The notes below the pieces were generated by a model, which was given only the letters and a program-made list of their open reading frames with translations, was not told where the DNA came from and ran no database searches. A stretch of DNA of 64,000 nucleotides from Blastomonas sp. AAP53 (GTDB taxonomy: Bacteria > Pseudomonadota > Alphaproteobacteria > Sphingomonadales > Sphingomonadaceae). The stretch covers positions 186,001 through 250,000 of the forward strand of contig NZ_ANFZ01000009.1 in NCBI RefSeq assembly GCF_000331245.1. The letters run 5' to 3'. This document shows positions 1-64,000 of the stretch, one piece after another (position 1 is the first letter of the stretch; each line of letters begins with the position of its first letter). The position numbers and the translations under genes are program-made.

Positions 1-164
1 CAGCTGCCAGCTGCCCACCACCACCGGGCCAGGCGCAGCTCTCGCTGGCGGATATCAGCGATGATCTCCGCGCGTTTCCGCAGGCCCATCGCAGCATGCC
101 GCTGGACACCGCGTTCGCGCTGGTGATGACATTGCGCTACCCTTGCCAGCGGGAGGTAAAGTGA
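1..164 (+). CDS. small secreted Rap1a/Tai-like protein (3' end only)
   Basis: The reading frame is open from the window edge to a TGA at 162-164, giving about 53 C-terminal residues, so the start lies outside the window. It carries an SCPP motif, then a D-x-x-D-D-L-R-x-F stretch and a C-terminal R-Y-P-C-Q-R. The next gene downstream has the same order: SCPP, then D-E-L-R-D-Y-L, then K-Y-P-C-K-K. The two are therefore tandem paralogues. The paired cysteines (SCPP and YPC) and the spacing resemble the C-terminal half of Rap1a/Tai-type periplasmic immunity-like proteins, a fold common in proteobacterial small secreted proteins without any proven immunity role. The family link is inference from motif layout. 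Confidence 0.6.
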   Translation, partial: AASCPPPPGQAQLSLADISDDLRAFPQAHRSMPLDTAFALVMTLRYPCQREVK

Positions 165-227
165 AGTCATCGGGCATTCATCTGGCAATGCTAGGCGGAC
201 ATAGACACGCCTTCGGGAGGGACGGGC

Positions 228-611
228 ATGAGGATTGGAACAAGGCTGATAGTGTTGGGCATGGCGACGGTCATGCTGACCGCTACGGCATCCGAAATGA
301 CGGTGGCGCAGTTTCTGCAAGCTGCGAAAAAGGCAGAGAGCCTTGGCCCTGCCGCGATCCTGTCCAGCGATGTTCGCGCGTTGCGTACTGAAACACAGCG
401 GGTACGCGACCTGTATATCGCCGATATCACGAAGCAGAAAAAGGCGGGCGGCGCGCAACACAGCTGCCCACCGGCCGATAACCGGCCCAAGATGACCGGC
501 GACGAGCTTCGCGATTATCTCACCAGCCTCAGCCCCGCTGCCCAGAAGCAGCCGTTTCGCGTGGCGGTCTATAATCTGATGAAGAAGAAATATCCCTGCA
601 AAAAGGGGTGA
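228..611 (+). CDS. small secreted protein, Rap1a/Tai-like paralogue
   Basis: 127 residues. The start follows a strong GGGAGG ribosome-binding site. Residues 1-22 form a signal peptide, so the mature protein should be periplasmic. The middle (about 30-75) is a helical, Lys/Ala-rich segment. The C-terminal half has an SCPP motif near residue 80 and ends in KKKYPCKKG; these two Cys probably form a disulfide. The upstream partial gene ends with the same motif pair 63 bases before this start, so the two form a tandem duplication, probably co-transcribed. The arrangement recalls Rap1a/Tai-family proteins, named for type VI secretion immunity, but no toxin or secretion gene is nearby. Function is unknown. 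Confidence 0.75.
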   Translation: MRIGTRLIVLGMATVMLTATASEMTVAQFLQAAKKAESLGPAAILSSDVRALRTETQRVRDLYIADITKQKKAGGAQHSCPPADNRPKMTGDELRDYLTSLSPAAQKQPFRVAVYNLMKKKYPCKKG

Positions 612-625
612 GCGGGCTGTCCGGG

Positions 626-663
626 CTGCCCCTCCCGCCGGTCAGGCCAGCAGGAGGGGGCAG
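626..663. terminator. hairpin between convergent genes
   Basis: CTGCCCCTCC at 626-635 pairs with GGAGGGGGCAG at 653-663 across a 17-base loop. It sits exactly between the 3' ends of two convergent genes. Neither side has a T-run, so it is a stable hairpin that may stop or stabilise both transcripts rather than a textbook intrinsic terminator. Confidence 0.45.
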
Positions 664-668
664 AACGC

Positions 669-1646
669 TCAGGCCGCGAGGAAACCTTCCAGACGGCCGC
701 GAATGATGGCCTCTGCCTCGCGCATGATCCGGTCGATCAACTCCTTGCAGGTCGGAATGTCGTGGATCAGTCCGGCGACCATGCCGCAGCTCCACGCGCC
801 TGCATCCATGTCGCCTTCCATCATGATGCGCGGATAGACACCGGCTACCTGCTCGATGATGTCGGTGAATTGCAGATCCTTGCCCTTTTCACGCTCGATC
901 AGCAGCAGCCGTTCGACAGCCTCGTTGGTCATCACGCGCTCGGTGTTGCGCAGCGGGCGCATCACCAGCCGGGTGTCGAGTTCGGACGCTGCCACGATCG
1001 CCTGCTTCACATTTTCGTGCACTGGGGCTTCCTGGGTGGCAATGAAGCGGGTGCCCATGTTGATCCCGTCTGCCCCCATGGCGAGCGAGGCGACCAGCGA
1101 GCGCGCATCGGCCTGTCCGCCCGAAGCGACGAAGGGAATGTCCAGCTCATCTGCGGCGCGCGGCAGCAGGATCATGTTGGGCACATCGTCTTCGCCAGGA
1201 TGTCCGCCGCACTCGAATCCGTCGACCGACACCGCATCACAGCCGATTGCCTGTGCCTTCAGCGCATGGCGCACGCTGGTGCACTTGTGGATCACCTTGA
1301 CGCCGGCTTCCTTGAGATAGGGCAGCACGGATTGCGGATTGTTCCCGGCGGTTTCCACGGCAGTGACGCCATTTTCGATGATCGCACGGACATAGCCGGG
1401 ATAATCGGGCGCTGTCAGCACCGGCAGGAAGGTGAGGTTGACGCCGAACGGCTTGTCGGTCAGCGCCTTGCACTTCTTGATCTCGGCATCGAGGTCCGCA
1501 GGTGTCTTCTGCGTCAGTCCGGTGATGATGCCCAGGCCCCCGGCGTTCGATACCGCTGCGGCCAGCTCGGCAAAGCCGACATAATGCATTCCGCCCTGAA
1601 TGATCGGGTGTTCGATGCCAAACAGTTCGGTGATCCGGGTCTTCAT
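669..1646 (-). CDS. NAD(P)H-dependent flavin oxidoreductase, nitronate monooxygenase family
   Basis: 325 residues, normal length for the 2-nitropropane dioxygenase/nitronate monooxygenase TIM-barrel family, which binds FMN. The N-terminus has the family opening H-P-I-I-Q-G-G-M. The middle has D-G-F-E-C-G-G-H, the flavin-phosphate region is A-S-G-G, and G-A-D-G-I-N-M-G-T-R-F follows. These proteins oxidise nitronates or act as flavin-dependent enoyl reductases in lipid catabolism; the substrate here cannot be read. AGGAG lies 8 bases before the ATG. The gene is 40 bases downstream of a thioesterase on the same strand, so the two are probably one operon. That pairing suggests acyl-CoA or odd-fatty-acid metabolism rather than nitroalkane detoxification (inference). 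Confidence 0.88.
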   Translation of the reverse strand: MKTRITELFGIEHPIIQGGMHYVGFAELAAAVSNAGGLGIITGLTQKTPADLDAEIKKCKALTDKPFGVNLTFLPVLTAPDYPGYVRAIIENGVTAVETAGNNPQSVLPYLKEAGVKVIHKCTSVRHALKAQAIGCDAVSVDGFECGGHPGEDDVPNMILLPRAADELDIPFVASGGQADARSLVASLAMGADGINMGTRFIATQEAPVHENVKQAIVAASELDTRLVMRPLRNTERVMTNEAVERLLLIEREKGKDLQFTDIIEQVAGVYPRIMMEGDMDAGAWSCGMVAGLIHDIPTCKELIDRIMREAEAIIRGRLEGFLAA

Positions 1647-1686
1647 GGGGTGCTCTCCTGATTGTCTTTTGTGATTGGCAAAGGGG

Positions 1687-2460
1687 TCAGACGAACAGCG
1701 CGACGCTCTGCATCGCGGCCATCACCGGCTCCAGTCGGCTGTTCCACACGGTCATGTACTGGCTCGATGCACCATGGTGTGCATGGTGGGTCACCGATTC
1801 GAGAAGCCACCAGCCATTGTCGGTCTCCGGCGCGTCGGTGAGCATGTTGACCTGCCAGTTCATGCTGCTGATCGGTCCGGCAGCGTCCATCAGTCCCATG
1901 GCAGAGGGGGGCAGGCCATCGCCGATGCACATCAGCTCGGTCATCGGATCAAGCCCGTCGCGCGCGGCAAAGCGGTGCCAGTTGGCGAGCCTGGGCGTGT
2001 TCATGCCCAGTTCCAGCCGCTTTTCGGGATATTCCATCTGCGAGGTAAAGAATTCGGGCGGACCGCTGCGCGTTGCGCCTTCCGCGGGCGGGGGTGACAC
2101 ATCGGGACGGTGCACGCCTTCAAACTCGATTCGGCTCTCGCGCTTGCTCATGAAGATGAAGGTGCCGATGAAACCCAGGCCTTCCTCGCTGCGAATCTTC
2201 ACCTCGACAAAGGCCGTGTTGCGGCCCCGGCGAAGCAGTTCGCACGAGATTGTCACTTCACCAGCCAGAGGCCCGACAAAGGCCACCTGAGCAGACCGTA
2301 GCGGCGGCGCATCCGGCACCGCCAGCCGCGCGGCGTGGTGCGCCATGGCCGACGACAGCCCGCCATAGGCGGTACGCCCCTGCATCCAGCTGCTGGGGAT
2401 GGAAACGGTCCAGCCAGTGTCGGCAGGGACGAACGAAGCAAGGGTTTCGGCGAGATTCAT
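1687..2460 (-). CDS. acyl-CoA thioesterase family protein (double hotdog)
   Basis: 257 residues, consistent with the thioesterase-like family of two fused hotdog domains (TesB-related). Residues 1-110 hold the first domain, with an M-Q-G-R-T-A-Y-G-G helix start, and the second hotdog fills about 130-257. These enzymes hydrolyse acyl-CoA to free acid and CoA in the cytoplasm. It is the upstream gene of a two-gene unit with the flavin oxidoreductase. A clear Shine-Dalgarno is missing before this ATG, so the exact start is less certain. tRNA-Val and a short untranslated stretch lie upstream. Confidence 0.8.
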   Translation of the reverse strand: MNLAETLASFVPADTGWTVSIPSSWMQGRTAYGGLSSAMAHHAARLAVPDAPPLRSAQVAFVGPLAGEVTISCELLRRGRNTAFVEVKIRSEEGLGFIGTFIFMSKRESRIEFEGVHRPDVSPPPAEGATRSGPPEFFTSQMEYPEKRLELGMNTPRLANWHRFAARDGLDPMTELMCIGDGLPPSAMGLMDAAGPISSMNWQVNMLTDAPETDNGWWLLESVTHHAHHGASSQYMTVWNSRLEPVMAAMQSVALFV

Positions 2461-2559
2461 CGCGCGATTAAGACCAGAGATTCTGCGACGAATCTACCGG
2501 AAATTTTCACCCCGGACGCTGCCGTTACGGATTGCTGATCTCAGGAAAAGGGGGAAGGC

Positions 2560-2634
2560 TGGTGGGCGTAGGAAGGATTGAACTTCCGACCCCTGCGATG
2601 TCAACACAGTGCTCTACCACTGAGCTATACGCCC
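2560..2634 (-). tRNA. tRNA-Val (GAC)
   Basis: Reading the minus strand, the acceptor GGGCGTA (2628-2634) pairs with TACGCCC. The anticodon stem CTGTG/CGCAG encloses the loop TTGACAT with anticodon GAC. The T-loop is TTCAATC. A discriminator A and an encoded CCA (2560-2562) complete the gene. Confidence 0.95.
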
Positions 2635-2754
2635 ACTCTTTAGCCTTGCTGCCGGGCCCGAAGGCTGCGGCAAGGGCGGTCCATTACAAAGAGCCTGCGC
2701 GTCGTGCAAGCAGTAAATGAAGCCGCGTCAGGTTTATCTGCTGAAAGGCGCTGC

Positions 2755-3132
2755 TCAAAGGCTCTGGGCGAAGGTGCCGCGCGCGAATACGCGATCGACT
2801 TCGAGCACCAGATCCTTGAGGTGAAACGGCTTGGAAAGCACGCGCGCGCTGGGTGCGGCCTGTTCGGCTTTCAGCGTGACCGCCGCAAATCCCGTGATGA
2901 ACATGACCTTGGTCGATGGGGAAACCTTGGCACAATGCTGCGCCAGCTCGATTCCGTCCATCTCGGGCATTACGATATCCGTCAGCAACAGATCGAAATG
3001 CTCCTCCTGCAATAAGGGCAGCGCAGCAGTGCCGCGGTCGACCGAGGTTACGGCGTAATCGGCCTTTTCGAGCGCGCGTTGCAGATAGGTTCGCATCGCC
3101 GCATCATCTTCCGCCAGCAATATGCGCAACAT
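2755..3132 (-). CDS. cpdR: single-domain response regulator CpdR
   Basis: 125 residues, a lone receiver domain with no output domain. The acidic pocket is A-E-D-D at 7-10, the phospho-acceptor is Asp52 in L-T-D-I-V-M-P-E-M-D-G, and V-M-F-I-T-G-F-A-A-V and S-K-P-F-H-L-K-D-L-V follow; the last two are hallmarks of CpdR rather than of generic CheY-like proteins. In Caulobacter, unphosphorylated CpdR recruits ClpXP to the pole to degrade CtrA and other substrates, and the CckA-ChpT phosphorelay phosphorylates it. The start is the ATG at 3132 with GGAGGG about 9 bases upstream; the frame runs open further upstream but without homology. It is transcribed divergently from the amidohydrolase gene. 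Confidence 0.9.
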   Translation of the reverse strand: MLRILLAEDDAAMRTYLQRALEKADYAVTSVDRGTAALPLLQEEHFDLLLTDIVMPEMDGIELAQHCAKVSPSTKVMFITGFAAVTLKAEQAAPSARVLSKPFHLKDLVLEVDRVFARGTFAQSL

Positions 3133-3330
3133 AGACCAATCCCTCCACCCGATGCCGTTTCCCTGTTTATGCCCAAGCCGGTTAAGATTTTCCAGCATTT
3201 CGACTAACCCTTTTCCGGCCTGCCCAATAGCAGGACACACTGAAGGTGAGGTGTGAACCGTCTGGGATGACCTTGCCTCGCATGGCAGCGGCTTTGACAC
3301 GGCCCTGCCTTTGGCGCATGTCCGTGGGCC

Positions 3331-4230
3331 ATGGAGAATTCCTTCGCAGACGATAATGCCAGTGCACGGCTGTTCAGCCTGGAAGGGCTTCTGACAGCGC
3401 GCCTGCCCGTGGTGGTGGCAGTTCCGCATGCTGGCCGCGATTATCCCGACGAAATTTTGCAGAATCTGCGGGTTGCGCCGCATATTTTGGAACGTTTGGA
3501 AGATCGCCACGCCGACATGCTGTTGCCGCAGCTTGAGGCCATGGGCTGCGTGACGCTGGTGGCCCATGCGGCGCGGGCATGGATCGACCTCAATCGCGCG
3601 CCGAGCGAAGTCGACCCGCATATGATCAGCGATGCCCCGCGCTCCGCCTTTGCCCAGCCCAGCGCCAAGGTCCGCGGTGGGCTGGGCCTGGTGCCTCGCC
3701 GATTGGCGGATCATGGCGAGCTTTGGCGGCGTCCGTTGCCTCACGCAGAGGTGGCGGCCAGGATCGCGAAAATGCACGCCCCCTATCACCAGGCGCTCGC
3801 CAGGACGCTTGGCGCGCTTCAGGCCCGATTCGGCTGCGCGTTGCTGATCGATCTGCATTCGATGCCGCCGGTCAGGCAGGAAGATATCTCGCCCTCACCG
3901 CAGATTGTGATCGGCGATCGGTACGGCAGGTCGGCAGGAGCGCGCGTGTGCGATCTGGCGATACGCACGGTGGCACGCTCGGGCTTTCAGGTCGCGCTCA
4001 ACCATCCCTATGCCGGCGGCTATGTTCTCGACCGGCACGGCAGGCCGGCGCGCAGCATTCATGCCCTGCAGGTCGAAGTTGATCGCAGCGTGTACCTCGA
4101 TGCGCAGATGCGCAATCCGGGCGATGGCATGGAGCGGGTGCGCAGTATGCTGGCAGAGCTTGTTCAGGCGCTGGCGGATGACCTCCTGCATGGAGGCAGC
4201 AGCGTCGATCTGGCCATTGCGGCAGAATAG
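3331..4230 (+). CDS. N-formylglutamate amidohydrolase family protein
   Basis: 299 residues. It carries V-P-H-A-G-R-D-Y-P near residue 32, a possible metal-binding His, then E-D-R-H-A-D-M-L, D-L-N-R-A-P-S-E-V-D-P near 85 and L-L-I-D-L-H-S-M-P-P near 170. These are the conserved blocks of the N-formylglutamate deformylase (HutG-like) zinc hydrolase family, which releases formate from N-formyl-L-glutamate at the end of histidine degradation. No hut genes are near, and many alphaproteobacterial members stand alone, so the true substrate is open. About 200 bases separate it from the divergent cpdR. The small-RNA locus follows, convergent with it. Confidence 0.85.
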   Translation: MENSFADDNASARLFSLEGLLTARLPVVVAVPHAGRDYPDEILQNLRVAPHILERLEDRHADMLLPQLEAMGCVTLVAHAARAWIDLNRAPSEVDPHMISDAPRSAFAQPSAKVRGGLGLVPRRLADHGELWRRPLPHAEVAARIAKMHAPYHQALARTLGALQARFGCALLIDLHSMPPVRQEDISPSPQIVIGDRYGRSAGARVCDLAIRTVARSGFQVALNHPYAGGYVLDRHGRPARSIHALQVEVDRSVYLDAQMRNPGDGMERVRSMLAELVQALADDLLHGGSSVDLAIAAE

Positions 4231-4250
4231 CCTCACTTGCCGTTCCCAAC

Positions 4251-4282
4251 AAAAAACCGCCTCGTGACGGATCACGAGGCGG
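4251..4282 (-). terminator. intrinsic terminator of the small RNA
   Basis: A perfect 11-bp inverted repeat, CCGCCTCGTGA (4257-4267) with TCACGAGGCGG (4272-4282) and a 4-base loop, is followed on the minus strand by TTTTTT (4251-4256). Confidence 0.9.
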
Positions 4283-4348
4283 CCAAGGTTCAGGGAGGAG
4301 GTGCACAAGTGCACCTGCCGGACCGCGAAAGGGGGGGAGCGATCCGAC
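4251..4348 (-). ncRNA. C-rich small regulatory RNA, suhB/MmgR-like
   Basis: Read on the minus strand, this intergenic stretch has every part of a trans-acting sRNA. A near-consensus promoter lies upstream. Stem-loop 1 (GGATCGC paired with GCGGTCC) presents a loop with seven consecutive C. Stem-loop 2 is a perfect GGTGCAC-TT-GTGCACC hairpin (4300-4315). A single-stranded CTCCTCCC segment (anti-Shine-Dalgarno, 4291-4300 region) follows, then an 11-bp GC-rich terminator with six T. The length is about 98 nt from the inferred transcription start near 4348. The TCCTCCCTGAACCTT stretch before the terminator resembles the Rfam suhB/MmgR (alpha-r8) family, which represses translation by masking ribosome-binding sites with Hfq. 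The family assignment is from memory of the motif. Confidence 0.72.
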
Positions 4349-4354
4349 ACCGAC

Positions 4355-4383
4355 GATATAGGGGAGATCAGGGGGGAGTTCAA
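4355..4383 (-). promoter_or_regulatory. promoter of the small RNA
   Basis: On the minus strand TTGAAC (4378-4383) and TATATC (4355-4360) are separated by exactly 17 bases, matching a sigma70-type -35/-10 pair. Transcription would start near 4348, just before the first stem-loop. Confidence 0.6.
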
Positions 4384-4501
4384 TGCCCGCAACGGCAAAA
4401 ATACGCCTGTGTGAAATATCTTGATAATGCGAGTTGATCGCAATAAGCTGCAATCGGTCATTCGGTTGGGTGGCGATGAACCTGCATTGGAAGGAGAGAA
4501 C

Positions 4502-4915
4502 ATGGGCATTTGGTGGCAAGACATGCTGGATCGGCCCGTCGACCTGGGGTCGGCCAGCTTGATGGAGGCCAGGCTGGTCGTGGCTCTGCGCATTGCCGTG
4601 TTCGCGCACAAATCCGGCGCTGACCCGGCACCGCATGTCGCGGCCCGACTTGGCAGCATCGCGCTGTCGAACCAGCTTTCGCTGGTGCTGGAGGCCATGG
4701 GCCAGGCCTGGCCTGATCCGTTCAGCGTCTCGCGCCCTTGCTGCGGCCGCCTGTCGCCCGATGAGGTGCTGTTCGTCGGCATGATGCGCAGCGCCATGCG
4801 CGGCAACCGGGCGTCTTTCGACCGCCAGACCCGCGAAATGCTGGGCGAGGATGCGCGCTGCCTGATCTACAACCTGATGTGGCAGATGGGCCGGATGGTC
4901 CCGGCTTCGGCCTAG
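4502..4915 (+). CDS. conserved hypothetical protein
   Basis: 137 residues from the ATG at 4502, chosen because GGAGAG lies 7 bases upstream; an earlier in-frame ATG exists at 4421 without such a site. The product is all-helical in appearance, starting M-G-I-W-W-Q-D-M-L. There is no signal peptide, membrane segment or known catalytic motif. Two adjacent Cys occur in R-P-C-C-G-R near residue 80. It lies between the sRNA locus (opposite strand) and the LysR gene (convergent). I do not recognise the family; it behaves like a lineage-specific cytoplasmic protein. Codon use is like its neighbours. Confidence 0.7.
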   Translation: MGIWWQDMLDRPVDLGSASLMEARLVVALRIAVFAHKSGADPAPHVAARLGSIALSNQLSLVLEAMGQAWPDPFSVSRPCCGRLSPDEVLFVGMMRSAMRGNRASFDRQTREMLGEDARCLIYNLMWQMGRMVPASA

Positions 4916-4924
4916 CCTGATCCG

Positions 4925-5824
4925 TCAGGCTGGCTCGTTGATATAGTTCCGGATGAATTCTGCAATGGCATGAAAGCCGTCGCTGAACGCGGCACCGCTG
5001 CGCCACAGCGCTGCAATCGATCGTTTCGCGTTCCATCCGGCGATATCGAGCGTCGCCACCACTTCTGCGCTCTGCGTCTCGGCCGCCATATAGCGTTCGG
5101 GCAGGAGTGCCAGGCCGATACCTGACCCCACCATCTGCCGGATGCTGTCCAGGCTGGTGCCTTCATAGTCGTGCATGATGTGGGCACCGACCTGTTCGCA
5201 GATATCGCGAGTCTGGCGATGGAAATGGTGCCGCCGATCCAGTGTCAGAAACCCTTCGCCCTTCAGTGCATCGGCGGGGATGTTCCTTTGTCCCGCCAGC
5301 GGATGATCAGGCGGCGCGATGATGAACATCCGCTCGCTGAACAGCGGCTCGATGACAATGCCCGATGCATCCACGGGCAGGGGACAGAGCATCATGTCCA
5401 GCTCGCCGCGCATCAGCTGGCGCACCTGATCGTCGGGAATGCCTTCGCGAATATGCAGGCGCAGATCGGGTTGCTGCTTGTGCAGTCCGGCGACGATCGC
5501 TGGCATCAGATAGGGACCCAATGTCGGCGTGACGCCAAAGCGCAGGGTGCCGCCGATGCCCTTGCCCGCGCGCCGGGCAAGATCGGACAGATCGCGCACC
5601 TGCACCAAAATGCCCCGCGCGCGCGCTGCAATATCACGGCCCAGGGGTGTCAGTTGCACATCGTTGCTGCTGCGATCGATCAGCGATGCTCCCAGCCTGG
5701 CCTCCAGTGTTCGCAATTGCTGGCTGAGCGTTGGCTGCGAAACGTGCACGGCGAAGGCGGCGCGGCCGAAATGGCGGTGGTCGTCCAGCGCCACCAGATA
5801 TTGCAATTGGCGTAGGCTGGGCAT
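4925..5824 (-). CDS. LysR-family regulator, OxyR-like, lacking the peroxidatic Cys
   Basis: 299 residues. The N-terminal winged helix (1-60) has the LysR signature F-G-R-A-A-F-A-V-H-V-S-Q-P-T-L-S-Q-Q-L. The effector domain aligns with OxyR, including F-L-T-L-D near 195 and T-S-L-D-S-I-R-Q-M-V-G-S-G-I-G-L-A-L-L-P. At the E. coli Cys199 position (peroxidatic) this protein has His200, while the Cys208 equivalent, Cys209, is kept with the same 9-residue spacing. It therefore cannot make the normal OxyR disulfide and may sense something else or be a constitutive regulator. ATG 5824 is chosen because GGAG lies 6-7 bases upstream; a further ATG at 5863 lacks homology. The adjacent export operon or the distant katG are possible targets (inference). 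Confidence 0.85.
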   Translation of the reverse strand: MPSLRQLQYLVALDDHRHFGRAAFAVHVSQPTLSQQLRTLEARLGASLIDRSSNDVQLTPLGRDIAARARGILVQVRDLSDLARRAGKGIGGTLRFGVTPTLGPYLMPAIVAGLHKQQPDLRLHIREGIPDDQVRQLMRGELDMMLCPLPVDASGIVIEPLFSERMFIIAPPDHPLAGQRNIPADALKGEGFLTLDRRHHFHRQTRDICEQVGAHIMHDYEGTSLDSIRQMVGSGIGLALLPERYMAAETQSAEVVATLDIAGWNAKRSIAALWRSGAAFSDGFHAIAEFIRNYINEPA

Positions 5825-6176
5825 GGCGGCTCCATTGGCTTGATAGGCGTTTACTATCGGCAAGGGGCGAGTCTTTCAAATGGAAACAATGATACATTGT
5901 GGCATATTCTTTTCATACCAAGCAGATGAGCCGGTCCCTCCCCGAACCGCTCTTGCCAAAACTGCTTGAGAGATGCCGTGGCTTGAATGGACACCCCAAA
6001 GCTGCGGATAGGGTGACGCATCGGTCCGCCGAGGTCGCAGCTTAGCCTCCGGTGCGTCACCCGACTATCTCCAGCCGGCAGGCAATGACAGCTCGCGACC
6101 AGCGCGCCAGCGACAGACAGCCGTGCCGCGACGATTGGGCGCGGGTTCCGAAGATGTTATGCGCAATGGAGCGCCA
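5825..6176. other. 352-base gene-free region with a 10-bp inverted repeat
   Basis: This region lies upstream of the LysR gene and downstream of the tolC-like gene. I see no credible coding frame. GATAGGGTGACGCA (6007-6020) faces TGCGTCACCC (6053-6062) plus CTATC (6065-6069), making a long imperfect stem with a 32-base loop and no T-run. The AT-richer part (5876-5925) probably holds the LysR-gene promoter. Confidence 0.5.
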
Positions 6177-7661
6177 TCAGGGCGCCGGGACCTGGCCGAA
6201 GTCGGCGCTCAGCCTCAACGCATCCAGATCAGCAGCCACGGCCACAAGGTCGGCACGGGCCTGCGCCAGCCGGAACTCTGCATCCAGTCGCCGAATGGCA
6301 GCATTGGCGGCGGCGTCCTCGCGCAGATTGACGAGGAAGAAGTCGCTGGCGCCAGCCTGGAACAGCCTCCGTTCGCCGGCTGCCAGCTTTTCGGCCTGGA
6401 CCTCTTCGTCGCGCGCCAACACGGCCAACCGTTCGGCGGCAGTCAGGTTGGTGGAAAGCTGCTCCACCTCGGCGATGATCTGTTCCTCGCTCTGCCGACG
6501 CCGCCATTCCAGGGCGTTGATATTGGCCTCGGTTGCTGCAACCTGACCCTTGGCGGCCCGGTTCTGCAACGGCATCGAGAAGGTAAAGCCGACGATCGCT
6601 TCGAACGGATCGCGCGAGCGCCCGCCCAGGCCCTCCTCGCCGAAATCCTTGCCCGCTTCGGCAAACAGCCGCAGCGAAGGCAGCAGGCGGTTGCGTTCCA
6701 GTTCCAGCCGGGTTTCGCCGAGCTCCAGCCGCTGCTCAATCAACTTGATATCGGGTCGCCTTGCCAGGATGGCCGCCGGATCGGTTTCACGCGCGGCAGA
6801 GATCATCGGCAGCGCACTGGGCAGCTGAGCGGGCGTTGCCACACGCGGCCTGCCATCATCGTCGCGCCAGAACAGCGACAGGCGCTGCGCTGCATTGGCC
6901 AGATCGCGTTCTGCGGCCACCAGCAGCGACTGGCGGCGCAACAGGTTCTGCTCGTTTTCAGTGAGCAGAATGGCCGCGCGCGCGCCCAGCTGGACCTGGC
7001 GGCGGATACCCTGCTGCCGATCCTGCGCCAGACCCACGAGTGAACGGTAGACCTGCACCTGCTGCCCGGCAGCGACCCATTGGCCATAGGCCTGGATCGC
7101 GCGCTGCTGGACGCCAATGGCGATGATGAGCGCATCGAGACCGGCCATGTCACGTTCGATCAGCGCGCTCTGCTGGCCAAAACGACGGTCATCGATGTAC
7201 CGATCCCGCAGCAGCGCGAATACACCGCGGACCTTCAGTTCGCCCAGCCGATCGGTGAAGCTGTAATCTTCGTAAGTCGGGAAATCTCCGCGCGAGACGC
7301 GATAACTTGCTTCCAGCTGGCCGCCATTGTTGGTCAGCGGCTGGATCGCCTTTCCCTGAAGATAGGTGCCATCATAGAAGCCCGCGACCCGCGAAAACCC
7401 TTCGCCGGTGAACAGCAGGTCAAAGGCGCCCTCGCTTGCCAGCACCCGGCCATCGGCGGCGCGGGCCATGGCCAGCGCCTCGAGGATCGCAGGTGCAAAC
7501 CGCCGCGACGATTCCAGCACTTCGGACAGCTGCAGCCCTTGCGCCGAACGTACCTGATCGGGGACCGTGAGCGGTGCGGGCAGGGACTGGGCACCGGCAG
7601 GCGCGGCCAGAGCCGCCAGCGTCGATGCCGCCAGCCCTGCCAGCAGTAATGCCTTGCGCAT
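6177..7661 (-). CDS. TolC-family outer-membrane export channel
   Basis: 494 residues with an N-terminal signal peptide ending near residue 24 (A-P-A-G-A-Q). It has the two repeated coiled helical hairpins typical of TolC-type trimeric channels, with R-R-P-D-I-K-L-I-E-Q-R-L-E-L-G-E near 310-330, the conserved outer-membrane-factor block. It forms the outer-membrane exit duct. The start ATG at 7659-7661 overlaps the stop of the upstream HlyD gene (TGATG), so translation is coupled and the three genes ABC-HlyD-TolC are one operon. The gene order and adaptor type suggest a type I-like secretion or export line. The cargo is not encoded nearby and is unknown. Confidence 0.87.
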   Translation of the reverse strand: MRKALLLAGLAASTLAALAAPAGAQSLPAPLTVPDQVRSAQGLQLSEVLESSRRFAPAILEALAMARAADGRVLASEGAFDLLFTGEGFSRVAGFYDGTYLQGKAIQPLTNNGGQLEASYRVSRGDFPTYEDYSFTDRLGELKVRGVFALLRDRYIDDRRFGQQSALIERDMAGLDALIIAIGVQQRAIQAYGQWVAAGQQVQVYRSLVGLAQDRQQGIRRQVQLGARAAILLTENEQNLLRRQSLLVAAERDLANAAQRLSLFWRDDDGRPRVATPAQLPSALPMISAARETDPAAILARRPDIKLIEQRLELGETRLELERNRLLPSLRLFAEAGKDFGEEGLGGRSRDPFEAIVGFTFSMPLQNRAAKGQVAATEANINALEWRRRQSEEQIIAEVEQLSTNLTAAERLAVLARDEEVQAEKLAAGERRLFQAGASDFFLVNLREDAAANAAIRRLDAEFRLAQARADLVAVAADLDALRLSADFGQVPAP

Positions 7662-8761
7662 CACTTCTTCTCCGACCCGCTGCTGGACGACATGCCCTTC
7701 TGCCCGCCCGATGATGCGCCCGAAGCATTGCCGGTTCCCGCCTGGCTCTCGTTGATCAGAGCCGGGTTCTGCAGCGGGAAGTCGTTGAGCTGACGCCACA
7801 GTTCGAAGCCGACCGAGACCTGCTCCATGGCCACCCAGCCGCGCACGTTCGCGCCCAGCCGGACATAGGGTTCGCGCGGCCATCGCGCCTTGCCCCTGGC
7901 TTCCTGCACCAGCACGCGGAACAGGCCGTTGGGCGAGGCGGCAAGATCGACCTGCTGCACCTGTCCGTCGAACAGTCCGCGCGCCACCGAGGGCCAGCCC
8001 GAAAACTGGATCGCGGGCCAGCCTTCGAATTCCAGCCGGACCGGCTGTCCACGCCGGATCAGCGGGGCATCGCGACCGTCGACATAGATTTCCACCACGC
8101 GTTGCGCTTCGGTCGGGGCGAAGGTGGCCAGCACCTCGCCCTGCGATACCATGGTGGCACGATCGCCGCCGTTGATCCGCTGGATGACGCCGTTGCGCGG
8201 CGCGCGGACAAGCTGCAGCGACTGGCGCGCAAGATTGATGTCAATCTGCGTGATGGCGGCGCGGGCTTCGGCCAGCGTCGCTTCCATCTCCGCCACCTTG
8301 ATCCGCGCCAGCTCGTTCTCGCGCCGCGATGCCAGCCCCTCGCTGAACAGCGTGCCGGTGCGTCCGACATCGAGCCGGGCGGTGCTGAGAGCGCTGGCAG
8401 CAGCAGCGGCCTTTGCTTCGGCCAGGCTGCGTTCGACCCGCAGGCGCTGCAGCAGCATGGGGTCGTTATCGGAAATCTGGACGATCGGATCGCCCTCCTT
8501 CACCACCGAACCATCCTGCACATACCAGCGCTCGATGCGTCCCGACACCAGAGCGGTCACGTTCTGCAACCGGTCCTGCGGGTTGAGCGCGATCACTTGG
8601 CCGGCGCCATAGGCGGTCTGGACCCAGGGCACATAGAACATGAACAGGGTCGCCGCGATCAGGGTCAGCACCACCATGACGGCAATGGCGCGCAGCGGGC
8701 GCGGCGTGCGCTGCTTGGCCAGCGTGCGGAAGCGGACGAGGGCGCGATCACGCGTTGTCAT
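7661..8761 (-). CDS. HlyD-family periplasmic adaptor (membrane fusion protein)
   Basis: 366 residues. A short cytoplasmic N-terminus is followed by one transmembrane helix (about 25-47), a biotinyl-lipoyl-like half-motif (G-R-I-E-R-W-Y-V-Q-D-G-S-V-V-K-E-G-D-P-I-V), a coiled-coil hairpin (about 105-195) and the second lipoyl half with beta-barrel (R-A-P-R-N-G-V-I-Q-R-I). The C-terminus is Ser/Gly-rich and low complexity. Such adaptors link an inner-membrane exporter to a TolC channel. ATG 8761 is chosen for homology; it lies 14 bases inside the 3' end of the ABC gene, so the two are translationally coupled. The gene downstream is the TolC channel. Confidence 0.88.
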   Translation of the reverse strand: MTTRDRALVRFRTLAKQRTPRPLRAIAVMVVLTLIAATLFMFYVPWVQTAYGAGQVIALNPQDRLQNVTALVSGRIERWYVQDGSVVKEGDPIVQISDNDPMLLQRLRVERSLAEAKAAAAASALSTARLDVGRTGTLFSEGLASRRENELARIKVAEMEATLAEARAAITQIDINLARQSLQLVRAPRNGVIQRINGGDRATMVSQGEVLATFAPTEAQRVVEIYVDGRDAPLIRRGQPVRLEFEGWPAIQFSGWPSVARGLFDGQVQQVDLAASPNGLFRVLVQEARGKARWPREPYVRLGANVRGWVAMEQVSVGFELWRQLNDFPLQNPALINESQAGTGNASGASSGGQKGMSSSSGSEKK

Positions 8762-10472
8762 GACGTGCCTCCTCTGCCTGGCTGCGGGTGACGTGCAGGA
8801 ACTCGTCGGGATCGTCGATGATGCGCTGGCCATCGCAACCCAGCCACAGATAGCGGCAGTCCGAAGGGGCATCCGGACGATAGCTGAACTGGATCACGGT
8901 CGATCCCTGTTCGCTCATCACCTTGCGGACGTCGGAAAGGATCGCTCCGTCGATCATGTCGAACAGCCCGGTCATGATCAGCAGACGCGGGCATTTGAGC
9001 ATGGCACCGGCGAGCTTGAGCCGCAGCGACTCAGCGTAGGACAGGGGCCAGCCGCTCATGGAGAGCTGCGTGTCCAGGCCATCGGGCAGGCGCATCACGC
9101 GATCTTCCAGCCGGACCATGGCCAGCGCGCGCAGCGCATCGGCCGATGTCGTTTCCGGCCCTGCGAGCCTCAGATAGTCGCGGATGCTGGCCTGGACGAT
9201 GGTGGGCCGGTCGAGGACGATGATCTCGCTGCGCAGGCGGAACATGTCCACCATCGCAATGTCCTGGCCACCCAGGGTCACGACCCCGGTTTGAGGGGTG
9301 ATGTACCGCTTCATTGCATGGGTGAACAATCGTTGGACGTCGTGGTTCTGCGCCTGCGCGATCAGCTGGCTGCCGGCGGGAATCGCGATATCCAGCGTGA
9401 TGTTCTGAGCGGTCGGCGCGTGGCTGACCCGGCGCAGCACAAGGTCGCTGCCGCTGATCGCGTCCTGCCCCTCGCGGGCCTCTTCCTCCTGCTCGATATG
9501 GTAGAGCATGCCGATTTCTTCGGCGGCGGCGATCAGGTCGTAGGTCGTATCGAGATACGCGCCCATCTGGCCCAGGCCGAAGAACGCCGCCGAAAGGATC
9601 AGCTCGGCGGCTACCAGCTGCCCGATCGACAGCTCGCCACGGATGACCAGCCAGCCGCCCAGCGCCAGAAGGCCGGCACTGGCGAACGCATAAAGCAGCA
9701 GAAAAGCTACGGTCTGCGACATGGTGTACCGGAAATGCTTGGACTTGGCGCTGACATAGGCGGCGCTGACGTCTTCGGAACGATCCAGCGCATAATCGAC
9801 GTGCCGACCCGACTTGTAGAATCCGTTCGAAGCACCGACGTTTTCCAGCCAGCCTGCGGTGGCGTATTTGGCATGGCTCAGCGCGATGCCCGAGCGGATC
9901 GCGCCGCGCGTCCAGACCAGCAGGATCAGCATCGCGATGCCGATGACGATCAGGTTGAAGGCCAGGAAGAACGGGTGGTAAAACGCCGTGACGGCAAAGC
10001 CGACCGCGGACTGCAGGATGATGGTAAAGCCGCCAATCAACAGGCTCGGCACCGCTTTCTGCACGGTATTGACGTCGAAATAGCGGTTGAACAGGTCCTG
10101 CCGCTTGCTGTCCTCGAAAAACGGGTTGCGAGCGTGGATGGAACGCAGCGTGATCTCTGCTACCTGACGGGCATAGAACCGGCGGGCGAACAGCTCCATC
10201 GTGTAGATGCGAAGAGCCGAAAGCAGTACCGCGATCAGCAACAGGCCCAGCAGCGTCCCCGCCAGTGTGACCAGGGGTGTCACCAGCGCGGTGTTGGCGA
10301 CCGAGTTGATCAGCATCTGGACCGAAATGGGTGTCGCCAGCGACAGCACCGAAACCGCCACGCCGTAGATCAACGCCAAGGTGATGAAGCTGCGCTCACC
10401 GCTCAGCAGGCTGAGCATCCAGCGGATCGCCTCACGCGCTCCCATGATGTGATGTTCGGAAGATGACGCCAT
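8748..10472 (-). CDS. ABC exporter with a degenerate, ATPase-dead nucleotide-binding domain
   Basis: 574 residues. Residues about 20-320 form a six-helix type I exporter membrane domain. Residues about 340-560 align along the whole length of an exporter NBD, but every catalytic motif is gone. The Walker A site reads A-Q-N-H-D-V-Q-R (about 374-381) in place of GxxGxGKS/T. The Q-loop Gln is Asp (V-L-D). The signature LSGGQ is LSYAE (477-481). Walker B LLxLDE is LLIMTG (497-502), and the switch His is Tyr (F-S-Y-R). The conserved surrounding positions (P-D-G-L-D-T, lR-x-x-I) show this is real homology, not a misread frame. No peptidase domain precedes it. It is first in an operon with HlyD and TolC genes. 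It may act as a passive scaffold or need a second ATPase. The start is ATG 10472. Confidence 0.88.
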   Translation of the reverse strand: MASSSEHHIMGAREAIRWMLSLLSGERSFITLALIYGVAVSVLSLATPISVQMLINSVANTALVTPLVTLAGTLLGLLLIAVLLSALRIYTMELFARRFYARQVAEITLRSIHARNPFFEDSKRQDLFNRYFDVNTVQKAVPSLLIGGFTIILQSAVGFAVTAFYHPFFLAFNLIVIGIAMLILLVWTRGAIRSGIALSHAKYATAGWLENVGASNGFYKSGRHVDYALDRSEDVSAAYVSAKSKHFRYTMSQTVAFLLLYAFASAGLLALGGWLVIRGELSIGQLVAAELILSAAFFGLGQMGAYLDTTYDLIAAAEEIGMLYHIEQEEEAREGQDAISGSDLVLRRVSHAPTAQNITLDIAIPAGSQLIAQAQNHDVQRLFTHAMKRYITPQTGVVTLGGQDIAMVDMFRLRSEIIVLDRPTIVQASIRDYLRLAGPETTSADALRALAMVRLEDRVMRLPDGLDTQLSMSGWPLSYAESLRLKLAGAMLKCPRLLIMTGLFDMIDGAILSDVRKVMSEQGSTVIQFSYRPDAPSDCRYLWLGCDGQRIIDDPDEFLHVTRSQAEEARHDNA

Positions 10473-10808
10473 ATTCTCTGCCTGCCCGTTAATCCAAGGT
10501 CGCTGCCGCACCAATTAGGTCCTTGGGCCGATAAGCCCATTCGAAAGGCAACGTCCAGAACGATTGGTTTTGTCTATCGGGCAAACGCCCCCGCCGGTGC
10601 CTGCTTCATGCCGGAGACACCGCTCAAACCGAACGACAAAATCGCAATATTGATCCACGTAAACAAGACAATAGCTGGCACGAGGATGACAAAGGTGCCG
10701 AAGTTCGCCTTCAGTTGTTCAGAGGCATTGCCTAAACCACTGTAACAAATGTAATATCTTTTGGCGACACGCAAGCAGGCCCTGCTCGGGCCGGCCTGCG
10801 CATGGCGT
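10473..10808. other. 336-base gene-free region upstream of the export operon
   Basis: It lies between uvrA's 3' end and the ABC gene start. It contains a lower-GC patch (10630-10770). A weak minus-strand promoter candidate is TTGTCT (10666-10671) with TATTGC (10644-10649), 16 bases apart. An open minus-strand frame here encodes one hydrophobic segment but has no credible start, so it is not called as a gene. Confidence 0.4.
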
Positions 10809-13742
10809 CTATCGCTTGAGCAAAGGCGCGAGATAATGGCCGGTGTAGCTCGCCTTGACCTTGGCCACCTGCTCGGGTGTGCCCTCTGCGACGACTTCGC
10901 CACCCTTGACGCCACCTTCCGGGCCCATGTCGATGATCCAGTCCGCTGTCTTGATCACGTCCAGATTGTGCTCGATCACGACGACGCTGTTGCCCTGATC
11001 GACCAGCCGGTGGAGGACTTCGAGCAGCTTGCGGACATCCTCGAAATGCAATCCGGTGGTCGGTTCATCGAGGATGTAGAGCGTCTGCCCGGTCGATCGG
11101 CGGCTGAGTTCCTTGGCCAGCTTGACGCGTTGCGCCTCGCCGCCCGATAGGGTTGTGGCCTGCTGGCCGACCTTGACATAGCCCAGCCCGACTTCCCACA
11201 GCATCGCCATGCGGTCGCGGATCGGCGGCACCGCCTTGAAGAACTCGACCGCGTCCTCGACGGTCATGTCGAGCACGTCGGCGATCGAGTAGCCCTTGAA
11301 CTTCACCTCCAGCGTCTCGCGGTTATAGCGCTTGCCGTTGCATTCCTCGCAGGTGACATAGACATCGGGCAGGAAGTGCATCTCGATCTTGATGACGCCG
11401 TCACCCTGGCATTTCTCGCAGCGGCCACCCTTGACGTTGAAGCTGAACCGGCCCGGCTTGTAGCCGCGCGCAAGGCTTTCGGGCAGGCCGGCAAACCAGT
11501 CGCGGATATTGGTGAACGCGCCGGTATAGGTTGCGGGGTTCGACCGCGGGGTGCGGCCGATCGGCGACTGGTCGATATCGATGACCTTGTCGCAATGCTC
11601 CAGCCCGGTGATCTTGTCGTGCGGTCCGGCGATGATCCGCGCGCCGTTGAGCGTGCGCGCCGCGCCGGCATAGAGCGTATCGATGGTGAAGCTCGACTTG
11701 CCCGATCCGGATACGCCGGTGATGCAGGTGAAGGTGCCGAGCGGGATCGACGCGGTGACGCCGTTCAGATTGTTGGCCCGCGCGTTATGGACCGTCAGCT
11801 TCTTGCCATTGCCCTTGCGACGCTTGGCCGGAACCTCGATCCGCCGTTCGCCGGTCAGATACTGCGCGGTCAGCGAGTCCTTTGATTTCAGCAGCTCCTC
11901 CAGCGTGCCCTGCGCCACGATCTCGCCGCCATGCACGCCCGCGCCTGGCCCCAGATCGACGATATAGTCGGCGGTGCGGATCGCATCCTCGTCATGCTCG
12001 ACGACGATCACCGTATTGCCCAGGTCGCGCAGCCGCTTGAGCGTGACCAGCAACCGGTCGTTGTCCTTCTGGTGCAGGCCGATGCTGGGCTCGTCGAGCA
12101 CGTACAGCACGCCCGAAAGTCCGCTGCCGATCTGGCTGGCGAGCCGGATGCGCTGCGATTCCCCGCCGGAGAGCGTGCCCGAGGTGCGATCGAGGTTGAG
12201 GTAATCGAGCCCGACATTGTTGAGGAAGCCCAGCCGCTCGATGATCTCCTTGAGGATCGCCTTGGCGATCTGCTGCTGCTGCGCGCCGAGCTTGTCGTTC
12301 AAGGTTTCGAAGAAGTGCAGCGCGTCGGCGACCGAGCGGCGGGTGGAGATCGAGATATCCTCGCCTGCAATCTTGACCGATCGTGCCTCGGGCTTGAGAC
12401 GCGCGCCATCGCACACTTCGCAGGGCTGAGCGGTCTGATACTTGCTCAGCTCCTCGCGCATCCACGCGCTGTCGGTCTGCAGCAGGCGTCGGTTGAGATT
12501 GCCGATCACGCCCTCGAACGCCTTCTTGACCTCGTACGACTTGCGACCGTCCTGGAACCGCAAGGTCACAGGCTTTCCGCCGGTGCCATGCAGGATGATC
12601 AGCCGAACTTCGCCCGGCAGATCCTGCCACGGAGTCTCGAGCGAAAAGCCAAACTCGCGCCCCAGGCTGCTGAGCACCTGCATGTAATAGGGTGAAGGCG
12701 GGTTCGATTTGGCCCAGGGCACCACGGCACCCTTCTTGAGGCTGAGTTCCTCGTTGGGGACCACCAGCTGCGGGTCGAAATACATCTTCTCGCCCAGGCC
12801 ATCGCATGCCGGGCATGCGCCTTGCGGGGCGTTGAACGAAAAGAGCCGCGGTTCGATCGCCTCGATCGTGAAGCCGGAGACGGGGCAGGCGAAGCGTTCG
12901 GAAAAGATGATGCGGTTGTCGGGAATGCCGGCATTCTTCATGCCCTTCTTCGGCTTTTCCGCTTCGACCACCGGAATTTCGGATGGCGCTGCAGGCACTG
13001 GCTCACCCAAGGCCGCAACCGTGCCGTCCGCCAGATCGACGAATGCCAGTCCATCGGCCAGCTTCAGCGCGGTCTCGAAACTGTCGGCGAGCCGCGTCTC
13101 GATGCCTTCGCGCACCGCCATGCGGTCGACGACGACCTCGATGTCATGCTTGTACTTCTTGTCGAGCGTCGGTGCCGCGTCGATTTCGTACATTTCGCCG
13201 TCGATACGGACGCGGGTGAAGCCCGCCTTCTGCCATTCGGCTAGTTCCTTGCGATACTCGCCCTTGCGGCCACGCACCACCGGCGCAAGCAGATAGAAGC
13301 GCGTGCCTTCGGGCAAGGCCATGATCCGGTCGACCATCATGCTGACCGTTTGCGCGGTGATGGGCAGGCCGGTGGCGGGCGAATAGGGCACGCCCACGCG
13401 CGCCCAGAGGAGGCGCATGTAATCGTAGATCTCGGTGACGGTCGCCACGGTCGAGCGCGGGTTGCGGCTGGTCGTCTTCTGCTCGATGCTGATCGCAGGG
13501 CTGAGGCCGTCGATATGCTCGACATCGGGCTTCTGCATCATCTCGAGGAACTGGCGCGCATAAGCCGAGAGCGATTCGACGTAGCGCCGCTGGCCTTCCG
13601 CATAGATCGTGTCGAACGCCAGGCTGGATTTGCCGCTGCCGGAAAGTCCGGTGATGACGATCAGCTGATCGCGGGGCAGATCGATGTCCACGCCCTTGAG
13701 GTTATGTTCGCGCGCGCCGCGCACAGAGATGTGGGTGAGCAT
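10809..13742 (-). CDS. uvrA: excinuclease ABC subunit A
   Basis: 977 residues, slightly longer than E. coli UvrA (940). Two ABC ATPase modules are intact: Walker [10 protein letters not shown] near residue 31 and G-V-S-G-S-G-K-S-S near 670, with signatures L-S-G-G-E-S-Q-R and L-S-G-G-E-A-Q-R. Zinc-finger Cys pairs occur (C-P-A-C-D-G, C-E-V-C-D-G, C-E-K-C-Q-G, C-E-E-C-N-G). It is the damage-recognition ATPase that loads UvrB in nucleotide excision repair. An extra stretch near 255-290 ([12 protein letters not shown]) explains the added length. It is transcribed alone. A LexA box was not obvious upstream. Confidence 0.98.
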
Positions 13743-13939
13743 GGACGGCCTTATGTTCTAATGATGTTCTGCTGGCAAGCCAGTGTTTGTGGCCAGCCCG
13801 GCGGGATCGCTGCGAGGGCTGGAACATGGTGCGCGCGAAGCTGCACTGCAAGGGCACACCTGCCGCGCAATGGAACCGCTTTGCGACCTCTACGTATGCA
13901 TGTTAATCGAGATCAACTTTGTTTTGAGGGAAACAGATC

Positions 13940-14392
13940 ATGAAAACCCGTTCTTTCCGTGCCGCCACATTGGCCACCATTCTGGCCGCGGGGGCATTGA
14001 CGGTGCCGGCAGTAGCACAGCAGGCCGCCACGCCAGAGGCTCAAGCGGCGGATAGCGGTTCGATGGAGCCTTCACCGGTTACGCAAAATCCCAGCACCGC
14101 CGAAGAACAGGCTGAACGCGAAGCAGCAAACGCGGCACAGGCCCAGATGTCGAGCGCGCAGGTCGCCCAGAACGTAGCCAACCTGGCCAATTACGAGGCG
14201 CGCCGGTCCAGCTACGAAAGCCAGATGAAGCTGTACGAGAATACCGTGGAATCGCGTGCGCGGGCCGAGGCTGAATATGCCGAGGTCAAGAAGCTGTACG
14301 ACGCCATCCATGCGCAATGGGAGGCCGATGTCGCAGCGTGCACGGCGGGCAACCGCAAGCGGTGCGCGCAGTCGCCCGTGCTTCCCCAATAA
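13940..14392 (+). CDS. small secreted coiled-coil protein of unknown function
   Basis: 150 residues. A clear signal peptide ends near A-V-A-Q-Q (residue 27). It is followed by a Pro/Glu/Ala-rich linker (30-60), then a helical, probably coiled-coil segment (60-125) with alternating Glu/Lys/Arg. The C-terminal tail has two Cys (A-A-C-T and K-R-C-A) that could pair. GAGGG lies about 10 bases before the ATG. It is divergent from uvrA and convergent with the kinase-like gene, so it stands alone. I do not recognise the family. Periplasmic location is supported by the signal peptide only. Confidence 0.7.
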   Translation: MKTRSFRAATLATILAAGALTVPAVAQQAATPEAQAADSGSMEPSPVTQNPSTAEEQAEREAANAAQAQMSSAQVAQNVANLANYEARRSSYESQMKLYENTVESRARAEAEYAEVKKLYDAIHAQWEADVAACTAGNRKRCAQSPVLPQ

Positions 14393-14425
14393 CCGTTTAA
14401 CTCCCCTCGGTTTAGTAGGAGGGGG

Positions 14426-15802
14426 CTATTCCTTCGGCAAGATCAAGGTGAAACGCGCGCCCTGACCCGGCGCGCTTTCCACTGTCAGGTCGCCGTTCAT
14501 GGCCAGTGCCAGTCGGCGCGAAATATAAAGCCCCAGCCCGCTGCCGCCATCGCCGCTCCGGCCGAGCCGTTCCCATTTGTTGAACAGACGCTGCTTGTCC
14601 TCATCGCTCAGGCCCGGGCCCTGATCGGCGACTGTAACGCTTGCCCAGTCTGGCCCGTCATCCAGCCGCAACCAGATCATCGAACCGTCTGGCGCATAGT
14701 TGATCGCATTGGCGACGAGGTTCAACAGGACCTGCAGAACCCGGCGAAACTCGCCCAATGCCGGTGCGCTGTCATCTTCGGCGGGCTTGTCGATGCGGAT
14801 CGAGCGGTCGGCGGCCTTCAGCGCGAGCAACCCTGCGGCGCGGCGAGCGAGATCCGCCAGGTCGACGTGTTCGCGCGCCGCGCTGAAACCGGTTGCCTCG
14901 ATCGCTTCCAGATCCGCCAGATCATCGACCAGTGCGAGCAGATGGCGTCCGGCAGATGCTATATCGCTGGCGTAGTTGGCATAATCGGCGCGCAACGGGC
15001 CTTCCAGCCGTCCGCCGATGGTTTCGGCATTGGCGATGATCCGCCCGATCGGCTGACGCAGCGCCGGCCCGATCTGGCTGCCGAACATGCGCGTCAATCG
15101 TTCGCCATCGAAAAGCGGCGGTGGGGGCGGGGGCGCCTCGGGTTCGATCTCAGCCGGTGCCGGTGTCAGAACCAGCCGCGCATGACCACCCGCATGATCG
15201 GGCTGGAGGCTGGCCAGCCACAGGCGGTCATCGCCAGGCAGACGGACGCGACGTCCATCGGCCTGCGCTGCCCTTGCGACAGGGGCGCCATCGGAACCGG
15301 TAACGACACTCGAGATTGGTTGCAGCGTCCACCGTTCTGTCTGGACTTGCAGGCCCAGAGGCATTTGCGTTTGCACTGCCAATATCCGCTCGGCGGCGTC
15401 GATGCGGATTGCGATCGCGTCAGGGTCGAGCGGCGGCAGAGTCAAGGCAGTCGCGGGCAGCGGTGCGGTCGGCAGCGGTTGCTCGCGCCACGAGGTGATT
15501 GCGATATCCGCGCTCTCGGGCCCAGGTGTGCACTCGCACCACAGGTCGATCAGCGTGTCGGCACCTGCCACTATCACGGGCCGCGACAACCGCATGCCGA
15601 GGCGTTGGCCATGACGGACGAAATCCAGCAGCGCGGGCACAGCCAGAATGCCGCCCGGCTCACCCCCCAGGCTGGCATGCAAGGCGGACAGCCGTTCGCC
15701 AGCCAACAGCAGCCGTCCATCGCGGTCAACACGGGCCAGGGTTTCCTTGCCGAGGCTGACCTGCGTCATTGCGTGTTCGCTGTTGAGAGGATGCGCGTTC
15801 AC
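14426..15802 (-). CDS. soluble histidine-kinase homologue without the phosphoacceptor His
   Basis: 458 residues, no membrane segment. Residues 1-230 are a variable sensor-like region ending in a Pro run. Residues 235-295 align with the dimerisation/phosphoacceptor helix pair of DivL/PdhS/CckA-type kinases, but the H-box reads G-P-A-L-R-Q-P-I in place of S-H-E-x-R-T-P-L, so His is Pro246. The ATP-binding domain looks intact, with N-box L-L-N-L-V-A-N-A-I-N-Y-A-P, G1 D-Q-G-P-G-L and G2 G-S-G-L-G-L-Y-I. It may bind ATP but cannot autophosphorylate in the usual way, so it could be an allosteric pseudokinase like DivL. The GTG start overlaps the stop of the upstream DUF2336-like gene (GTGA), so the two are coupled. 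Confidence 0.87.
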   Translation of the reverse strand: MNAHPLNSEHAMTQVSLGKETLARVDRDGRLLLAGERLSALHASLGGEPGGILAVPALLDFVRHGQRLGMRLSRPVIVAGADTLIDLWCECTPGPESADIAITSWREQPLPTAPLPATALTLPPLDPDAIAIRIDAAERILAVQTQMPLGLQVQTERWTLQPISSVVTGSDGAPVARAAQADGRRVRLPGDDRLWLASLQPDHAGGHARLVLTPAPAEIEPEAPPPPPPLFDGERLTRMFGSQIGPALRQPIGRIIANAETIGGRLEGPLRADYANYASDIASAGRHLLALVDDLADLEAIEATGFSAAREHVDLADLARRAAGLLALKAADRSIRIDKPAEDDSAPALGEFRRVLQVLLNLVANAINYAPDGSMIWLRLDDGPDWASVTVADQGPGLSDEDKQRLFNKWERLGRSGDGGSGLGLYISRRLALAMNGDLTVESAPGQGARFTLILPKE

Positions 15803-16782
15803 CAGGCAGGGCCAGCGGTCTGGACCGGGTCCATGTTGCGCCAGCCCGCGACGATCCGCATGGCATCATCGGAAGCAATGGCGCGCAATGCGGCGGCAGA
15901 GGGCAGATCATCGACCCGCAGCGAGGCAAGCACCGCAAAGTCCTGAAGCAAGCGTGCAGCGACATTCACTTCAATCGCGCAGGCGCGCAGCACCACCGCA
16001 AGCCGGGTCAGATCCGGATCGCGCAGCATGTCTAGCAACAGGTCGCCAGCGACGCCGCTCGATCGCTCCAGCATGGCGATCGCCAGCGAGGGGCCGTTGT
16101 CGGCCAACGCCCAATCGTCACCGGCGCGCGGCAATTCGAACAGATGGCAGAACCGCATCAGCCGGTGCGGGCGACCGCGCCGTTCATCGAACTGCGCCAG
16201 CAGCACATCGGCGGCGTTGCGCAAGGCCATCGGATCGCTCGCATCGTTATCCTGCAGCCAGGCCACTGCCAGCCGTACCAGCGCATGCAGAATCTCTGGC
16301 GGCAGTTCGTCGATATCTATGGCAAAGCCCTGCGCCCGGCTGACGAATCGGCTTTGCGCGATGATCAGCGCCATGGCGCTTTCTGCCAGTTCGTCCTGCG
16401 CATCGCCGACTAGGGCTTCAACGCGTGGGGGCAGTTCGGCCGTCGGCAATCCGATCAGCCCGGACTGGTGACACAACCGGGCCTCGATCGCGCGCGCGTA
16501 GAGCAGGCGCGTGGCTGGCGGGCACGCGAGCACGGCATGGCGTGCGATGGCGGCAGCATCTGCAGCCCCCAAAGCTTCGGCCAATCGTCTTGCGATGGAA
16601 TCGACGAACCCGCCAGCAAGGCTCAGATCGTCTTCGCGCAGCGTCTGCGCCGAATCGGGCGACAACCGTTGGCGGACCAACGCCGGCACCGCCAGCGCCT
16701 GCCGAGCCTGCGCATCGGCATGGCGCAGCAACGCGCCAGCGTCCCGTAACATCGGGCGTGCGAGGGCCATGTCGGTATTCAT
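15799..16782 (-). CDS. DUF2336-like helical repeat protein
   Basis: 327 residues, all-helical and Ala/Leu/Arg-rich, with HEAT-like repeats but no catalytic motif. The opening (L-R-H-A-D-A-Q-A-R-Q-A-L) and overall composition resemble the alphaproteobacterial DUF2336 family. That assignment is from general resemblance and is not certain. Its stop overlaps the GTG of the His-less kinase gene downstream, so both products are made together and may interact. A CtrA-like box lies about 23 bases upstream of its start, which would place the pair under cell-cycle control (inference). Cytoplasmic; no signal peptide. Confidence 0.65.
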   Translation of the reverse strand: MNTDMALARPMLRDAGALLRHADAQARQALAVPALVRQRLSPDSAQTLREDDLSLAGGFVDSIARRLAEALGAADAAAIARHAVLACPPATRLLYARAIEARLCHQSGLIGLPTAELPPRVEALVGDAQDELAESAMALIIAQSRFVSRAQGFAIDIDELPPEILHALVRLAVAWLQDNDASDPMALRNAADVLLAQFDERRGRPHRLMRFCHLFELPRAGDDWALADNGPSLAIAMLERSSGVAGDLLLDMLRDPDLTRLAVVLRACAIEVNVAARLLQDFAVLASLRVDDLPSAAALRAIASDDAMRIVAGWRNMDPVQTAGPAW

Positions 16783-16804
16783 CGCCTTTGCCTACCAATT
16801 GCTG

Positions 16805-16820
16805 GTTAAAATGCTGTTAG
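16805..16820 (-). promoter_or_regulatory. CtrA-like binding box
   Basis: On the minus strand CTAA-N7-TTAAC (plus strand GTTAA-N7-TTAG, 16805-16820) matches the CtrA consensus TTAA-N7-TTAAC with one mismatch. It lies just upstream of the DUF2336-like/kinase-like operon. The site has not been shown to be bound. Confidence 0.45.
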
Positions 16821-16860
16821 TTCAAGCTCGCGACGCCCGGATGCAGATATGGGTGGCGCG

Positions 16861-18054
16861 CTAGTCTGCCGCAAGCGGGGACGGGCGCGTTTGCCACAGC
16901 AACAGCGCCACGAGCGCGAGGTTCCACAGCATCAATACCGGCATCAATAGGCCAAAGGGGATCGCCAGCAAGGCGGCCGCGGCGACCATGCTGGGGGAAC
17001 CGGCCAGTCTGCGCCAGACCCTGGGCAGGGGGCCGTTCACGCGTCCGAGCACGATGGCCAGACCCGGCAGGATCAGTGCGGCAAAAAGCCCGGCAAGCCG
17101 GTCAGATGCCGCCACGCCCAGAACGGTGATGACGATGAACGCGGCGGCAAAGGCAATATCGCGCGCGGCCTGCTCCATCTCGCTGGTCAGCATCCCGGCA
17201 AATCGACCGAACAGCCGGTTGGCGCCATGGCCTGCACCGCGGCCAGCGATCAGCATTGCGAGCGCCGCCATGCTCCAGCCACCAATGGCAGCTCCGATTC
17301 CCAGAACCGGCAGCGCGACCGCCGATATCCGCAGGGCCGGACCGCTCCACCTTGCCGACCAGGCTCGCAATGCCAGGCTGCGCACGGGTGCCGTTTGCAC
17401 CAGCTTCCCGCCCAGGGTCCCCGAGGACCCGGCAAGCTCCTGAAGCGCCAGGATGTTCACCTCGTGCCCTTCGCGGACCATCGCGATGCGGCCCGCCTCT
17501 GCCAGGGCAAAGGGCAGCACCTCGCGCCGATAGCCCTTCTGTATCGCCAGCCTCAACAACGCAGACTGGATGCTCCAGTCCTCGGGCAGGTCGCGGGCAT
17601 CGACGACGTCGCGCGCGCGGATGCAGGCGAGGCCCGCCCAGACATGGTTGATGTCGATCCGTTCGAACCGCTCTATCAGCACGCGTGCGCCATCCCCGGG
17701 CGCGAAGCTGGCAACGAAGGTGCCCGTCTCGCGCGCCATCCGCGCCATGTCACCGGGGGCGACATAGAGCCCGTCGGCGATGATCAGCAGTTCGTCCTCG
17801 CTGGCCAGGCGGACGCTGATGTCGGCGATCGAGCGGGCCAGATGGAAGATGACACCGCGCCGGGCAGCATAGGTCTCGATCTGCCGCACGCGATCATCGA
17901 CGGCGCCGACAAGGCACAGGATTTCGCCGGCGCCTGCCTGCACCGCAAGGTCGATGTGCAGCATCGCCAGCTGGCCATGGGCCAGCGGCAAAGCGCCACG
18001 CAGGCCGGTGCCGCCGGGCAGTGTTTCGATCAGCGATATCAGGGCGGCACGCAC
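16861..18054 (-). CDS. membrane protein with a nucleotidyltransferase-like N-terminal domain
   Basis: 397 residues. Residues 1-200 are soluble. A stretch with L-P-L-A-H-G-Q-L-A-M-L near 22 and E-D-E-L-L-I-I-A-D-G-L near 86-96 recalls the sugar-nucleotide/NTP-transferase (GT-A-like) fold, but the canonical GxGxR glycine loop is missing. Residues about 240-390 form several transmembrane helices without a recognisable CDP-alcohol phosphotransferase motif. The overall shape is like bifunctional nucleotidyl/alcohol-phosphotransferases in which both active sites have decayed, or a distinct family. The start is a GTG. It lies between the DUF2336-like gene and the Hpt-like gene, all on one strand. 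Function unknown. Confidence 0.6.
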   Translation of the reverse strand: MRAALISLIETLPGGTGLRGALPLAHGQLAMLHIDLAVQAGAGEILCLVGAVDDRVRQIETYAARRGVIFHLARSIADISVRLASEDELLIIADGLYVAPGDMARMARETGTFVASFAPGDGARVLIERFERIDINHVWAGLACIRARDVVDARDLPEDWSIQSALLRLAIQKGYRREVLPFALAEAGRIAMVREGHEVNILALQELAGSSGTLGGKLVQTAPVRSLALRAWSARWSGPALRISAVALPVLGIGAAIGGWSMAALAMLIAGRGAGHGANRLFGRFAGMLTSEMEQAARDIAFAAAFIVITVLGVAASDRLAGLFAALILPGLAIVLGRVNGPLPRVWRRLAGSPSMVAAAALLAIPFGLLMPVLMLWNLALVALLLWQTRPSPLAAD

Positions 18055-18154
18055 GTTTGAGGGTCTGCTCCGGTTGGTCGGGAGCGGCCCTCTTATCGGG
18101 TGGCAGGTGCTCTGCCAACCGGCAGGACGATTGCAGGCGGGAAGTTAGGCGCGT

Positions 18155-18472
18155 TTACACTTGAGCGGTGGAGCTATCGCCAAAGTCACGCATCGCCGCG
18201 GCGAGGTCGCGCAGCACCACCGGGTCGCCAGGCGCGCCTTCCAGCGCGCGATCGGCGAGATCCACGATTCCCTGAACGCTGAAGCTGGCAGCCAGGCTCT
18301 TGAGCCGCAGCGCCGCAAAGTGCCAGTTGGCATCGCATCGCGACCGCCCCAGCAGGTCGATCTGTCGGGCCGCGCTTTCGACAAAGGCTCCCCGCAGTTC
18401 GGCGACCAGATCTGGGTCGCTGCCGACAGCGGCGGCCAGCGCCGCATTCAATGCTCCGGATTCATAGGCCAT
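18155..18472 (-). CDS. Hpt-like four-helix protein lacking the phosphotransfer His
   Basis: 105 residues. The region D-P-D-L-V-A-E-L-R-G-A-F-V-E-S-A and A-A-L-R-L-K-S-L-A-A-S-F-S-V-Q-G-I follows the pattern of a histidine phosphotransfer domain (aHxLKGsAxxxG), but the active His position is Leu and Lys-Gly is Lys-Ser. A His lies six residues earlier (N-W-H-F) and is unlikely to be in register. The product should fold as an Hpt bundle without carrying phosphate, perhaps binding a kinase or receiver. The Shine-Dalgarno is weak. Divergent from the coiled-coil gene (72 bases between starts) and same strand as the His-less kinase cluster. The Hpt assignment is moderately sure. Confidence 0.6.
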   Translation of the reverse strand: MAYESGALNAALAAAVGSDPDLVAELRGAFVESAARQIDLLGRSRCDANWHFAALRLKSLAASFSVQGIVDLADRALEGAPGDPVVLRDLAAAMRDFGDSSTAQV

Positions 18473-18543
18473 GACCGACTCGATTAGACGAGCCGCCTTA
18501 ACTTTCGGTTTCTGGCGGGTGAAAATCTGTTAAGCATGATGCC

Positions 18544-20910
18544 ATGGGCGAGGGGAAAAAGATCATAGATCTGCGGCATGGGCGCAGCGACGAAAATCCG
18601 ACGGCAAATGAGCCGGTTCCGGACATGGCGGCGCCTGCCTTGCCGCTGCGGAGCGACGCATCGGACGCGGATGATTCGGAGATGCGCTGGATGGACGAGG
18701 AAGACCTGCCCAGGGCGCAAGCTGCGATCGGTCCCGCTGGCTGGACCGCGATGGGCCTGGGCCTCGCCTGGACCGGCGCGTATGTCTGGGCATTGGTTGG
18801 CACGCTGCCCACCGCCGCGACCCCTGCGCTGCTGGTGCTATCGGTTTCGCAATGGGCGGTGCCGATGGTGCTGATCGCGGCGCTCTACCTTGTCTTTCAG
18901 CGCAACAGCACCAGCGAGGCGCGGCGCTTTGCCGGCGTAGCGGGGTCTTTGCGCACGGAAAGCGCGGCGTTGGAGACCCGGCTGGCGCATGTGAATGCAG
19001 AGCTCTCACTCGCGCGCGAATTTCTGGCCAATCAAAGCCTTGAGCTGGAATCGCTGGGGCGGGTGTCCAGCGACAGGCTGCGCGGCTTTGCCGAGGAGTT
19101 GCGCGCCATGATCCAGGCGAGCGATACCGGCATGCGCGCGATCGGTGAGGTCAGCGAAGCGGCATCCGGCAATATGGACAAATTGCGCAACCACCTTCCG
19201 GTGATCGCCAATTCCGCCAAGGACGTGACCAACCAGATCGGCAATGCGGGGCGCACGGCGCAGCTCCAGGTCGAAAGCATGGTCTCCGCCTTCGAGAAGC
19301 TGAACGCCTTCGGTCAGGCCGCCAGCGCGCAGATTGGTACACTGGTGCAGGAATCGGATGCGGCGACGGTGCGGCTGGCGCAATCGGTCGAAACGAGCGG
19401 TGGCGCGCTGTCGCGGCAGGTGGCCGAAGCGAGCCAGGCAATGGATCAGGCGATCGAGACGGTTGCCAGCCGTCTTGCCAATACGCTCAAGAACCTCGAC
19501 CAGACGTCGGAACGACAGGCCGAACAGCTCAGAGCGCTCATTGCCGATCTGGAGCAATCGCTTGCCAGCATGGCTGAAAAGATTGGCGAACAGGCGGCCT
19601 CCAGCCGCAAGGATATGCGGACCGCGACGGATGACCTGGGGCTGACGCTGAACGCGCTGGCGACTTCGACGGGCGAGAGCGATGCGGTTATCCGCCAGAT
19701 CATCCGTGCCGCCGATGCCCAGATCACGCAGGCCGAACAACGTCTGGAAGCGATGGATCGGCAAAGCAGCGAATCGCTTGCCCAGCTTGCGTTTGCGCTC
19801 TCGGCGCTCGACGGCAACGTGGCGTCGCTGTCCTCAAAGCTGGCGGCAGGCAGCGGCCATGCCGAGATTTTCGATGCCAAGTCGCAACGATTGCGCGAGC
19901 TGCTCGATGCCATCCAGCGCCAACTGGGCGATACCATCCCTCAGGCGCTTGTCGAACTGGACCGCACCACCGAGTCCAGTCGGCAGCGTGTGGGTGTCCT
20001 GCATGAAGGCGTGGCCGAAGTGGATGGCCAGATGATCCGGCTTGGATCTGTGCTGGGCAATTTCGAACAGCGCATCGCACAGCAGACCGGCGAAATCGGG
20101 CGGCTGGCGGAAGCGAGTGAAAGCCATTGGAGCGAGCGCGCCGACGAAATCGGCAAATTGGTCAACGCGATGCGCCTGGCGCGTGACGAGATCGATCAGA
20201 TCAATGCCCATTCTGCGGTGCGGCTGGTCGAAACAATGCGCGACGTGCAGCGCGAAGCCCATGCAGCAGCTGATGAGGCGCGGCGCGCCATGGAGCGTGC
20301 GATTGTTGGTGCGACCGACAAGCTGGGCAAGGACACCGGAGCTGCGCTGGAGAAGGTGCTGCGCGGCAAGGCCGAAGAACTGGTCGGCAAGCTGGAATCC
20401 GCCATCAACCGCGCGGTGGGCGCAACCAGCGATGCCAGCCTTCACCTCAAGGATCAGCTGGCCCGGGTCGACGATCTGGCAAGCCATCTCGAACGGCGCG
20501 TGTCCGAAGCGCGCGAACTGGCCGAAGAGCGCACCGATAACGATTTCGCGCGGCGGTTGGCGCTGCTCACGGAATCGCTCAACTCCACGTCGATCGATGT
20601 CGACAAGATCCTGTCGACCGATGTCAGCGACACCGCCTGGTCCGCCTATCTGCGCGGCGACCGCGGCGTCTTTACCCGGCGCGCCGTGCGTCTGATCGAC
20701 AATGGCGAAGCGAAGGAAATCGCGGCGACCTATGAGAACGATCCGGTGTTCTACGAACTGGTCAACCGCTACATCCACGATTTCGAAAGCATGCTGCGCA
20801 CGGTCCTTTCCACCCGCGATGGCGGGGTGATGGGCGTGACGTTGCTGTCGTCGGAGACGGGCAAGCTGTACGTCGCGCTGGCACAGGCGATCGAGCGATT
20901 GCGCGATTAA
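18544..20910 (+). CDS. membrane-anchored giant coiled-coil protein
   Basis: 788 residues. An acidic cytoplasmic N-terminus (1-64) precedes two transmembrane helices (about 66-87 and 93-118), then an uninterrupted Ala/Gln/Glu-rich coiled coil (about 125-640). A more globular, conserved-looking C-terminus (650-788) contains D-T-A-W-S-A-Y-L-R-G-D-R-G-V-F-T-R-R and R-Y-I-H-D-F-E-S-M-L. There are no Walker or methyl-accepting motifs. The layout (two N-terminal helices, then long coiled coil) recalls the Caulobacter polarity protein TipN, and it lies beside kinase/Hpt-like genes. That comparison is architectural only. The stop overlaps the convergent efflux gene by a few bases. Probably a structural or polarity protein at the inner membrane. 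Confidence 0.75.
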   Translation: MGEGKKIIDLRHGRSDENPTANEPVPDMAAPALPLRSDASDADDSEMRWMDEEDLPRAQAAIGPAGWTAMGLGLAWTGAYVWALVGTLPTAATPALLVLSVSQWAVPMVLIAALYLVFQRNSTSEARRFAGVAGSLRTESAALETRLAHVNAELSLAREFLANQSLELESLGRVSSDRLRGFAEELRAMIQASDTGMRAIGEVSEAASGNMDKLRNHLPVIANSAKDVTNQIGNAGRTAQLQVESMVSAFEKLNAFGQAASAQIGTLVQESDAATVRLAQSVETSGGALSRQVAEASQAMDQAIETVASRLANTLKNLDQTSERQAEQLRALIADLEQSLASMAEKIGEQAASSRKDMRTATDDLGLTLNALATSTGESDAVIRQIIRAADAQITQAEQRLEAMDRQSSESLAQLAFALSALDGNVASLSSKLAAGSGHAEIFDAKSQRLRELLDAIQRQLGDTIPQALVELDRTTESSRQRVGVLHEGVAEVDGQMIRLGSVLGNFEQRIAQQTGEIGRLAEASESHWSERADEIGKLVNAMRLARDEIDQINAHSAVRLVETMRDVQREAHAAADEARRAMERAIVGATDKLGKDTGAALEKVLRGKAEELVGKLESAINRAVGATSDASLHLKDQLARVDDLASHLERRVSEARELAEERTDNDFARRLALLTESLNSTSIDVDKILSTDVSDTAWSAYLRGDRGVFTRRAVRLIDNGEAKEIAATYENDPVFYELVNRYIHDFESMLRTVLSTRDGGVMGVTLLSSETGKLYVALAQAIERLRD

Positions 20911-22370
20911 TCGCGCTTTGTCGCACTGACCTCCTGCACCGCCGGCGCATTTTCCCACCCCCCGCCGAGCGCCCGGAACAGCGAGACCTCTGCTTCGGCG
21001 CGAGCCGCAGCGGCCGCTCCGCTGGCAGCGCGTGCGGCCAGCAGGTTGCGTTCGACCTCCAGCAATTGCAGCGCGTTGTCGCGGCCCGCGCGGAAGCGGA
21101 TGCGGGTGATCCGCGCTACTTCGTCCGCTGCCTTGGCGGCGTCCTGCAGGGCAGCCTCCTGCTCCAGCGCGCCTTTCAGCCGGGCCAGCGCCTGTTCGGT
21201 CTCCTGCAGCGCCGTCAGCACGGCGCCGTCGAACGCGGCCAGTCTGGCGTCGGCCTGCGCCGATGCCGCGTTGACACGCGCACGGGCCGCGCCGTCGATC
21301 GGGATCGACCAGGAAATCAGCGGGCCGAGCGAAAAGCCCAGGTTGTTCGATTCCGTCAGCGCACCTGGGGACGTCCCCCCTATGGAGAGCGATCCGGCAA
21401 GACGGATCGAGGGATAGAGCGCAGCGGTTGCCACACCTACGCGCGCGGTATCCGCCGCAAGGCGGGCCTCGGCTGCGCGGACATCGGGGCGACGGGCAAG
21501 CAGCGCTGCGCCATCGCCGACCGGGATTGCAGCTGGCGTGCGTGGCGGGCTGGCGCAGGCCGCCGCTGCGGCGTCCAGGTTGCCCGGCGGGTCACCGGTC
21601 AGGGTGGCCAACGCAAACAGGGCCGCCCGCTGCTCTGCTTCGAATTGCGGGATCTGGGCCTGGGCCTGTGCGACGAGCAGCTCGGCATTGGCGACATCGC
21701 GCCGCTGCCCGCGTCCGGCAGCCGACAGGCGTTGCGTCAGGTCAAGCGTGCGCAGCTGGGCCGCCAGGGAGTCGCGGGCGATATTGGCCTGCAGGCGGCT
21801 CGAGCACGCCAGCGCGTAAGTGCGCGCCACCTCTGCTGCAACGCTGACCCGCGCTGCATCCAGCTCTGCCTGCGCTGCCAGCGCATCGCCGCGCGAGGCT
21901 TCGACCGATCGACGGATGCCGCCGAACAGGTCGATTTCGTAAGACGCGTCCGTGCCCAGCTGATAGAAATCGAACGTCAGCGGCTCGGGCGGGGCAAAGC
22001 CCACGCCGGCATTGGCCCCCGTGCCCACCTGATTGGTATTGGCCGAAGCGCTGCCGTTCAGGCTGGGGAGCTGGCCCGCGCGCGCTTCGCGTACCAGGGC
22101 GCGGGCGCGCCGCAGATTGGCGCTGGCCTCGCGGACGCTCGTATTGCGCTCCAGTGCGCGAGTCACCAGCGCATCGAGCGCCGGGTCCTCGAACAGGCGC
22201 CACCAGCCTTCGGGAAGCGGGGTCTGGGCAAAGCGCGGATCCGCACCCTCGACGAACGGCTGCGCCGTTCCACCGGGCGTGGCCGGACGCCCGAAATCCG
22301 GGCCGACGGTGCAGGCAGAGAGTGCTGCGCCCATCGCAACGCAGGTGAGCAGGTTTCGTGTCTTGATCAT
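20907..22370 (-). CDS. RND efflux outer-membrane lipoprotein (OprM/NodT family)
   Basis: 487 residues. The signal peptide with lipobox L-S-A-C (Cys about 19) predicts an outer-membrane lipoprotein. The rest has the duplicated outer-membrane-factor fold, with P-L-P-E-G-W-W-R-L-F-E-D-P-A-L-D near 45 and R-R-P-D-V-R-A-A-E-A-R-L, both typical of NodT/OprM. It forms the outer-membrane exit duct of the adjacent RND pump. The start ATG overlaps the stop of the permease gene (ATGA), so it is the last gene of a three-gene operon. An upstream in-frame start without homology was rejected. Confidence 0.93.
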   Translation of the reverse strand: MIKTRNLLTCVAMGAALSACTVGPDFGRPATPGGTAQPFVEGADPRFAQTPLPEGWWRLFEDPALDALVTRALERNTSVREASANLRRARALVREARAGQLPSLNGSASANTNQVGTGANAGVGFAPPEPLTFDFYQLGTDASYEIDLFGGIRRSVEASRGDALAAQAELDAARVSVAAEVARTYALACSSRLQANIARDSLAAQLRTLDLTQRLSAAGRGQRRDVANAELLVAQAQAQIPQFEAEQRAALFALATLTGDPPGNLDAAAAACASPPRTPAAIPVGDGAALLARRPDVRAAEARLAADTARVGVATAALYPSIRLAGSLSIGGTSPGALTESNNLGFSLGPLISWSIPIDGAARARVNAASAQADARLAAFDGAVLTALQETEQALARLKGALEQEAALQDAAKAADEVARITRIRFRAGRDNALQLLEVERNLLAARAASGAAAAARAEAEVSLFRALGGGWENAPAVQEVSATKRD

Positions 22371-25300
22371 GGCTGATTGCCCTCCAGCACGGGCTGGTCC
22401 GGTTCGTTGGGGATGGTGTTGCTCTGCTTGCGGCGGGCCGACCATGCCCTGATCCGTTCCTCCAAGGTGCGCACCATCACGTAGAATGCGGGCGTGAACA
22501 GCAGGCCGAAGATGGTCACGCCAATCATGCCGAAGAACACCGCAATGCCCAGAGCCTGGCGCATTTCCGACCCCGGACCGCCAGAGATTACCAGCGGCAG
22601 CACGCCCAGGATGAACGCCAGCGACGTCATCAGGATCGGGCGCAGGCGCTGCGCAGCGGCGTGACGGGCAGCCTCCAGCACAGATTGGCCGTGGTCCTCG
22701 TTATGCTTGGCAAACTCCACGATCAGGATCGCGTTCTTGGCTGCCAGGCCGATCAGCACCACCAGGCCGATCTGGGTGAGGATGTTGTTGTCCCGCCCCA
22801 TCAGGTTGACGCCCAGGATAGCCGCCAGAAGACACATCGGCACGATCAGGATCACCGCCAGCGGCAATACCAGGCTTTCATATTGGGCGGCGAGCAGCAG
22901 GAAGACGAAGACCACGCCGAGCAGGAAGACCAATGTTCCGGTATCGCCGGCTGCGCGCTGCTGAAAGGCAAGTTCGGTCCACTCATAGTCAAACCCCTGC
23001 GGCAGCACCTTGAGCGCCAGTTGCTCCATCGCGTCGAGCGATTGGCCGCTCGAATAGCCGGGCAGCGTATCGCCCTGCAGCTCGGCGGATCGGTACAGGT
23101 TGTAGCGAACCACGCGATAGGCACCTGAATCGTTGCGCAGGCTCATGACCGCATCGAGTGGCACCATCTGTCCGCTGGATGATCGGGTGCGCAGGCGACC
23201 GATATCGGCGACATCATCGCGATAGGGAGCATCTGCCTGTGCGGTCACGCGGAATGTGCGGCCCAGGAAATTGAAATCGTTGATGTAGCTCGATCCCAGA
23301 TAGGTGCCGAGCGTCGAGAAGATGTTCTCCACCGGCACACCCAGTTGCTCAGCCCGTGCACGGTCGATATCTGCGAACAGTCGCGGGGTGCGGGTGTTGA
23401 ACGTGGTGAAGGCGCCGGCAATTCCCTCGGTCTGGTTGGCCGCGCCCATCATCGCGAATGCGGCTCCCTCAAGCGCCTGAAGTCCGGCGTTGCCACGATC
23501 CTCGATGATCATCTTGAAACCGCCGCCGGTGCCAAGTCCTGCCACGGGGGGAGGGGCGATGACCAGAATGCTGCCAGCCGTGATGCCCGACATCGCGCCG
23601 CGCAGCTCGTTGGCGACGTCATCGGCCGACGCACGGGTTCCCGCCTCCTTCAGCGAAATGAAGATCGCGGCGGCGTTGGGCGCATTGGTGAAGGTCGCGC
23701 CATCAAACCCGGCAAAGGCTATGGTATTGACCACCGAGCCATTCTTGAGCGCGATGGCCTGTGCCTCTTCCAGCGCCGCAGTGGTGCGCTGCAGCGAAGC
23801 GCCCGGCGGCATCTGGACAACCCCGATCAGGTAGCCCTGGTCCTGCGCAGGGATGAAGCCTGCAGGAGTCGCGGTGAAGCGCCAGCCGGCAATGGCGATC
23901 AGGATGAGATAGGCAATGCCCATGAACATCAGGCTGCGAATGGTGCGCGCGGTGAGGCGGCCATAGCGTTCCGAGAGCCTGGCAAAGCCGCGATTGAAGC
24001 CACCGGCAAAGCGCTGGCCCCAGCCGCGCCATCCCGCCGGAGCCGCTTGCTCGCTGTGCGTGCGCGGACGCAGCAGCAGCGCGGCAAGCGCAGGCGACAG
24101 GGTGAGCGAAACGAAAGCGGAAAACGCCGTCGCCCCGGCGATCGTCACGGCGAACTGCTGGTAGAAGGCCCCCGAGATTCCCGGGATGAACGCGGTGGGA
24201 ATGAACACGCCGCACAGCACCAGCGCGATGGCGATCAACGCACCGGAGACCTCATCCATCGTCTTGTGTGCGGCATCGAACGGGCTAAGCCCCTCTTCTT
24301 CCATCAACCGCTCGACATTTTCGACCACGACAATGGCGTCATCGACGACGATGCCGATGGCGAGCACCATGCCGAACAACGACAGGCTGTTGAGCGAGAA
24401 CCCGAGCGCGGCAAGCACGGCGATGGCACCTGCCAGCGCGATCGGGATCGCGATGATCGGGATGATCGCTGCGCGCCAGCTTTGCAGGAACAGCAGGACG
24501 ACGATGGCGACGAGGATGATCGCTTCTATCAGCGTATCCTGCACCGCGGCGATCGAAGCCTCGACATAGGTCGTGGGGTTATAGGGAATGGAATAGGCCA
24601 TGCCGGGCGGGAAATCATTGGACGCGCGCTTGAGTTCGTCCTCGACAGCCTTGGCAACCGTTAGCGCGTTCGATCCAGGAAGCTGCGATATTGCCAGCGC
24701 GACGGTCGGGCGACCGCTGGAAAACGCGTTGATGCTATAGTCCTGCGCGCCAAGTTCGATGCGAGCGACATCGGCAAGGCGGGTCAGCGCAAGGCCATCG
24801 CGCTTGACGACAATCTGGCCGAATTCCTCCGGCGTGCTCAGCCGGCCCTGCGTCTGGACACCCAGCTGGAATGCCGTGCCGCCGGTATTGAACGGCGGCT
24901 GGCCGATCGATCCGGCAGAGACCTGCGCGTTCTGCGCACGAATCTTGCCGACGATTTCATCGACGGTCAGGTTGCGCGCGGCGGCGAGATCGGGATCTAT
25001 CCAGACGCGCATGTTATAATCGCGTCCGCCGAACAGACGCGCCGCGCCGATGCCCTCGATCCGCGAAATCCGGTCGATGACCTGCAGTGTGGCGTAGTTT
25101 GAAATATAGGACTGGGTAAGCGACCCATCGGGTGAAAAGAAGTTCGCAACCAGCAGCAGGTCAGGCGAGTTCTTGCGCACCGTGACGCCGATCTGGCGGA
25201 CCTCTGCCGGCAGCCGTGGCTCGGCGCTGCTCACCCGGTTCTGCACCAGCACCTGCGCCTGATCGACATCGGTGCCCTGGGCAAACGTAACGGTGAGGGC

Positions 25301-25570
25301 CAGATTGCCGTCTCCGGTTGAGGAGGACGACATGTACAGCATGTCTTCGACGCCGTTGATCGATTCCTCTAGCGGCGCGGCGACGACATCGGAGATCGTC
25401 TCGGCGCTGGCTCCCGGGAAGCTGGCACTGACCACCACGGTTGGCGGGGCGATCTCGGGATATTGCGATACCGGCAAGGTGGGATAGGCCACCACGCCGA
25501 AGATGACGATCAGGATCGAGAGGACCGCCGCGAAGATCGGGCGGTCGATGCAGAAATGGGCAATGCGCAT
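22367..25570 (-). CDS. RND multidrug efflux permease (HAE1/AcrB family)
   Basis: 1067 residues, standard length. It opens M-R-I-A-H-F-C-I-D-R-P-I-F-A-A-V, the HAE1 start. Helix 1 follows, then two periplasmic loops, with proton-relay Asp residues in G-I-V-V-D-D-A-I-V-V-V-E-N-V-E-R near 405. The second half repeats the layout, including Q-I-G-L-V-V-L-I-G-L-A-A-K-N-A-I-L-I-V-E-F. It is the proton-driven inner-membrane pump that expels drugs, dyes or solvents through the adaptor and outer-membrane protein encoded on either side. Substrate range cannot be read from sequence. ATG 25570 is chosen because upstream residues lack family similarity. Confidence 0.96.
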   Translation of the reverse strand: MRIAHFCIDRPIFAAVLSILIVIFGVVAYPTLPVSQYPEIAPPTVVVSASFPGASAETISDVVAAPLEESINGVEDMLYMSSSSTGDGNLALTVTFAQGTDVDQAQVLVQNRVSSAEPRLPAEVRQIGVTVRKNSPDLLLVANFFSPDGSLTQSYISNYATLQVIDRISRIEGIGAARLFGGRDYNMRVWIDPDLAAARNLTVDEIVGKIRAQNAQVSAGSIGQPPFNTGGTAFQLGVQTQGRLSTPEEFGQIVVKRDGLALTRLADVARIELGAQDYSINAFSSGRPTVALAISQLPGSNALTVAKAVEDELKRASNDFPPGMAYSIPYNPTTYVEASIAAVQDTLIEAIILVAIVVLLFLQSWRAAIIPIIAIPIALAGAIAVLAALGFSLNSLSLFGMVLAIGIVVDDAIVVVENVERLMEEEGLSPFDAAHKTMDEVSGALIAIALVLCGVFIPTAFIPGISGAFYQQFAVTIAGATAFSAFVSLTLSPALAALLLRPRTHSEQAAPAGWRGWGQRFAGGFNRGFARLSERYGRLTARTIRSLMFMGIAYLILIAIAGWRFTATPAGFIPAQDQGYLIGVVQMPPGASLQRTTAALEEAQAIALKNGSVVNTIAFAGFDGATFTNAPNAAAIFISLKEAGTRASADDVANELRGAMSGITAGSILVIAPPPVAGLGTGGGFKMIIEDRGNAGLQALEGAAFAMMGAANQTEGIAGAFTTFNTRTPRLFADIDRARAEQLGVPVENIFSTLGTYLGSSYINDFNFLGRTFRVTAQADAPYRDDVADIGRLRTRSSSGQMVPLDAVMSLRNDSGAYRVVRYNLYRSAELQGDTLPGYSSGQSLDAMEQLALKVLPQGFDYEWTELAFQQRAAGDTGTLVFLLGVVFVFLLLAAQYESLVLPLAVILIVPMCLLAAILGVNLMGRDNNILTQIGLVVLIGLAAKNAILIVEFAKHNEDHGQSVLEAARHAAAQRLRPILMTSLAFILGVLPLVISGGPGSEMRQALGIAVFFGMIGVTIFGLLFTPAFYVMVRTLEERIRAWSARRKQSNTIPNEPDQPVLEGNQP

Positions 25571-25574
25571 GGGA

Positions 25575-26771
25575 TTATCTCGCCGTCGCCTGGGCCGGAG
25601 CCGGGGCCGTGATGGGCTGGGAAATCGGCGCGTCATCCTTGGCGCGAGCCTTGATCTGCCCCTTGCGTGGCGTCACCACCATGCCCGGCTGCATCCGTGC
25701 CAGTCCGTCGATCACGATCTGCTCGGTAGGCGCAATGCCCTCACGGATCACGCGCAGCCCTTCGACCATCGGACCGGTCTGCACGGGACGTGGCGCGACC
25801 TTGTTATCCTTGCCCAGCACGAAGACGAGCTTGCGGGTCTGATCGGTCATGATCGCCTCGTCGGGAACCAGCATGGCCTTGTAGGTGCCTGACCCCAGCA
25901 GCCGCGCTCGACCGAACATGCCGGGAACCAGAAAACCGTTGGGGTTGTCGACCATGGCATAAGCGGTGATCGTGCCCGTCTCGGGGCTGATGCCGTTGTT
26001 CAGGAACTCCATCCGGCCACGCCAACGGAAATTCGGTTCGTCGGCGAGCTGTATCTCGACCGGATTGGCGGCGTAGCGCGAGCTTTTGCGTTCGCCGCCG
26101 GCATCCTGGCGGATGTATTTCAGGTAAAACGCCTCTGCGCCGTCGAAGCTGAAACGGATGGGGTTGATGCGGACAATCCGGGTCAATTCGGTCTGGCCTG
26201 CCGTCACGAAATCGCCGACATCGACCATCCGGTTCGATACGCGACCCGAAATGGGCGCGCGAACCTCGGTAAAAGACAGGTCTAGCTGTGCTGACTGTCG
26301 GCGCGCCTGTGCTGCAGCCAGGGAGGCCCGTGCAGTGCGCAGATTGGCCGCCAGAGTATCGGCCTCTTCCTTGCTGATCGCATCAAAATCGACCAGCTCG
26401 CGGCCGCGCGTGGCCTGTGCTTGCGCATTGGCGAGGGAAGCGCGAGCACTGGCGACGCTGGCGTCGGCTTCGGCCAAGGCAGCGCGAAATGGTCGCTGAT
26501 CGATCACGAACAGCAATTCGCCTTTGCCGACATCGCGGCCGTCCCGGAAGGCGACGCGCGAAATCGGCCCGGAAACACGGGCAACCAGCTGGACATCCTC
26601 GTCTGCCGTGAAGCGGCCGATATATTCATCCCAATCCACGACTGTCCGTTGTAGCGGCTTTGCAACCGTAGCGGCAGGCGGTGGTGGTGGGGGCGGCGGC
26701 TCTGAACTGCAGGCGCTGACCAGCAACGCCAAGGTTGCTGCGATAAGCGCGCATCTGGGGGGGACGCGCAT
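25575..26771 (-). CDS. RND efflux periplasmic adaptor lipoprotein
   Basis: 398 residues. The signal peptide has lipobox V-S-A-C-S-S, then a poly-Pro linker. It carries lipoyl halves around D-G-R-D-V-G-K-G-E-L-L-F-V-I-D and R-A-P-I-S-G-R-V-S-N-R-M-V-D, a coiled-coil hairpin between them (about 100-165) and beta-barrel/membrane-proximal domains behind. It is the AcrA/MexA-type adaptor for the permease downstream, only 4 bases away. GGAG lies about 7 bases before ATG 26771. It is the first gene of the efflux operon. An AT-rich region with a 33-base-spaced inverted repeat lies upstream. No TetR-type repressor gene is adjacent. Confidence 0.94.
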   Translation of the reverse strand: MRVPPRCALIAATLALLVSACSSEPPPPPPPPAATVAKPLQRTVVDWDEYIGRFTADEDVQLVARVSGPISRVAFRDGRDVGKGELLFVIDQRPFRAALAEADASVASARASLANAQAQATRGRELVDFDAISKEEADTLAANLRTARASLAAAQARRQSAQLDLSFTEVRAPISGRVSNRMVDVGDFVTAGQTELTRIVRINPIRFSFDGAEAFYLKYIRQDAGGERKSSRYAANPVEIQLADEPNFRWRGRMEFLNNGISPETGTITAYAMVDNPNGFLVPGMFGRARLLGSGTYKAMLVPDEAIMTDQTRKLVFVLGKDNKVAPRPVQTGPMVEGLRVIREGIAPTEQIVIDGLARMQPGMVVTPRKGQIKARAKDDAPISQPITAPAPAQATAR

Positions 26772-26841
26772 AGATAACTCCGGAGATTGATATTGCACCG
26801 CAATAAAATGGGGGAAAGGAGGGAAGGCGTCCAGCGAAAAA

Positions 26842-26882
26842 AGTTGCAATTAACAACTAATATATGTTTATTTTTTGCAACT
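26842..26882. promoter_or_regulatory. AT-rich inverted repeat upstream of the RND operon
   Basis: AGTTGCAA (26842-26849) is matched by its exact complement TTGCAACT (26875-26882), half-site centres 33 bases apart (three helical turns), around a very AT-rich core. It sits 71 bases upstream of the efflux adaptor start and in the divergent space toward folE. It is probably a repressor operator overlapping the efflux promoter. Confidence 0.5.
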
Positions 26883-27056
26883 ACGCTCTCGAAACCCGCA
26901 ATTCCGGGGATTGTTCCGTTACGGAATGCAGCACAAACGCAATTGACCGATGCGCTAACGGTTGACGCAAGTGCTCGGGCTCCCGACCTAAGGTTGTAGA
27001 CGTGGCGGGCGGTTCCTATTTGACCAGCCGGTCAGAAATAAATGGGGGATTGCCTG

Positions 27057-27671
27057 ATGCTGTATCACGAAGCCGACGATGACAACGATTTGTCACAGAA
27101 GGGCAAGATCCCTGTTCCCCACGAGGTTCAGCAAGCGATCGTGACATTGCTGCGCTGGACGGGCGATGACCCCGAGCGCGAGGGTCTGCGCGACACGCCG
27201 CTGCGCGTCGCGCGCGCGTGGAAGGAATATTGCTCGGGCTATGATGACGACCCCAGCGTGCATCTCAGCCGCACCTTTGAAGAGGTTGGCGGCTATGACG
27301 AGCTGGTGCTGCTCAAGGACATCCCGTTCCAGTCGCATTGCGAACACCATATGGCACCTATCATCGGCAAGGCATCGATCGCCTATATGCCGCGCGATCG
27401 GGTTGTCGGCATCTCCAAGCTGGCGCGCGTGCTCCACGGGTTTTCGCGCCGTCTTCAGGTGCAGGAACGTCTGACTGCGGAAGTGGCAGCGTGCATCTGG
27501 GAACATCTGCAGCCGCATGGCGTGGCGGTCGTGATCGAGGCAAGCCATAGCTGCATGACGGCGCGCGGCGTGCGTACGCCTGGCGTTAGCATGATCACCA
27601 GCCGTCTGCTCGGCTGTTTCCTTGACGACCACCGCTCGCGCGAGGAAGTCATGAGCCTGATGGGCTATTGA
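27057..27671 (+). CDS. folE: GTP cyclohydrolase I
   Basis: 204 residues. Conserved zinc and active-site motifs are visible: S-H-C-E-H-H-M-A-P (Cys and His ligands) and S-H-S-C-M-T-A-R-G-V, with E-G-L-R-D-T-P-L-R-V-A in the N-terminal helix region. It converts GTP to 7,8-dihydroneopterin triphosphate, the first step of folate (and possibly queuosine) synthesis. Decameric in other bacteria. The ATG at 27057 is preferred because GGGGG lies 8-9 bases upstream; an ATG at 27042 is also in frame. It ends at a bidirectional terminator shared with the convergent peroxiredoxin gene. Confidence 0.96.
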   Translation: MLYHEADDDNDLSQKGKIPVPHEVQQAIVTLLRWTGDDPEREGLRDTPLRVARAWKEYCSGYDDDPSVHLSRTFEEVGGYDELVLLKDIPFQSHCEHHMAPIIGKASIAYMPRDRVVGISKLARVLHGFSRRLQVQERLTAEVAACIWEHLQPHGVAVVIEASHSCMTARGVRTPGVSMITSRLLGCFLDDHRSREEVMSLMGY

Positions 27672-27676
27672 AGTTC

Positions 27677-27706
27677 AAAGCCCTCCCCCGATCAGGGGAG
27701 GGCTTT
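27677..27706. terminator. bidirectional intrinsic terminator
   Basis: AAAGCCCTCCCC (27677-27688) pairs perfectly with GGGGAGGGCTTT (27695-27706). The outer A/T triplets serve as U-runs for both directions. It lies between folE and the convergent peroxiredoxin gene. Confidence 0.8.
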
Positions 27707-27717
27707 GGTTCCTTCGA

Positions 27718-28194
27718 TCAAAGCTGGTCGAGCATGTAGTCTGCGCTGCTGACCTTGAAGTCGCCCGGCTCTTCGACAAACAGCTTGTCGACCACGCCAT
27801 CCTTCACGACCATCGCAAAGCGCTGCCCGCGCTTGCCCATGCCAAAGCCAGTGCCATCCATGGTCAGGCCCAGCGCTTCGGCAAAATCGGCATTGCCGTC
27901 TGCCAGCATGGTGATGGCGTCGGCGTTGGCCGACTTGCCCCATGCGCCCATCACGAATGCATCGTTGACGGCCGTGCAGGCGATTTCATCCACGCCCTTT
28001 TCCTTCAGCGCGCCGGCCTTCTCAACGAAGCCCGGGAGGTGGCGGGCCGAGCAGGTCGGCGTGAATGCACCGGGCACGGAGAACAGCGCGACGGTCTTGC
28101 CGGCGAAATAATCCTTGGCTTCGACCTGCTGGGGCCCTTCTGCGGTCGCGCGCACGAATTTGGTGTTGGGGATGGTATCGCCGACTTTGATCAT
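27718..28194 (-). CDS. atypical 2-Cys/1-Cys peroxiredoxin (Prx5-type)
   Basis: 158 residues, Prx5/AhpE-like. The active site is P-G-A-F-T-P-T-C-S with peroxidatic Cys about 48, followed by A-C-T-A-V-N-D near 72, whose Cys could be resolving. G-F-G-M-G-K-R and M-V-V-K-D-G-V-V near 117-135 are typical of the family. It reduces hydrogen and alkyl peroxides in the cytoplasm using a glutaredoxin or thioredoxin. ATG 28194 (M-I-K-V-G-D) is chosen because the in-frame extension upstream has no homology. It is transcribed divergently from ahcY and convergently with folE. Confidence 0.92.
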   Translation of the reverse strand: MIKVGDTIPNTKFVRATAEGPQQVEAKDYFAGKTVALFSVPGAFTPTCSARHLPGFVEKAGALKEKGVDEIACTAVNDAFVMGAWGKSANADAITMLADGNADFAEALGLTMDGTGFGMGKRGQRFAMVVKDGVVDKLFVEEPGDFKVSSADYMLDQL

Positions 28195-28309
28195 GTCCGT
28201 ATCTCCTGCTGGTTTGACAACTGGGCTGCATGTTGTCGCAGCGGGCTGCCATTGCAAGGGGGCATGCCAGTCAGGGAGGCCACGGGCAGCGTCTGCCATG
28301 GCGAAGAAC

Positions 28310-28329
28310 ATATAAAGCTTTCTTTATAT
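28310..28329. promoter_or_regulatory. palindromic operator upstream of ahcY (SahR-like)
   Basis: ATATAAAG (28310-28317), four spacer bases, then CTTTATAT (28322-28329) make a perfect 8-bp palindrome about 87 bases upstream of the ahcY start. Palindromes of this kind before ahcY and other methionine-cycle genes are bound by the ArsR-type, S-adenosylhomocysteine-responsive SahR family in Proteobacteria. The regulator is not in this window. Confidence 0.55.
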
Positions 28330-28415
28330 TTGCCTGAAAGACGGTTTTTGGCTAAAGGAGCCGCAGTTTCCTATGGCCCTGTTGGCCAGATGGATGGACA
28401 TTCAGGAGATATTGC

Positions 28416-29834
28416 GTGGCCAGTGCCCCGACCCTCGACCAGACCGATTACGTGGTCGCCGACCTTTCGCTTGCCGATTTCGGCCGCAAGGAAATCACCA
28501 TTGCAGAAACCGAGATGCCCGGCCTGATGTCGATCCGCGAAGAATATCGCAGCGAACAGCCGCTCAAGGGTGCCAAGATCACCGGCTCGCTGCACATGAC
28601 GATCCAGACCGCCGTTCTCATCGAGACTCTGGTGGCTCTGGGCGCCGAAGTGCGCTGGGCGACCTGCAACATCTATTCGACCCAGGACCATGCCGCCGCC
28701 GCCATCGCGGCGCAGGGCATCCCTGTGTTCGCGATCAAGGGCGAGAGCCTTGAAGAGTATTGGGACTATGTCGATCGCATCTTCGATTGGGGTGCTGAAG
28801 ACGGCAACACCTGCAACCTGATCCTCGACGATGGCGGCGATGCTACCATGTACGCGTTGTGGGGCGCGCGCGTCGAAGCGGGCGAAGAGCTGTTCACGCC
28901 TTCGAACGAGGAAGAAGAGTTTTTCGTCAAGACGCTGAAGCGTCGCCTCGCTGCGACGCCGGGTTACCTCACCAAGACGGTGCAGGCGATCAAGGGCGTG
29001 TCGGAAGAAACCACCACCGGCGTTCACCGCCTGTACGACCTCGCCAAGAAGGGCAAGCTGCCGTTCCCCGCGATCAACGTGAATGACAGCGTCACCAAGT
29101 CGAAGTTCGACAACAAGTACGGCTGCAAGGAATCTTTAGTCGATGGCATCCGTCGCGGTACTGACGTGATGATGGCCGGCAAGGTCGCCGTCGTGTGCGG
29201 CTATGGTGATGTCGGCAAGGGTTCGGCAGCATCGCTGCAGGGCGCTGGCGCCCGCGTGATCGTGACCGAAATCGACCCGATCTGCGCGCTCCAGGCGGCG
29301 ATGGACGGCTTTGCCGTGCAGACGCTGGAAGACGTGGTTGCGACCGCCGACATCTTCGTCACCACCACCGGCAACAAGGACGTCATCACCCTCGAGCACA
29401 TGCGTGCGATGAAGGACATGGCGATCGTCGGCAACATCGGTCACTTCGACAACGAGATCCAGGTCGGTGCGCTTGAGAACATGAAGTGGACCGAGATCAA
29501 ACCGCAGGTCGACATGGTCGAATTCCCCGGTGGCAAGCGGATCATCCTGCTGTCGAAGGGCCGCCTGCTCAATCTGGGCAACGCCACCGGCCACCCCAGC
29601 TTCGTGATGTCGGCCAGCTTCACCAACCAGGTGCTGGCGCAGATCGAACTGTTCAAGGGCGCCAACAAGTACGAGAACCAGGTCTACGTTCTGCCCAAGC
29701 ATCTCGACGAGAAGGTGGCACGCCTCCATCTCGAAAAGCTGGGCGTCAAGCTGACCGAGCTGACCAAGGAACAGGCCGAATATATCGACGTGTCGGTGAC
29801 CGGTCCGTTCAAGAAGGACGAATACCGCTACTGA
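28416..29834 (+). CDS. ahcY: adenosylhomocysteinase
   Basis: 472 residues, standard for the bacterial enzyme with the ~40-residue insert. It has [12 protein letters not shown] near 87, the NAD site [11 protein letters not shown] near 263 and the C-terminal K-D-E-Y-R-Y. It hydrolyses S-adenosylhomocysteine to adenosine and homocysteine, clearing the product inhibitor of all SAM methyltransferases (including CcrM, encoded 22 kb away). It begins with GTG at 28416, supported by AGGAG 7 bases upstream. The palindrome at 28310-28329 is a likely operator. It ends at a strong intrinsic terminator. Confidence 0.98.
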
Positions 29835-29875
29835 TCCTGCCGGTCCCGGCTTCGGCAGGGAGGCTTAAGCTGACA

Positions 29876-29909
29876 AGGCCCGCTCCGCTCATCGCGGGGC
29901 GGGCTTTTT
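29876..29909 (+). terminator. intrinsic terminator after ahcY
   Basis: GCCCGC (29878-29883) pairs with GCGGGC (29899-29904) in a longer GC-rich hairpin, followed by TTTTT (29905-29909). Confidence 0.85.
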
Positions 29910-29977
29910 ATCGTTGCGCTCGCGCTGCGCCGGGTTAGCCTAGGAGTATACGATAAGAGACTCCGGGGAACATCACC

Positions 29978-32900
29978 ATGAAAGCACTGCACTTTTCCGT
30001 CGCCATGGCGGCGTTGGCGCTCTCCATGCCTGCGCTGGCACAAGACAAGCCTGCGAGCTGGGACATCAACGCCCCGCCGATGAAGACGCGTGCCATCCCG
30101 ATCAAGGTCGACGAGGGCACCTGGATGAACCTGGATGTCAGCCCCGATGGCAGCCGTATCGTCTTCGACCTGCTGGGTGATATCTATACCATGCCGGTCA
30201 GCGGAGGCGCTGCGACGCGGATTGCCGAGGGTCTGGCGTACGAACAGCACCCGCGCTTTTCGCCCGATGGCAGCCGCATCGCGTTCACCTCGGATCGCGG
30301 TGGCGGCGACAATATCTGGATCATGAACGCCGATGGATCGGACAAGCGGCAGCTGACCAAAGAGACGTTCCGTCTGCTCAACAACCCCAGCTGGAGCCCG
30401 GATGGCCAGTATATCGTCGCGCGCAAGCACTTCACCACCGGGCGTTCGCTGGGCACCGGAGAACTGTGGCTCTACCATGTCAGCGGCGGCAATGGTGTAC
30501 CGCTGGTCAAGCGACCCAGCGAGGCGCATCAGAAGGAACTGGGCGAGCCGGTGTTCGCGCCTGATGGCAGCGGCATTTACTACAGCAAGGATGCAACCGC
30601 CGGGCCGATCTTCGAATATGCGCAGGACAGCAACGGCCAGCTGTTCGTCATCGACCGCTATGACATGGGCACCGGCGAAGTCGAGCGCGTGACCGGCGGT
30701 CCGGGCGGCGCGGCGCGTCCCCAGCCATCGCCCGATGGCCGCTATCTGGCCTTCGTGCGGCGGGAGCGCGCCAAGACCAAGCTTTACATCCGCGATCTGA
30801 AGACTGGCGAAGAGCGCAAGATCTACGACGCGATGGACCGCGACGTGCAGGAAACCTGGGCGGTGCACGGCGTCTATCCCAACATGGGCTGGACCGCGGA
30901 CAGCGCCCGCGTGATCTTCTGGGCAGGCGGCAAGATCCGATCGGTCGATGTTGCCAGCGGTGCAGAAGCCATCATCCCGTTCAGCGTCAACGATACCCGG
31001 AGCGTCATCGACCCCATCCGTCCGCAAAAGCCGGTCGCGCCTGAAACGGTCGCGGTGACGATGCCGCGCTTTGCCAGCGCGTCGCCCGATGGCAGCCGCA
31101 TGGTGTTCGAGGCGTTGGGCAAGCTGCACCAGCAGCCCGCCAGCGGCGGCACGGCGCAGCCTCTGGTCACCAATGGCGGCAGTGATTTCGAGCTGTTCCC
31201 CGCCTGGTCGCGCGATGGCAGCCAGATCGTCTATGTCAGCTGGGACGATGCCAGGCTGGGCGAGCTGCGCATCGTGGGCGCTGGCGGCGGCGAGGCACGG
31301 ACGATCAGCAAGACGCCCGGCCATTTCCGACGCCCGCAATTTTCGCCCGATGGCCGCTCGGTCGTGTACGAAGCGGGCGGCGGCGGTGGGCTCACCTCCG
31401 ATGCCTGGGGCGTGCAGCCAGGCATCTATCTTCTGGATATCGCCAGCGGCCAGACGCGGCGGATCACGCCCGATGGCGGCGAACCGCATTTCGGCGCGAC
31501 CGGAGACCGGGTGTATTTCAGCAGGGGAACCGACGGCAAGCTAGCGCTGGTCAGCACCGATCTGAATGGTGAGGCAGAACGCACGCATGCCAGCGGCGAG
31601 ATGGTCAGCGGCTATGCCTTGTCTCCTGACGGCCGCATGCTCGCATTCCGTCAGAATTATGCGGCCTTCGTCATGCCGTTCATGGCAGGCGCGGTCGATC
31701 TTGGCGCAGGGCGGGGCGGCGGTGCGCTGCCTGCGGTGCAGGTGAGCGAAGGCGGGGCGACCTTCCTGCAGTGGAGCCATGGCGGCCGGATGCTCAACTG
31801 GTCGCTGGGGCCGGTGGTCTATTCCGCCGACGCGGGTAGTGCCATTGCTTCGGGGCCGGTCGCCAAGGCCGACAAGAAATTTGCACCCCCCAGGACCGGC
31901 GTGGCGATCACCGTCACCGCGCCTGCCGACAAGCCATCGGGCACGGTCGCATTCACCAACGCGCGTATCGTGACGATGGCGGATGACGCCGGCGGCATCA
32001 TCGAACGCGGGACCATCGTGGTGCGCGACAACCGCATCGTCGCGGTCGGCGCGAACGTTGCCGTGCCAGCGGGGGCTCGAACGGTCGACGTCGCGGGCAA
32101 GACGATCATCCCCGGGCTGATCGACGCGCATGCCCACGGCCCCCAGGGGCAGGACGACATCATTCCGCAGCAGAACTGGCATGCTGTCTCGCATCTTGCG
32201 CTGGGGGTGACCACGATCCACGACCCCAGCAACTCGGCGAGCGAGATATTCCCCGCCGCCAGCTACCAGCGGGCGGGCAAATATCTGGCCCCGCGCATCT
32301 TTTCGACTGGCGAGGTGGTCTATGGCGCCAAGGCGGCAGGGGTGTTTGCCGAGATCGACAGCCTCGCCGATGCGCGCGCGCACACCACGCGGCTGAAGAT
32401 GCAGGGCGCACACAGTGTGAAGAACTATAACCAGCCGCGCCGCGACCAGCGCCAGCAGGTCGTGGCGGCAGCGCAAGCCGACGGGCTGGCGAGTGTCGCC
32501 GAGGGGGGGTCGCTGTTCGGTCAGGACATCACCATCATTGCCGATGGCAACACGACTTTGGAGCACAACATCCCGCAGGAGCGGCTGTACGAGGATGTCC
32601 GCAGCTTCTTCGCGCAGAGCAAGGTCGGCTACACGCCGACCCTGGTCGTCACCTTCGGCGGCATGGGGGCAGACCCGTACTGGCGCAGCCACACCGATGT
32701 CTGGCAGCACCCGATCCTCAGCAAGCACGTGCCCCGGCGCCGGCTGGAAGCGACCACCGTGCGCCGCGAGATTGGTCCGGAAGACGATTATGCCGATACC
32801 GCGTCTGCGCGCGAGGCGATGGAACTCGCCAGGCGCGGTGTTCCCGTAGGCATCGGCGCGCACGGCCAGGAAGAAGGGCTCGCCTCGCACTGGGAGCTGT

Positions 32901-33175
32901 GGAGCTTCGTCAAGGGCGGCATGACGCCGCTGGAGGCGCTGCGCACCGCGACGATCAGCGGCGCGCGCTCGCTGGGCTTCGACAAGGATATCGGGTCGAT
33001 CGAGCCCGGCAAGCTGGCCGACATGGTGATCATCGATGGCGATCCGGTGGCCGACATCCGCCAGTCCGACAAGATCACCCATGTGATGCTCAACGGGCGC
33101 CTTTATGATGTGCCAACAATGAACGAGACGGTGACGGGCAGCGCAAAACTGAAGCCATGGTTCTGGGAACAATAG
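29978..33175 (+). CDS. secreted beta-propeller/amidohydrolase fusion enzyme
   Basis: 1065 residues. The signal peptide ends near A-L-A-Q (residue 22). Residues about 45-640 contain repeated P-D-G-S/R motifs of TolB-type (WD40-like) propeller blades. Residues about 670-1050 form an amidohydrolase domain with D-A-H-A-H-G (metal-binding HxH), a possible carbamylated Lys in S-V-K-N-Y, E-H-N, and G-I-G-A-H-G-Q where the usual final metal ligand (GTD) would be. Families with this fusion hydrolyse peptides or related amides outside the cytoplasm; the substrate is unknown. The ATG is preceded by a short GGGGAA site. It ends at an intrinsic terminator and is not linked to divL transcriptionally. Confidence 0.85.
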   Translation: MKALHFSVAMAALALSMPALAQDKPASWDINAPPMKTRAIPIKVDEGTWMNLDVSPDGSRIVFDLLGDIYTMPVSGGAATRIAEGLAYEQHPRFSPDGSRIAFTSDRGGGDNIWIMNADGSDKRQLTKETFRLLNNPSWSPDGQYIVARKHFTTGRSLGTGELWLYHVSGGNGVPLVKRPSEAHQKELGEPVFAPDGSGIYYSKDATAGPIFEYAQDSNGQLFVIDRYDMGTGEVERVTGGPGGAARPQPSPDGRYLAFVRRERAKTKLYIRDLKTGEERKIYDAMDRDVQETWAVHGVYPNMGWTADSARVIFWAGGKIRSVDVASGAEAIIPFSVNDTRSVIDPIRPQKPVAPETVAVTMPRFASASPDGSRMVFEALGKLHQQPASGGTAQPLVTNGGSDFELFPAWSRDGSQIVYVSWDDARLGELRIVGAGGGEARTISKTPGHFRRPQFSPDGRSVVYEAGGGGGLTSDAWGVQPGIYLLDIASGQTRRITPDGGEPHFGATGDRVYFSRGTDGKLALVSTDLNGEAERTHASGEMVSGYALSPDGRMLAFRQNYAAFVMPFMAGAVDLGAGRGGGALPAVQVSEGGATFLQWSHGGRMLNWSLGPVVYSADAGSAIASGPVAKADKKFAPPRTGVAITVTAPADKPSGTVAFTNARIVTMADDAGGIIERGTIVVRDNRIVAVGANVAVPAGARTVDVAGKTIIPGLIDAHAHGPQGQDDIIPQQNWHAVSHLALGVTTIHDPSNSASEIFPAASYQRAGKYLAPRIFSTGEVVYGAKAAGVFAEIDSLADARAHTTRLKMQGAHSVKNYNQPRRDQRQQVVAAAQADGLASVAEGGSLFGQDITIIADGNTTLEHNIPQERLYEDVRSFFAQSKVGYTPTLVVTFGGMGADPYWRSHTDVWQHPILSKHVPRRRLEATTVRREIGPEDDYADTASAREAMELARRGVPVGIGAHGQEEGLASHWELWSFVKGGMTPLEALRTATISGARSLGFDKDIGSIEPGKLADMVIIDGDPVADIRQSDKITHVMLNGRLYDVPTMNETVTGSAKLKPWFWEQ

Positions 33176-33186
33176 ACGAGGCCTTT

Positions 33187-33212
33187 TCCTTCCCTGCAAG
33201 GGGAAGGATTTT
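33187..33212 (+). terminator. intrinsic terminator after the amidohydrolase gene
   Basis: TCCTTCCC (33187-33194) pairs with GGGAAGGA (33201-33208) across a 6-base loop, followed by TTTT (33209-33212). Confidence 0.75.
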
Positions 33213-33306
33213 GTGCAGCGTCGGTTTTGCGTGCGCGTGAATTTGGGCTACGGCGATCAGCGATGACGCGGGTGATCCATAACAACCAATTTGCGGCGAT
33301 TCGGCC

Positions 33307-35655
33307 ATGTTGAACGGCAACGGCGGGCTGTTTGCTGTCGCCATCGTTCTGGCGCTGTGGACCGGTGGCGCAATATGGGCATTGGTGACCGGCCTGCAGA
33401 TGCGCAGGTCGGCCAGCACCGTGCGGCGACAGCTGCGCCGTCTGACCCGGTTGATCGATTCTGGCCCCGCCATTCCGCTGATCGTTCGGTCCGATTCGCG
33501 TATCGAGGGGCCAGAGCGGGTCGCGCGCTGGCTGGGGCTTGAAAAGCTGCCGCCCTATCTGGCCGAGCTTTCGCAGCAAAACCGGGGTCTGTCGCGCGAG
33601 GCACTCGATGCTCTGGGCGCGCAGATCACGACCGCGCAGAAAAGCGGGGCACCGTTTTCCACCGCGGTCACTGCTTCCGGATCGAACCGGCGGCTGCGCA
33701 TCGAGGGTCGGCTTGCCGATCCGCAGACGATCGCGCCGGGCGCGGTGCTGTTGTGGCTGTATGACGCAACCGAGAGCGAAACGCGGATGGCCGCTCTGGC
33801 AGACGCTGAGGCCGAAGCAAAGCGCGCCTTCGATGCGCTGTCGGGCCTGATCGAAGCGGCACCCATTCCGATGTGGTTCCGGCGCGAGGATCTGTCGCTG
33901 CTGCTGGTCAACAGCGCCTATGTCCAGGCGGTGGGGGCCACCAACGCCGCCGAAGTGGTGCAGGCCGGGCAGGAGCTGGTGGAAACGATTGACGGCCTGA
34001 CTCCCGTTGCGGTCGCGGCCAGGACGATGGAGGCCAATGCCGCCTCGCGCCGTACCGTGACCACCACGATCGCGGGCACCCGCCGGGCCATGGAAATCGT
34101 CGATCTGCCCGTGAAGGGCAGGGGCGTGGCAGGCTATGCCATTGATGTCCACGAGCTGATCCAGGCGCGGCAGGCGACCGATCGTTTCCGCGATGCGCAG
34201 CGCGACATGCTCGACAATCTGTCGGCGGGCGTGGCGCAGTTCGATTCGCAGCGGCGCCTGATCTTCGTCAACCAGCCCTTTGTCCGCATGTTCTCGCTCA
34301 AGCCGCAATGGCTGCAGGATGGACTCGAATTCGAGCGGCTGATCGACCGGATGCGCGAGGCTGGGCGCGTCCCGGAGGTCCGCGATTTCCCCGCCTGGCG
34401 CGACGAAAAGCGCGAGTGGTTCCATGCCGCCAGTCCGTCCGAAGAGGTGTGGCTGATCGCCGATGGCACGCATCTGCGCGCCATCGCCCAACCGACGCCC
34501 GACAACGGCCTGCTGCTGATCTTCGAGGATCGCACCGAGCAGGTGCAGCTGGCGAGCGCGCGCGACACGCTGTTGCGGGTGCGCACCGCCACGTTCAACA
34601 ACCTCTATGAGGCGCTGGCGGTGTTTACATCGGACGGCCGCCTGCACCTGTGGAACACGCGCTTTGGCGCCGTGTGGGAAGTGGACGAGGTCGAACTTGC
34701 CAAGCACCCGCGCGCCGACGAACTGCTGAAAGCCATCGCGCCTCGGCTCAAGCGGCCTGCGCAGATTTCTGCGCTGCGCGAGGTGATCCGTGCCGCGACG
34801 CTGGACCGGGCGCAGCGCGCGGGGCAGCTGGTGATGAAGGATGGCCGGGTGTTCGATTTCGTCGGCATTCCGCTGCCCGATTCGAGCGCATTGTTCACGA
34901 TGATTGACGTGTCCGACGCCAAGCGGATGGAAGATGCGCTGCGCGAACGTAACGAGGCTCTGGTCGAAGCGGATGCGATCAAGACGCGATTCCTGGCCAA
35001 TATGAGCTATGAATTCCGCACGCCCCTGACCTCGATTGGCGGCTTTGCCGAACTGCTGGCCAGTGGCGTGGCCGGGCCGCTGTCCGAACAGGGGCAGGAT
35101 TACGCCAGGGCAATCATCGATTCGGTCGAACGCCTGTCGGCGCAGATCAACATGGTGCTTGATCTCAGCCAGAGCCAGGCGGGCACGCTGCCGTTGAAGC
35201 TGGAGCCGACCGACATCGGTGCGCTGCTGGTTGATGTCGCCAAGGGTGCGGCGGGGCTGGCGGGCGGGCGCAACATCGCGCTGGAACTCGACATCAAGGG
35301 CGATCCGGGCAGCGCCGAGGTCGATCGCGCGCGCTTTGGCCAGGCGATTGCTGCCGTGGTCGACAACGCGCTGCGTTACACGCAGGAAGGCGGGCGCGTG
35401 CTGCTACTGGCGGACCGGTTCCGCAGCAAGCTGCGCATCGTGGTGTCGGACAACGGCCCGGGGCTTGATGCGCGGGCGCAGGCACGCGCGCTCGATGGCG
35501 TGCTGCAGGCCGATGAGGCGGGAGGCAAGCCGTTGCCCAAGCGTTCGGGCCTGGGCCTGCCATTGGCCAAGAACCTGGTCGAGGCGCACGGCGGCCGCAT
35601 GGAGCTGATGAGCGAACCGGGCGCCGGCACCATTGTCACCATCCTGATGCCATGA
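33307..35655 (+). CDS. divL: DivL-type tyrosine pseudokinase (cell-cycle regulator)
   Basis: 782 residues, close to Caulobacter DivL (769). An N-terminal membrane helix (about 8-28) is followed by several PAS-like segments (about 175-510). The dimerisation helix is F-L-A-N-M-S-Y-E-F-R-T-P-L, with Tyr568 in place of the phosphoacceptor His, the defining DivL feature. The ATP-binding domain has V-D-N-A-L-R-Y-T, D-N-G-P-G-L and G-L-G-L-P-L-A-K. In Caulobacter, DivL acts as a receiver-binding scaffold that lets DivK inhibit and PleC/DivJ tune CckA, and so CtrA. First gene of a long overlapping operon: its TGA overlaps the tsaE ATG. Neighbour order matches other alphaproteobacteria. Confidence 0.93.
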   Translation: MLNGNGGLFAVAIVLALWTGGAIWALVTGLQMRRSASTVRRQLRRLTRLIDSGPAIPLIVRSDSRIEGPERVARWLGLEKLPPYLAELSQQNRGLSREALDALGAQITTAQKSGAPFSTAVTASGSNRRLRIEGRLADPQTIAPGAVLLWLYDATESETRMAALADAEAEAKRAFDALSGLIEAAPIPMWFRREDLSLLLVNSAYVQAVGATNAAEVVQAGQELVETIDGLTPVAVAARTMEANAASRRTVTTTIAGTRRAMEIVDLPVKGRGVAGYAIDVHELIQARQATDRFRDAQRDMLDNLSAGVAQFDSQRRLIFVNQPFVRMFSLKPQWLQDGLEFERLIDRMREAGRVPEVRDFPAWRDEKREWFHAASPSEEVWLIADGTHLRAIAQPTPDNGLLLIFEDRTEQVQLASARDTLLRVRTATFNNLYEALAVFTSDGRLHLWNTRFGAVWEVDEVELAKHPRADELLKAIAPRLKRPAQISALREVIRAATLDRAQRAGQLVMKDGRVFDFVGIPLPDSSALFTMIDVSDAKRMEDALRERNEALVEADAIKTRFLANMSYEFRTPLTSIGGFAELLASGVAGPLSEQGQDYARAIIDSVERLSAQINMVLDLSQSQAGTLPLKLEPTDIGALLVDVAKGAAGLAGGRNIALELDIKGDPGSAEVDRARFGQAIAAVVDNALRYTQEGGRVLLLADRFRSKLRIVVSDNGPGLDARAQARALDGVLQADEAGGKPLPKRSGLGLPLAKNLVEAHGGRMELMSEPGAGTIVTILMP

Positions 35656-36113
35656 CGTTGCTGATCGCCTCGCTGGACGCCATGGAGCAACTGGGCGCCG
35701 CCTTGGCCACGGCGGCTCGGCCCGGCGAAACCATTGCGCTCTCGGGTGATCTGGGCGCGGGCAAATCGACGCTGGCGCGCGCGATCCTCAAGGCGCTGGG
35801 CTTTGCCGGCGAAGTTCCCAGCCCCACCTTTTCGCTGATCCTGCCTTACGACCCGCCCGAGGTGCGTATTCCGGTCATTCACGCCGATTTTTACCGGCTC
35901 GACGGTGCGATGGAACTGGACGAACTGGGGCTCGATGCCGGCGATCCCGCGCTGCTGATCGCCGAATGGCCCGAGCGCGTCGGCGGCTTGGCTGGGCCTG
36001 ACACGCTGCAATTGCGGATTGAAGGGACCGATGCTAGCGAGCGGCTCCTGATCGCGCAGCCTGGCGAGAACTGGCAGGCGCGGTGGCAGCAGATTGCAGG
36101 TGGCCAGTTTTGA
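35652..36113 (+). CDS. tsaE: tRNA t6A biosynthesis ATPase TsaE
   Basis: 153 residues. Walker A G-D-L-G-A-G-K-S-T near 35 and switch motif S-P-T-F-S-L near 55, then H-A-D-F-Y-R-L and L-I-A-E-W-P-E-R, identify the YjeE/TsaE family. It is the ATPase that supports threonylcarbamoyl transfer to A37 of ANN-decoding tRNAs. Its ATG overlaps the divL stop (ATGA) and its own stop overlaps the next start (TTGA), so it is translationally coupled on both sides. Confidence 0.95.
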   Translation: MTLLIASLDAMEQLGAALATAARPGETIALSGDLGAGKSTLARAILKALGFAGEVPSPTFSLILPYDPPEVRIPVIHADFYRLDGAMELDELGLDAGDPALLIAEWPERVGGLAGPDTLQLRIEGTDASERLLIAQPGENWQARWQQIAGGQF

Positions 36114-37096
36114 GCGAACGTGATTCGGTAGTCCGTGGTTTTGCAGATGCGCATGGCTGGGGCGCGGCAGAGGTGCTGCCCATTCCGGGCGATGCCTCGT
36201 TCCGGCGCTATTTCCGCATCGTCGAGGGCGACCGCCGCGCGATCCTGATGGACGCGCCGCCGCCGGAGGAAGACCCGCAGCCGTTCATCGATGTTGCGCG
36301 CTATCTGACGGGGCAGGGGCTGCGCGCTCCTGCCATCCTGGCGGCCGATGCCGCGCAAGGCCTGGTGCTGCTCGAAGACTTTGGCGATGTGCGGATGCGT
36401 GAGACGGTGGACGCCGGTGATGCGCAAGCGGAACACGCGATCTATGCGCAGGCGATCGAAACTCTGGTGCAACTGCATGCCAGTTCCCCTGCGGATGTCG
36501 CGCCTTACGACCGCGCCGTCTACCAGCGAGAGGCTGGGCTTCTGGCCGAATGGTACTGCCCCGCGCGGGGTCTTGATGTCGATTTGGCGGGATATGCCCG
36601 GGCATGGGATGCCGTGCTCGATGGCATGGATGCCACTGCGCCTGCGGTGACAGTTCTGCGCGATTATCATGCGGAAAACATCATGTTGCTGGCCGATGGC
36701 GGGCAGGGACTGCTCGACTTTCAGGACGCGCTGGTCGGCGATCCGGCATATGATCTCGTCTCGCTGCTGCAGGATGCCCGGCGCGATGTCTCGCCTGCGC
36801 TGGAAGCTGAGATGATCGCGCATTATCGCGATCTTGCCCGTCCGGCCTATGATTTCGACACCGCCTATCACGTGCTGGGCGCGCAGCGGAATGCCAAGAT
36901 TGTCGGGATTTTCGTGCGGCTATGGAAGCGCGACGGCAAGCCGCGCTATCCGCTGATGATCCCGCGCGTGTGGGGCGCGCTGGAGCGCGATCTGGCGCAT
37001 CCGGCGCTCGCCCCGGTGGCAGCCTGGTTCGATGCCAACATACCCGCCGAGCTGCGCGATCCTGCGGGTACGCTGGGCGGCGAGTTCGCGCTGTGA
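36110..37096 (+). CDS. amgK: AmgK anomeric MurNAc/GlcNAc kinase
   Basis: 328 residues, aminoglycoside-phosphotransferase-like kinase fold. It has G-D-A-S-F-R-R-Y-F (nucleotide-binding start), the catalytic loop L-R-D-Y-H-A-E-N-I-M-L near 185 and D-F-Q-D-A-L-V-G-D-P-A-Y-D-L-V (metal Asp). In Pseudomonas and others AmgK phosphorylates the anomeric hydroxyl of free MurNAc, and MurU activates the product, bypassing de novo UDP-MurNAc synthesis (and hence fosfomycin-sensitive MurA). The MurU gene follows directly, which makes this call secure. I choose the TTG at 36110, overlapping the tsaE stop; a GTG at 36083 is also possible. Confidence 0.9.
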   Translation: MSERDSVVRGFADAHGWGAAEVLPIPGDASFRRYFRIVEGDRRAILMDAPPPEEDPQPFIDVARYLTGQGLRAPAILAADAAQGLVLLEDFGDVRMRETVDAGDAQAEHAIYAQAIETLVQLHASSPADVAPYDRAVYQREAGLLAEWYCPARGLDVDLAGYARAWDAVLDGMDATAPAVTVLRDYHAENIMLLADGGQGLLDFQDALVGDPAYDLVSLLQDARRDVSPALEAEMIAHYRDLARPAYDFDTAYHVLGAQRNAKIVGIFVRLWKRDGKPRYPLMIPRVWGALERDLAHPALAPVAAWFDANIPAELRDPAGTLGGEFAL

Positions 37097-37821
37097 GGGC
37101 CAGTCCCGCTTTTGCGCGCACGGCCATGGTGATGGCTGCAGGGCTGGGCAAGCGCATGCGCCCGCTCACCGTCACCACGCCCAAGCCGCTGGTGCGCGTC
37201 GGCGGCAAGCCCTTGATCGATCATGTGATGGATCACCTGGGCGATGCCGGGATGCAGCGAGTCATCGTCAACGTGCACTATCTGGCCGACGCGCTGGAAG
37301 CGCATCTCAAGGCGCGCGATTATCCGTTCGAGGTGTTGATCTCCGACGAGCGTGACCTGCTGCTGGAAACCGGCGGCGGATTGGTCAAAGCGCTGCCGTT
37401 GATCGATGAAGACCCGTTCTTCTGTCTGAACAGCGATAATATATGGCTGGAAAGCGCACGATCGTGTTTTGACGAACTGCGCACTGCCTGGGACGACAGC
37501 CGCATGGACGCACTGCTGCTGGTGGTTCCGCACAGCCGGGCGGGCAATTACCAGGGCGTTGGCGACTTCCATCTCGACCAGATGGGCCGGATCATCCGGC
37601 GCCGCCAGGGGCATGTCGCGCCCTATATCTATACCGGCATCCAGCTCCTCTCGCGCCGCTTGCTGATCGATCCGCCGACGGGTGCGTTTTCGACCAATGT
37701 GCTGTGGAATCGCGCCATCGAATCAGACCGGCTGTATGGTATCGCGCATCTGGGCCAGTGGTTCGATGTCGGCACGCCCGCCGCGATCGCACCGACGGCA
37801 GAGGCGCTGCTGAATGCCTGA
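37093..37821 (+). CDS. murU: MurU MurNAc-1-phosphate uridylyltransferase
   Basis: 242 residues, nucleotidyltransferase fold with M-A-A-G-L-G-K-R-M-R-P-L-T near 14 (NTP loop), P-K-P-L-V near 32 and L-N-S-D-N-I-W near 115 (metal Asp). With AmgK it converts recycled MurNAc-1-phosphate to UDP-MurNAc. The GTG start at 37093 overlaps the amgK stop (GTGA), so the pair is coupled. The gene is also coupled to addB downstream. Confidence 0.9.
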   Translation: MRASPAFARTAMVMAAGLGKRMRPLTVTTPKPLVRVGGKPLIDHVMDHLGDAGMQRVIVNVHYLADALEAHLKARDYPFEVLISDERDLLLETGGGLVKALPLIDEDPFFCLNSDNIWLESARSCFDELRTAWDDSRMDALLLVVPHSRAGNYQGVGDFHLDQMGRIIRRRQGHVAPYIYTGIQLLSRRLLIDPPTGAFSTNVLWNRAIESDRLYGIAHLGQWFDVGTPAAIAPTAEALLNA

Positions 37822-40789
37822 CCATCGCCAGCCGGCGGTCTATGCCATTGGGGCGCAGCGCGGGTTTGCGGACGTTCTGGCGAGCGGGCTGCTGCGCCGC
37901 TTTGGCGACGACAAGATGGGGCTGGCGCGCGTCACGCTGCTGATCCCCAACCACCGCGCGGGCCGTGCGATCACCGAGGCATTGGTGCGCCACGCGACCG
38001 ACGGCCTGCTGCTGCCACGCATGGCGCTGATCGGCGATATCGACCTCGACGAGAGCCTCGGCGCGCTGCTCGATCCGCTGGGCGAAGGCGAACAGATACC
38101 CCCCGCGATCGATCCGCTGCAGCGCCGCTTCCGGTTGGCCGCGATCATCGCGCGGGAAGGGGCAGGACGGGCAGGCGCGGACGATCCTGCCGAGGCTTTG
38201 CGGCTGGCGTGCGATTATGCGCGCGTGCTCGACCAATTGCAGATCGAGGAAAAGTCGCTCGACCAGCTCGACGAGATCGACGTCGAGGCAGACCTTGCCG
38301 AACACTGGGTCGCTGCACGCGATCTGTTCATGCGGGTCGGTCGTGCATGGGCGGCGGAGCTGGCGGAGGCAGGCCGGATTGATCCCGCAGACCGGCGCAA
38401 CAGATTGCTCGACAAGACGGCGCAGAGGTGGCGCGATCATCCGCCGGCCACGCCTGTCATCGCGGCGGGAATCACGACGGCGGCACCGGCCATCGCGCGA
38501 TTGTTGCGCAGCATATCCACGCTGCCGCAGGGCATGGTGGTGCTGCCGGGGCTCGACCTCGAGATGGACGAAGCACTGTGGGAAGCGATCGGTTCGCCGG
38601 TGACCGCACCTGCAGAGCCCGGTTCTCCCCCGACAGAACGACCGGCGATCACCCATCCGCAGTTTCACCTGAAGCAGCTGCTGCATGCAATGAGCGTCAA
38701 CCGCGCCGAGGTGCAGCCCTGGCAGGCGGAACCCAAGACCGGCCTCGCGGCCGATCGCGCGCGATTGCTGCGCAGCATATTCCTGCCCGCCCGACTCAGC
38801 GATCGCTGGGTGACGCTAGAGGCAGCGGACCGGCGGACCAAGGGCATCCGTATCATTGAGGCAGAAAACCCCGATGAAGAGGCGCAGGCGATCGCGCTGC
38901 TGGTGCGGCAGGCGCTCGACGTTCCGGCGCGCCGCGTCGCGATCGTCACGCCCGACCGCACCCTGGCCTCGCGGGTCGTGGCGCATCTGCGCCGCTGGGA
39001 TATCGAGGCCGATGACAGCGCGGGCGACCCGCTGCCGGTGACACCGCCAGGCCGCTTCCTGCTGGCGGTCGCGCAATGCCTTGCCGATGATTTCGCGCCG
39101 GTACCGTTGCTTGACCTGTTCAAGCATCCGCTCGCGCAGGCGGGCGAGGGGCGCTTGCGCTGGTTGGATGAGGTACGTGATCTGGACCGACGCCTGCGCG
39201 GCCCGCGCCCGGCGCCCGGGCTGACAGGTATCGACGCTGCGATTGGCAATCGCCCGCTGAAAGAATGGTGGACCGATGCGAAGGCGCTTCTGGCCCCGAT
39301 CGCTGAGTGGCCGCGCGAACCGCAGCCGCTGTCGGTGACGATGACCGCGATCGCTGCCGCTGCCGACGGTTTGAGCGATCAGGCGGTGTGGACGGGTCTT
39401 GCCGGGCGTTGCGCGTCCGATCTGGTGCAGCAGCTGCTGGCGCGGTCGCAGGCCCATGATCCTTTGGTAACCCCGTCGCAAGCGGTCAGCATCCTGTCGC
39501 GGCTGATGAGCGAGAAAGCGGTCCGCCCGCCTTATGGCAAGCATCCGCGCGTCGCGATCTATGGGTTGCTCGAGGCAAGGCTGCAGAGCGCAGACCTGGT
39601 GATCTGCGCCGGGTTGAACGAAGGCGTCTGGCCGCAGATTCCTTCGCCCGACCCATGGCTCGCGCCGATGGTGCGCAATGCTTTGGGCCTGCCGCCGCTG
39701 GAAATGCGTGTCGGCCTCGCCGCGCAGGATCTCGCCGGTGCGCTCGCCTCGAGCGAAGTCGTACTCACCCGTGCACGGCGCGATGGCAGCGCGCCGACCG
39801 TCGCGTCGCGCTTTTTGTTGCGCCTGCAGGCGGTGGCGCCCGACCGGCACATGGAGGATCACGAGACGCTGGCGCTCGCGCGCAGGCTGGATCGCCGCCT
39901 GACGCCGATCAAGATCGATCGTCCTGCGCCGCGCCCCAGCCGGGCGCAGCGTGCCGCTCGGTTGTCGGTGACCGAACTCGACCGGCTGCGCGCCGATCCC
40001 TTTGCCTTTTATGCGCGGCGCATTCTCGCCTTGCCGTCGCTTGATCCGGTGGATGCCGAACCCAGCGCAGCGTGGCGCGGGACCCTGGTGCACGAAATCT
40101 TGGAGCTGTGGCACCGCGATGATGGGCTGGACGCCGCCATGCTGGTTCCGCGCGCCGAGCGTTTCCTGAAGGCCGCCAACGTCCATCCGCTGATCAAGGC
40201 GCTGTGGCGGCCGCGGCTGGTTGCCGCGCTCGACTGGATCGCCGAGCAGACGCTGGCGCTGGCGGCAAGCGGCCGCACGATGATCGATGCCGAGCGCAGC
40301 GGGACATTCATCCTCGATGGCGTGGAAATTCGCGGCAAGGCAGACCGGATCGACCGTATGCCCGATGGCAGTCTGGTGATCGTCGACTACAAGACCGGAA
40401 AGCCGCCATCTGCGCGCCAGGTCGAGGCGGGCTTTGCGCTGCAACTCGGGCTGCTAGGCATGATGGCCGAACGCGGCGGCTTTGTCGCCGAAGGCACGCG
40501 TCCCCCCATCACCGGCACGGCGGGCGGCTTTGAATACTGGTCGCTGACGCGCAGCAAGTCGGGTGATTTTGGCTATGCCGAAAGCCCTGTGGGGCGCAGA
40601 GGCAGCGAGTTGACGGCAGATACGATGCTGCCCACCAGCGAGCGCTACCTGCGCGAGGCGCTGGAGACGTGGATCCTCGGCGATGCGCCGTTCGAGGCCA
40701 AGCTGGTTCCCGATCAGGCGACCTATACCGAATATGACCAGCTGATGCGGCTCGCCGAATGGTATGGCCGCCAGGCAGGTGGACGATGA
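37814..40789 (+). CDS. addB: double-strand break repair protein AddB
   Basis: 991 residues. The N-terminal inactivated helicase-like domain is followed by the middle block G-L-N-E-G-V-W-P-Q near 600. The C-terminal PD-(D/E)XK nuclease domain has R-G-T-L-V-H-E-I-L and L-V-I-V-D-Y-K-T-G-K near 860. With AddA it forms the alphaproteobacterial RecBCD analogue that resects DNA ends to a Chi-like site for RecA. No iron-sulfur Cys cluster is visible. Its start overlaps murU and its stop overlaps the addA ATG (ATGA). Confidence 0.95.
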   Translation: MPDHRQPAVYAIGAQRGFADVLASGLLRRFGDDKMGLARVTLLIPNHRAGRAITEALVRHATDGLLLPRMALIGDIDLDESLGALLDPLGEGEQIPPAIDPLQRRFRLAAIIAREGAGRAGADDPAEALRLACDYARVLDQLQIEEKSLDQLDEIDVEADLAEHWVAARDLFMRVGRAWAAELAEAGRIDPADRRNRLLDKTAQRWRDHPPATPVIAAGITTAAPAIARLLRSISTLPQGMVVLPGLDLEMDEALWEAIGSPVTAPAEPGSPPTERPAITHPQFHLKQLLHAMSVNRAEVQPWQAEPKTGLAADRARLLRSIFLPARLSDRWVTLEAADRRTKGIRIIEAENPDEEAQAIALLVRQALDVPARRVAIVTPDRTLASRVVAHLRRWDIEADDSAGDPLPVTPPGRFLLAVAQCLADDFAPVPLLDLFKHPLAQAGEGRLRWLDEVRDLDRRLRGPRPAPGLTGIDAAIGNRPLKEWWTDAKALLAPIAEWPREPQPLSVTMTAIAAAADGLSDQAVWTGLAGRCASDLVQQLLARSQAHDPLVTPSQAVSILSRLMSEKAVRPPYGKHPRVAIYGLLEARLQSADLVICAGLNEGVWPQIPSPDPWLAPMVRNALGLPPLEMRVGLAAQDLAGALASSEVVLTRARRDGSAPTVASRFLLRLQAVAPDRHMEDHETLALARRLDRRLTPIKIDRPAPRPSRAQRAARLSVTELDRLRADPFAFYARRILALPSLDPVDAEPSAAWRGTLVHEILELWHRDDGLDAAMLVPRAERFLKAANVHPLIKALWRPRLVAALDWIAEQTLALAASGRTMIDAERSGTFILDGVEIRGKADRIDRMPDGSLVIVDYKTGKPPSARQVEAGFALQLGLLGMMAERGGFVAEGTRPPITGTAGGFEYWSLTRSKSGDFGYAESPVGRRGSELTADTMLPTSERYLREALETWILGDAPFEAKLVPDQATYTEYDQLMRLAEWYGRQAGGR

Positions 40790-43700
40790 GTAGCGGCGCC
40801 CCTAGCCTTCATCCGCTGCACGGTGATCAGGCCCGTGCGGTCTCGCCCGCCGAACAGGTGTGGCTCAGTGCGTCGGCGGGCACCGGCAAGACGCAGGTGC
40901 TCACCGCGCGCGTGTTCCGTCTACTGCTCGAGCCAGGGGTGAACCCCGATGCGATCCTGTGCCTCACCTTCACCAAGGCGGGCGCGAGCGAGATGGCCAA
41001 CCGCATCAATGCGCAGCTCGCAGCCTGGGTGCGGATGAGCGATACGGCGCTGGGGGCCGATCTTGCCAATATCGGTGCGCCGGTGGACGAGCAGACGCTG
41101 ATACGCGCGCGCCGCCTGTTCGCCCGCGTGCTCGATGCGCCGCAGGGCGGGCTGCGGATCCAGACGATCCACAGCTTCTGCCAGTCGCTGCTGGCGAGCT
41201 TTCCTGAAGAAGCAGGTCTCGCCCCCGGCTTTCGGCCGATCGAGGACCGCGACCGGGTGCAACTGGCGCGCGATACGCTGGGTGCGATGCTGGTCGATGC
41301 CGCGCGGCGCGGCGACATGCGGCTTTCGGACAACCTGGAGGCGATGAGCCTGAGACTGGGCGCAGAACCGACCGAGGCCTTTCTGATGCGCTGCGCCGCC
41401 CGGCCCGATGCGATGGATGCACTGGTCGGTGATATCCGCCCCTATATCAACGCCGCATTGGGCCTGAAGCGCGACGAGGACGGCAGCGTCCTGGCCGCGC
41501 TGTGCAGCGATGCGCTGTTCGACACCGCCAATCTGGAAGCGCTGCAGGAAAGCAATACGCGCTGGAACACCAAGACGGGCCTCGAGGTCGCCGGGAAAAT
41601 CCAGGCATGGCTCGACATGGACGATGCCGGGCGACTGTCGCATCTCGACCTCGTCTGGCTGGCGGTCGCCAAGGCGGATGGCGATCCGCGCAAATGGGAA
41701 AGCTTTTCCGCCAAGATCGACCCGGATTATGCGCAGAAGGCCGAAAGCCTGTACAGCGATCTGCAATCGCTGCGCGACCACATCGCGCTGGTCGCCTTTT
41801 CCTGCGAATATGCCCGCGCGCTCGAAGTTGGGCGCGATTTCGCCTGGCGGTTTGCCGAGGCCAAGCGGCAGGCAGGTCTGCTCGATTTCGACGATTTGAT
41901 CCGCGCTGCCGCGCAGCTCCTCTCCGGGCGGACGATGGCGCAATGGATCGCGTTCAAGCTCGACCAGCGCTTCGACCATGTGCTGGTTGACGAAGCGCAG
42001 GACACCAACCCCAGCCAGTGGTCGATCGTGCGCGGCCTCATCGACGATTATTTCACCGGTCAGGGCAGCAAGGCGGATCGCTACCGCACGCTGTTTACCG
42101 TCGGGGATTTCAAGCAGGCGATCTTCGGTTTTCAGGGGACCAGCCCGCAATATTATGCCGCCGCGCGCATTCGCATCGGCCAGCAGGCGATGGATGCGGG
42201 CCAGGCGTTTCTTGACCTCAGCCTCGATCGCAGCTTTCGGTCGACGCAGCCGGTGCTCGACATGGTCGATGCAGTGCTGGATCAGCTGGGCCCCTCCAGC
42301 CTGGGTATTCTCGACGACGTGTTGCCGCGGCACGAGGGGCGAAAGGGACCCGGCTGCGTCGAGCTGTGGCGTCCGATCGGCGAGGGGCTGGAGGATCAGG
42401 ACGACGGCGGCGAGGGGGAAGACGCCGAGGAATGGCTGTCGGGCGCCGACCGGCTGTTCGCCGAACGGCTGGCAGAGCGGATCGCAGGCTGGCTCGATCC
42501 GGAATCGCCGCACCGGTTATGGCTGGACCGCCGGTCGGATGGCAGCGCGGGCTGGGCCGGGGCGGGCGATATCATGGTGCTATTGCGGCGACGGGGTGAC
42601 CTGGCCTCGCTCATCGTGGCGCGCCTCTATGCCTCGGGCGTCCCGGTAGCAGGCATCGACCGCTTGCGGCTGGGCCAACCGCTTGCGGTGCAGGATCTGA
42701 TCGCCGCCATCCGCTTTGCGCTTCAGCCGCTGGATGACCTCACCTGCGCCGCCTTGCTGGTCTCGCCGCTGGGCGGCTGGACGCAGGAAGAGCTGTTGCA
42801 ACACGGATATCGTCCGGAAAAACGGGCGCTGTGGCCGCATCTGCGCGACCAGGCACAGAGCGACACGGCGCTGCGTGCTAGGCTCGATCCGCTGTACGCG
42901 CTGCTCGGCATGGCGGACTATGGCACCGCGTACGATTTTCTGGAGCAGGTGCTCACCGGACCGATGCAGGGCCGCGCGCGGCTGGTCGCGCGATTGGGCG
43001 CGGAGGCGCTCGACCCGATCGCCGAACTGCTGAGCCTCTCGCAGAAATTTGCCGCGAGCCATGATGGCGGGTTGCAGGCGTTCCTGCACTGGTTCGATGC
43101 TGGCGACGAGGAAATCAAGCGCGAGCTGGCCGGGCAGGCCGATATGGTCCGCGTGATGACGGTGCATGGGTCCAAGGGGCTGCAGGCGCCGATTGTGATC
43201 CTGGCCGATGCGTGTGTCGATCCGACGCGCAAGGTGGATTCCAGCTTCGACTGGCCGGTTGAAATCATTGGGGCCGATGTGGCGGTCACTCTGCCGGTTT
43301 ACTCGCTGCGCAAGGCCGATCGCATCGGTCCGTTGGCGCAGGCGCATGATGCGGCGCGCGAGGCCGATATGGAGGAGCATTGGCGGCTGCTCTATGTTGC
43401 GATGACCCGCGCAGCCGAGAGATTATATATCGGCGGCACGCTGGGCAAACGGGCCAAGGAGCCGCCCGCCGAAAGCTGGTACGCCGCGATCGAGCGCAGC
43501 TTTGCCGATCTGGGCTGCGACTGGATCGACGATGGCGAGGGGCCATGCCGCCGCTTCGGCAAGGGGGCAGTCCCGGTCCCGAGGGCCGATGAACCTGTGG
43601 CGGATAGTGTCCCACCGCTGGCCGCGATCCCGGACTGGGCGCTGACACCTGCTGCGCCCGAGCAGCGTCCGCCCACGCCGCTCGCGCCATCGTCATTGGG

Positions 43701-44244
43701 CAAGGATGACGTCGCCAGCCCGCCGATCGCCGGGCTGGAAATGGCGCGCGCCGCCGAACGCGGCCTGATCATGCACAGCCTGTTTGAGCGGCTGCCCGCG
43801 CTTCCACGCGAGGATCGCCACGAGGCCGCGCGGCGGTGGCTGTCGCGCCAGCACGGGATCACCGATCGGGCTGACGCAGATGCGATCATCGACCCGGTCT
43901 GCACCGTGATCGATCATCCAGACTGGGCGGATGTGTTCCGCGCCGATGCACTTGCCGAGGCGCCGATTGCCGCCGTCGTCGGTCCGAACGTCGTCTCAGG
44001 CACGGTAGACAGGCTGCTGGTGGAGGACGACCGCGTGCTGGTGGTCGACTTCAAGACCGGCCGCCGCCCGCCGCGTTCCATGGAGCAACTGCCGGTCGCG
44101 CATGTTCGGCAGATGGCGGCCTATGTCGCCGCGCTCCAATTGATCTTCCCGGGGCGTGCCGTGCAGGCTGGACTGCTGTATACCGCGATCCCGCAACTTT
44201 TCTGGCTGCCGGACGCATTGCTGTCAGCCACGAAGCTGGATTGA
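40786..44244 (+). CDS. addA: double-strand break repair helicase/nuclease AddA
   Basis: 1152 residues. UvrD-type helicase with Walker A S-A-S-A-G-T-G-K-T near 32, then T-F-T-K-A-G-A-S-E-M, the DExx motif V-D-E-A-Q-D-T-N-P near 403, and V-T-V-H-G-S-K-G-L-Q and Y-V-A-M-T-R-A-A-E. A C-terminal RecB-like nuclease ends in V-L-V-V-D-F-K-T-G-R. It unwinds and digests double-strand ends together with AddB. ATG 40786 overlaps the addB stop; earlier in-frame codons lie inside addB. Confidence 0.96.
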   Translation: MSSGAPSLHPLHGDQARAVSPAEQVWLSASAGTGKTQVLTARVFRLLLEPGVNPDAILCLTFTKAGASEMANRINAQLAAWVRMSDTALGADLANIGAPVDEQTLIRARRLFARVLDAPQGGLRIQTIHSFCQSLLASFPEEAGLAPGFRPIEDRDRVQLARDTLGAMLVDAARRGDMRLSDNLEAMSLRLGAEPTEAFLMRCAARPDAMDALVGDIRPYINAALGLKRDEDGSVLAALCSDALFDTANLEALQESNTRWNTKTGLEVAGKIQAWLDMDDAGRLSHLDLVWLAVAKADGDPRKWESFSAKIDPDYAQKAESLYSDLQSLRDHIALVAFSCEYARALEVGRDFAWRFAEAKRQAGLLDFDDLIRAAAQLLSGRTMAQWIAFKLDQRFDHVLVDEAQDTNPSQWSIVRGLIDDYFTGQGSKADRYRTLFTVGDFKQAIFGFQGTSPQYYAAARIRIGQQAMDAGQAFLDLSLDRSFRSTQPVLDMVDAVLDQLGPSSLGILDDVLPRHEGRKGPGCVELWRPIGEGLEDQDDGGEGEDAEEWLSGADRLFAERLAERIAGWLDPESPHRLWLDRRSDGSAGWAGAGDIMVLLRRRGDLASLIVARLYASGVPVAGIDRLRLGQPLAVQDLIAAIRFALQPLDDLTCAALLVSPLGGWTQEELLQHGYRPEKRALWPHLRDQAQSDTALRARLDPLYALLGMADYGTAYDFLEQVLTGPMQGRARLVARLGAEALDPIAELLSLSQKFAASHDGGLQAFLHWFDAGDEEIKRELAGQADMVRVMTVHGSKGLQAPIVILADACVDPTRKVDSSFDWPVEIIGADVAVTLPVYSLRKADRIGPLAQAHDAAREADMEEHWRLLYVAMTRAAERLYIGGTLGKRAKEPPAESWYAAIERSFADLGCDWIDDGEGPCRRFGKGAVPVPRADEPVADSVPPLAAIPDWALTPAAPEQRPPTPLAPSSLGKDDVASPPIAGLEMARAAERGLIMHSLFERLPALPREDRHEAARRWLSRQHGITDRADADAIIDPVCTVIDHPDWADVFRADALAEAPIAAVVGPNVVSGTVDRLLVEDDRVLVVDFKTGRRPPRSMEQLPVAHVRQMAAYVAALQLIFPGRAVQAGLLYTAIPQLFWLPDALLSATKLD

Positions 44245-44339
44245 ACCCCGGCATATGAATAGTTGGGGCATCGCAGCTTGAGCGAGATCGTCCCAACGCT
44301 TACATGCAGGGTCAAGTCACGAACGAGGAGTTTTTTACA

Positions 44340-44666
44340 ATGGCAACCACTGCAATCAGCGATGCAAGCTTCGCTGCCGATGTCCTGAACTCGGACAAGC
44401 CCGTCTTGGTCGATTTCTGGGCGGAATGGTGCGGCCCATGCAAGATGATCGGCCCGGCTCTCGAAGAGATCAGCGATGAACTGGCCGGCAAGGTCACCAT
44501 CGCCAAGATCAACATCGACGACAATCCCGATGCCCCCGCCAAGTACGGCGTGCGCGGCATTCCCACGATGATCCTGTTCGACAAGGGCCAGATCGTCGAG
44601 ACCAAGGTGGGTGCTGCCCCCAAGAGCGCGCTGAAGAGCTGGCTGGAAGCCGCGCTTCCCGCGTAA
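44340..44666 (+). CDS. trxA: thioredoxin
   Basis: 108 residues, full-length thioredoxin with active site W-C-G-P-C-K near 31-36 and the cis-Pro block R-G-I-P-T-M. Cytoplasmic disulfide reductase supporting ribonucleotide reductase, peroxiredoxins and others. ATG 44340 is chosen for the GAGGAG 10 bases upstream. About 95 bases separate it from addA, so it may have its own promoter. It is followed by a convergent inositol-phosphatase gene. Confidence 0.97.
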
Positions 44667-44670
44667 GTCG

Positions 44671-45462
44671 TCAGACGATGATCGCCGCTGCTGTGTCCCA
44701 CATCGCTGGGCTGGCGGCGGCGAGCATGCCCTTGCGCTGGTCGCCGGGGCGATAGGGCGATCCATCAAGGCGCGCAGCCTTGCCGCCCGCTTCCTGGATG
44801 AACAGCACGCCTGCGGCATGGTCCCAGGGCAATGTGCGTTCGAACAACGTCATATCGTTCTGCCCCAGCACCAGCCGCGGGTATTGTTCTGCCGCGCACC
44901 GCGGAATGTCGACCATCGTGAACTTGCCACGCATCGCGTCTGATAGCGCGGTGCGGCGCGGTTCGGGGATGAACAGCGTCGAGATGGCTGCCACAGGCAG
45001 GGCGTTGCCGCTTTCGCGTGCCATCACGGGCGCATCGTTGATGAATGCGCCGCCATCCCGCACCGCATGGCACATGCGGTCTGCCAGTGGATCGTAAAGC
45101 CAGCCGGCGACAGTCTCGCCTGCCTCCACCAAGGCGATGATGATACCGAAGGGCGGATGCCCATGCGCATAATTGTGCGTTCCGTCGATCGGGTCGATGA
45201 TCCAAGCCACGCTGTCGTTGACGCGCTCGATCAACGCCGGGTCCGCCTCAACAGCCTCTTCACCCACAATGCTGGCATCTGGCAGGATCAGCGCTAGCCC
45301 GGCGCTCAGTCGCCGCTCGCTTTCCTTGTCGGCGATGGTCACCAGATCGCCGGGGGTCTTTTCGTCAATCTGATCGGCTGCCAGCTGCTGGTAATGGTGC
45401 AGCACCACCTCGCGCGCAACGGTTCGGATCAGGTCCGATACCGGGGTGTGGAGCGTGTGCAT
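44671..45462 (-). CDS. inositol monophosphatase family protein
   Basis: 263 residues. It carries the metal motifs G-E-E-A near 67 and W-I-I-D-P-I-D-G-T-H-N-Y near 88, and the second site W-D-H-A-A-G near 213. These are those of the IMPase/HisN/SuhB fold, which hydrolyses small phosphate monoesters with Mg2+. The exact substrate (myo-inositol-1-phosphate, histidinol-phosphate or 3'-phosphoadenosine-5'-phosphate) cannot be fixed from sequence. It is the last gene of an argJ-GST-IMPase run; its ATG overlaps the GST stop by one base (TGATG). Confidence 0.9.
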   Translation of the reverse strand: MHTLHTPVSDLIRTVAREVVLHHYQQLAADQIDEKTPGDLVTIADKESERRLSAGLALILPDASIVGEEAVEADPALIERVNDSVAWIIDPIDGTHNYAHGHPPFGIIIALVEAGETVAGWLYDPLADRMCHAVRDGGAFINDAPVMARESGNALPVAAISTLFIPEPRRTALSDAMRGKFTMVDIPRCAAEQYPRLVLGQNDMTLFERTLPWDHAAGVLFIQEAGGKAARLDGSPYRPGDQRKGMLAAASPAMWDTAAAIIV

Positions 45463-46070
45463 CAGGTCAGCTTTATCATGACATTGGCCTTGTATCCGGG
45501 GCGGGTTTGCAAGCCTTCATACCAGCGGCGCACATGCGGCATGTCCGGACGCGGCATGTCGAGCGTGAACCAGGTGTGGGCGTAGGTTCCCATCGGTATA
45601 TCGGCTATACCAAAGCTGTCGCCGGTAATCCACGGCTGCTGCGCCAGCAGGGCCTCGAGCATGGCCATCATCCGGCCTGTTGCTTCCGCCCCGCGCGCGA
45701 TCACTGCCGGATCGTGAAGGTGCTCCGGCTTGCGCACCATCATCAGGAAGACATCGCGCTGCGCATCGGCAAAGGCGAACTGCCAGTCCATCCATTTGTC
45801 CGCCGCCGCGCGTTGCCTGAGGTCATCGGGCCACAGATGTGGGGCATAGCGCGCCGCCAGATAGCGCAGGATTGCGTTCGATTCCCACAAGACCAGCCCG
45901 TCATCCTCGATCGTCGGGATCAGCGCATTGGGGTTGAGCGCCAGATAGGCCGCATCCATGCCGAACGTGCCGCCCACATCGTTGCGGACATAGGCCAGCC
46001 CCATTTCTTCGGCAGCCCAAACGACCTTTTTGACGTTGTGCGAATTGAGCCGGCCCCAGATGGTCAGCAC
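45462..46070 (-). CDS. glutathione S-transferase
   Basis: 202 residues. The thioredoxin-like N-domain carries W-G-R-L-N-S near 5 and a cis-Pro block N-P-N-A-L-I-P-T-I near 52-60, then E-S-N-A-I-L-R-Y-L near 68-76. The helical C-domain holds G-D-S-F-G-I-A-D-I near 157. Cytosolic GST, type not certain. GTG at 46070 is chosen because GGAG lies 9 bases upstream and family similarity starts there. It lies just downstream of argJ with a 5-base gap and overlaps the next gene. Confidence 0.88.
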   Translation of the reverse strand: MLTIWGRLNSHNVKKVVWAAEEMGLAYVRNDVGGTFGMDAAYLALNPNALIPTIEDDGLVLWESNAILRYLAARYAPHLWPDDLRQRAAADKWMDWQFAFADAQRDVFLMMVRKPEHLHDPAVIARGAEATGRMMAMLEALLAQQPWITGDSFGIADIPMGTYAHTWFTLDMPRPDMPHVRRWYEGLQTRPGYKANVMIKLT

Positions 46071-46075
46071 TGCGC

Positions 46076-47302
46076 TCAACTCCGGTAATCGGCGTTGATC
46101 GAGATATAGCCATGGGTGAGATCGCAGGTCCACACCGTGGCGCGTCCGCTGCCCAGCCCGATATCGGCCTCGACCAGTATTTCGCTGCCCTTGAGATGCG
46201 CTGTCACCGGCGCTTCGTCATAGCCCTCGATCACCACGCCCTGGGCTGCCACCTCGACGCCGCCGAAGCGGATCGAAAGCAGGTCGCGTTCGGCAGGTTC
46301 GCCTGCCTTGCCGACGGCCATCACGACCCGGCCCCAGTTGGCGTCTTCGCCCGCAATCGCAGTTTTCACCAGCGGCGAGTTGGCGATCGAAAGCGCGATG
46401 CGATGCGCGCTCTCGTCGGATACTGCGCCGGTAACGCGGATCTCGATGAACTTGCTCGCGCCTTCGCCGTCGCGCACGACCAGATGGGCGAGCTGACGGC
46501 ACAGATCGGCAAGCGCGGCGGCAAAGGCATCCGCACCGGGGCTGCCCATCGTTTCCAGCAAGGCGTGCTGCGCCTGACCGGTGGCAAAGGCGAGCACCGT
46601 GTCGCTGGTCGACGTATCGCTATCGACGGTGATGCAGCCGAAGCTCTGGCGATTGGCTGCGCTGAGCATCTGCTGCAACAACGCGGGGGCGATGGCGGCG
46701 TCGGTGAAGATATAGCCCAGCATCGTCGCCATGTCTGGCGCGATCATGCCCGAACCCTTGATCACGCCGACCAGTTCGACCCGGCAATCGCCGATCATCG
46801 CGCTGGTCGTCGCCGCCTTGGCGAAGGTATCGGTGGTGCCGATCGCATCGGTGAGGTCGCGCCAGCTGCACGGCTCTGCGATGAACGCCGCCTCAAGCCC
46901 TGTGCGCGCCTTGTCCTGAGGCAACGGCACGCCGATCACGCCAGTGGCAGAAACGAACACCTCGTCGACGGAGCAATTCAGCTGCGTGGAGACCGTGTTC
47001 ACCACCATTTCGACCGCAGCCCGGCCACGTCCGCCGGTAAAGGCGTTCGCATTGCCTGCGCTGACGACAAGCGCGCGTGCACGCTCCTGGTGGAGCGCGC
47101 TGCGGCACCATTCGACTTCTGGCGATGGGCATTTGCTAGTCGTGGTGACGCCAGCAACAGCGGTGCCGGGGGCCAGTTCTACAAAACTCAGGTCACACCG
47201 GTCCCAGTCCTTGTACCGCGCCCGTGCGACGCGCGGCGTGACGCCTGAGATGGCGGGAAGATCGGGGAAGGGGCGAGCGAGCGGCGATACCGGGTGTGTC
47301 AT
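46076..47302 (-). CDS. argJ: bifunctional ornithine acetyltransferase / N-acetylglutamate synthase
   Basis: 408 residues. The autocleavage site region K-G-S-G-M-I-A-P-D-M-A-T-M-L (Thr nucleophile) and C-terminal D-S-D-T-S-T-S-D-T-V and N-W-G-R-V-V-M-A-V identify ArgJ. It transfers the acetyl group from N-acetylornithine to glutamate, closing the cyclic arginine pathway. It is processed into alpha and beta subunits. First gene of the run with GST and IMPase. tRNA-Leu lies upstream on the same strand. Confidence 0.96.
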   Translation of the reverse strand: MTHPVSPLARPFPDLPAISGVTPRVARARYKDWDRCDLSFVELAPGTAVAGVTTTSKCPSPEVEWCRSALHQERARALVVSAGNANAFTGGRGRAAVEMVVNTVSTQLNCSVDEVFVSATGVIGVPLPQDKARTGLEAAFIAEPCSWRDLTDAIGTTDTFAKAATTSAMIGDCRVELVGVIKGSGMIAPDMATMLGYIFTDAAIAPALLQQMLSAANRQSFGCITVDSDTSTSDTVLAFATGQAQHALLETMGSPGADAFAAALADLCRQLAHLVVRDGEGASKFIEIRVTGAVSDESAHRIALSIANSPLVKTAIAGEDANWGRVVMAVGKAGEPAERDLLSIRFGGVEVAAQGVVIEGYDEAPVTAHLKGSEILVEADIGLGSGRATVWTCDLTHGYISINADYRS

Positions 47303-47421
47303 GATGCAGATCCAGACCAGAAGAGACTGGCTGCGGCCCTAATCGCAAACTGGCAGCGCGCAAAGTCCTTTGCCAGCGGACGCGGCAAAAGCGGAAGGGT
47401 TGCAGCGCTGTCAGGGATTAT

Positions 47422-47505
47422 TGGTGCGGGCGGTGGGACTCGAACCCACACTCCTTGCGGAACCGGATTTTGAGTCCGGCGCGTCTACCATTCCACCACG
47501 CCCGC
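47422..47505 (-). tRNA. tRNA-Leu (CAA)
   Basis: Reading minus, acceptor GCGGGCG (47499-47505) pairs with CGCCCGC. The anticodon stem CCGGA/TCCGG encloses CTCAAAA with anticodon CAA. A long variable arm typical of tRNA-Leu, T-loop TTCGAGT and encoded CCA (47422-47424) complete the gene. Confidence 0.95.
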
Positions 47506-47577
47506 CAATGAGCGGCAGCCTATAGCGCCTTGATCATATCCTGCAAGGCGCAAAAGTGGCTGACCCGCCCCCTTCAG

Positions 47578-49026
47578 TTACAGCTTCATGTCGCGGGCAA
47601 TCGTCTTGTGCGTGGCCTCGCCATAAGGCGGCAGGAACCCGGCCAGCTTGGCGACATCGATGCGCGGCTGGCTGTAGATGCCCTTGGCGTGGCTGAAGGT
47701 GCGGAAGCCATCGACCCCGTGATACGCCCCCATGCCCGATGGGCCGACACCGCCGAAGGGCAGGTCTTCCATCGCGACATGAAAAATCGTGTCGTTGAGC
47801 GTCACGCCGCCGGAAACCGTACGGTCGGTGACCTTTTTCGCCTCGATGCTATCCTCGCCGAAATAATAGAGCGCCAGCGGGCGGTCGCGGCCGTTGACGT
47901 AATCGATCGCCTCATCGACGGTCGAATAGGTCTTCACCGGCAGGATCGGGCCGAAAATCTCGTCCTGCATCACCTTCATGTCATCGGTGACGTTGCGCAG
48001 GATGTGGAGCGGCATCTTGCGGCTGTTGGCCGATTGGAAGTCTTCGCCCGCCGGGTTGACCTCGATCACTTCGGCGCCCTTTTCGCGGGCGTCGTCGAGA
48101 TAGCTGCTCAGCCGCTGGTGGTGCCGTTCGTTGACCACCGCGGTATAGTCGTCGTTGCCCAGCAGCGTGGGATAGAGCGTCGCTGCGGACTGCTTGATGT
48201 TGTCGATGATCTCGCTCTCGTCCTCGCGAGGGACGTAGAGATAGTCGGGTGCGATGCAGATCTGCCCGGCGTTCATCATCTTGCCCATGGTAATGCGCTG
48301 CGCGGCCTTGGCCTTGTCTGCGCCGCGTCCGACGATGGCAGGCGATTTGCCGCCAAGCTCGAGCGTGACCGGAACCAGGTTCTTGGCTGCAGCGCGCATG
48401 ATGTGATGGCCCACGCTGGTCGCGCCGGTGAACAGCAGATGGTTGAACGGCAGTTCGGAAAACGCCTGGCCGACTTCAGGCCCGCCGGTGAAGAAGGCGA
48501 CCTCGCTGGCATCGAAATATTGCGGGCCGAGCCTGGCAAGCAGCTGCGATGTGTTTTCGGTATATTCGCTGTTCTTGATCATCACCCGGTTGCCGGCGGC
48601 CAGCGCGCCGATGGCGGGGGTGAGGCACAGCTGAATTGGGAAATTCCACGGGGCGATGATGCCGACGACGCCCAAGGGCTGGTATTCGACGCGCGCGCGG
48701 GCGCCCAAAAGGCCCAGCGGGAACTGCACCGGACGCTTTTCCGCCTTCGCCCAGCCATCCATGTGCTTGAGCGTATGGCGCGCGGTGTTCAGCACGCCGA
48801 CGATATCGGTCATTTTCGACTGTTCTGCGCTGCGATGACCGAAGTCTTCGCTCATCGCCGCGACCAGCGCATCAGCGTTGTCGTGCACCAGCTTCATCAG
48901 CCGACGAATGCGGTCCTTGCGGACTGCCATCGGCACTGGCAGTTCTGCCAGAAAGGCCGATTTCTGCCTTTCGAGAATGTCGTTCAGCTGGTCCGCCTTC
49001 AGCGGTGCGTCTGTCGTGGTCGCCAT
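47578..49026 (-). CDS. coniferyl-aldehyde dehydrogenase-type aldehyde dehydrogenase
   Basis: 482 residues. NAD-binding P-W-N-F-P-I-Q near 119, active-site Glu in L-E-L-G-G-K-S-P near 214 and catalytic Cys in N-A-G-Q-I-C-I-A-P near 250. The short form and absence of the usual longer N-terminus fit the CalB/coniferyl-aldehyde clade, which oxidises phenolic and aliphatic aldehydes. ATG 49026 follows GGGAG about 7 bases upstream. It is separate from the PQQ-dehydrogenase gene upstream, though on the same strand. Confidence 0.9.
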   Translation of the reverse strand: MATTTDAPLKADQLNDILERQKSAFLAELPVPMAVRKDRIRRLMKLVHDNADALVAAMSEDFGHRSAEQSKMTDIVGVLNTARHTLKHMDGWAKAEKRPVQFPLGLLGARARVEYQPLGVVGIIAPWNFPIQLCLTPAIGALAAGNRVMIKNSEYTENTSQLLARLGPQYFDASEVAFFTGGPEVGQAFSELPFNHLLFTGATSVGHHIMRAAAKNLVPVTLELGGKSPAIVGRGADKAKAAQRITMGKMMNAGQICIAPDYLYVPREDESEIIDNIKQSAATLYPTLLGNDDYTAVVNERHHQRLSSYLDDAREKGAEVIEVNPAGEDFQSANSRKMPLHILRNVTDDMKVMQDEIFGPILPVKTYSTVDEAIDYVNGRDRPLALYYFGEDSIEAKKVTDRTVSGGVTLNDTIFHVAMEDLPFGGVGPSGMGAYHGVDGFRTFSHAKGIYSQPRIDVAKLAGFLPPYGEATHKTIARDMKL

Positions 49027-49123
49027 GCATCGTCTCCCGAATTGTTGTTTGTCGCGAGGGATATCGCAATGGGTTGCGAATTGAAATGTCTTTTGCGCCA
49101 CTTACGACGCGGGCGAAGACCGA

Positions 49124-50302
49124 TTACTTCGCCGGTGTCAGCTTGAGCAGGCGGCCCTGCGACCCGCGCGCGCCGTCTTCCAGCAGCCAGATCGCGCCAT
49201 CGGGACCCTGTTCGACCTCGCGGATGCGCCCTTCCATGCTCCAGTTGTCGGCCTTGGCGGCGTTTTCCCCATCGAGCTTGACCCGCACCAGTGCCTGTCC
49301 GCTGAGCGCTCCGATAAAGGCGCTGTTCTTCCAGGCGGGGAACAGGTCGCCGTTGTAGATCATCAGGCTGCCCGGCGAAATCACCGGGGTCCAGAACACC
49401 TTGGGCGGCACGAACCCGTCTTCGGGCGAATGATCGGGGATGTCGCGGCCATCATAGTGATCGCCGTTCGAAACTTTGGGATAGCCATAGTTGGCACCGC
49501 GCTTGACGAGGTTGAGTTCGTCGCCGCCCTTGGGGCCCATCTCGCTGTTCCACAGGTTGCCTGCGCTGTCGAAGGCAAGGCCCAGTGGGTTGCGGTGGCC
49601 ATAGGACCAGATCTGCGCCTTGATGCGACCCTGATCGTACATGGGATTGTCAGACGGGATTCCGCCGGTCGGCGTGAGCCGCACGACCTTGCCCAGATTC
49701 TGCTCGAGATCCTGCGCCGGATCGAACTTCTGCCGTTCGCCCGAAGAGATGTACATCATGCCATCGGGACCAAAGGCGATGCGATGGCCATAATGGCCCT
49801 TGCCGCTGACCTTGGGTTCCTGTCTCCAGATCACCTGCATGTCATTGAGGCTGGCTGCGCCATCATTGGCGGTGACCAGCTTGGCCCGCGCGACGGCAGC
49901 GCCGCTGGTGTCGCCTTCGCCCGCCTCGGCAAAGCTCAGATAGACATAGCCGTCATTGACGAAATCGGGCGACAGCACGACGTCGCCCAGACCGCCCTGG
50001 CCGCCATAGGCAACCTCGGGCGTGCCGGTCACATCGACCATCGCTGCCTTGCCATCCGCGCTCAGGGTGACAAGCTTGAGCTTGCCCTTGCGCTCGGTCA
50101 CCAGAGCGCGGCCATCGGGCAGGAAGGTCATCGCCCAGGGTTCATCGAACTTCGATACGACGGTGGTCTGGAAGGGGAGCGTGTCGACCGGCGAGATCGC
50201 GGCAACGGCCTCGGTTTCCTCGTTGCCCGCCACGGCTTCACCGCTGCTGGTGCACGCGATCAGGGCCAGCGGCAGCGCCGCGCTGAGGGTCAATCGGTGC
50301 AT
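49124..50302 (-). CDS. PQQ-dependent sugar (aldose) dehydrogenase lipoprotein
   Basis: 392 residues. The signal peptide has lipobox I-A-C-T-S, so the protein is anchored in the envelope facing the periplasm. The body is a six-bladed soluble-type glucose dehydrogenase (YliI/Asd) propeller with G-G-Q-G-G-L-G-D, G-K-G-H-Y-G-H-R-I-A (PQQ-binding His), W-S-Y-G-H-R-N-P and N-S-E-M-G-P-K-G-G-D-E. It oxidises sugars with PQQ. ATG 50302 is chosen for the GGAG 8 bases upstream; an ATG at 50320 is possible. No PQQ-synthesis genes are nearby. Confidence 0.9.
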   Translation of the reverse strand: MHRLTLSAALPLALIACTSSGEAVAGNEETEAVAAISPVDTLPFQTTVVSKFDEPWAMTFLPDGRALVTERKGKLKLVTLSADGKAAMVDVTGTPEVAYGGQGGLGDVVLSPDFVNDGYVYLSFAEAGEGDTSGAAVARAKLVTANDGAASLNDMQVIWRQEPKVSGKGHYGHRIAFGPDGMMYISSGERQKFDPAQDLEQNLGKVVRLTPTGGIPSDNPMYDQGRIKAQIWSYGHRNPLGLAFDSAGNLWNSEMGPKGGDELNLVKRGANYGYPKVSNGDHYDGRDIPDHSPEDGFVPPKVFWTPVISPGSLMIYNGDLFPAWKNSAFIGALSGQALVRVKLDGENAAKADNWSMEGRIREVEQGPDGAIWLLEDGARGSQGRLLKLTPAK

Positions 50303-50429
50303 CAGGTTCACTCCGTTCATCATGGGGACGATCATCGCTATCCACTGACAGATTGCAAACGATTCGAGTAGAGTTCGATCATCGGGGGCAGGCCTTGCGG
50401 ACGCAAAGGCCTTGGGCCACAGACGCTTG

Positions 50430-51022
50430 ATGAACACAACTAGTTCCCCCGTATCGCCCAATCACTCGCTCCTCATCGCCGGCGTCGACGAAGCGGGCAG
50501 GGGGCCTTTGGCCGGGCCGGTCGTGGCCGCCGCCGTCATCCTGTGCCCGGAAGGCATCGCCGGGCTGGCCGACAGCAAGACATTAAGCTTTGCCCGGCGT
50601 GAACGGCTGGAAGCGGAAATCCTGGCCCGCTGCCGCTTTGGCCTTGGCATGGCGAGCGCCGAGGAGATCGACACGATCAACATCCTGCAGGCGACACTGC
50701 TGGCGATGACCCGCGCCGTGGAGGCGCTGGCAACCGAACCGGACGAGGTGCTGGTCGATGGCAACCGGCTGCCCCGCTGGCGGTACCGTGCGCAGGCGAT
50801 CATCAAGGGTGACGCGCTGCACCCCTGCATCTCTGCCGCGTCCATTCTCGCCAAGCAGGAGCGGGACCGGATCATGCGCGCAGCGGCGCAGGAGCATCCG
50901 CATTACGGCTGGGAGCGAAACATGGGCTATGGCACCGCCGAACACCTCGCGGCACTGCGCACGCATGGTCCGACACCGCTCCATCGCCACAGTTTTGCTC
51001 CTGTGGCCCGAGCGGCATCGCG

Positions 51023-51026
<4 letters not shown>
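50430..51026 (+). CDS. rnhB: ribonuclease HII
   Basis: 198 residues. The catalytic block [12 protein letters not shown] near 19 (Asp-Glu), the D-G-N motif in V-D-G-N-R-L near 111 and S-I-L-A-K near 136 identify RNase HII, which cuts at single ribonucleotides in DNA. ATG 50430 is preferred; a TTG at 50412 is also in frame. Downstream is the GANTC-rich ccrM promoter region. Confidence 0.97.
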
Positions 51027-53506
<2,480 letters not shown>

Positions 53507-53520
53507 CAGAGGGCTTGGGC

Positions 53521-53721
53521 ATGACCAGCTTCGTCCTCTCCATCGCCATGCTGACCTCCATCGCGCTCGTCTTCGGCGCGATCGCGCTTTTCCGCCGCGG
53601 CCAGCGCAAGCAGCCCGCGCTGATGCTGGTGCTCGCGGTGGTGATGATCGCGAACGTCGTGATCTGGTCGATCCCGACCAAGAGCGGGCAATCGCTGGTG
53701 AAGTCGGAAGCGCCGGAGTGA
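53521..53721 (+). CDS. small two-helix membrane protein
   Basis: 66 residues. Two hydrophobic helices (about 4-24 and 33-51) around a basic turn R-R-G-Q-R-K-Q, with a short charged tail. It starts 14 bases after folP, so it is probably co-transcribed. Unknown function; conserved small membrane proteins of this type occur in sphingomonads. Confidence 0.6.
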   Translation: MTSFVLSIAMLTSIALVFGAIALFRRGQRKQPALMLVLAVVMIANVVIWSIPTKSGQSLVKSEAPE

Positions 53722-53737
53722 TTCCCAACCACGTCCG

Positions 53738-53838
53738 CTCATCCTGAGCCGCGGGCTTTAGCCCGCGAAGTCGAAGGACCCGCGCCCACGCAGGCCGTCT
53801 TGCGGGGCCTTGGACAGGCTCAGGCTGAGCTGAGGTGG
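53738..53838. repeat. REP-like intergenic repeat pair
   Basis: CTCATCCTGAGC (53738-53749), a perfect CGCGGGC-TTTA-GCCCGCG hairpin (53750-53767) and GTCGAAGGACC form one unit. A degenerate inverted partner, GGACAGGCTCAGGCTGAGC, follows near 53812-53830. This is the dispersed repeat common in sphingomonad intergenic regions. Confidence 0.65.
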
Positions 53839-53930
53839 TGGTCCATTGCTGCACTGGTAACGGAAATTGCACCGGGATATGAGCGGCAGCGCTGTTTACA
53901 GACCCTGCAGAATTGATAATTTCAACTCTT

Positions 53931-54206
53931 ATGGCTTTCCAGCGCCCCATTGTACCAAGCACTGCCCTCGAGCGGATTTGCTTCACATTCGCTTTGGCAG
54001 CGTTGCTGCTAATGGCAGTCTATTTTCTCTGGCAGCTGAGCTTGGGGAGGTTGGTTGTGTCCCAACTGCCTGAGCTGGTGTTGGTGGTGGCTTTTGCGAT
54101 CCTACCGTCGGTCTGCCTTGGATTATGGCTGCGATATCGGCGACAACGCAAAATTCTAGCGCTGCGTGAACATGAGCACATTTTGCGGCAGATAACTGGC
54201 AATTAG
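53931..54206 (+). CDS. small membrane protein in a lower-GC patch
   Basis: 91 residues. Two transmembrane helices (about 18-38 and 49-66), then a basic tail R-Y-R-R-Q-R-K. Base composition is nearer 50% GC and codon use is unlike the neighbours, so it may be a recent arrival or not a real gene. No clear Shine-Dalgarno. It sits between the REP-like repeat and katG. Unrecognised. Confidence 0.4.
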   Translation: MAFQRPIVPSTALERICFTFALAALLLMAVYFLWQLSLGRLVVSQLPELVLVVAFAILPSVCLGLWLRYRRQRKILALREHEHILRQITGN

Positions 54207-54249
54207 ATTTCACGTCTTTCATACTGTGGCCAATGGCCCTGCCACAGAA

Positions 54250-54276
54250 AAGCCCCGGACATCGCTGCCCGGGCCT
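54250..54276 (-). terminator. hairpin at the katG 3' end
   Basis: AAGCCCCGG pairs imperfectly with CCCGGGCCTT. On the minus strand TTTT follows, and on the plus strand TTCTTCTTT, so it may stop both katG and the upstream small gene. Confidence 0.55.
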
Positions 54277-54303
54277 TCTTCTTTCGCTTAGCTCACTATC
54301 AGC

Positions 54304-56508
<2,205 letters not shown>

Positions 56509-56788
56509 TCAAACGTCTAGGATGACGCTAACATAGGTATGGTCCATGACAGATTGAAACGATCAAACATGGTCTTTCTAATCGGTTTTAGCGATAAGAT
56601 TGCGGGCGGTGGCTGGGTGCTGCGTGGAACTGCAACGATTCTCGAAGACGCTGGACACGGCCGTAGCCGCCACGGGGCCCGGACTTGCAGAACGCAGTTG
56701 TTGTCGCGTGTGAGGACAAGGGCAGCGAACCCTTGGGTTTGGCTGGTTGTTTATGCCGCTGCCTTCACGAAGAGGCGCGCGGAATAAA

Positions 56789-56865
56789 TGGTCGGGGAGA
56801 GAGGATTCGAACCTCCGGCCCCTGCCTCCCGAAGACAGTGCTCTACCAGGCTGAGCTACTCCCCG
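56789..56865 (-). tRNA. tRNA-Pro (CGG)
   Basis: Reading minus, acceptor CGGGGAG (56859-56865) pairs with CTCCCCG. The anticodon stem CTGTC/GGCAG encloses TTCGGGA with anticodon CGG. T-loop TTCGAAT and encoded CCA (56789-56791) complete it. Confidence 0.95.
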
Positions 56866-57008
56866 ACCCAGACTTCATGGTGCCTTGCGGCGCCTGGGAG
56901 GCAGGGGCGTGCCTATAGCCACGCTGTGGCTGGCTTGCAAGCGACCATTTTGCCTTTTCTCCGGGGATGCGATGGCATGGGCAAAAGCGCCATGCTAGAC
57001 CCCGCGCC

Positions 57009-57974
57009 ATGGACATCGCATTGCAGAGTCGCGCCGCAGACCAGGCGCAATCGCGCCATTTCGAATGGCAGTATCTTGATCTGATGCAACAGATCTGGAC
57101 GACGGGGCATGAACGTTCCGATCGCACCGGCGTCGGCACGCGCTCGCTGTTCGGTGCGACCATGCGGTTCGATCTGTCCGACAATGCGATCCCCTTGCTC
57201 ACCACCAAGCGGGTGTACTGGAAGGCCGCAGCGCGCGAGATGCTTTGGTTCCTTACCGGCGAAACCAATATCCGGCCTTTGGTGGCGCAGGGCGTGCACA
57301 TCTGGACCGACTGGCCACTCGACAGCTACCGCAGGGCAACAGGCGAGACGATCGACCGCGACGCGTTCGAGGCGCGCATCATTGCCGATGCCGCTTTCGC
57401 CGCGCGCTGGGGCGATCTCGGCCCGGTCTATGGCAAGCAATGGGTCAATTGGCCGGTCTATGAGCCGGTGGGCGAGGGGCTCTTCCGCCAGCGCGCGCAA
57501 GGGATCAATCAGATCGCCGAACTGGTCGAGAGCCTGCGGCACAACCCCGGATCGCGCCGCCATATCTTCGAAGGCTGGAATGTCGCCGAGCTTGACCAGA
57601 TGGCGCTGCCGCCGTGCCACAAGACCTACCAGTTCTTCGTGGCCAACGGGAAGCTCACCGGTCTGCTGTACCAGCGCTCGTGCGATCTGGCGCTGGGCGT
57701 GCCGTTCAACATCTTTTCAGCCGCGCTCATCATCCGCATGCTGGCGCAGCAGTGCGACCTGGAGCCGGGCGAGCTGATCTGGAACGGCGGCGATGTGCAC
57801 CTGTATCTCAACCACAGCGAACTGGTCGAGGCGCAGCTGGCACGCATGCCGCATGGGGCGCCAAAGCTTGACCTCGTCCGCCGACCGGACAGCATCTTTG
57901 ATTACCGCATCGAGGATTTCGAGGTGCGCGATTATGCTCCACAGGCCCATATCGCGGTCCCTGTTGCCGTGTGA
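57009..57974 (+). CDS. thyA: thymidylate synthase
   Basis: 321 residues, longer than E. coli ThyA (264) because of an insert near 105-150. The catalytic Cys lies in A-L-P-P-C-H-K-T-Y-Q-F-F near 202, and R-S-C-D-L-A-L-G-V-P-F-N near 222 and the dUMP loop R-R-H-I-F-E-G-W-N-V are conserved. It methylates dUMP with methylene-tetrahydrofolate. ATG 57009 is chosen for family start. Confidence 0.96.
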   Translation: MDIALQSRAADQAQSRHFEWQYLDLMQQIWTTGHERSDRTGVGTRSLFGATMRFDLSDNAIPLLTTKRVYWKAAAREMLWFLTGETNIRPLVAQGVHIWTDWPLDSYRRATGETIDRDAFEARIIADAAFAARWGDLGPVYGKQWVNWPVYEPVGEGLFRQRAQGINQIAELVESLRHNPGSRRHIFEGWNVAELDQMALPPCHKTYQFFVANGKLTGLLYQRSCDLALGVPFNIFSAALIIRMLAQQCDLEPGELIWNGGDVHLYLNHSELVEAQLARMPHGAPKLDLVRRPDSIFDYRIEDFEVRDYAPQAHIAVPVAV

Positions 57975-58093
57975 AGGGCAGCACTATTGACCTATCGCGA
58001 ATCTTGAAATAATATGTCTCGACGGTGCAATTAGTCGAAAGGCCATCAAGAGCCTCTTCCGGCTGACGGTGCACAGACCCGAGAGGATTTTTG

Positions 58094-59368
58094 ATGGCCG
58101 ATGGTCCTATGAGATCGAACCTGCCGCCGCTTGCGCTGCACGTTCCCGAACCGCGCTCGCGCCCCGGCGATCCCGTCGATTTCAGCGATGTTATCGTTCC
58201 TGCTGCTGGCAGCATGGCACGCCCCGACGAGGCGGCTTCCCCGCATGACATGCGCAATCTGAGCTTCGGGCTGGTGCGCGTTCTCGACGATGACCACAAG
58301 GCCGTCGGGGCCTGGGACCCGCGCCTGCCGGACGAAACCCTGCTCAGGATGCTGCGTACCATGGCGCTGACCCGCGCCTTCGACGAGCGGCTGTACCGGG
58401 CGCAGCGCCAGGGCAAGACCAGCTTCTACATGAAGTGCACCGGCGAGGAGGCAACGTCGGTCGCCGCTGCCGCCGCGATGCAGGGCGATGACATGGTGTT
58501 CCCCAGCTATCGCCAGCAGGGCATTTTGATGTGGCGCGGCTATGCGCTGACCGAAATGATCAACCAGATCTATTCGAATCGCAGCGACAAGCTGAAGGGC
58601 CGCCAGCTGCCGATCATGTATTCGGTGCCGGAACTGAGCTTCTTCACCATCTCGGGCAACCTTGCGACTCAATATCCGCAGGCGGTGGGCTGGGCGATGG
58701 CGAGCGCGATCAAGGGCGATACCCGGATCGCCAGCTGCTGGTGCGGCGAAGGCTCGACGGCGGAAGGCGACTTCCACAGCGCGATGACCTTTGCCTCTGT
58801 CTACAACGCGCCAACGATCCTCAATGTCGTCAACAACCAGTGGGCGATTTCCAGCTTCTCAGGGTTCGCAGGCGCCGAGCGCACGACCTTTGCCGCGCGC
58901 GCGATCGGCTATGGCATCGCCGGGCTGCGCGTCGATGGCAATGATGCGCTGGCGGTCTATGCGGCCACCCGCTGGGCCGCCGAACGTGCACGGTCGAACA
59001 AGGGCCCGACGCTGATCGAGCACTTCACCTATCGCGCCGAAGGGCACAGTACTTCCGACGACCCATCCGCCTATCGCAGCGCGCAGGAAAGCGCCGAGTG
59101 GCCGCTGGGTGACCCGATCCACCGCCTGAAGAGCCACGTCATTGGCCTGGGCATCTGGGACGAGGAACGCCACGCGGCGATGGATCTGGAGCTCGCCGAG
59201 ATGGTCAAGGCCGCGACCAAGCAGGCCGAAAAGAACGGCGTGCTCGGCCACGGCATGCACCAGCCGTTCGAGACGATGTTCGAGGATGTGTTCGAGGAAC
59301 TGCCCTGGCATCTGCAGGAGCAGATGGCGCAGGCGCTGGAAGAAAGGGCCGCAAAATGGCCGAAGTGA
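58094..59368 (+). CDS. bkdA1: branched-chain 2-oxoacid dehydrogenase E1 alpha
   Basis: 424 residues. Typical E1-alpha N-terminus, then Y-R-Q-Q-G near 142 and the thiamine-diphosphate motif W-C-G-E-G-S-T-A-E-G-D-F-H near 218 with N-N-Q-W-A-I-S near 247, and phosphorylation-loop-like Y-R-A-E-G-H-S-T-S-D-D-P. The E1alpha subunit decarboxylates the 2-oxoacids of Val, Leu and Ile. First gene of a bkd operon; the E1-beta start lies inside its 3' end. An ATG follows a TTG at 58091. Confidence 0.94.
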   Translation: MADGPMRSNLPPLALHVPEPRSRPGDPVDFSDVIVPAAGSMARPDEAASPHDMRNLSFGLVRVLDDDHKAVGAWDPRLPDETLLRMLRTMALTRAFDERLYRAQRQGKTSFYMKCTGEEATSVAAAAAMQGDDMVFPSYRQQGILMWRGYALTEMINQIYSNRSDKLKGRQLPIMYSVPELSFFTISGNLATQYPQAVGWAMASAIKGDTRIASCWCGEGSTAEGDFHSAMTFASVYNAPTILNVVNNQWAISSFSGFAGAERTTFAARAIGYGIAGLRVDGNDALAVYAATRWAAERARSNKGPTLIEHFTYRAEGHSTSDDPSAYRSAQESAEWPLGDPIHRLKSHVIGLGIWDEERHAAMDLELAEMVKAATKQAEKNGVLGHGMHQPFETMFEDVFEELPWHLQEQMAQALEERAAKWPK

Positions 59369-60426
59369 TGCCCGAAGGCGCAATGACCGATGCTGCTGGC
59401 GAAGATGCGGCGATCAAGACCATGAACATGATCGAGGCGATCAACAGCGCCATGCATGTCATGATGGAGCGCGACCCCGATGTCGTGGTGATGGGCGAGG
59501 ACGTCGGCTATTTCGGCGGCGTGTTCCGCTGTACCGCAGGGTTGCAGGCCAAGTTCGGCAAGACCCGCGTGTTCGACACGCCGATCAGCGAATGCGGCAT
59601 CGTCGGCGTCGCGGTGGGGATGGGGGCCTATGGCCTGCGTCCCGTCCCTGAAATCCAGTTCGCCGATTATATCTACCCCGGCATCGACCAGCTGATCTCG
59701 GAAGCCGCGCGGCTGCGTTACCGCTCGGCGGGCGAATTCATCGCGCCGATCACCGTGCGCTCGCCCTTTGGCGGCGGCATCTTTGGCGGCCAGACGCACA
59801 GCCAGAGCCCCGAAAGCCTGTTCACGCATGTCGCGGGCCTCAAGACGGTGATCCCGTCGACGCCTTATGATGCCAAGGGACTGCTGATTTCGGCGATCGA
59901 AGACAATGACCCCGTCATCTTCTTCGAGCCCAAGCGTATCTACAACGGCCCGTTCACCGGCTATTATGATCGCCCGGTCGAACCCTGGTCGAAGCACGCG
60001 GCATCACAGGTCCCGACCGGACACTACCGGATCCCGCTGGGCAAGGCGAACATCGTCCGGTCAGGCGAGGCGCTGACCATCCTGGCCTATGGCACGATGG
60101 TGCATGTCGCGCAGGCGGTGGTCGAAGCAAACGGCGTCGATGCCGAGGTGATCGATCTGCGCACCCTGCTGCCGCTCGACATCGAGACGATCGAGACGTC
60201 GGTGAAGAAGACCGGACGCTGTCTGATCGTCCACGAGGCGACCCGCACCAGCGGTTTTGGCGCGGAATTGTCGGCATTGGTACAGGAGCGCTGCTTCTAT
60301 CACCTCGAAGCGCCGGTCGAGCGCGTCACCGGCTTTGACACACCCTATCCGCACAGCCTGGAATGGGCGTATTTCCCCGGCCCGATCCGCATCGGTCGCG
60401 CCATTGCCAAGATCATGAAGGACTGA
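59356..60426 (+). CDS. bkdA2: branched-chain 2-oxoacid dehydrogenase E1 beta
   Basis: 356 residues, transketolase-type E1 beta. V-M-G-E-D-V-G-Y-F-G-G near 45, Q-F-A-D-Y-I-Y-P-G near 101 and the C-terminal domain R-T-L-L-P-L-D near 274 are conserved. It pairs with E1 alpha to feed the lipoyl E2. It overlaps the upstream gene by 13 bases. Confidence 0.94.
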   Translation: MAEVMPEGAMTDAAGEDAAIKTMNMIEAINSAMHVMMERDPDVVVMGEDVGYFGGVFRCTAGLQAKFGKTRVFDTPISECGIVGVAVGMGAYGLRPVPEIQFADYIYPGIDQLISEAARLRYRSAGEFIAPITVRSPFGGGIFGGQTHSQSPESLFTHVAGLKTVIPSTPYDAKGLLISAIEDNDPVIFFEPKRIYNGPFTGYYDRPVEPWSKHAASQVPTGHYRIPLGKANIVRSGEALTILAYGTMVHVAQAVVEANGVDAEVIDLRTLLPLDIETIETSVKKTGRCLIVHEATRTSGFGAELSALVQERCFYHLEAPVERVTGFDTPYPHSLEWAYFPGPIRIGRAIAKIMKD

Positions 60427-60432
60427 CCCGCC

Positions 60433-61716
60433 ATGGCAACTTTTACCTTCAACCTGCCCGATATCGGCGAAGGCATTGCCGAGGCGGAAATCGTGGCCTG
60501 GCATGTCAAGATCGGTGACCGGATCGAGGAAGACGGCCGCATCGCGGACATGATGACCGACAAGGCCACCGTCGAGATGGAATCACCGGTCTCCGGCACG
60601 GTCATCAAGGTGGCGGGTGCCGAGGGCGATGTGATCGCCATCGGATCGATGCTGGTCGAAATCGAGATCGAGGGCGAAGGCAGCGATGCCGGGGGCGAAC
60701 CGGTAACCGAAACCGCTCCTGAACCCGAAACGATCGAAGCGGAAACGCCCAAGCTGCCCCCGGTCGAGGAAGCTGCATCGGCGCCCGCGCCCATCGTTGC
60801 CCCTGCGCCCGCTCCGGCAGCGCCCAAGGCAGCGTCTGCGCCAGCAGTGATCGAGGCTGATGCGTCCGCCAAGGTTTTGGCATCGCCCGTAGTGCGCCAG
60901 CGCGCGCGCGACCTCGGCATCGATCTGGCGAAGGTACGTCCGTCGGAGGGCACGCGCATCCGCCATGCCGATCTTGACGCCTATCTCAACTATGGCGGCA
61001 CCCGCGCCGGTCCTGGCCGTGCGGCGGACGAGGAAATCCGCGTCATCGGCATGCGCAAGCGCATCGCGCAGAACATGGCCGAATCGAAGCGCAACATCCC
61101 GCACTTCACCTATGTCGAGGAAATCGACGTGACGAAGATGGAGGATATGCGCGCAGAGATGAACGCGGGCCGTGGCGATCGCCCCAAGCTGACCGCACTG
61201 CCGATCCTGATCGCGGCAATCTGCAAGACGCTGCGCGATTATCCGATGCTCAATGCCCGCTATGACGACGAGGCCAATGTCGTCACCCGCTTTGGCGCGG
61301 TGCACCTCGGCATCGCGACGCAGACCGATGCTGGCCTGATGGTGCCGGTTCTGCGCGGCGCGGAATCGTTAAGCGTCTGGGACATGGCGAGCGAGATCGC
61401 ACGGCTGGCCGATGCGGCCCGCAGCGGCAAGGCGAAGAGCGAGGAGCTTTCGGGTTCCACGCTGACGTTGACGTCATTGGGCCCGCTTGGCGGCATCGCG
61501 ACGACGCCGGTGATCAACCGGCCCGAGGTCGCGATCATCGGCCCGAACAAGATCGTCGAACGCCCGATGGTGGTCGATGGCGCGGTCGTTATCCGAAAGA
61601 TGATGAACCTGTCGATCTCATGCGATCATCGCGTGGTCGATGGCTATGATGCGGCAAGCTTCGTTCAGGCACTCAAGCGCCGGATCGAGACTCCGATCTA
61701 CATCTTTGCGGACTGA
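60433..61716 (+). CDS. bkdB: branched-chain 2-oxoacid dehydrogenase E2 (lipoyl transacylase)
   Basis: 427 residues. Lipoyl domain (1-78) with the modified Lys in T-D-K-A-T-V-E-M near 41, an Ala/Pro/Glu linker, subunit-binding domain (about 150-190), and catalytic core ending S-C-D-H-R-V-V-D-G-Y-D. It transfers the branched acyl group to CoA. It follows E1 beta by 6 bases. No E3 (lpd) is in the operon, so E3 must come from elsewhere. Confidence 0.95.
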   Translation: MATFTFNLPDIGEGIAEAEIVAWHVKIGDRIEEDGRIADMMTDKATVEMESPVSGTVIKVAGAEGDVIAIGSMLVEIEIEGEGSDAGGEPVTETAPEPETIEAETPKLPPVEEAASAPAPIVAPAPAPAAPKAASAPAVIEADASAKVLASPVVRQRARDLGIDLAKVRPSEGTRIRHADLDAYLNYGGTRAGPGRAADEEIRVIGMRKRIAQNMAESKRNIPHFTYVEEIDVTKMEDMRAEMNAGRGDRPKLTALPILIAAICKTLRDYPMLNARYDDEANVVTRFGAVHLGIATQTDAGLMVPVLRGAESLSVWDMASEIARLADAARSGKAKSEELSGSTLTLTSLGPLGGIATTPVINRPEVAIIGPNKIVERPMVVDGAVVIRKMMNLSISCDHRVVDGYDAASFVQALKRRIETPIYIFAD

Positions 61717-61727
61717 AGCGATTGTTT

Positions 61728-61749
61728 CCCCTCCCGCTTGCGGGCGGGG
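61728..61749. terminator. GC-rich hairpin between convergent genes
   Basis: CCCCTCCCGC (61728-61737) pairs with GCGGGcGGGG (61740-61749) with one mismatch. No T-run; it may still stop bkd and the convergent gene. Confidence 0.45.
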
Positions 61750-61756
61750 AGGCCTG

Positions 61757-62224
61757 TCAGCGCACGATCGCGCGGAAGGTGACGCGGCGGGTTTCGCCCT
61801 GCATCAACCGGTCGCCAACGCGCCAGCGCAGGTGGGTGACGTCTTCGGGATTGGCTGGGCGCCAGCTGCCGGTACCGAGCGGAACCTTGAGCTCGGATAA
61901 CGCACCCCAGCTGCGACCGCCGTCGATCGAAACCAGTTCGCTGCCGTCGACGGTCTCGTCGAGGCGAACGGTGCGGGGCAGGGGGTTAGTGACGGTGAAG
62001 CCCTGGACAGGCTTGTTGCCGGTGTTGCGGTATTCCACCACATAGATCAGCCGCTCGCCCGAACTGACCTGCCGGGCAGGCTCCAGCCGCACGCGGCGTG
62101 CGCCGGTGCCTTGCGGATCGATCCGTTCGACGAAGATGGACGATTTCGTCCGAACATCATCCGCTGCTGTTGCCATGACTGGCGCCAGCAGTGCGGACAG
62201 CGCGATTGCGGTGCGCAGCAGCAT
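61757..62224 (-). CDS. secreted DUF11-like protein
   Basis: 155 residues. Signal peptide ends near A-T-A-A-D (residue 21). A single immunoglobulin-like domain holds E-Y-R-N-T-G-N-K-P-V-Q-G-F-T-V-T-N-P-L-P near 65-85, the pattern of DUF11 conserved-repeat domains. Periplasmic or envelope-attached, possibly binding a partner or repairing the cell surface. It is convergent with bkd. Confidence 0.7.
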   Translation of the reverse strand: MLLRTAIALSALLAPVMATAADDVRTKSSIFVERIDPQGTGARRVRLEPARQVSSGERLIYVVEYRNTGNKPVQGFTVTNPLPRTVRLDETVDGSELVSIDGGRSWGALSELKVPLGTGSWRPANPEDVTHLRWRVGDRLMQGETRRVTFRAIVR

Positions 62225-62417
62225 TCCTTACCCCGAATTACCCCCGCCGGGATTCTCCGGCTGGCCAAAACGCTACGATGCAGGGGCGAAGATATGGTTA
62301 ACGCGCATCACCCAAACGCGAATCGCATGACCAAATCGATGCCGCTGGATTGTCGCAAACAAACCGTGCAGATATAACCCGACGGCTCGGTTTGCGGGCC
62401 AAGGGCCTGGATTTCTC

Positions 62418-63587
62418 ATGTCTTTACCCCTTCCTGATCGCACGGTTTCCGACGAATTGCGGCGCGACCGCCTGCTGGCGGCATTGGCCCTCATCGCAGG
62501 CATTGCGCTGTTTCTCGCATTTCCTTTCGCAATGCGGGCGGGGGCGGAATTCTTCCTGCCGCTGGCCGTTGCGATCGTGCTGTCCATCGCCCTTGTGCCG
62601 GCGCTGGAATGGATGGAGCGGCGCGGTTTGCCCTCGATGGCGGCGGCATTCCTCTGCCTGGTGCTGTTCCTGACCATCGCCAACGGCGCGCTGGCGGTCA
62701 TCGTCGTGCCAGCAGCCGACTGGTTCCTGTTGCTGCCCGACCGCATTCCCAAGATCATGGAGAATCTTGCGCCGCTGATCGATCTGTATTCGGATTTGCA
62801 GAGGTTCATCGACGAAACCACCCGGCTGGTGTCAGGATCTATGGTGCGCGCGCAGAAGGCAGCGACGAGCTCTCCCGAATCGGTGCTCGACCTGTTTGCC
62901 AGCGCCGCGCCGGCTGTCGCGCTGCAGATGGCGTTCGTGATCCTGCTCATTTTCTTCTTTCTCGCTGGCTGGACCAAGCTGCGCGAGAACGCAATTAGCA
63001 GCCGAGGCAGCTTCACTGGTGCCATGGCGACTGCACGGGTCATCCAGAACGTCGTTTCGGCAACCTCGGCCTATCTCACCACCATCACCGTCATCAACCT
63101 GCTGCTGGGCCTATCCGTGGGCGTGGTGGTGTGGATGCTCGGCATGGAATCGCCGGCGATGTGGGGGGGCATTGTCGCGTTGCTGAACTTCGTGCCCTAT
63201 CTGGGACCGGTGCTGGCGGCCGTGCTGCTGGCGCTGGGCGGGCTGATGAGCTTTGGCGATCTTTGGACCGCGCTGATTCCCGCCAGCGTCCAGGTGGTCT
63301 TCCACCTCGTCGAAGCCAATCTGATCACCCCGGCGGTGCTGGGTCGCAGGCTGACGATGAACCCGCTGCTGATTCTCGTCTCGTTGAGCTATTGGGCATG
63401 GGTCTGGGGCACGACTGGCGCGTTGCTCGCCGTGCCGCTGCTGATCATCATCCAGACGGTCGTTGCAGCCGCAGGCAAGCCGGACATTGCGGGTTTCCTG
63501 TTCGAATCGGGAACGCTGACGCGCCACCCCCGCGACAGCGAAACCCCGCCTACAGAGCCACTTTCGCCCATTGGCAGGAAAAATTGA
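62418..63587 (+). CDS. AI-2E/PerM family permease
   Basis: 389 residues. Eight predicted transmembrane helices with a large soluble segment between 3 and 4, L-N-F-V-P-Y-L-G-P and E-A-N-L-I-T-P near the C-terminus, as in PerM/YdgG (AI-2E transporter superfamily). Direction and substrate are not established for most members; some are sodium/proton antiporters. Transcribed alone. Confidence 0.88.
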   Translation: MSLPLPDRTVSDELRRDRLLAALALIAGIALFLAFPFAMRAGAEFFLPLAVAIVLSIALVPALEWMERRGLPSMAAAFLCLVLFLTIANGALAVIVVPAADWFLLLPDRIPKIMENLAPLIDLYSDLQRFIDETTRLVSGSMVRAQKAATSSPESVLDLFASAAPAVALQMAFVILLIFFFLAGWTKLRENAISSRGSFTGAMATARVIQNVVSATSAYLTTITVINLLLGLSVGVVVWMLGMESPAMWGGIVALLNFVPYLGPVLAAVLLALGGLMSFGDLWTALIPASVQVVFHLVEANLITPAVLGRRLTMNPLLILVSLSYWAWVWGTTGALLAVPLLIIIQTVVAAAGKPDIAGFLFESGTLTRHPRDSETPPTEPLSPIGRKN

Positions 63588-63641
63588 AACAGCTGTTGAC
63601 AGGCAGGCAGGTCAATTCTATCAGCCGCGCTCCAACACGAT

Positions 63642-63718
<77 letters not shown>

Positions 63719-63824
63719 TTTGGCCCGGATTTCACTCCGGAATAATGGTCACTCGCACGTGTTGGAACTCCCACGGATATATCCGCCGGCAGGCGGCCAT
63801 TGAGCCCGAAGCAGAGGGCAGGTG

Positions 63825-64000
63825 TCAGGCGCGCCAGCGCCCGGTTTCCATCCAGATCATCAGCGGACGCATCGGCGCGATCCAGACGATTCCCGCGATG
63901 CAGTAGATCACTGATTGAACCGCGATGTGCCAGTTGCCGATGATTCTCGAAAAGCTGGCAACGATGACCGCCCACACGATGATGATCCCCAGAATGGCAA
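63825..64000 (-). CDS. DUF2842-like membrane protein (C-terminal part)
   Basis: About 58 residues are visible on the minus strand, running off the window edge. It has one and a half hydrophobic helices, and ends I-A-P-M-R-P-L-M-I-W-M-E, a hallmark of the small alphaproteobacterial DUF2842 membrane family. The start is outside. Function unknown. The TGA is at 63825-63827. Confidence 0.6.
   Translation of the reverse strand, partial: AILGIIIVWAVIVASFSRIIGNWHIAVQSVIYCIAGIVWIAPMRPLMIWMETGRWRA

Follow-up and report, generated by a model that had tools for sequence, protein, structure and literature searches.

ABC exporters are defined by nucleotide-binding domains (NBDs) that are driven by ATP. 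In type I secretion exporters of the HlyB, LapB and PCAT type, an exporter membrane domain is fused to an NBD, and the adaptor and outer membrane factor are encoded in the same operon. In heterodimeric exporters with a degenerate site (TM287/288, TmrAB, PatAB) catalytic residues are altered in one of the NBDs; only part of one composite site is affected, and the degenerate halves usually keep Walker A. Tripartite pumps of the RND and MFS kind are described as an ion-driven inner membrane protein joined to an adaptor and a TolC-type duct (PMC8277102). LmrA-MD and MsbA-MD, finally, are engineered truncations in which an exporter membrane domain is left without a usable ATPase (PMC2704374, PMC6155054, PMC4979069). 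LmrA without its NBD is reported to perform ethidium–proton symport, with a carboxylate in TM6 (Glu314) needed for dependence on the pH gradient and no current evoked by Mg-ATP (PMC2704374, PMC6155054); MsbA without its NBD transports under a proton gradient, full-length MsbA is the more efficient of the two, and deletion of the Walker A lysine in full-length MsbA blocks efflux in cells (PMC4979069). The question of the ion gradient has so far been argued from these two truncated proteins. Ion-driven full-length ABC exporters are debated.

The window, a stretch of 64,000 nucleotides from Blastomonas sp. AAP53, carries an operon with the following features (evidence in brackets).

8748-10472, minus strand: ABC exporter half-transporter with a predicted catalytically dead NBD, 574 aa (ORF, Pfam, NCBIfam, homologues, alignment, structure model)
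9498-10439, minus strand: transmembrane domain (TMD), residues 12-325 (Pfam ABC_membrane; helices in AlphaFold2 model)
9603-9605, minus strand: invariant family residue Glu290, last transmembrane helix (alignments)
8817-9443, minus strand: pseudo-NBD, residues 344-552 (AlphaFold2 model, predicted well folded)
9330-9359, minus strand: Walker A position, AQAQNHDVQR, no GxxGxGKS/T (alignment with ordinary exporters)
9207-9212, minus strand: Q-loop position, Asp421-Arg422 replacing Gln (alignment; family motif)
9027-9053, minus strand: signature position, GWPLSYAES replacing LSGGQ (alignment)
8958-8987, minus strand: Walker B position, RLLIMTGLFD replacing a stretch ending DE (alignment)
8880-8882, minus strand: switch-His position, Tyr531 (alignment)
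7661-8761, minus strand: HlyD-type periplasmic adaptor, 366 aa, overlapping the 3' end of the ABC gene (ORF, Pfam, NCBIfam)
6177-7661, minus strand: OEP/TolC-type outer membrane factor (ORF, Pfam)

The initial annotation gave the ABC gene the right coordinates and left its strand unstated; the open reading frame runs from 10514 to 8748 on the minus strand, and the ATG at 10472 yields 574 residues. At these coordinates the plus strand also shows a long open frame, an effect accounted for by the minus-strand gene. The Pfam ABC_membrane model scores above threshold (9.3e-08, 32.5 bits; cut-off 28), whereas ABC_tran falls well under (E 0.062, 14.3 bits; cut-off 25); in NCBIfam the HlyB model for type I secretion ranks first (6e-30, far under cut-off). 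Foldseek matches to the single-chain AlphaFold2 model are led by PCAT1 (best), TM287/288, AtAtm3 and HlyB, which points to an exporter fold. Within the pseudo-NBD, pLDDT lies between 82 and 93 in blocks of ten residues, with one block at 74.

That the gene leads a HlyD–TolC operon was borne out: both partners stand next to it. The OEP/TolC frame as listed starts at 7883; a start near 7661, chosen by eye, is likely, since it gives the protein a signal-like N terminus. In a wider scan of 80 loci HlyD is found beside the ABC gene in 79 and TolC in 75, and the misses fall at contig ends. Compared to type I secretion exporters, the window protein is without ATPase motifs and without an N-terminal C39-like domain, and its operon has a short adaptor (366 aa) and no obvious substrate gene; no gene for a secreted substrate was found among conserved neighbours, ten of whose proteins were checked against Pfam (one was itself a family member). 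A small membrane peptide encoded upstream (10574-10915, minus strand) was set aside as a component, since nothing in the other loci that were searched matched it better than E 0.75. Compared to RND- and MFS-driven pumps, the adaptor and duct are shared and the inner membrane protein has an ABC exporter fold.

Alignment with ordinary exporters, which are distant (about 24% identity), shows that Walker A, the Q-loop Gln, LSGGQ, the Walker B DE and the switch His are all missing from the window protein, as had been read from the sequence initially. None of the five is present in any of 23 uninterrupted homologues from other genomes (37-91% identity; 98 genomes of the same order were searched, and the split gene of G043 was not counted). 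In the wider scan the first four are each absent from all 80 loci, and the switch His occurs once (L058). Among 43 family rows, compared to 16 rows of ordinary exporters, LSGGQ is kept in none (ordinary, 12 of 16), the Walker B DE in one (L194; 15 of 16), the switch His in two (L191 and L196; 16 of 16) and Walker A in three (L145, L148 and L194). The claim that every catalytic motif is lost thus holds for the window protein and its close members; family-wide it does not, three deep-branch rows keeping Walker A and one of these the Walker B DE as well. The family has conserved NBD residues of its own, namely Asp421-Arg422, GxP and Asp505; across 106 rows the Q-loop position is D in 97, E in five and N in four, and the next residue is R in 105. 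Judged by these alignments, the family is without a canonical site for ABC-type ATP hydrolysis.

On a tree built from the membrane domain alone the family forms a clade separate from the 16 ordinary exporters (SH-aLRT 99, quick search). The three Walker A-keeping rows are deep branches that resemble degenerate-site halves, and suggest stepwise decay of the ATPase. Mean identity among the 22 rows of the core family is 55.4% in the TMD and 39.1% in the NBD, and the NBD is the more similar domain in none of 231 pairs; in the 16 ordinary exporters the values are 33.2% and 44.9%, and the NBD is the more similar in 110 of 120 pairs. Constraint is inverted: the TMD of the family is more conserved than the NBD. 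Eight comparisons within one genus gave dN/dS of 0.086-0.131 for the NBD and 0.047-0.086 for the TMD, values that, for the genus tested, indicate purifying selection on both domains. No close homologue with normal Walker motifs came to light; identical motif loss recurs together with a preserved membrane domain, with HlyD and TolC as constant neighbours, and we regard a conserved, ATPase-dead, tripartite export family as almost certain. In one relative (G043) the ABC gene is split over two frames. An apparent fusion in L018 (a 978-aa frame) was dismissed by eye: its extra N-terminal part is upstream open frame, and a plausible start follows.

How such a protein might work is less clear. The reading we favour, to which, energy source included, we would give somewhat less than an even chance, is that of a homodimeric pseudo-ATPase exporter, driven by an ion gradient, within a tripartite conduit. 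In a dedicated system of three components, the ABC-like protein would sit in the inner membrane and work with the HlyD adaptor and TolC-type duct. Like other half-transporters it would homodimerize, with the pseudo-NBDs keeping the two copies joined and giving the gate its shape through Asp-Arg, GxP and Asp505; the membrane domain would undergo alternating access, with an ion gradient, probably of protons, as drive, through buried polar residues such as Glu290. NBD-less LmrA and MsbA, which can be secondary-active in vitro, would be the precedent for an ion-driven membrane domain. All 43 family rows have Glu290, as do all 106 rows of the wider set, and none of the 16 ordinary rows has it. Judged by its distance from the Walker A position, and partly with the help of the MsbA sequence, it presumably lies some 20 residues earlier in the helix than Glu314 of LmrA. 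The family further differs from the engineered truncations in having lost its ATPase in nature with the NBD fold kept. In favour of this gradient-driven exporter we count the motif loss, the tripartite operon, the inverted constraint, dN/dS, the exporter fold, Glu290, the sparse exporter repertoires of G559 and G897 (below), the regulator with its site and the LmrA and MsbA precedent. Against it count the displacement of Glu290 from the place of LmrA Glu314, the part that nucleotide plays in the LmrA and MsbA papers, the possibility that NBDs under selection bind nucleotide non-canonically, the other ABC half-transporters in the surveyed genomes, the exporter near the Xanthomonas operons and the debate over ion-driven full-length exporters.

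If the dead half instead paired with an intact ABC half-transporter from another locus, or entered a larger complex with one, then the ATPase would be supplied in trans, an explanation we consider unlikely. Among ABC exporters, heterodimers with a single degenerate site are well known (TM287/288, TmrAB); TM287/288 is among the structure matches, and L145, L148 and L194, with Walker A kept, look like such halves. Elsewhere in the family Walker A is gone, unlike in the usual degenerate halves, and a homodimer would lose the motifs of both sites. Flanks were scanned for ATPases in all frames, over at most about 8-10 kb and less at contig ends. No adjacent intact half-transporter is present in the window operon, and the flanks yielded no exporter ATPase for the window operon and 24 further loci (uvrA in 9 of 25) or for 72 of the 80 loci of the wider scan (uvrA in three). 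The remaining eight are the Xanthomonas loci: in each, an intact exporter gene of the same orientation lies roughly 3 kb upstream, and that of L115 passes the cut-offs of both ABC_membrane and ABC_tran. Within the flanks scanned, the initial view that a partner is absent here holds for the window; Xanthomonas is the one exception among the 80 loci. In the flanks of Blastomonas-type loci the ATPase is uvrA, not an exporter; neither the FtsE-like ATPase beside L209 nor the small ABC ATPase beside L153 is an exporter.

A survey of nine genomes bears on the same explanation. In G559, a genome of 1.7 Mb, MsbA is the only other ABC_membrane protein, and in G897 the others are only MsbA and CydDC; the window's own genome has seven ABC_membrane matches, the ABC gene included, and other half-transporters are present in the surveyed genomes. 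As far as gene content can tell, this weakens the case for a dedicated partner, not that for borrowing a housekeeping exporter such as MsbA.

Rather more doubtful is a role other than pumping, in which the protein, as sensor, scaffold, plug or assembly factor, opens or anchors the HlyD–TolC duct and the substrate follows its own gradient or another transporter. Loss of the catalytic motifs would fit, as would the tie to the DabA/DabB membrane system seen in a few loci. Of 127 loci, a set that includes some genomes twice, six have DabA close to the operon, and four distinct arrangements are seen among them. DabA is encoded by 15 of the 46 family genomes, and by a hand estimate about 0.2 linked loci are expected by chance. 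As a general partner system DabA/DabB was rejected, the link being limited to these few loci, and it stays a lead. Against a non-pumping role, no constant neighbouring transporter was seen in the loci surveyed, and conservation is higher in the membrane domain than in the NBD, as expected if the substrate is still handled there.

It is improbable that the changed NBD pocket binds nucleotide or another ligand and so gates the membrane domain as a cryptic ATPase or switch. The predicted fold, purifying selection, the conserved Asp421-Arg422 and Asp505, and the Walker A of the three deep members speak for it; close members, however, have neither the glycines and lysine of the P-loop nor the signature or the catalytic Glu, and the residues that replace them differ from member to member. 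A decaying pseudogene, or a sequencing or frame error in the NBD, has practically no chance of being the explanation, given uninterrupted genes in 23 genomes, long open frames at all 80 loci, dN/dS near 0.1 and a conserved upstream site. Sequence does not decide among the three explanations first put forward (another power source, a scaffold, an ATPase in trans).

The wider proposition, that a widespread natural exporter family has swapped ATP for an ion gradient and feeds a HlyD–TolC duct, with the Walker A-keeping intermediates recording the switch, is tentative, and more so than the gradient-driven mechanism itself. The family would offer a natural test of whether an ion gradient can drive an exporter membrane domain, or whether that domain can serve as a gated duct, with partly decayed members still alive. 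No title or abstract among the open-licence papers that the searches turned up describes it. In the plasmid records examined, annotated homologues are named 'ABC transporter ATP-binding protein' or 'ABC transporter transmembrane domain-containing protein', names under which the motif loss goes unnoticed. One such homologue, at about 51% identity, is SARO_RS19820 on plasmid pNL2 of the laboratory strain Novosphingobium aromaticivorans DSM 12444, where SARO_RS19815 and SARO_RS19810 encode the adaptor and the TolC component.

Two further features of the window concern regulation.

4925-5863, minus strand: OxyR-like LysR regulator (near the operon in 39 of 80 loci of the wider scan)
10563-10577, minus strand: dyad of the LysR/OxyR type, ATAGACAAAACCAAT, ahead of the operon (conserved upstream site)

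The best match of the four LysR proteins tested is OxyR, under its cut-off. Peroxide sensing was rejected: the two alignment columns that we take to be the OxyR redox-cysteine positions are not both Cys in most of the rows shown. The regulator probably controls the operon. The upstream palindrome co-occurs with it, being present in 26 of the 39 loci with the LysR gene and in one of the 41 without.

The gene of interest opens a three-gene operon, whose members and closest other ABC-type ATPase gene are as follows:

10472..8748, minus strand: ABC-like exporter gene, 574 aa
8761..7661: HlyD-type adaptor gene, downstream of the ABC gene and overlapping it
ending at 6177: OEP/TolC-type outer membrane factor gene, third of the operon
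10809-13742: uvrA-like gene, named by eye from the sequence

Alignment to ordinary exporters shows that five of five catalytic motifs (Walker A, the Q-loop Gln, LSGGQ, the Walker B DE and the switch His) are missing from the nucleotide-binding domain (NBD). The initial annotation, which described an NBD without any catalytic motif in a HlyD-TolC operon, was thus correct on both counts. In Pfam the membrane domain scores above its cut-off and ABC_tran (E 0.062) under its own; in NCBIfam, HlyB and other exporters match, every one far under cut-off. The membrane domain (residues 4-350) also matches phage family PHROG 2392, 'ABC transporter', at 3.6e-40, and therefore related exporter-like genes are present in phage or prophage sets.

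The protein belongs to a real family. The homologue search and motif alignment that the initial annotation had proposed were carried out on 98 genomes of the same order, the window's own among them, and gave 25 close matches: the protein itself, 23 uninterrupted homologues (37-91% identity) and a gene in genome G043 split over two frames (L022 / L031), which is a broken copy or else a sequencing error. Of the 24 rows without interruption, window included, none retains any catalytic motif, and the next tier of matches consists of HlyB-like exporters at ~24% identity. A scan of named contigs found at least 535 encoding stretches. The best 80 of these are chiefly from Sphingomonadales, the nearest to the window being Blastomonas and Sphingomonas ursincola; others come from Parvularcula, Kordiimonas, Caulobacter sp. 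RHG1, Halieaceae and Xanthomonas (n=8). Among these best 80, Walker A, the Q-loop Gln, LSGGQ and the Walker B DE each occur in none, and the switch His in one (L058); HlyD is next in 79 and TolC in 75, the misses being contig ends. Overlapping samples gave 11 carriers among 398 genomes of the phylum (E <= 1e-60), 14 among 369 of a second class, probably Gammaproteobacteria (E <= 1e-50), and 3 among 289 of the window's class. Fifteen plasmid records carry it, for example pNL2 of Novosphingobium aromaticivorans, and one Sphingomonadales metagenome-assembled genome (isolate bin40) holds two copies (L063 and L069; 52% and 49% identity to the window protein). A search of open-licence literature found no published description of the family.

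The two domains differ in constraint. Mean identity in the core family (22 rows) is 55.4% for the membrane domain and 39.1% for the NBD, and the NBD exceeds the membrane domain in 0 of 231 pairs; in the full set (43 rows) the values are 42.3% and 29.0% (8 of 903 pairs). For 16 ordinary exporters they are 33.2% and 44.9%, with the NBD higher in 110 of 120 pairs. Eight comparisons of the window with others of its genus (Nei-Gojobori; dS is 0.64-1.19 and partly saturated) give dN/dS values of 0.047-0.086 in the membrane domain and 0.086-0.131 in the NBD. The pseudo-NBD also shows its own set of conserved positions: Arg422 and Asp505 each occur in 105 of 106 rows and Asp421 in 97, in a set from which exact duplicates were dropped and a few proteins still appear twice (e.g. 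L056 and A1_L008). An AlphaFold2 model from a 20-row alignment (mean pLDDT 75.5, pTM 0.67) is confident for the NBD and less certain for the membrane domain. Its 50 best Foldseek matches are all exporters (PCAT1, TM287/288 and Atm1 types, HlyB and others), and with query TM-scores of 0.46-0.60 and a large rmsd of 13-19 A, the predicted exporter fold is clear and the domain arrangement is not. The identity pattern, dN/dS, folded NBD model and conserved pseudo-NBD residues together rule out a relic.

Residues within or close to the membrane that mark the family include Glu290, found in 43 of 43 family rows versus 0 of 16 ordinary ones and in all 106 rows of a wider set, Gln285 (43 of 43 versus 2 of 16), Tyr311 (43 of 43 versus 0 of 16) and His166 (41 of 43 versus 1 of 16). 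Passages in published work describe ethidium-proton symport by NBD-less LmrA, with Glu314 in TM6 required for pH-gradient dependence (PMC2704374, PMC6155054), and proton-gradient transport by NBD-less MsbA, less efficient than by the whole protein (PMC4979069). Glu290 lies ~20 residues from the place of LmrA Glu314, as estimated partly by way of the MsbA sequence, and so the comparison is an analogy. The leading candidate, held tentatively, is a homodimeric export conduit, probably driven by an ion gradient.

Alternatively, an intact partner might power the dead half-transporter in trans. All frames of each locus were scanned for a Walker A followed by a signature. An ABC ATPase lies near the operon in 11 of the best 80 of at least 535 named loci: uvrA in three, and in all eight Xanthomonas loci (L106, L109, L110, L111, L115, L125, L126, L129) an intact ABC exporter that shares the strand and lies past a LysR gene, ~3 kb upstream. 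Of the window and 24 further loci, nine have an ABC ATPase, each uvrA, whose linkage is confined to the window's genus among loci scanned; outside these sets, an FtsE-like gene occurs in L209 and a small ABC ATPase in L153. The earlier claim that a partner is absent stands for the surroundings of the operon in the window; among the loci scanned, a neighbouring exporter gene was found in Xanthomonas alone. ABC_membrane proteins were sought in nine family genomes. G559 (1.7 Mb, a draft 99% complete) encodes the family protein and one other, above the MsbA cut-off; G897 yielded MsbA, CydD and CydC, the search missing its diverged family gene. Together with the neighbour scan, these contents show that a dedicated active partner is no general requirement, and we consider powering in trans the less likely reading, though the family protein may pair with MsbA, or in Xanthomonas with the neighbouring exporter. 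It may also be a scaffold, or may hold a hidden nucleotide site.

Deep members bear on the order of decay. When 43 family rows are set against 16 ordinary exporters, Walker A is intact in three (L145, L148, L194) versus 16, the Walker B DE in one (L194) versus 15, LSGGQ in none versus 12, the Q-loop Gln in none versus 16 and the switch His in two (L191, L196) versus 16. Catalytic residues appear to have been lost first and nucleotide binding later. In a tree built solely from the membrane domain, a quick search with several long branches, one branch parts the family from ordinary exporters (SH-aLRT 99). Walker A carriers fall outside the 34-row clade containing the window, as does a second Walker A-less group (L195-L199), so Walker A may have been lost more than once. 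At ~30% identity the three-gene row is retained wherever the contig permits, except in L211-L213; in L150, L152 and L208 the third gene has weak or no similarity to the window's TolC, yet is OEP by Pfam. In L211-L213, from three related genomes, the ABC-like gene and HlyD are followed by no TolC, and the ABC proteins are the shortest (513-515 aa), with strongly eroded NBDs. L151 (genome G508) and L208 (G856) encode proteins of 776 and 689 aa with an N-terminal extension that may be the remnant of a C39-like domain; Pfam gave no match for that of L151, the one searched.

Two further features concern regulation:

4925-5863: OxyR-like LysR gene
10563-10577, minus strand: palindromic dyad of LysR/OxyR type, a putative site upstream of the operon

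A LysR gene is near the operon in 39 of the best 80 of at least 535 named loci: adjoining the ABC gene upstream in 35, right behind tolC in three and elsewhere in one. OxyR is the best NCBIfam match, under cut-off, in four of four tested. The dyad (ATAG-N7-C(T/A)AT or the near form AT(A/T)G-N7-CTAT, mostly ATAGG-N5-CCTAT) precedes the ABC gene in 26 of the 39 loci that have LysR and in one of the 41 that lack it, L055, which belongs to the window's genus; mononucleotide shuffles predict ~0.2 loci in each group. The eight Xanthomonas loci and other close relatives do not count as independent cases. The window, eight other loci of its genus and L043 share it, and for these the test is post hoc because the pattern was picked after viewing their sequences; this does not apply to other genera. 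Most neighbourhood relatives of the window's LysR do not have Cys at both of the redox positions of OxyR, so its signal may not be peroxide.

Genes for DabA, an inorganic-carbon transporter, are near the operon in six of 127 loci (L083:3872-9701, L084:2706-9644, L133, L089, L210 and L246), in four distinct arrangements. A Proton_antipo_M (DabB-like) gene stands beside dabA in four of four tested (L083, L084, L089, L210). In L083 the dabB-like gene, dabA and the ABC gene are co-directional, with a gap of 46 bp between dabA and the ABC gene.
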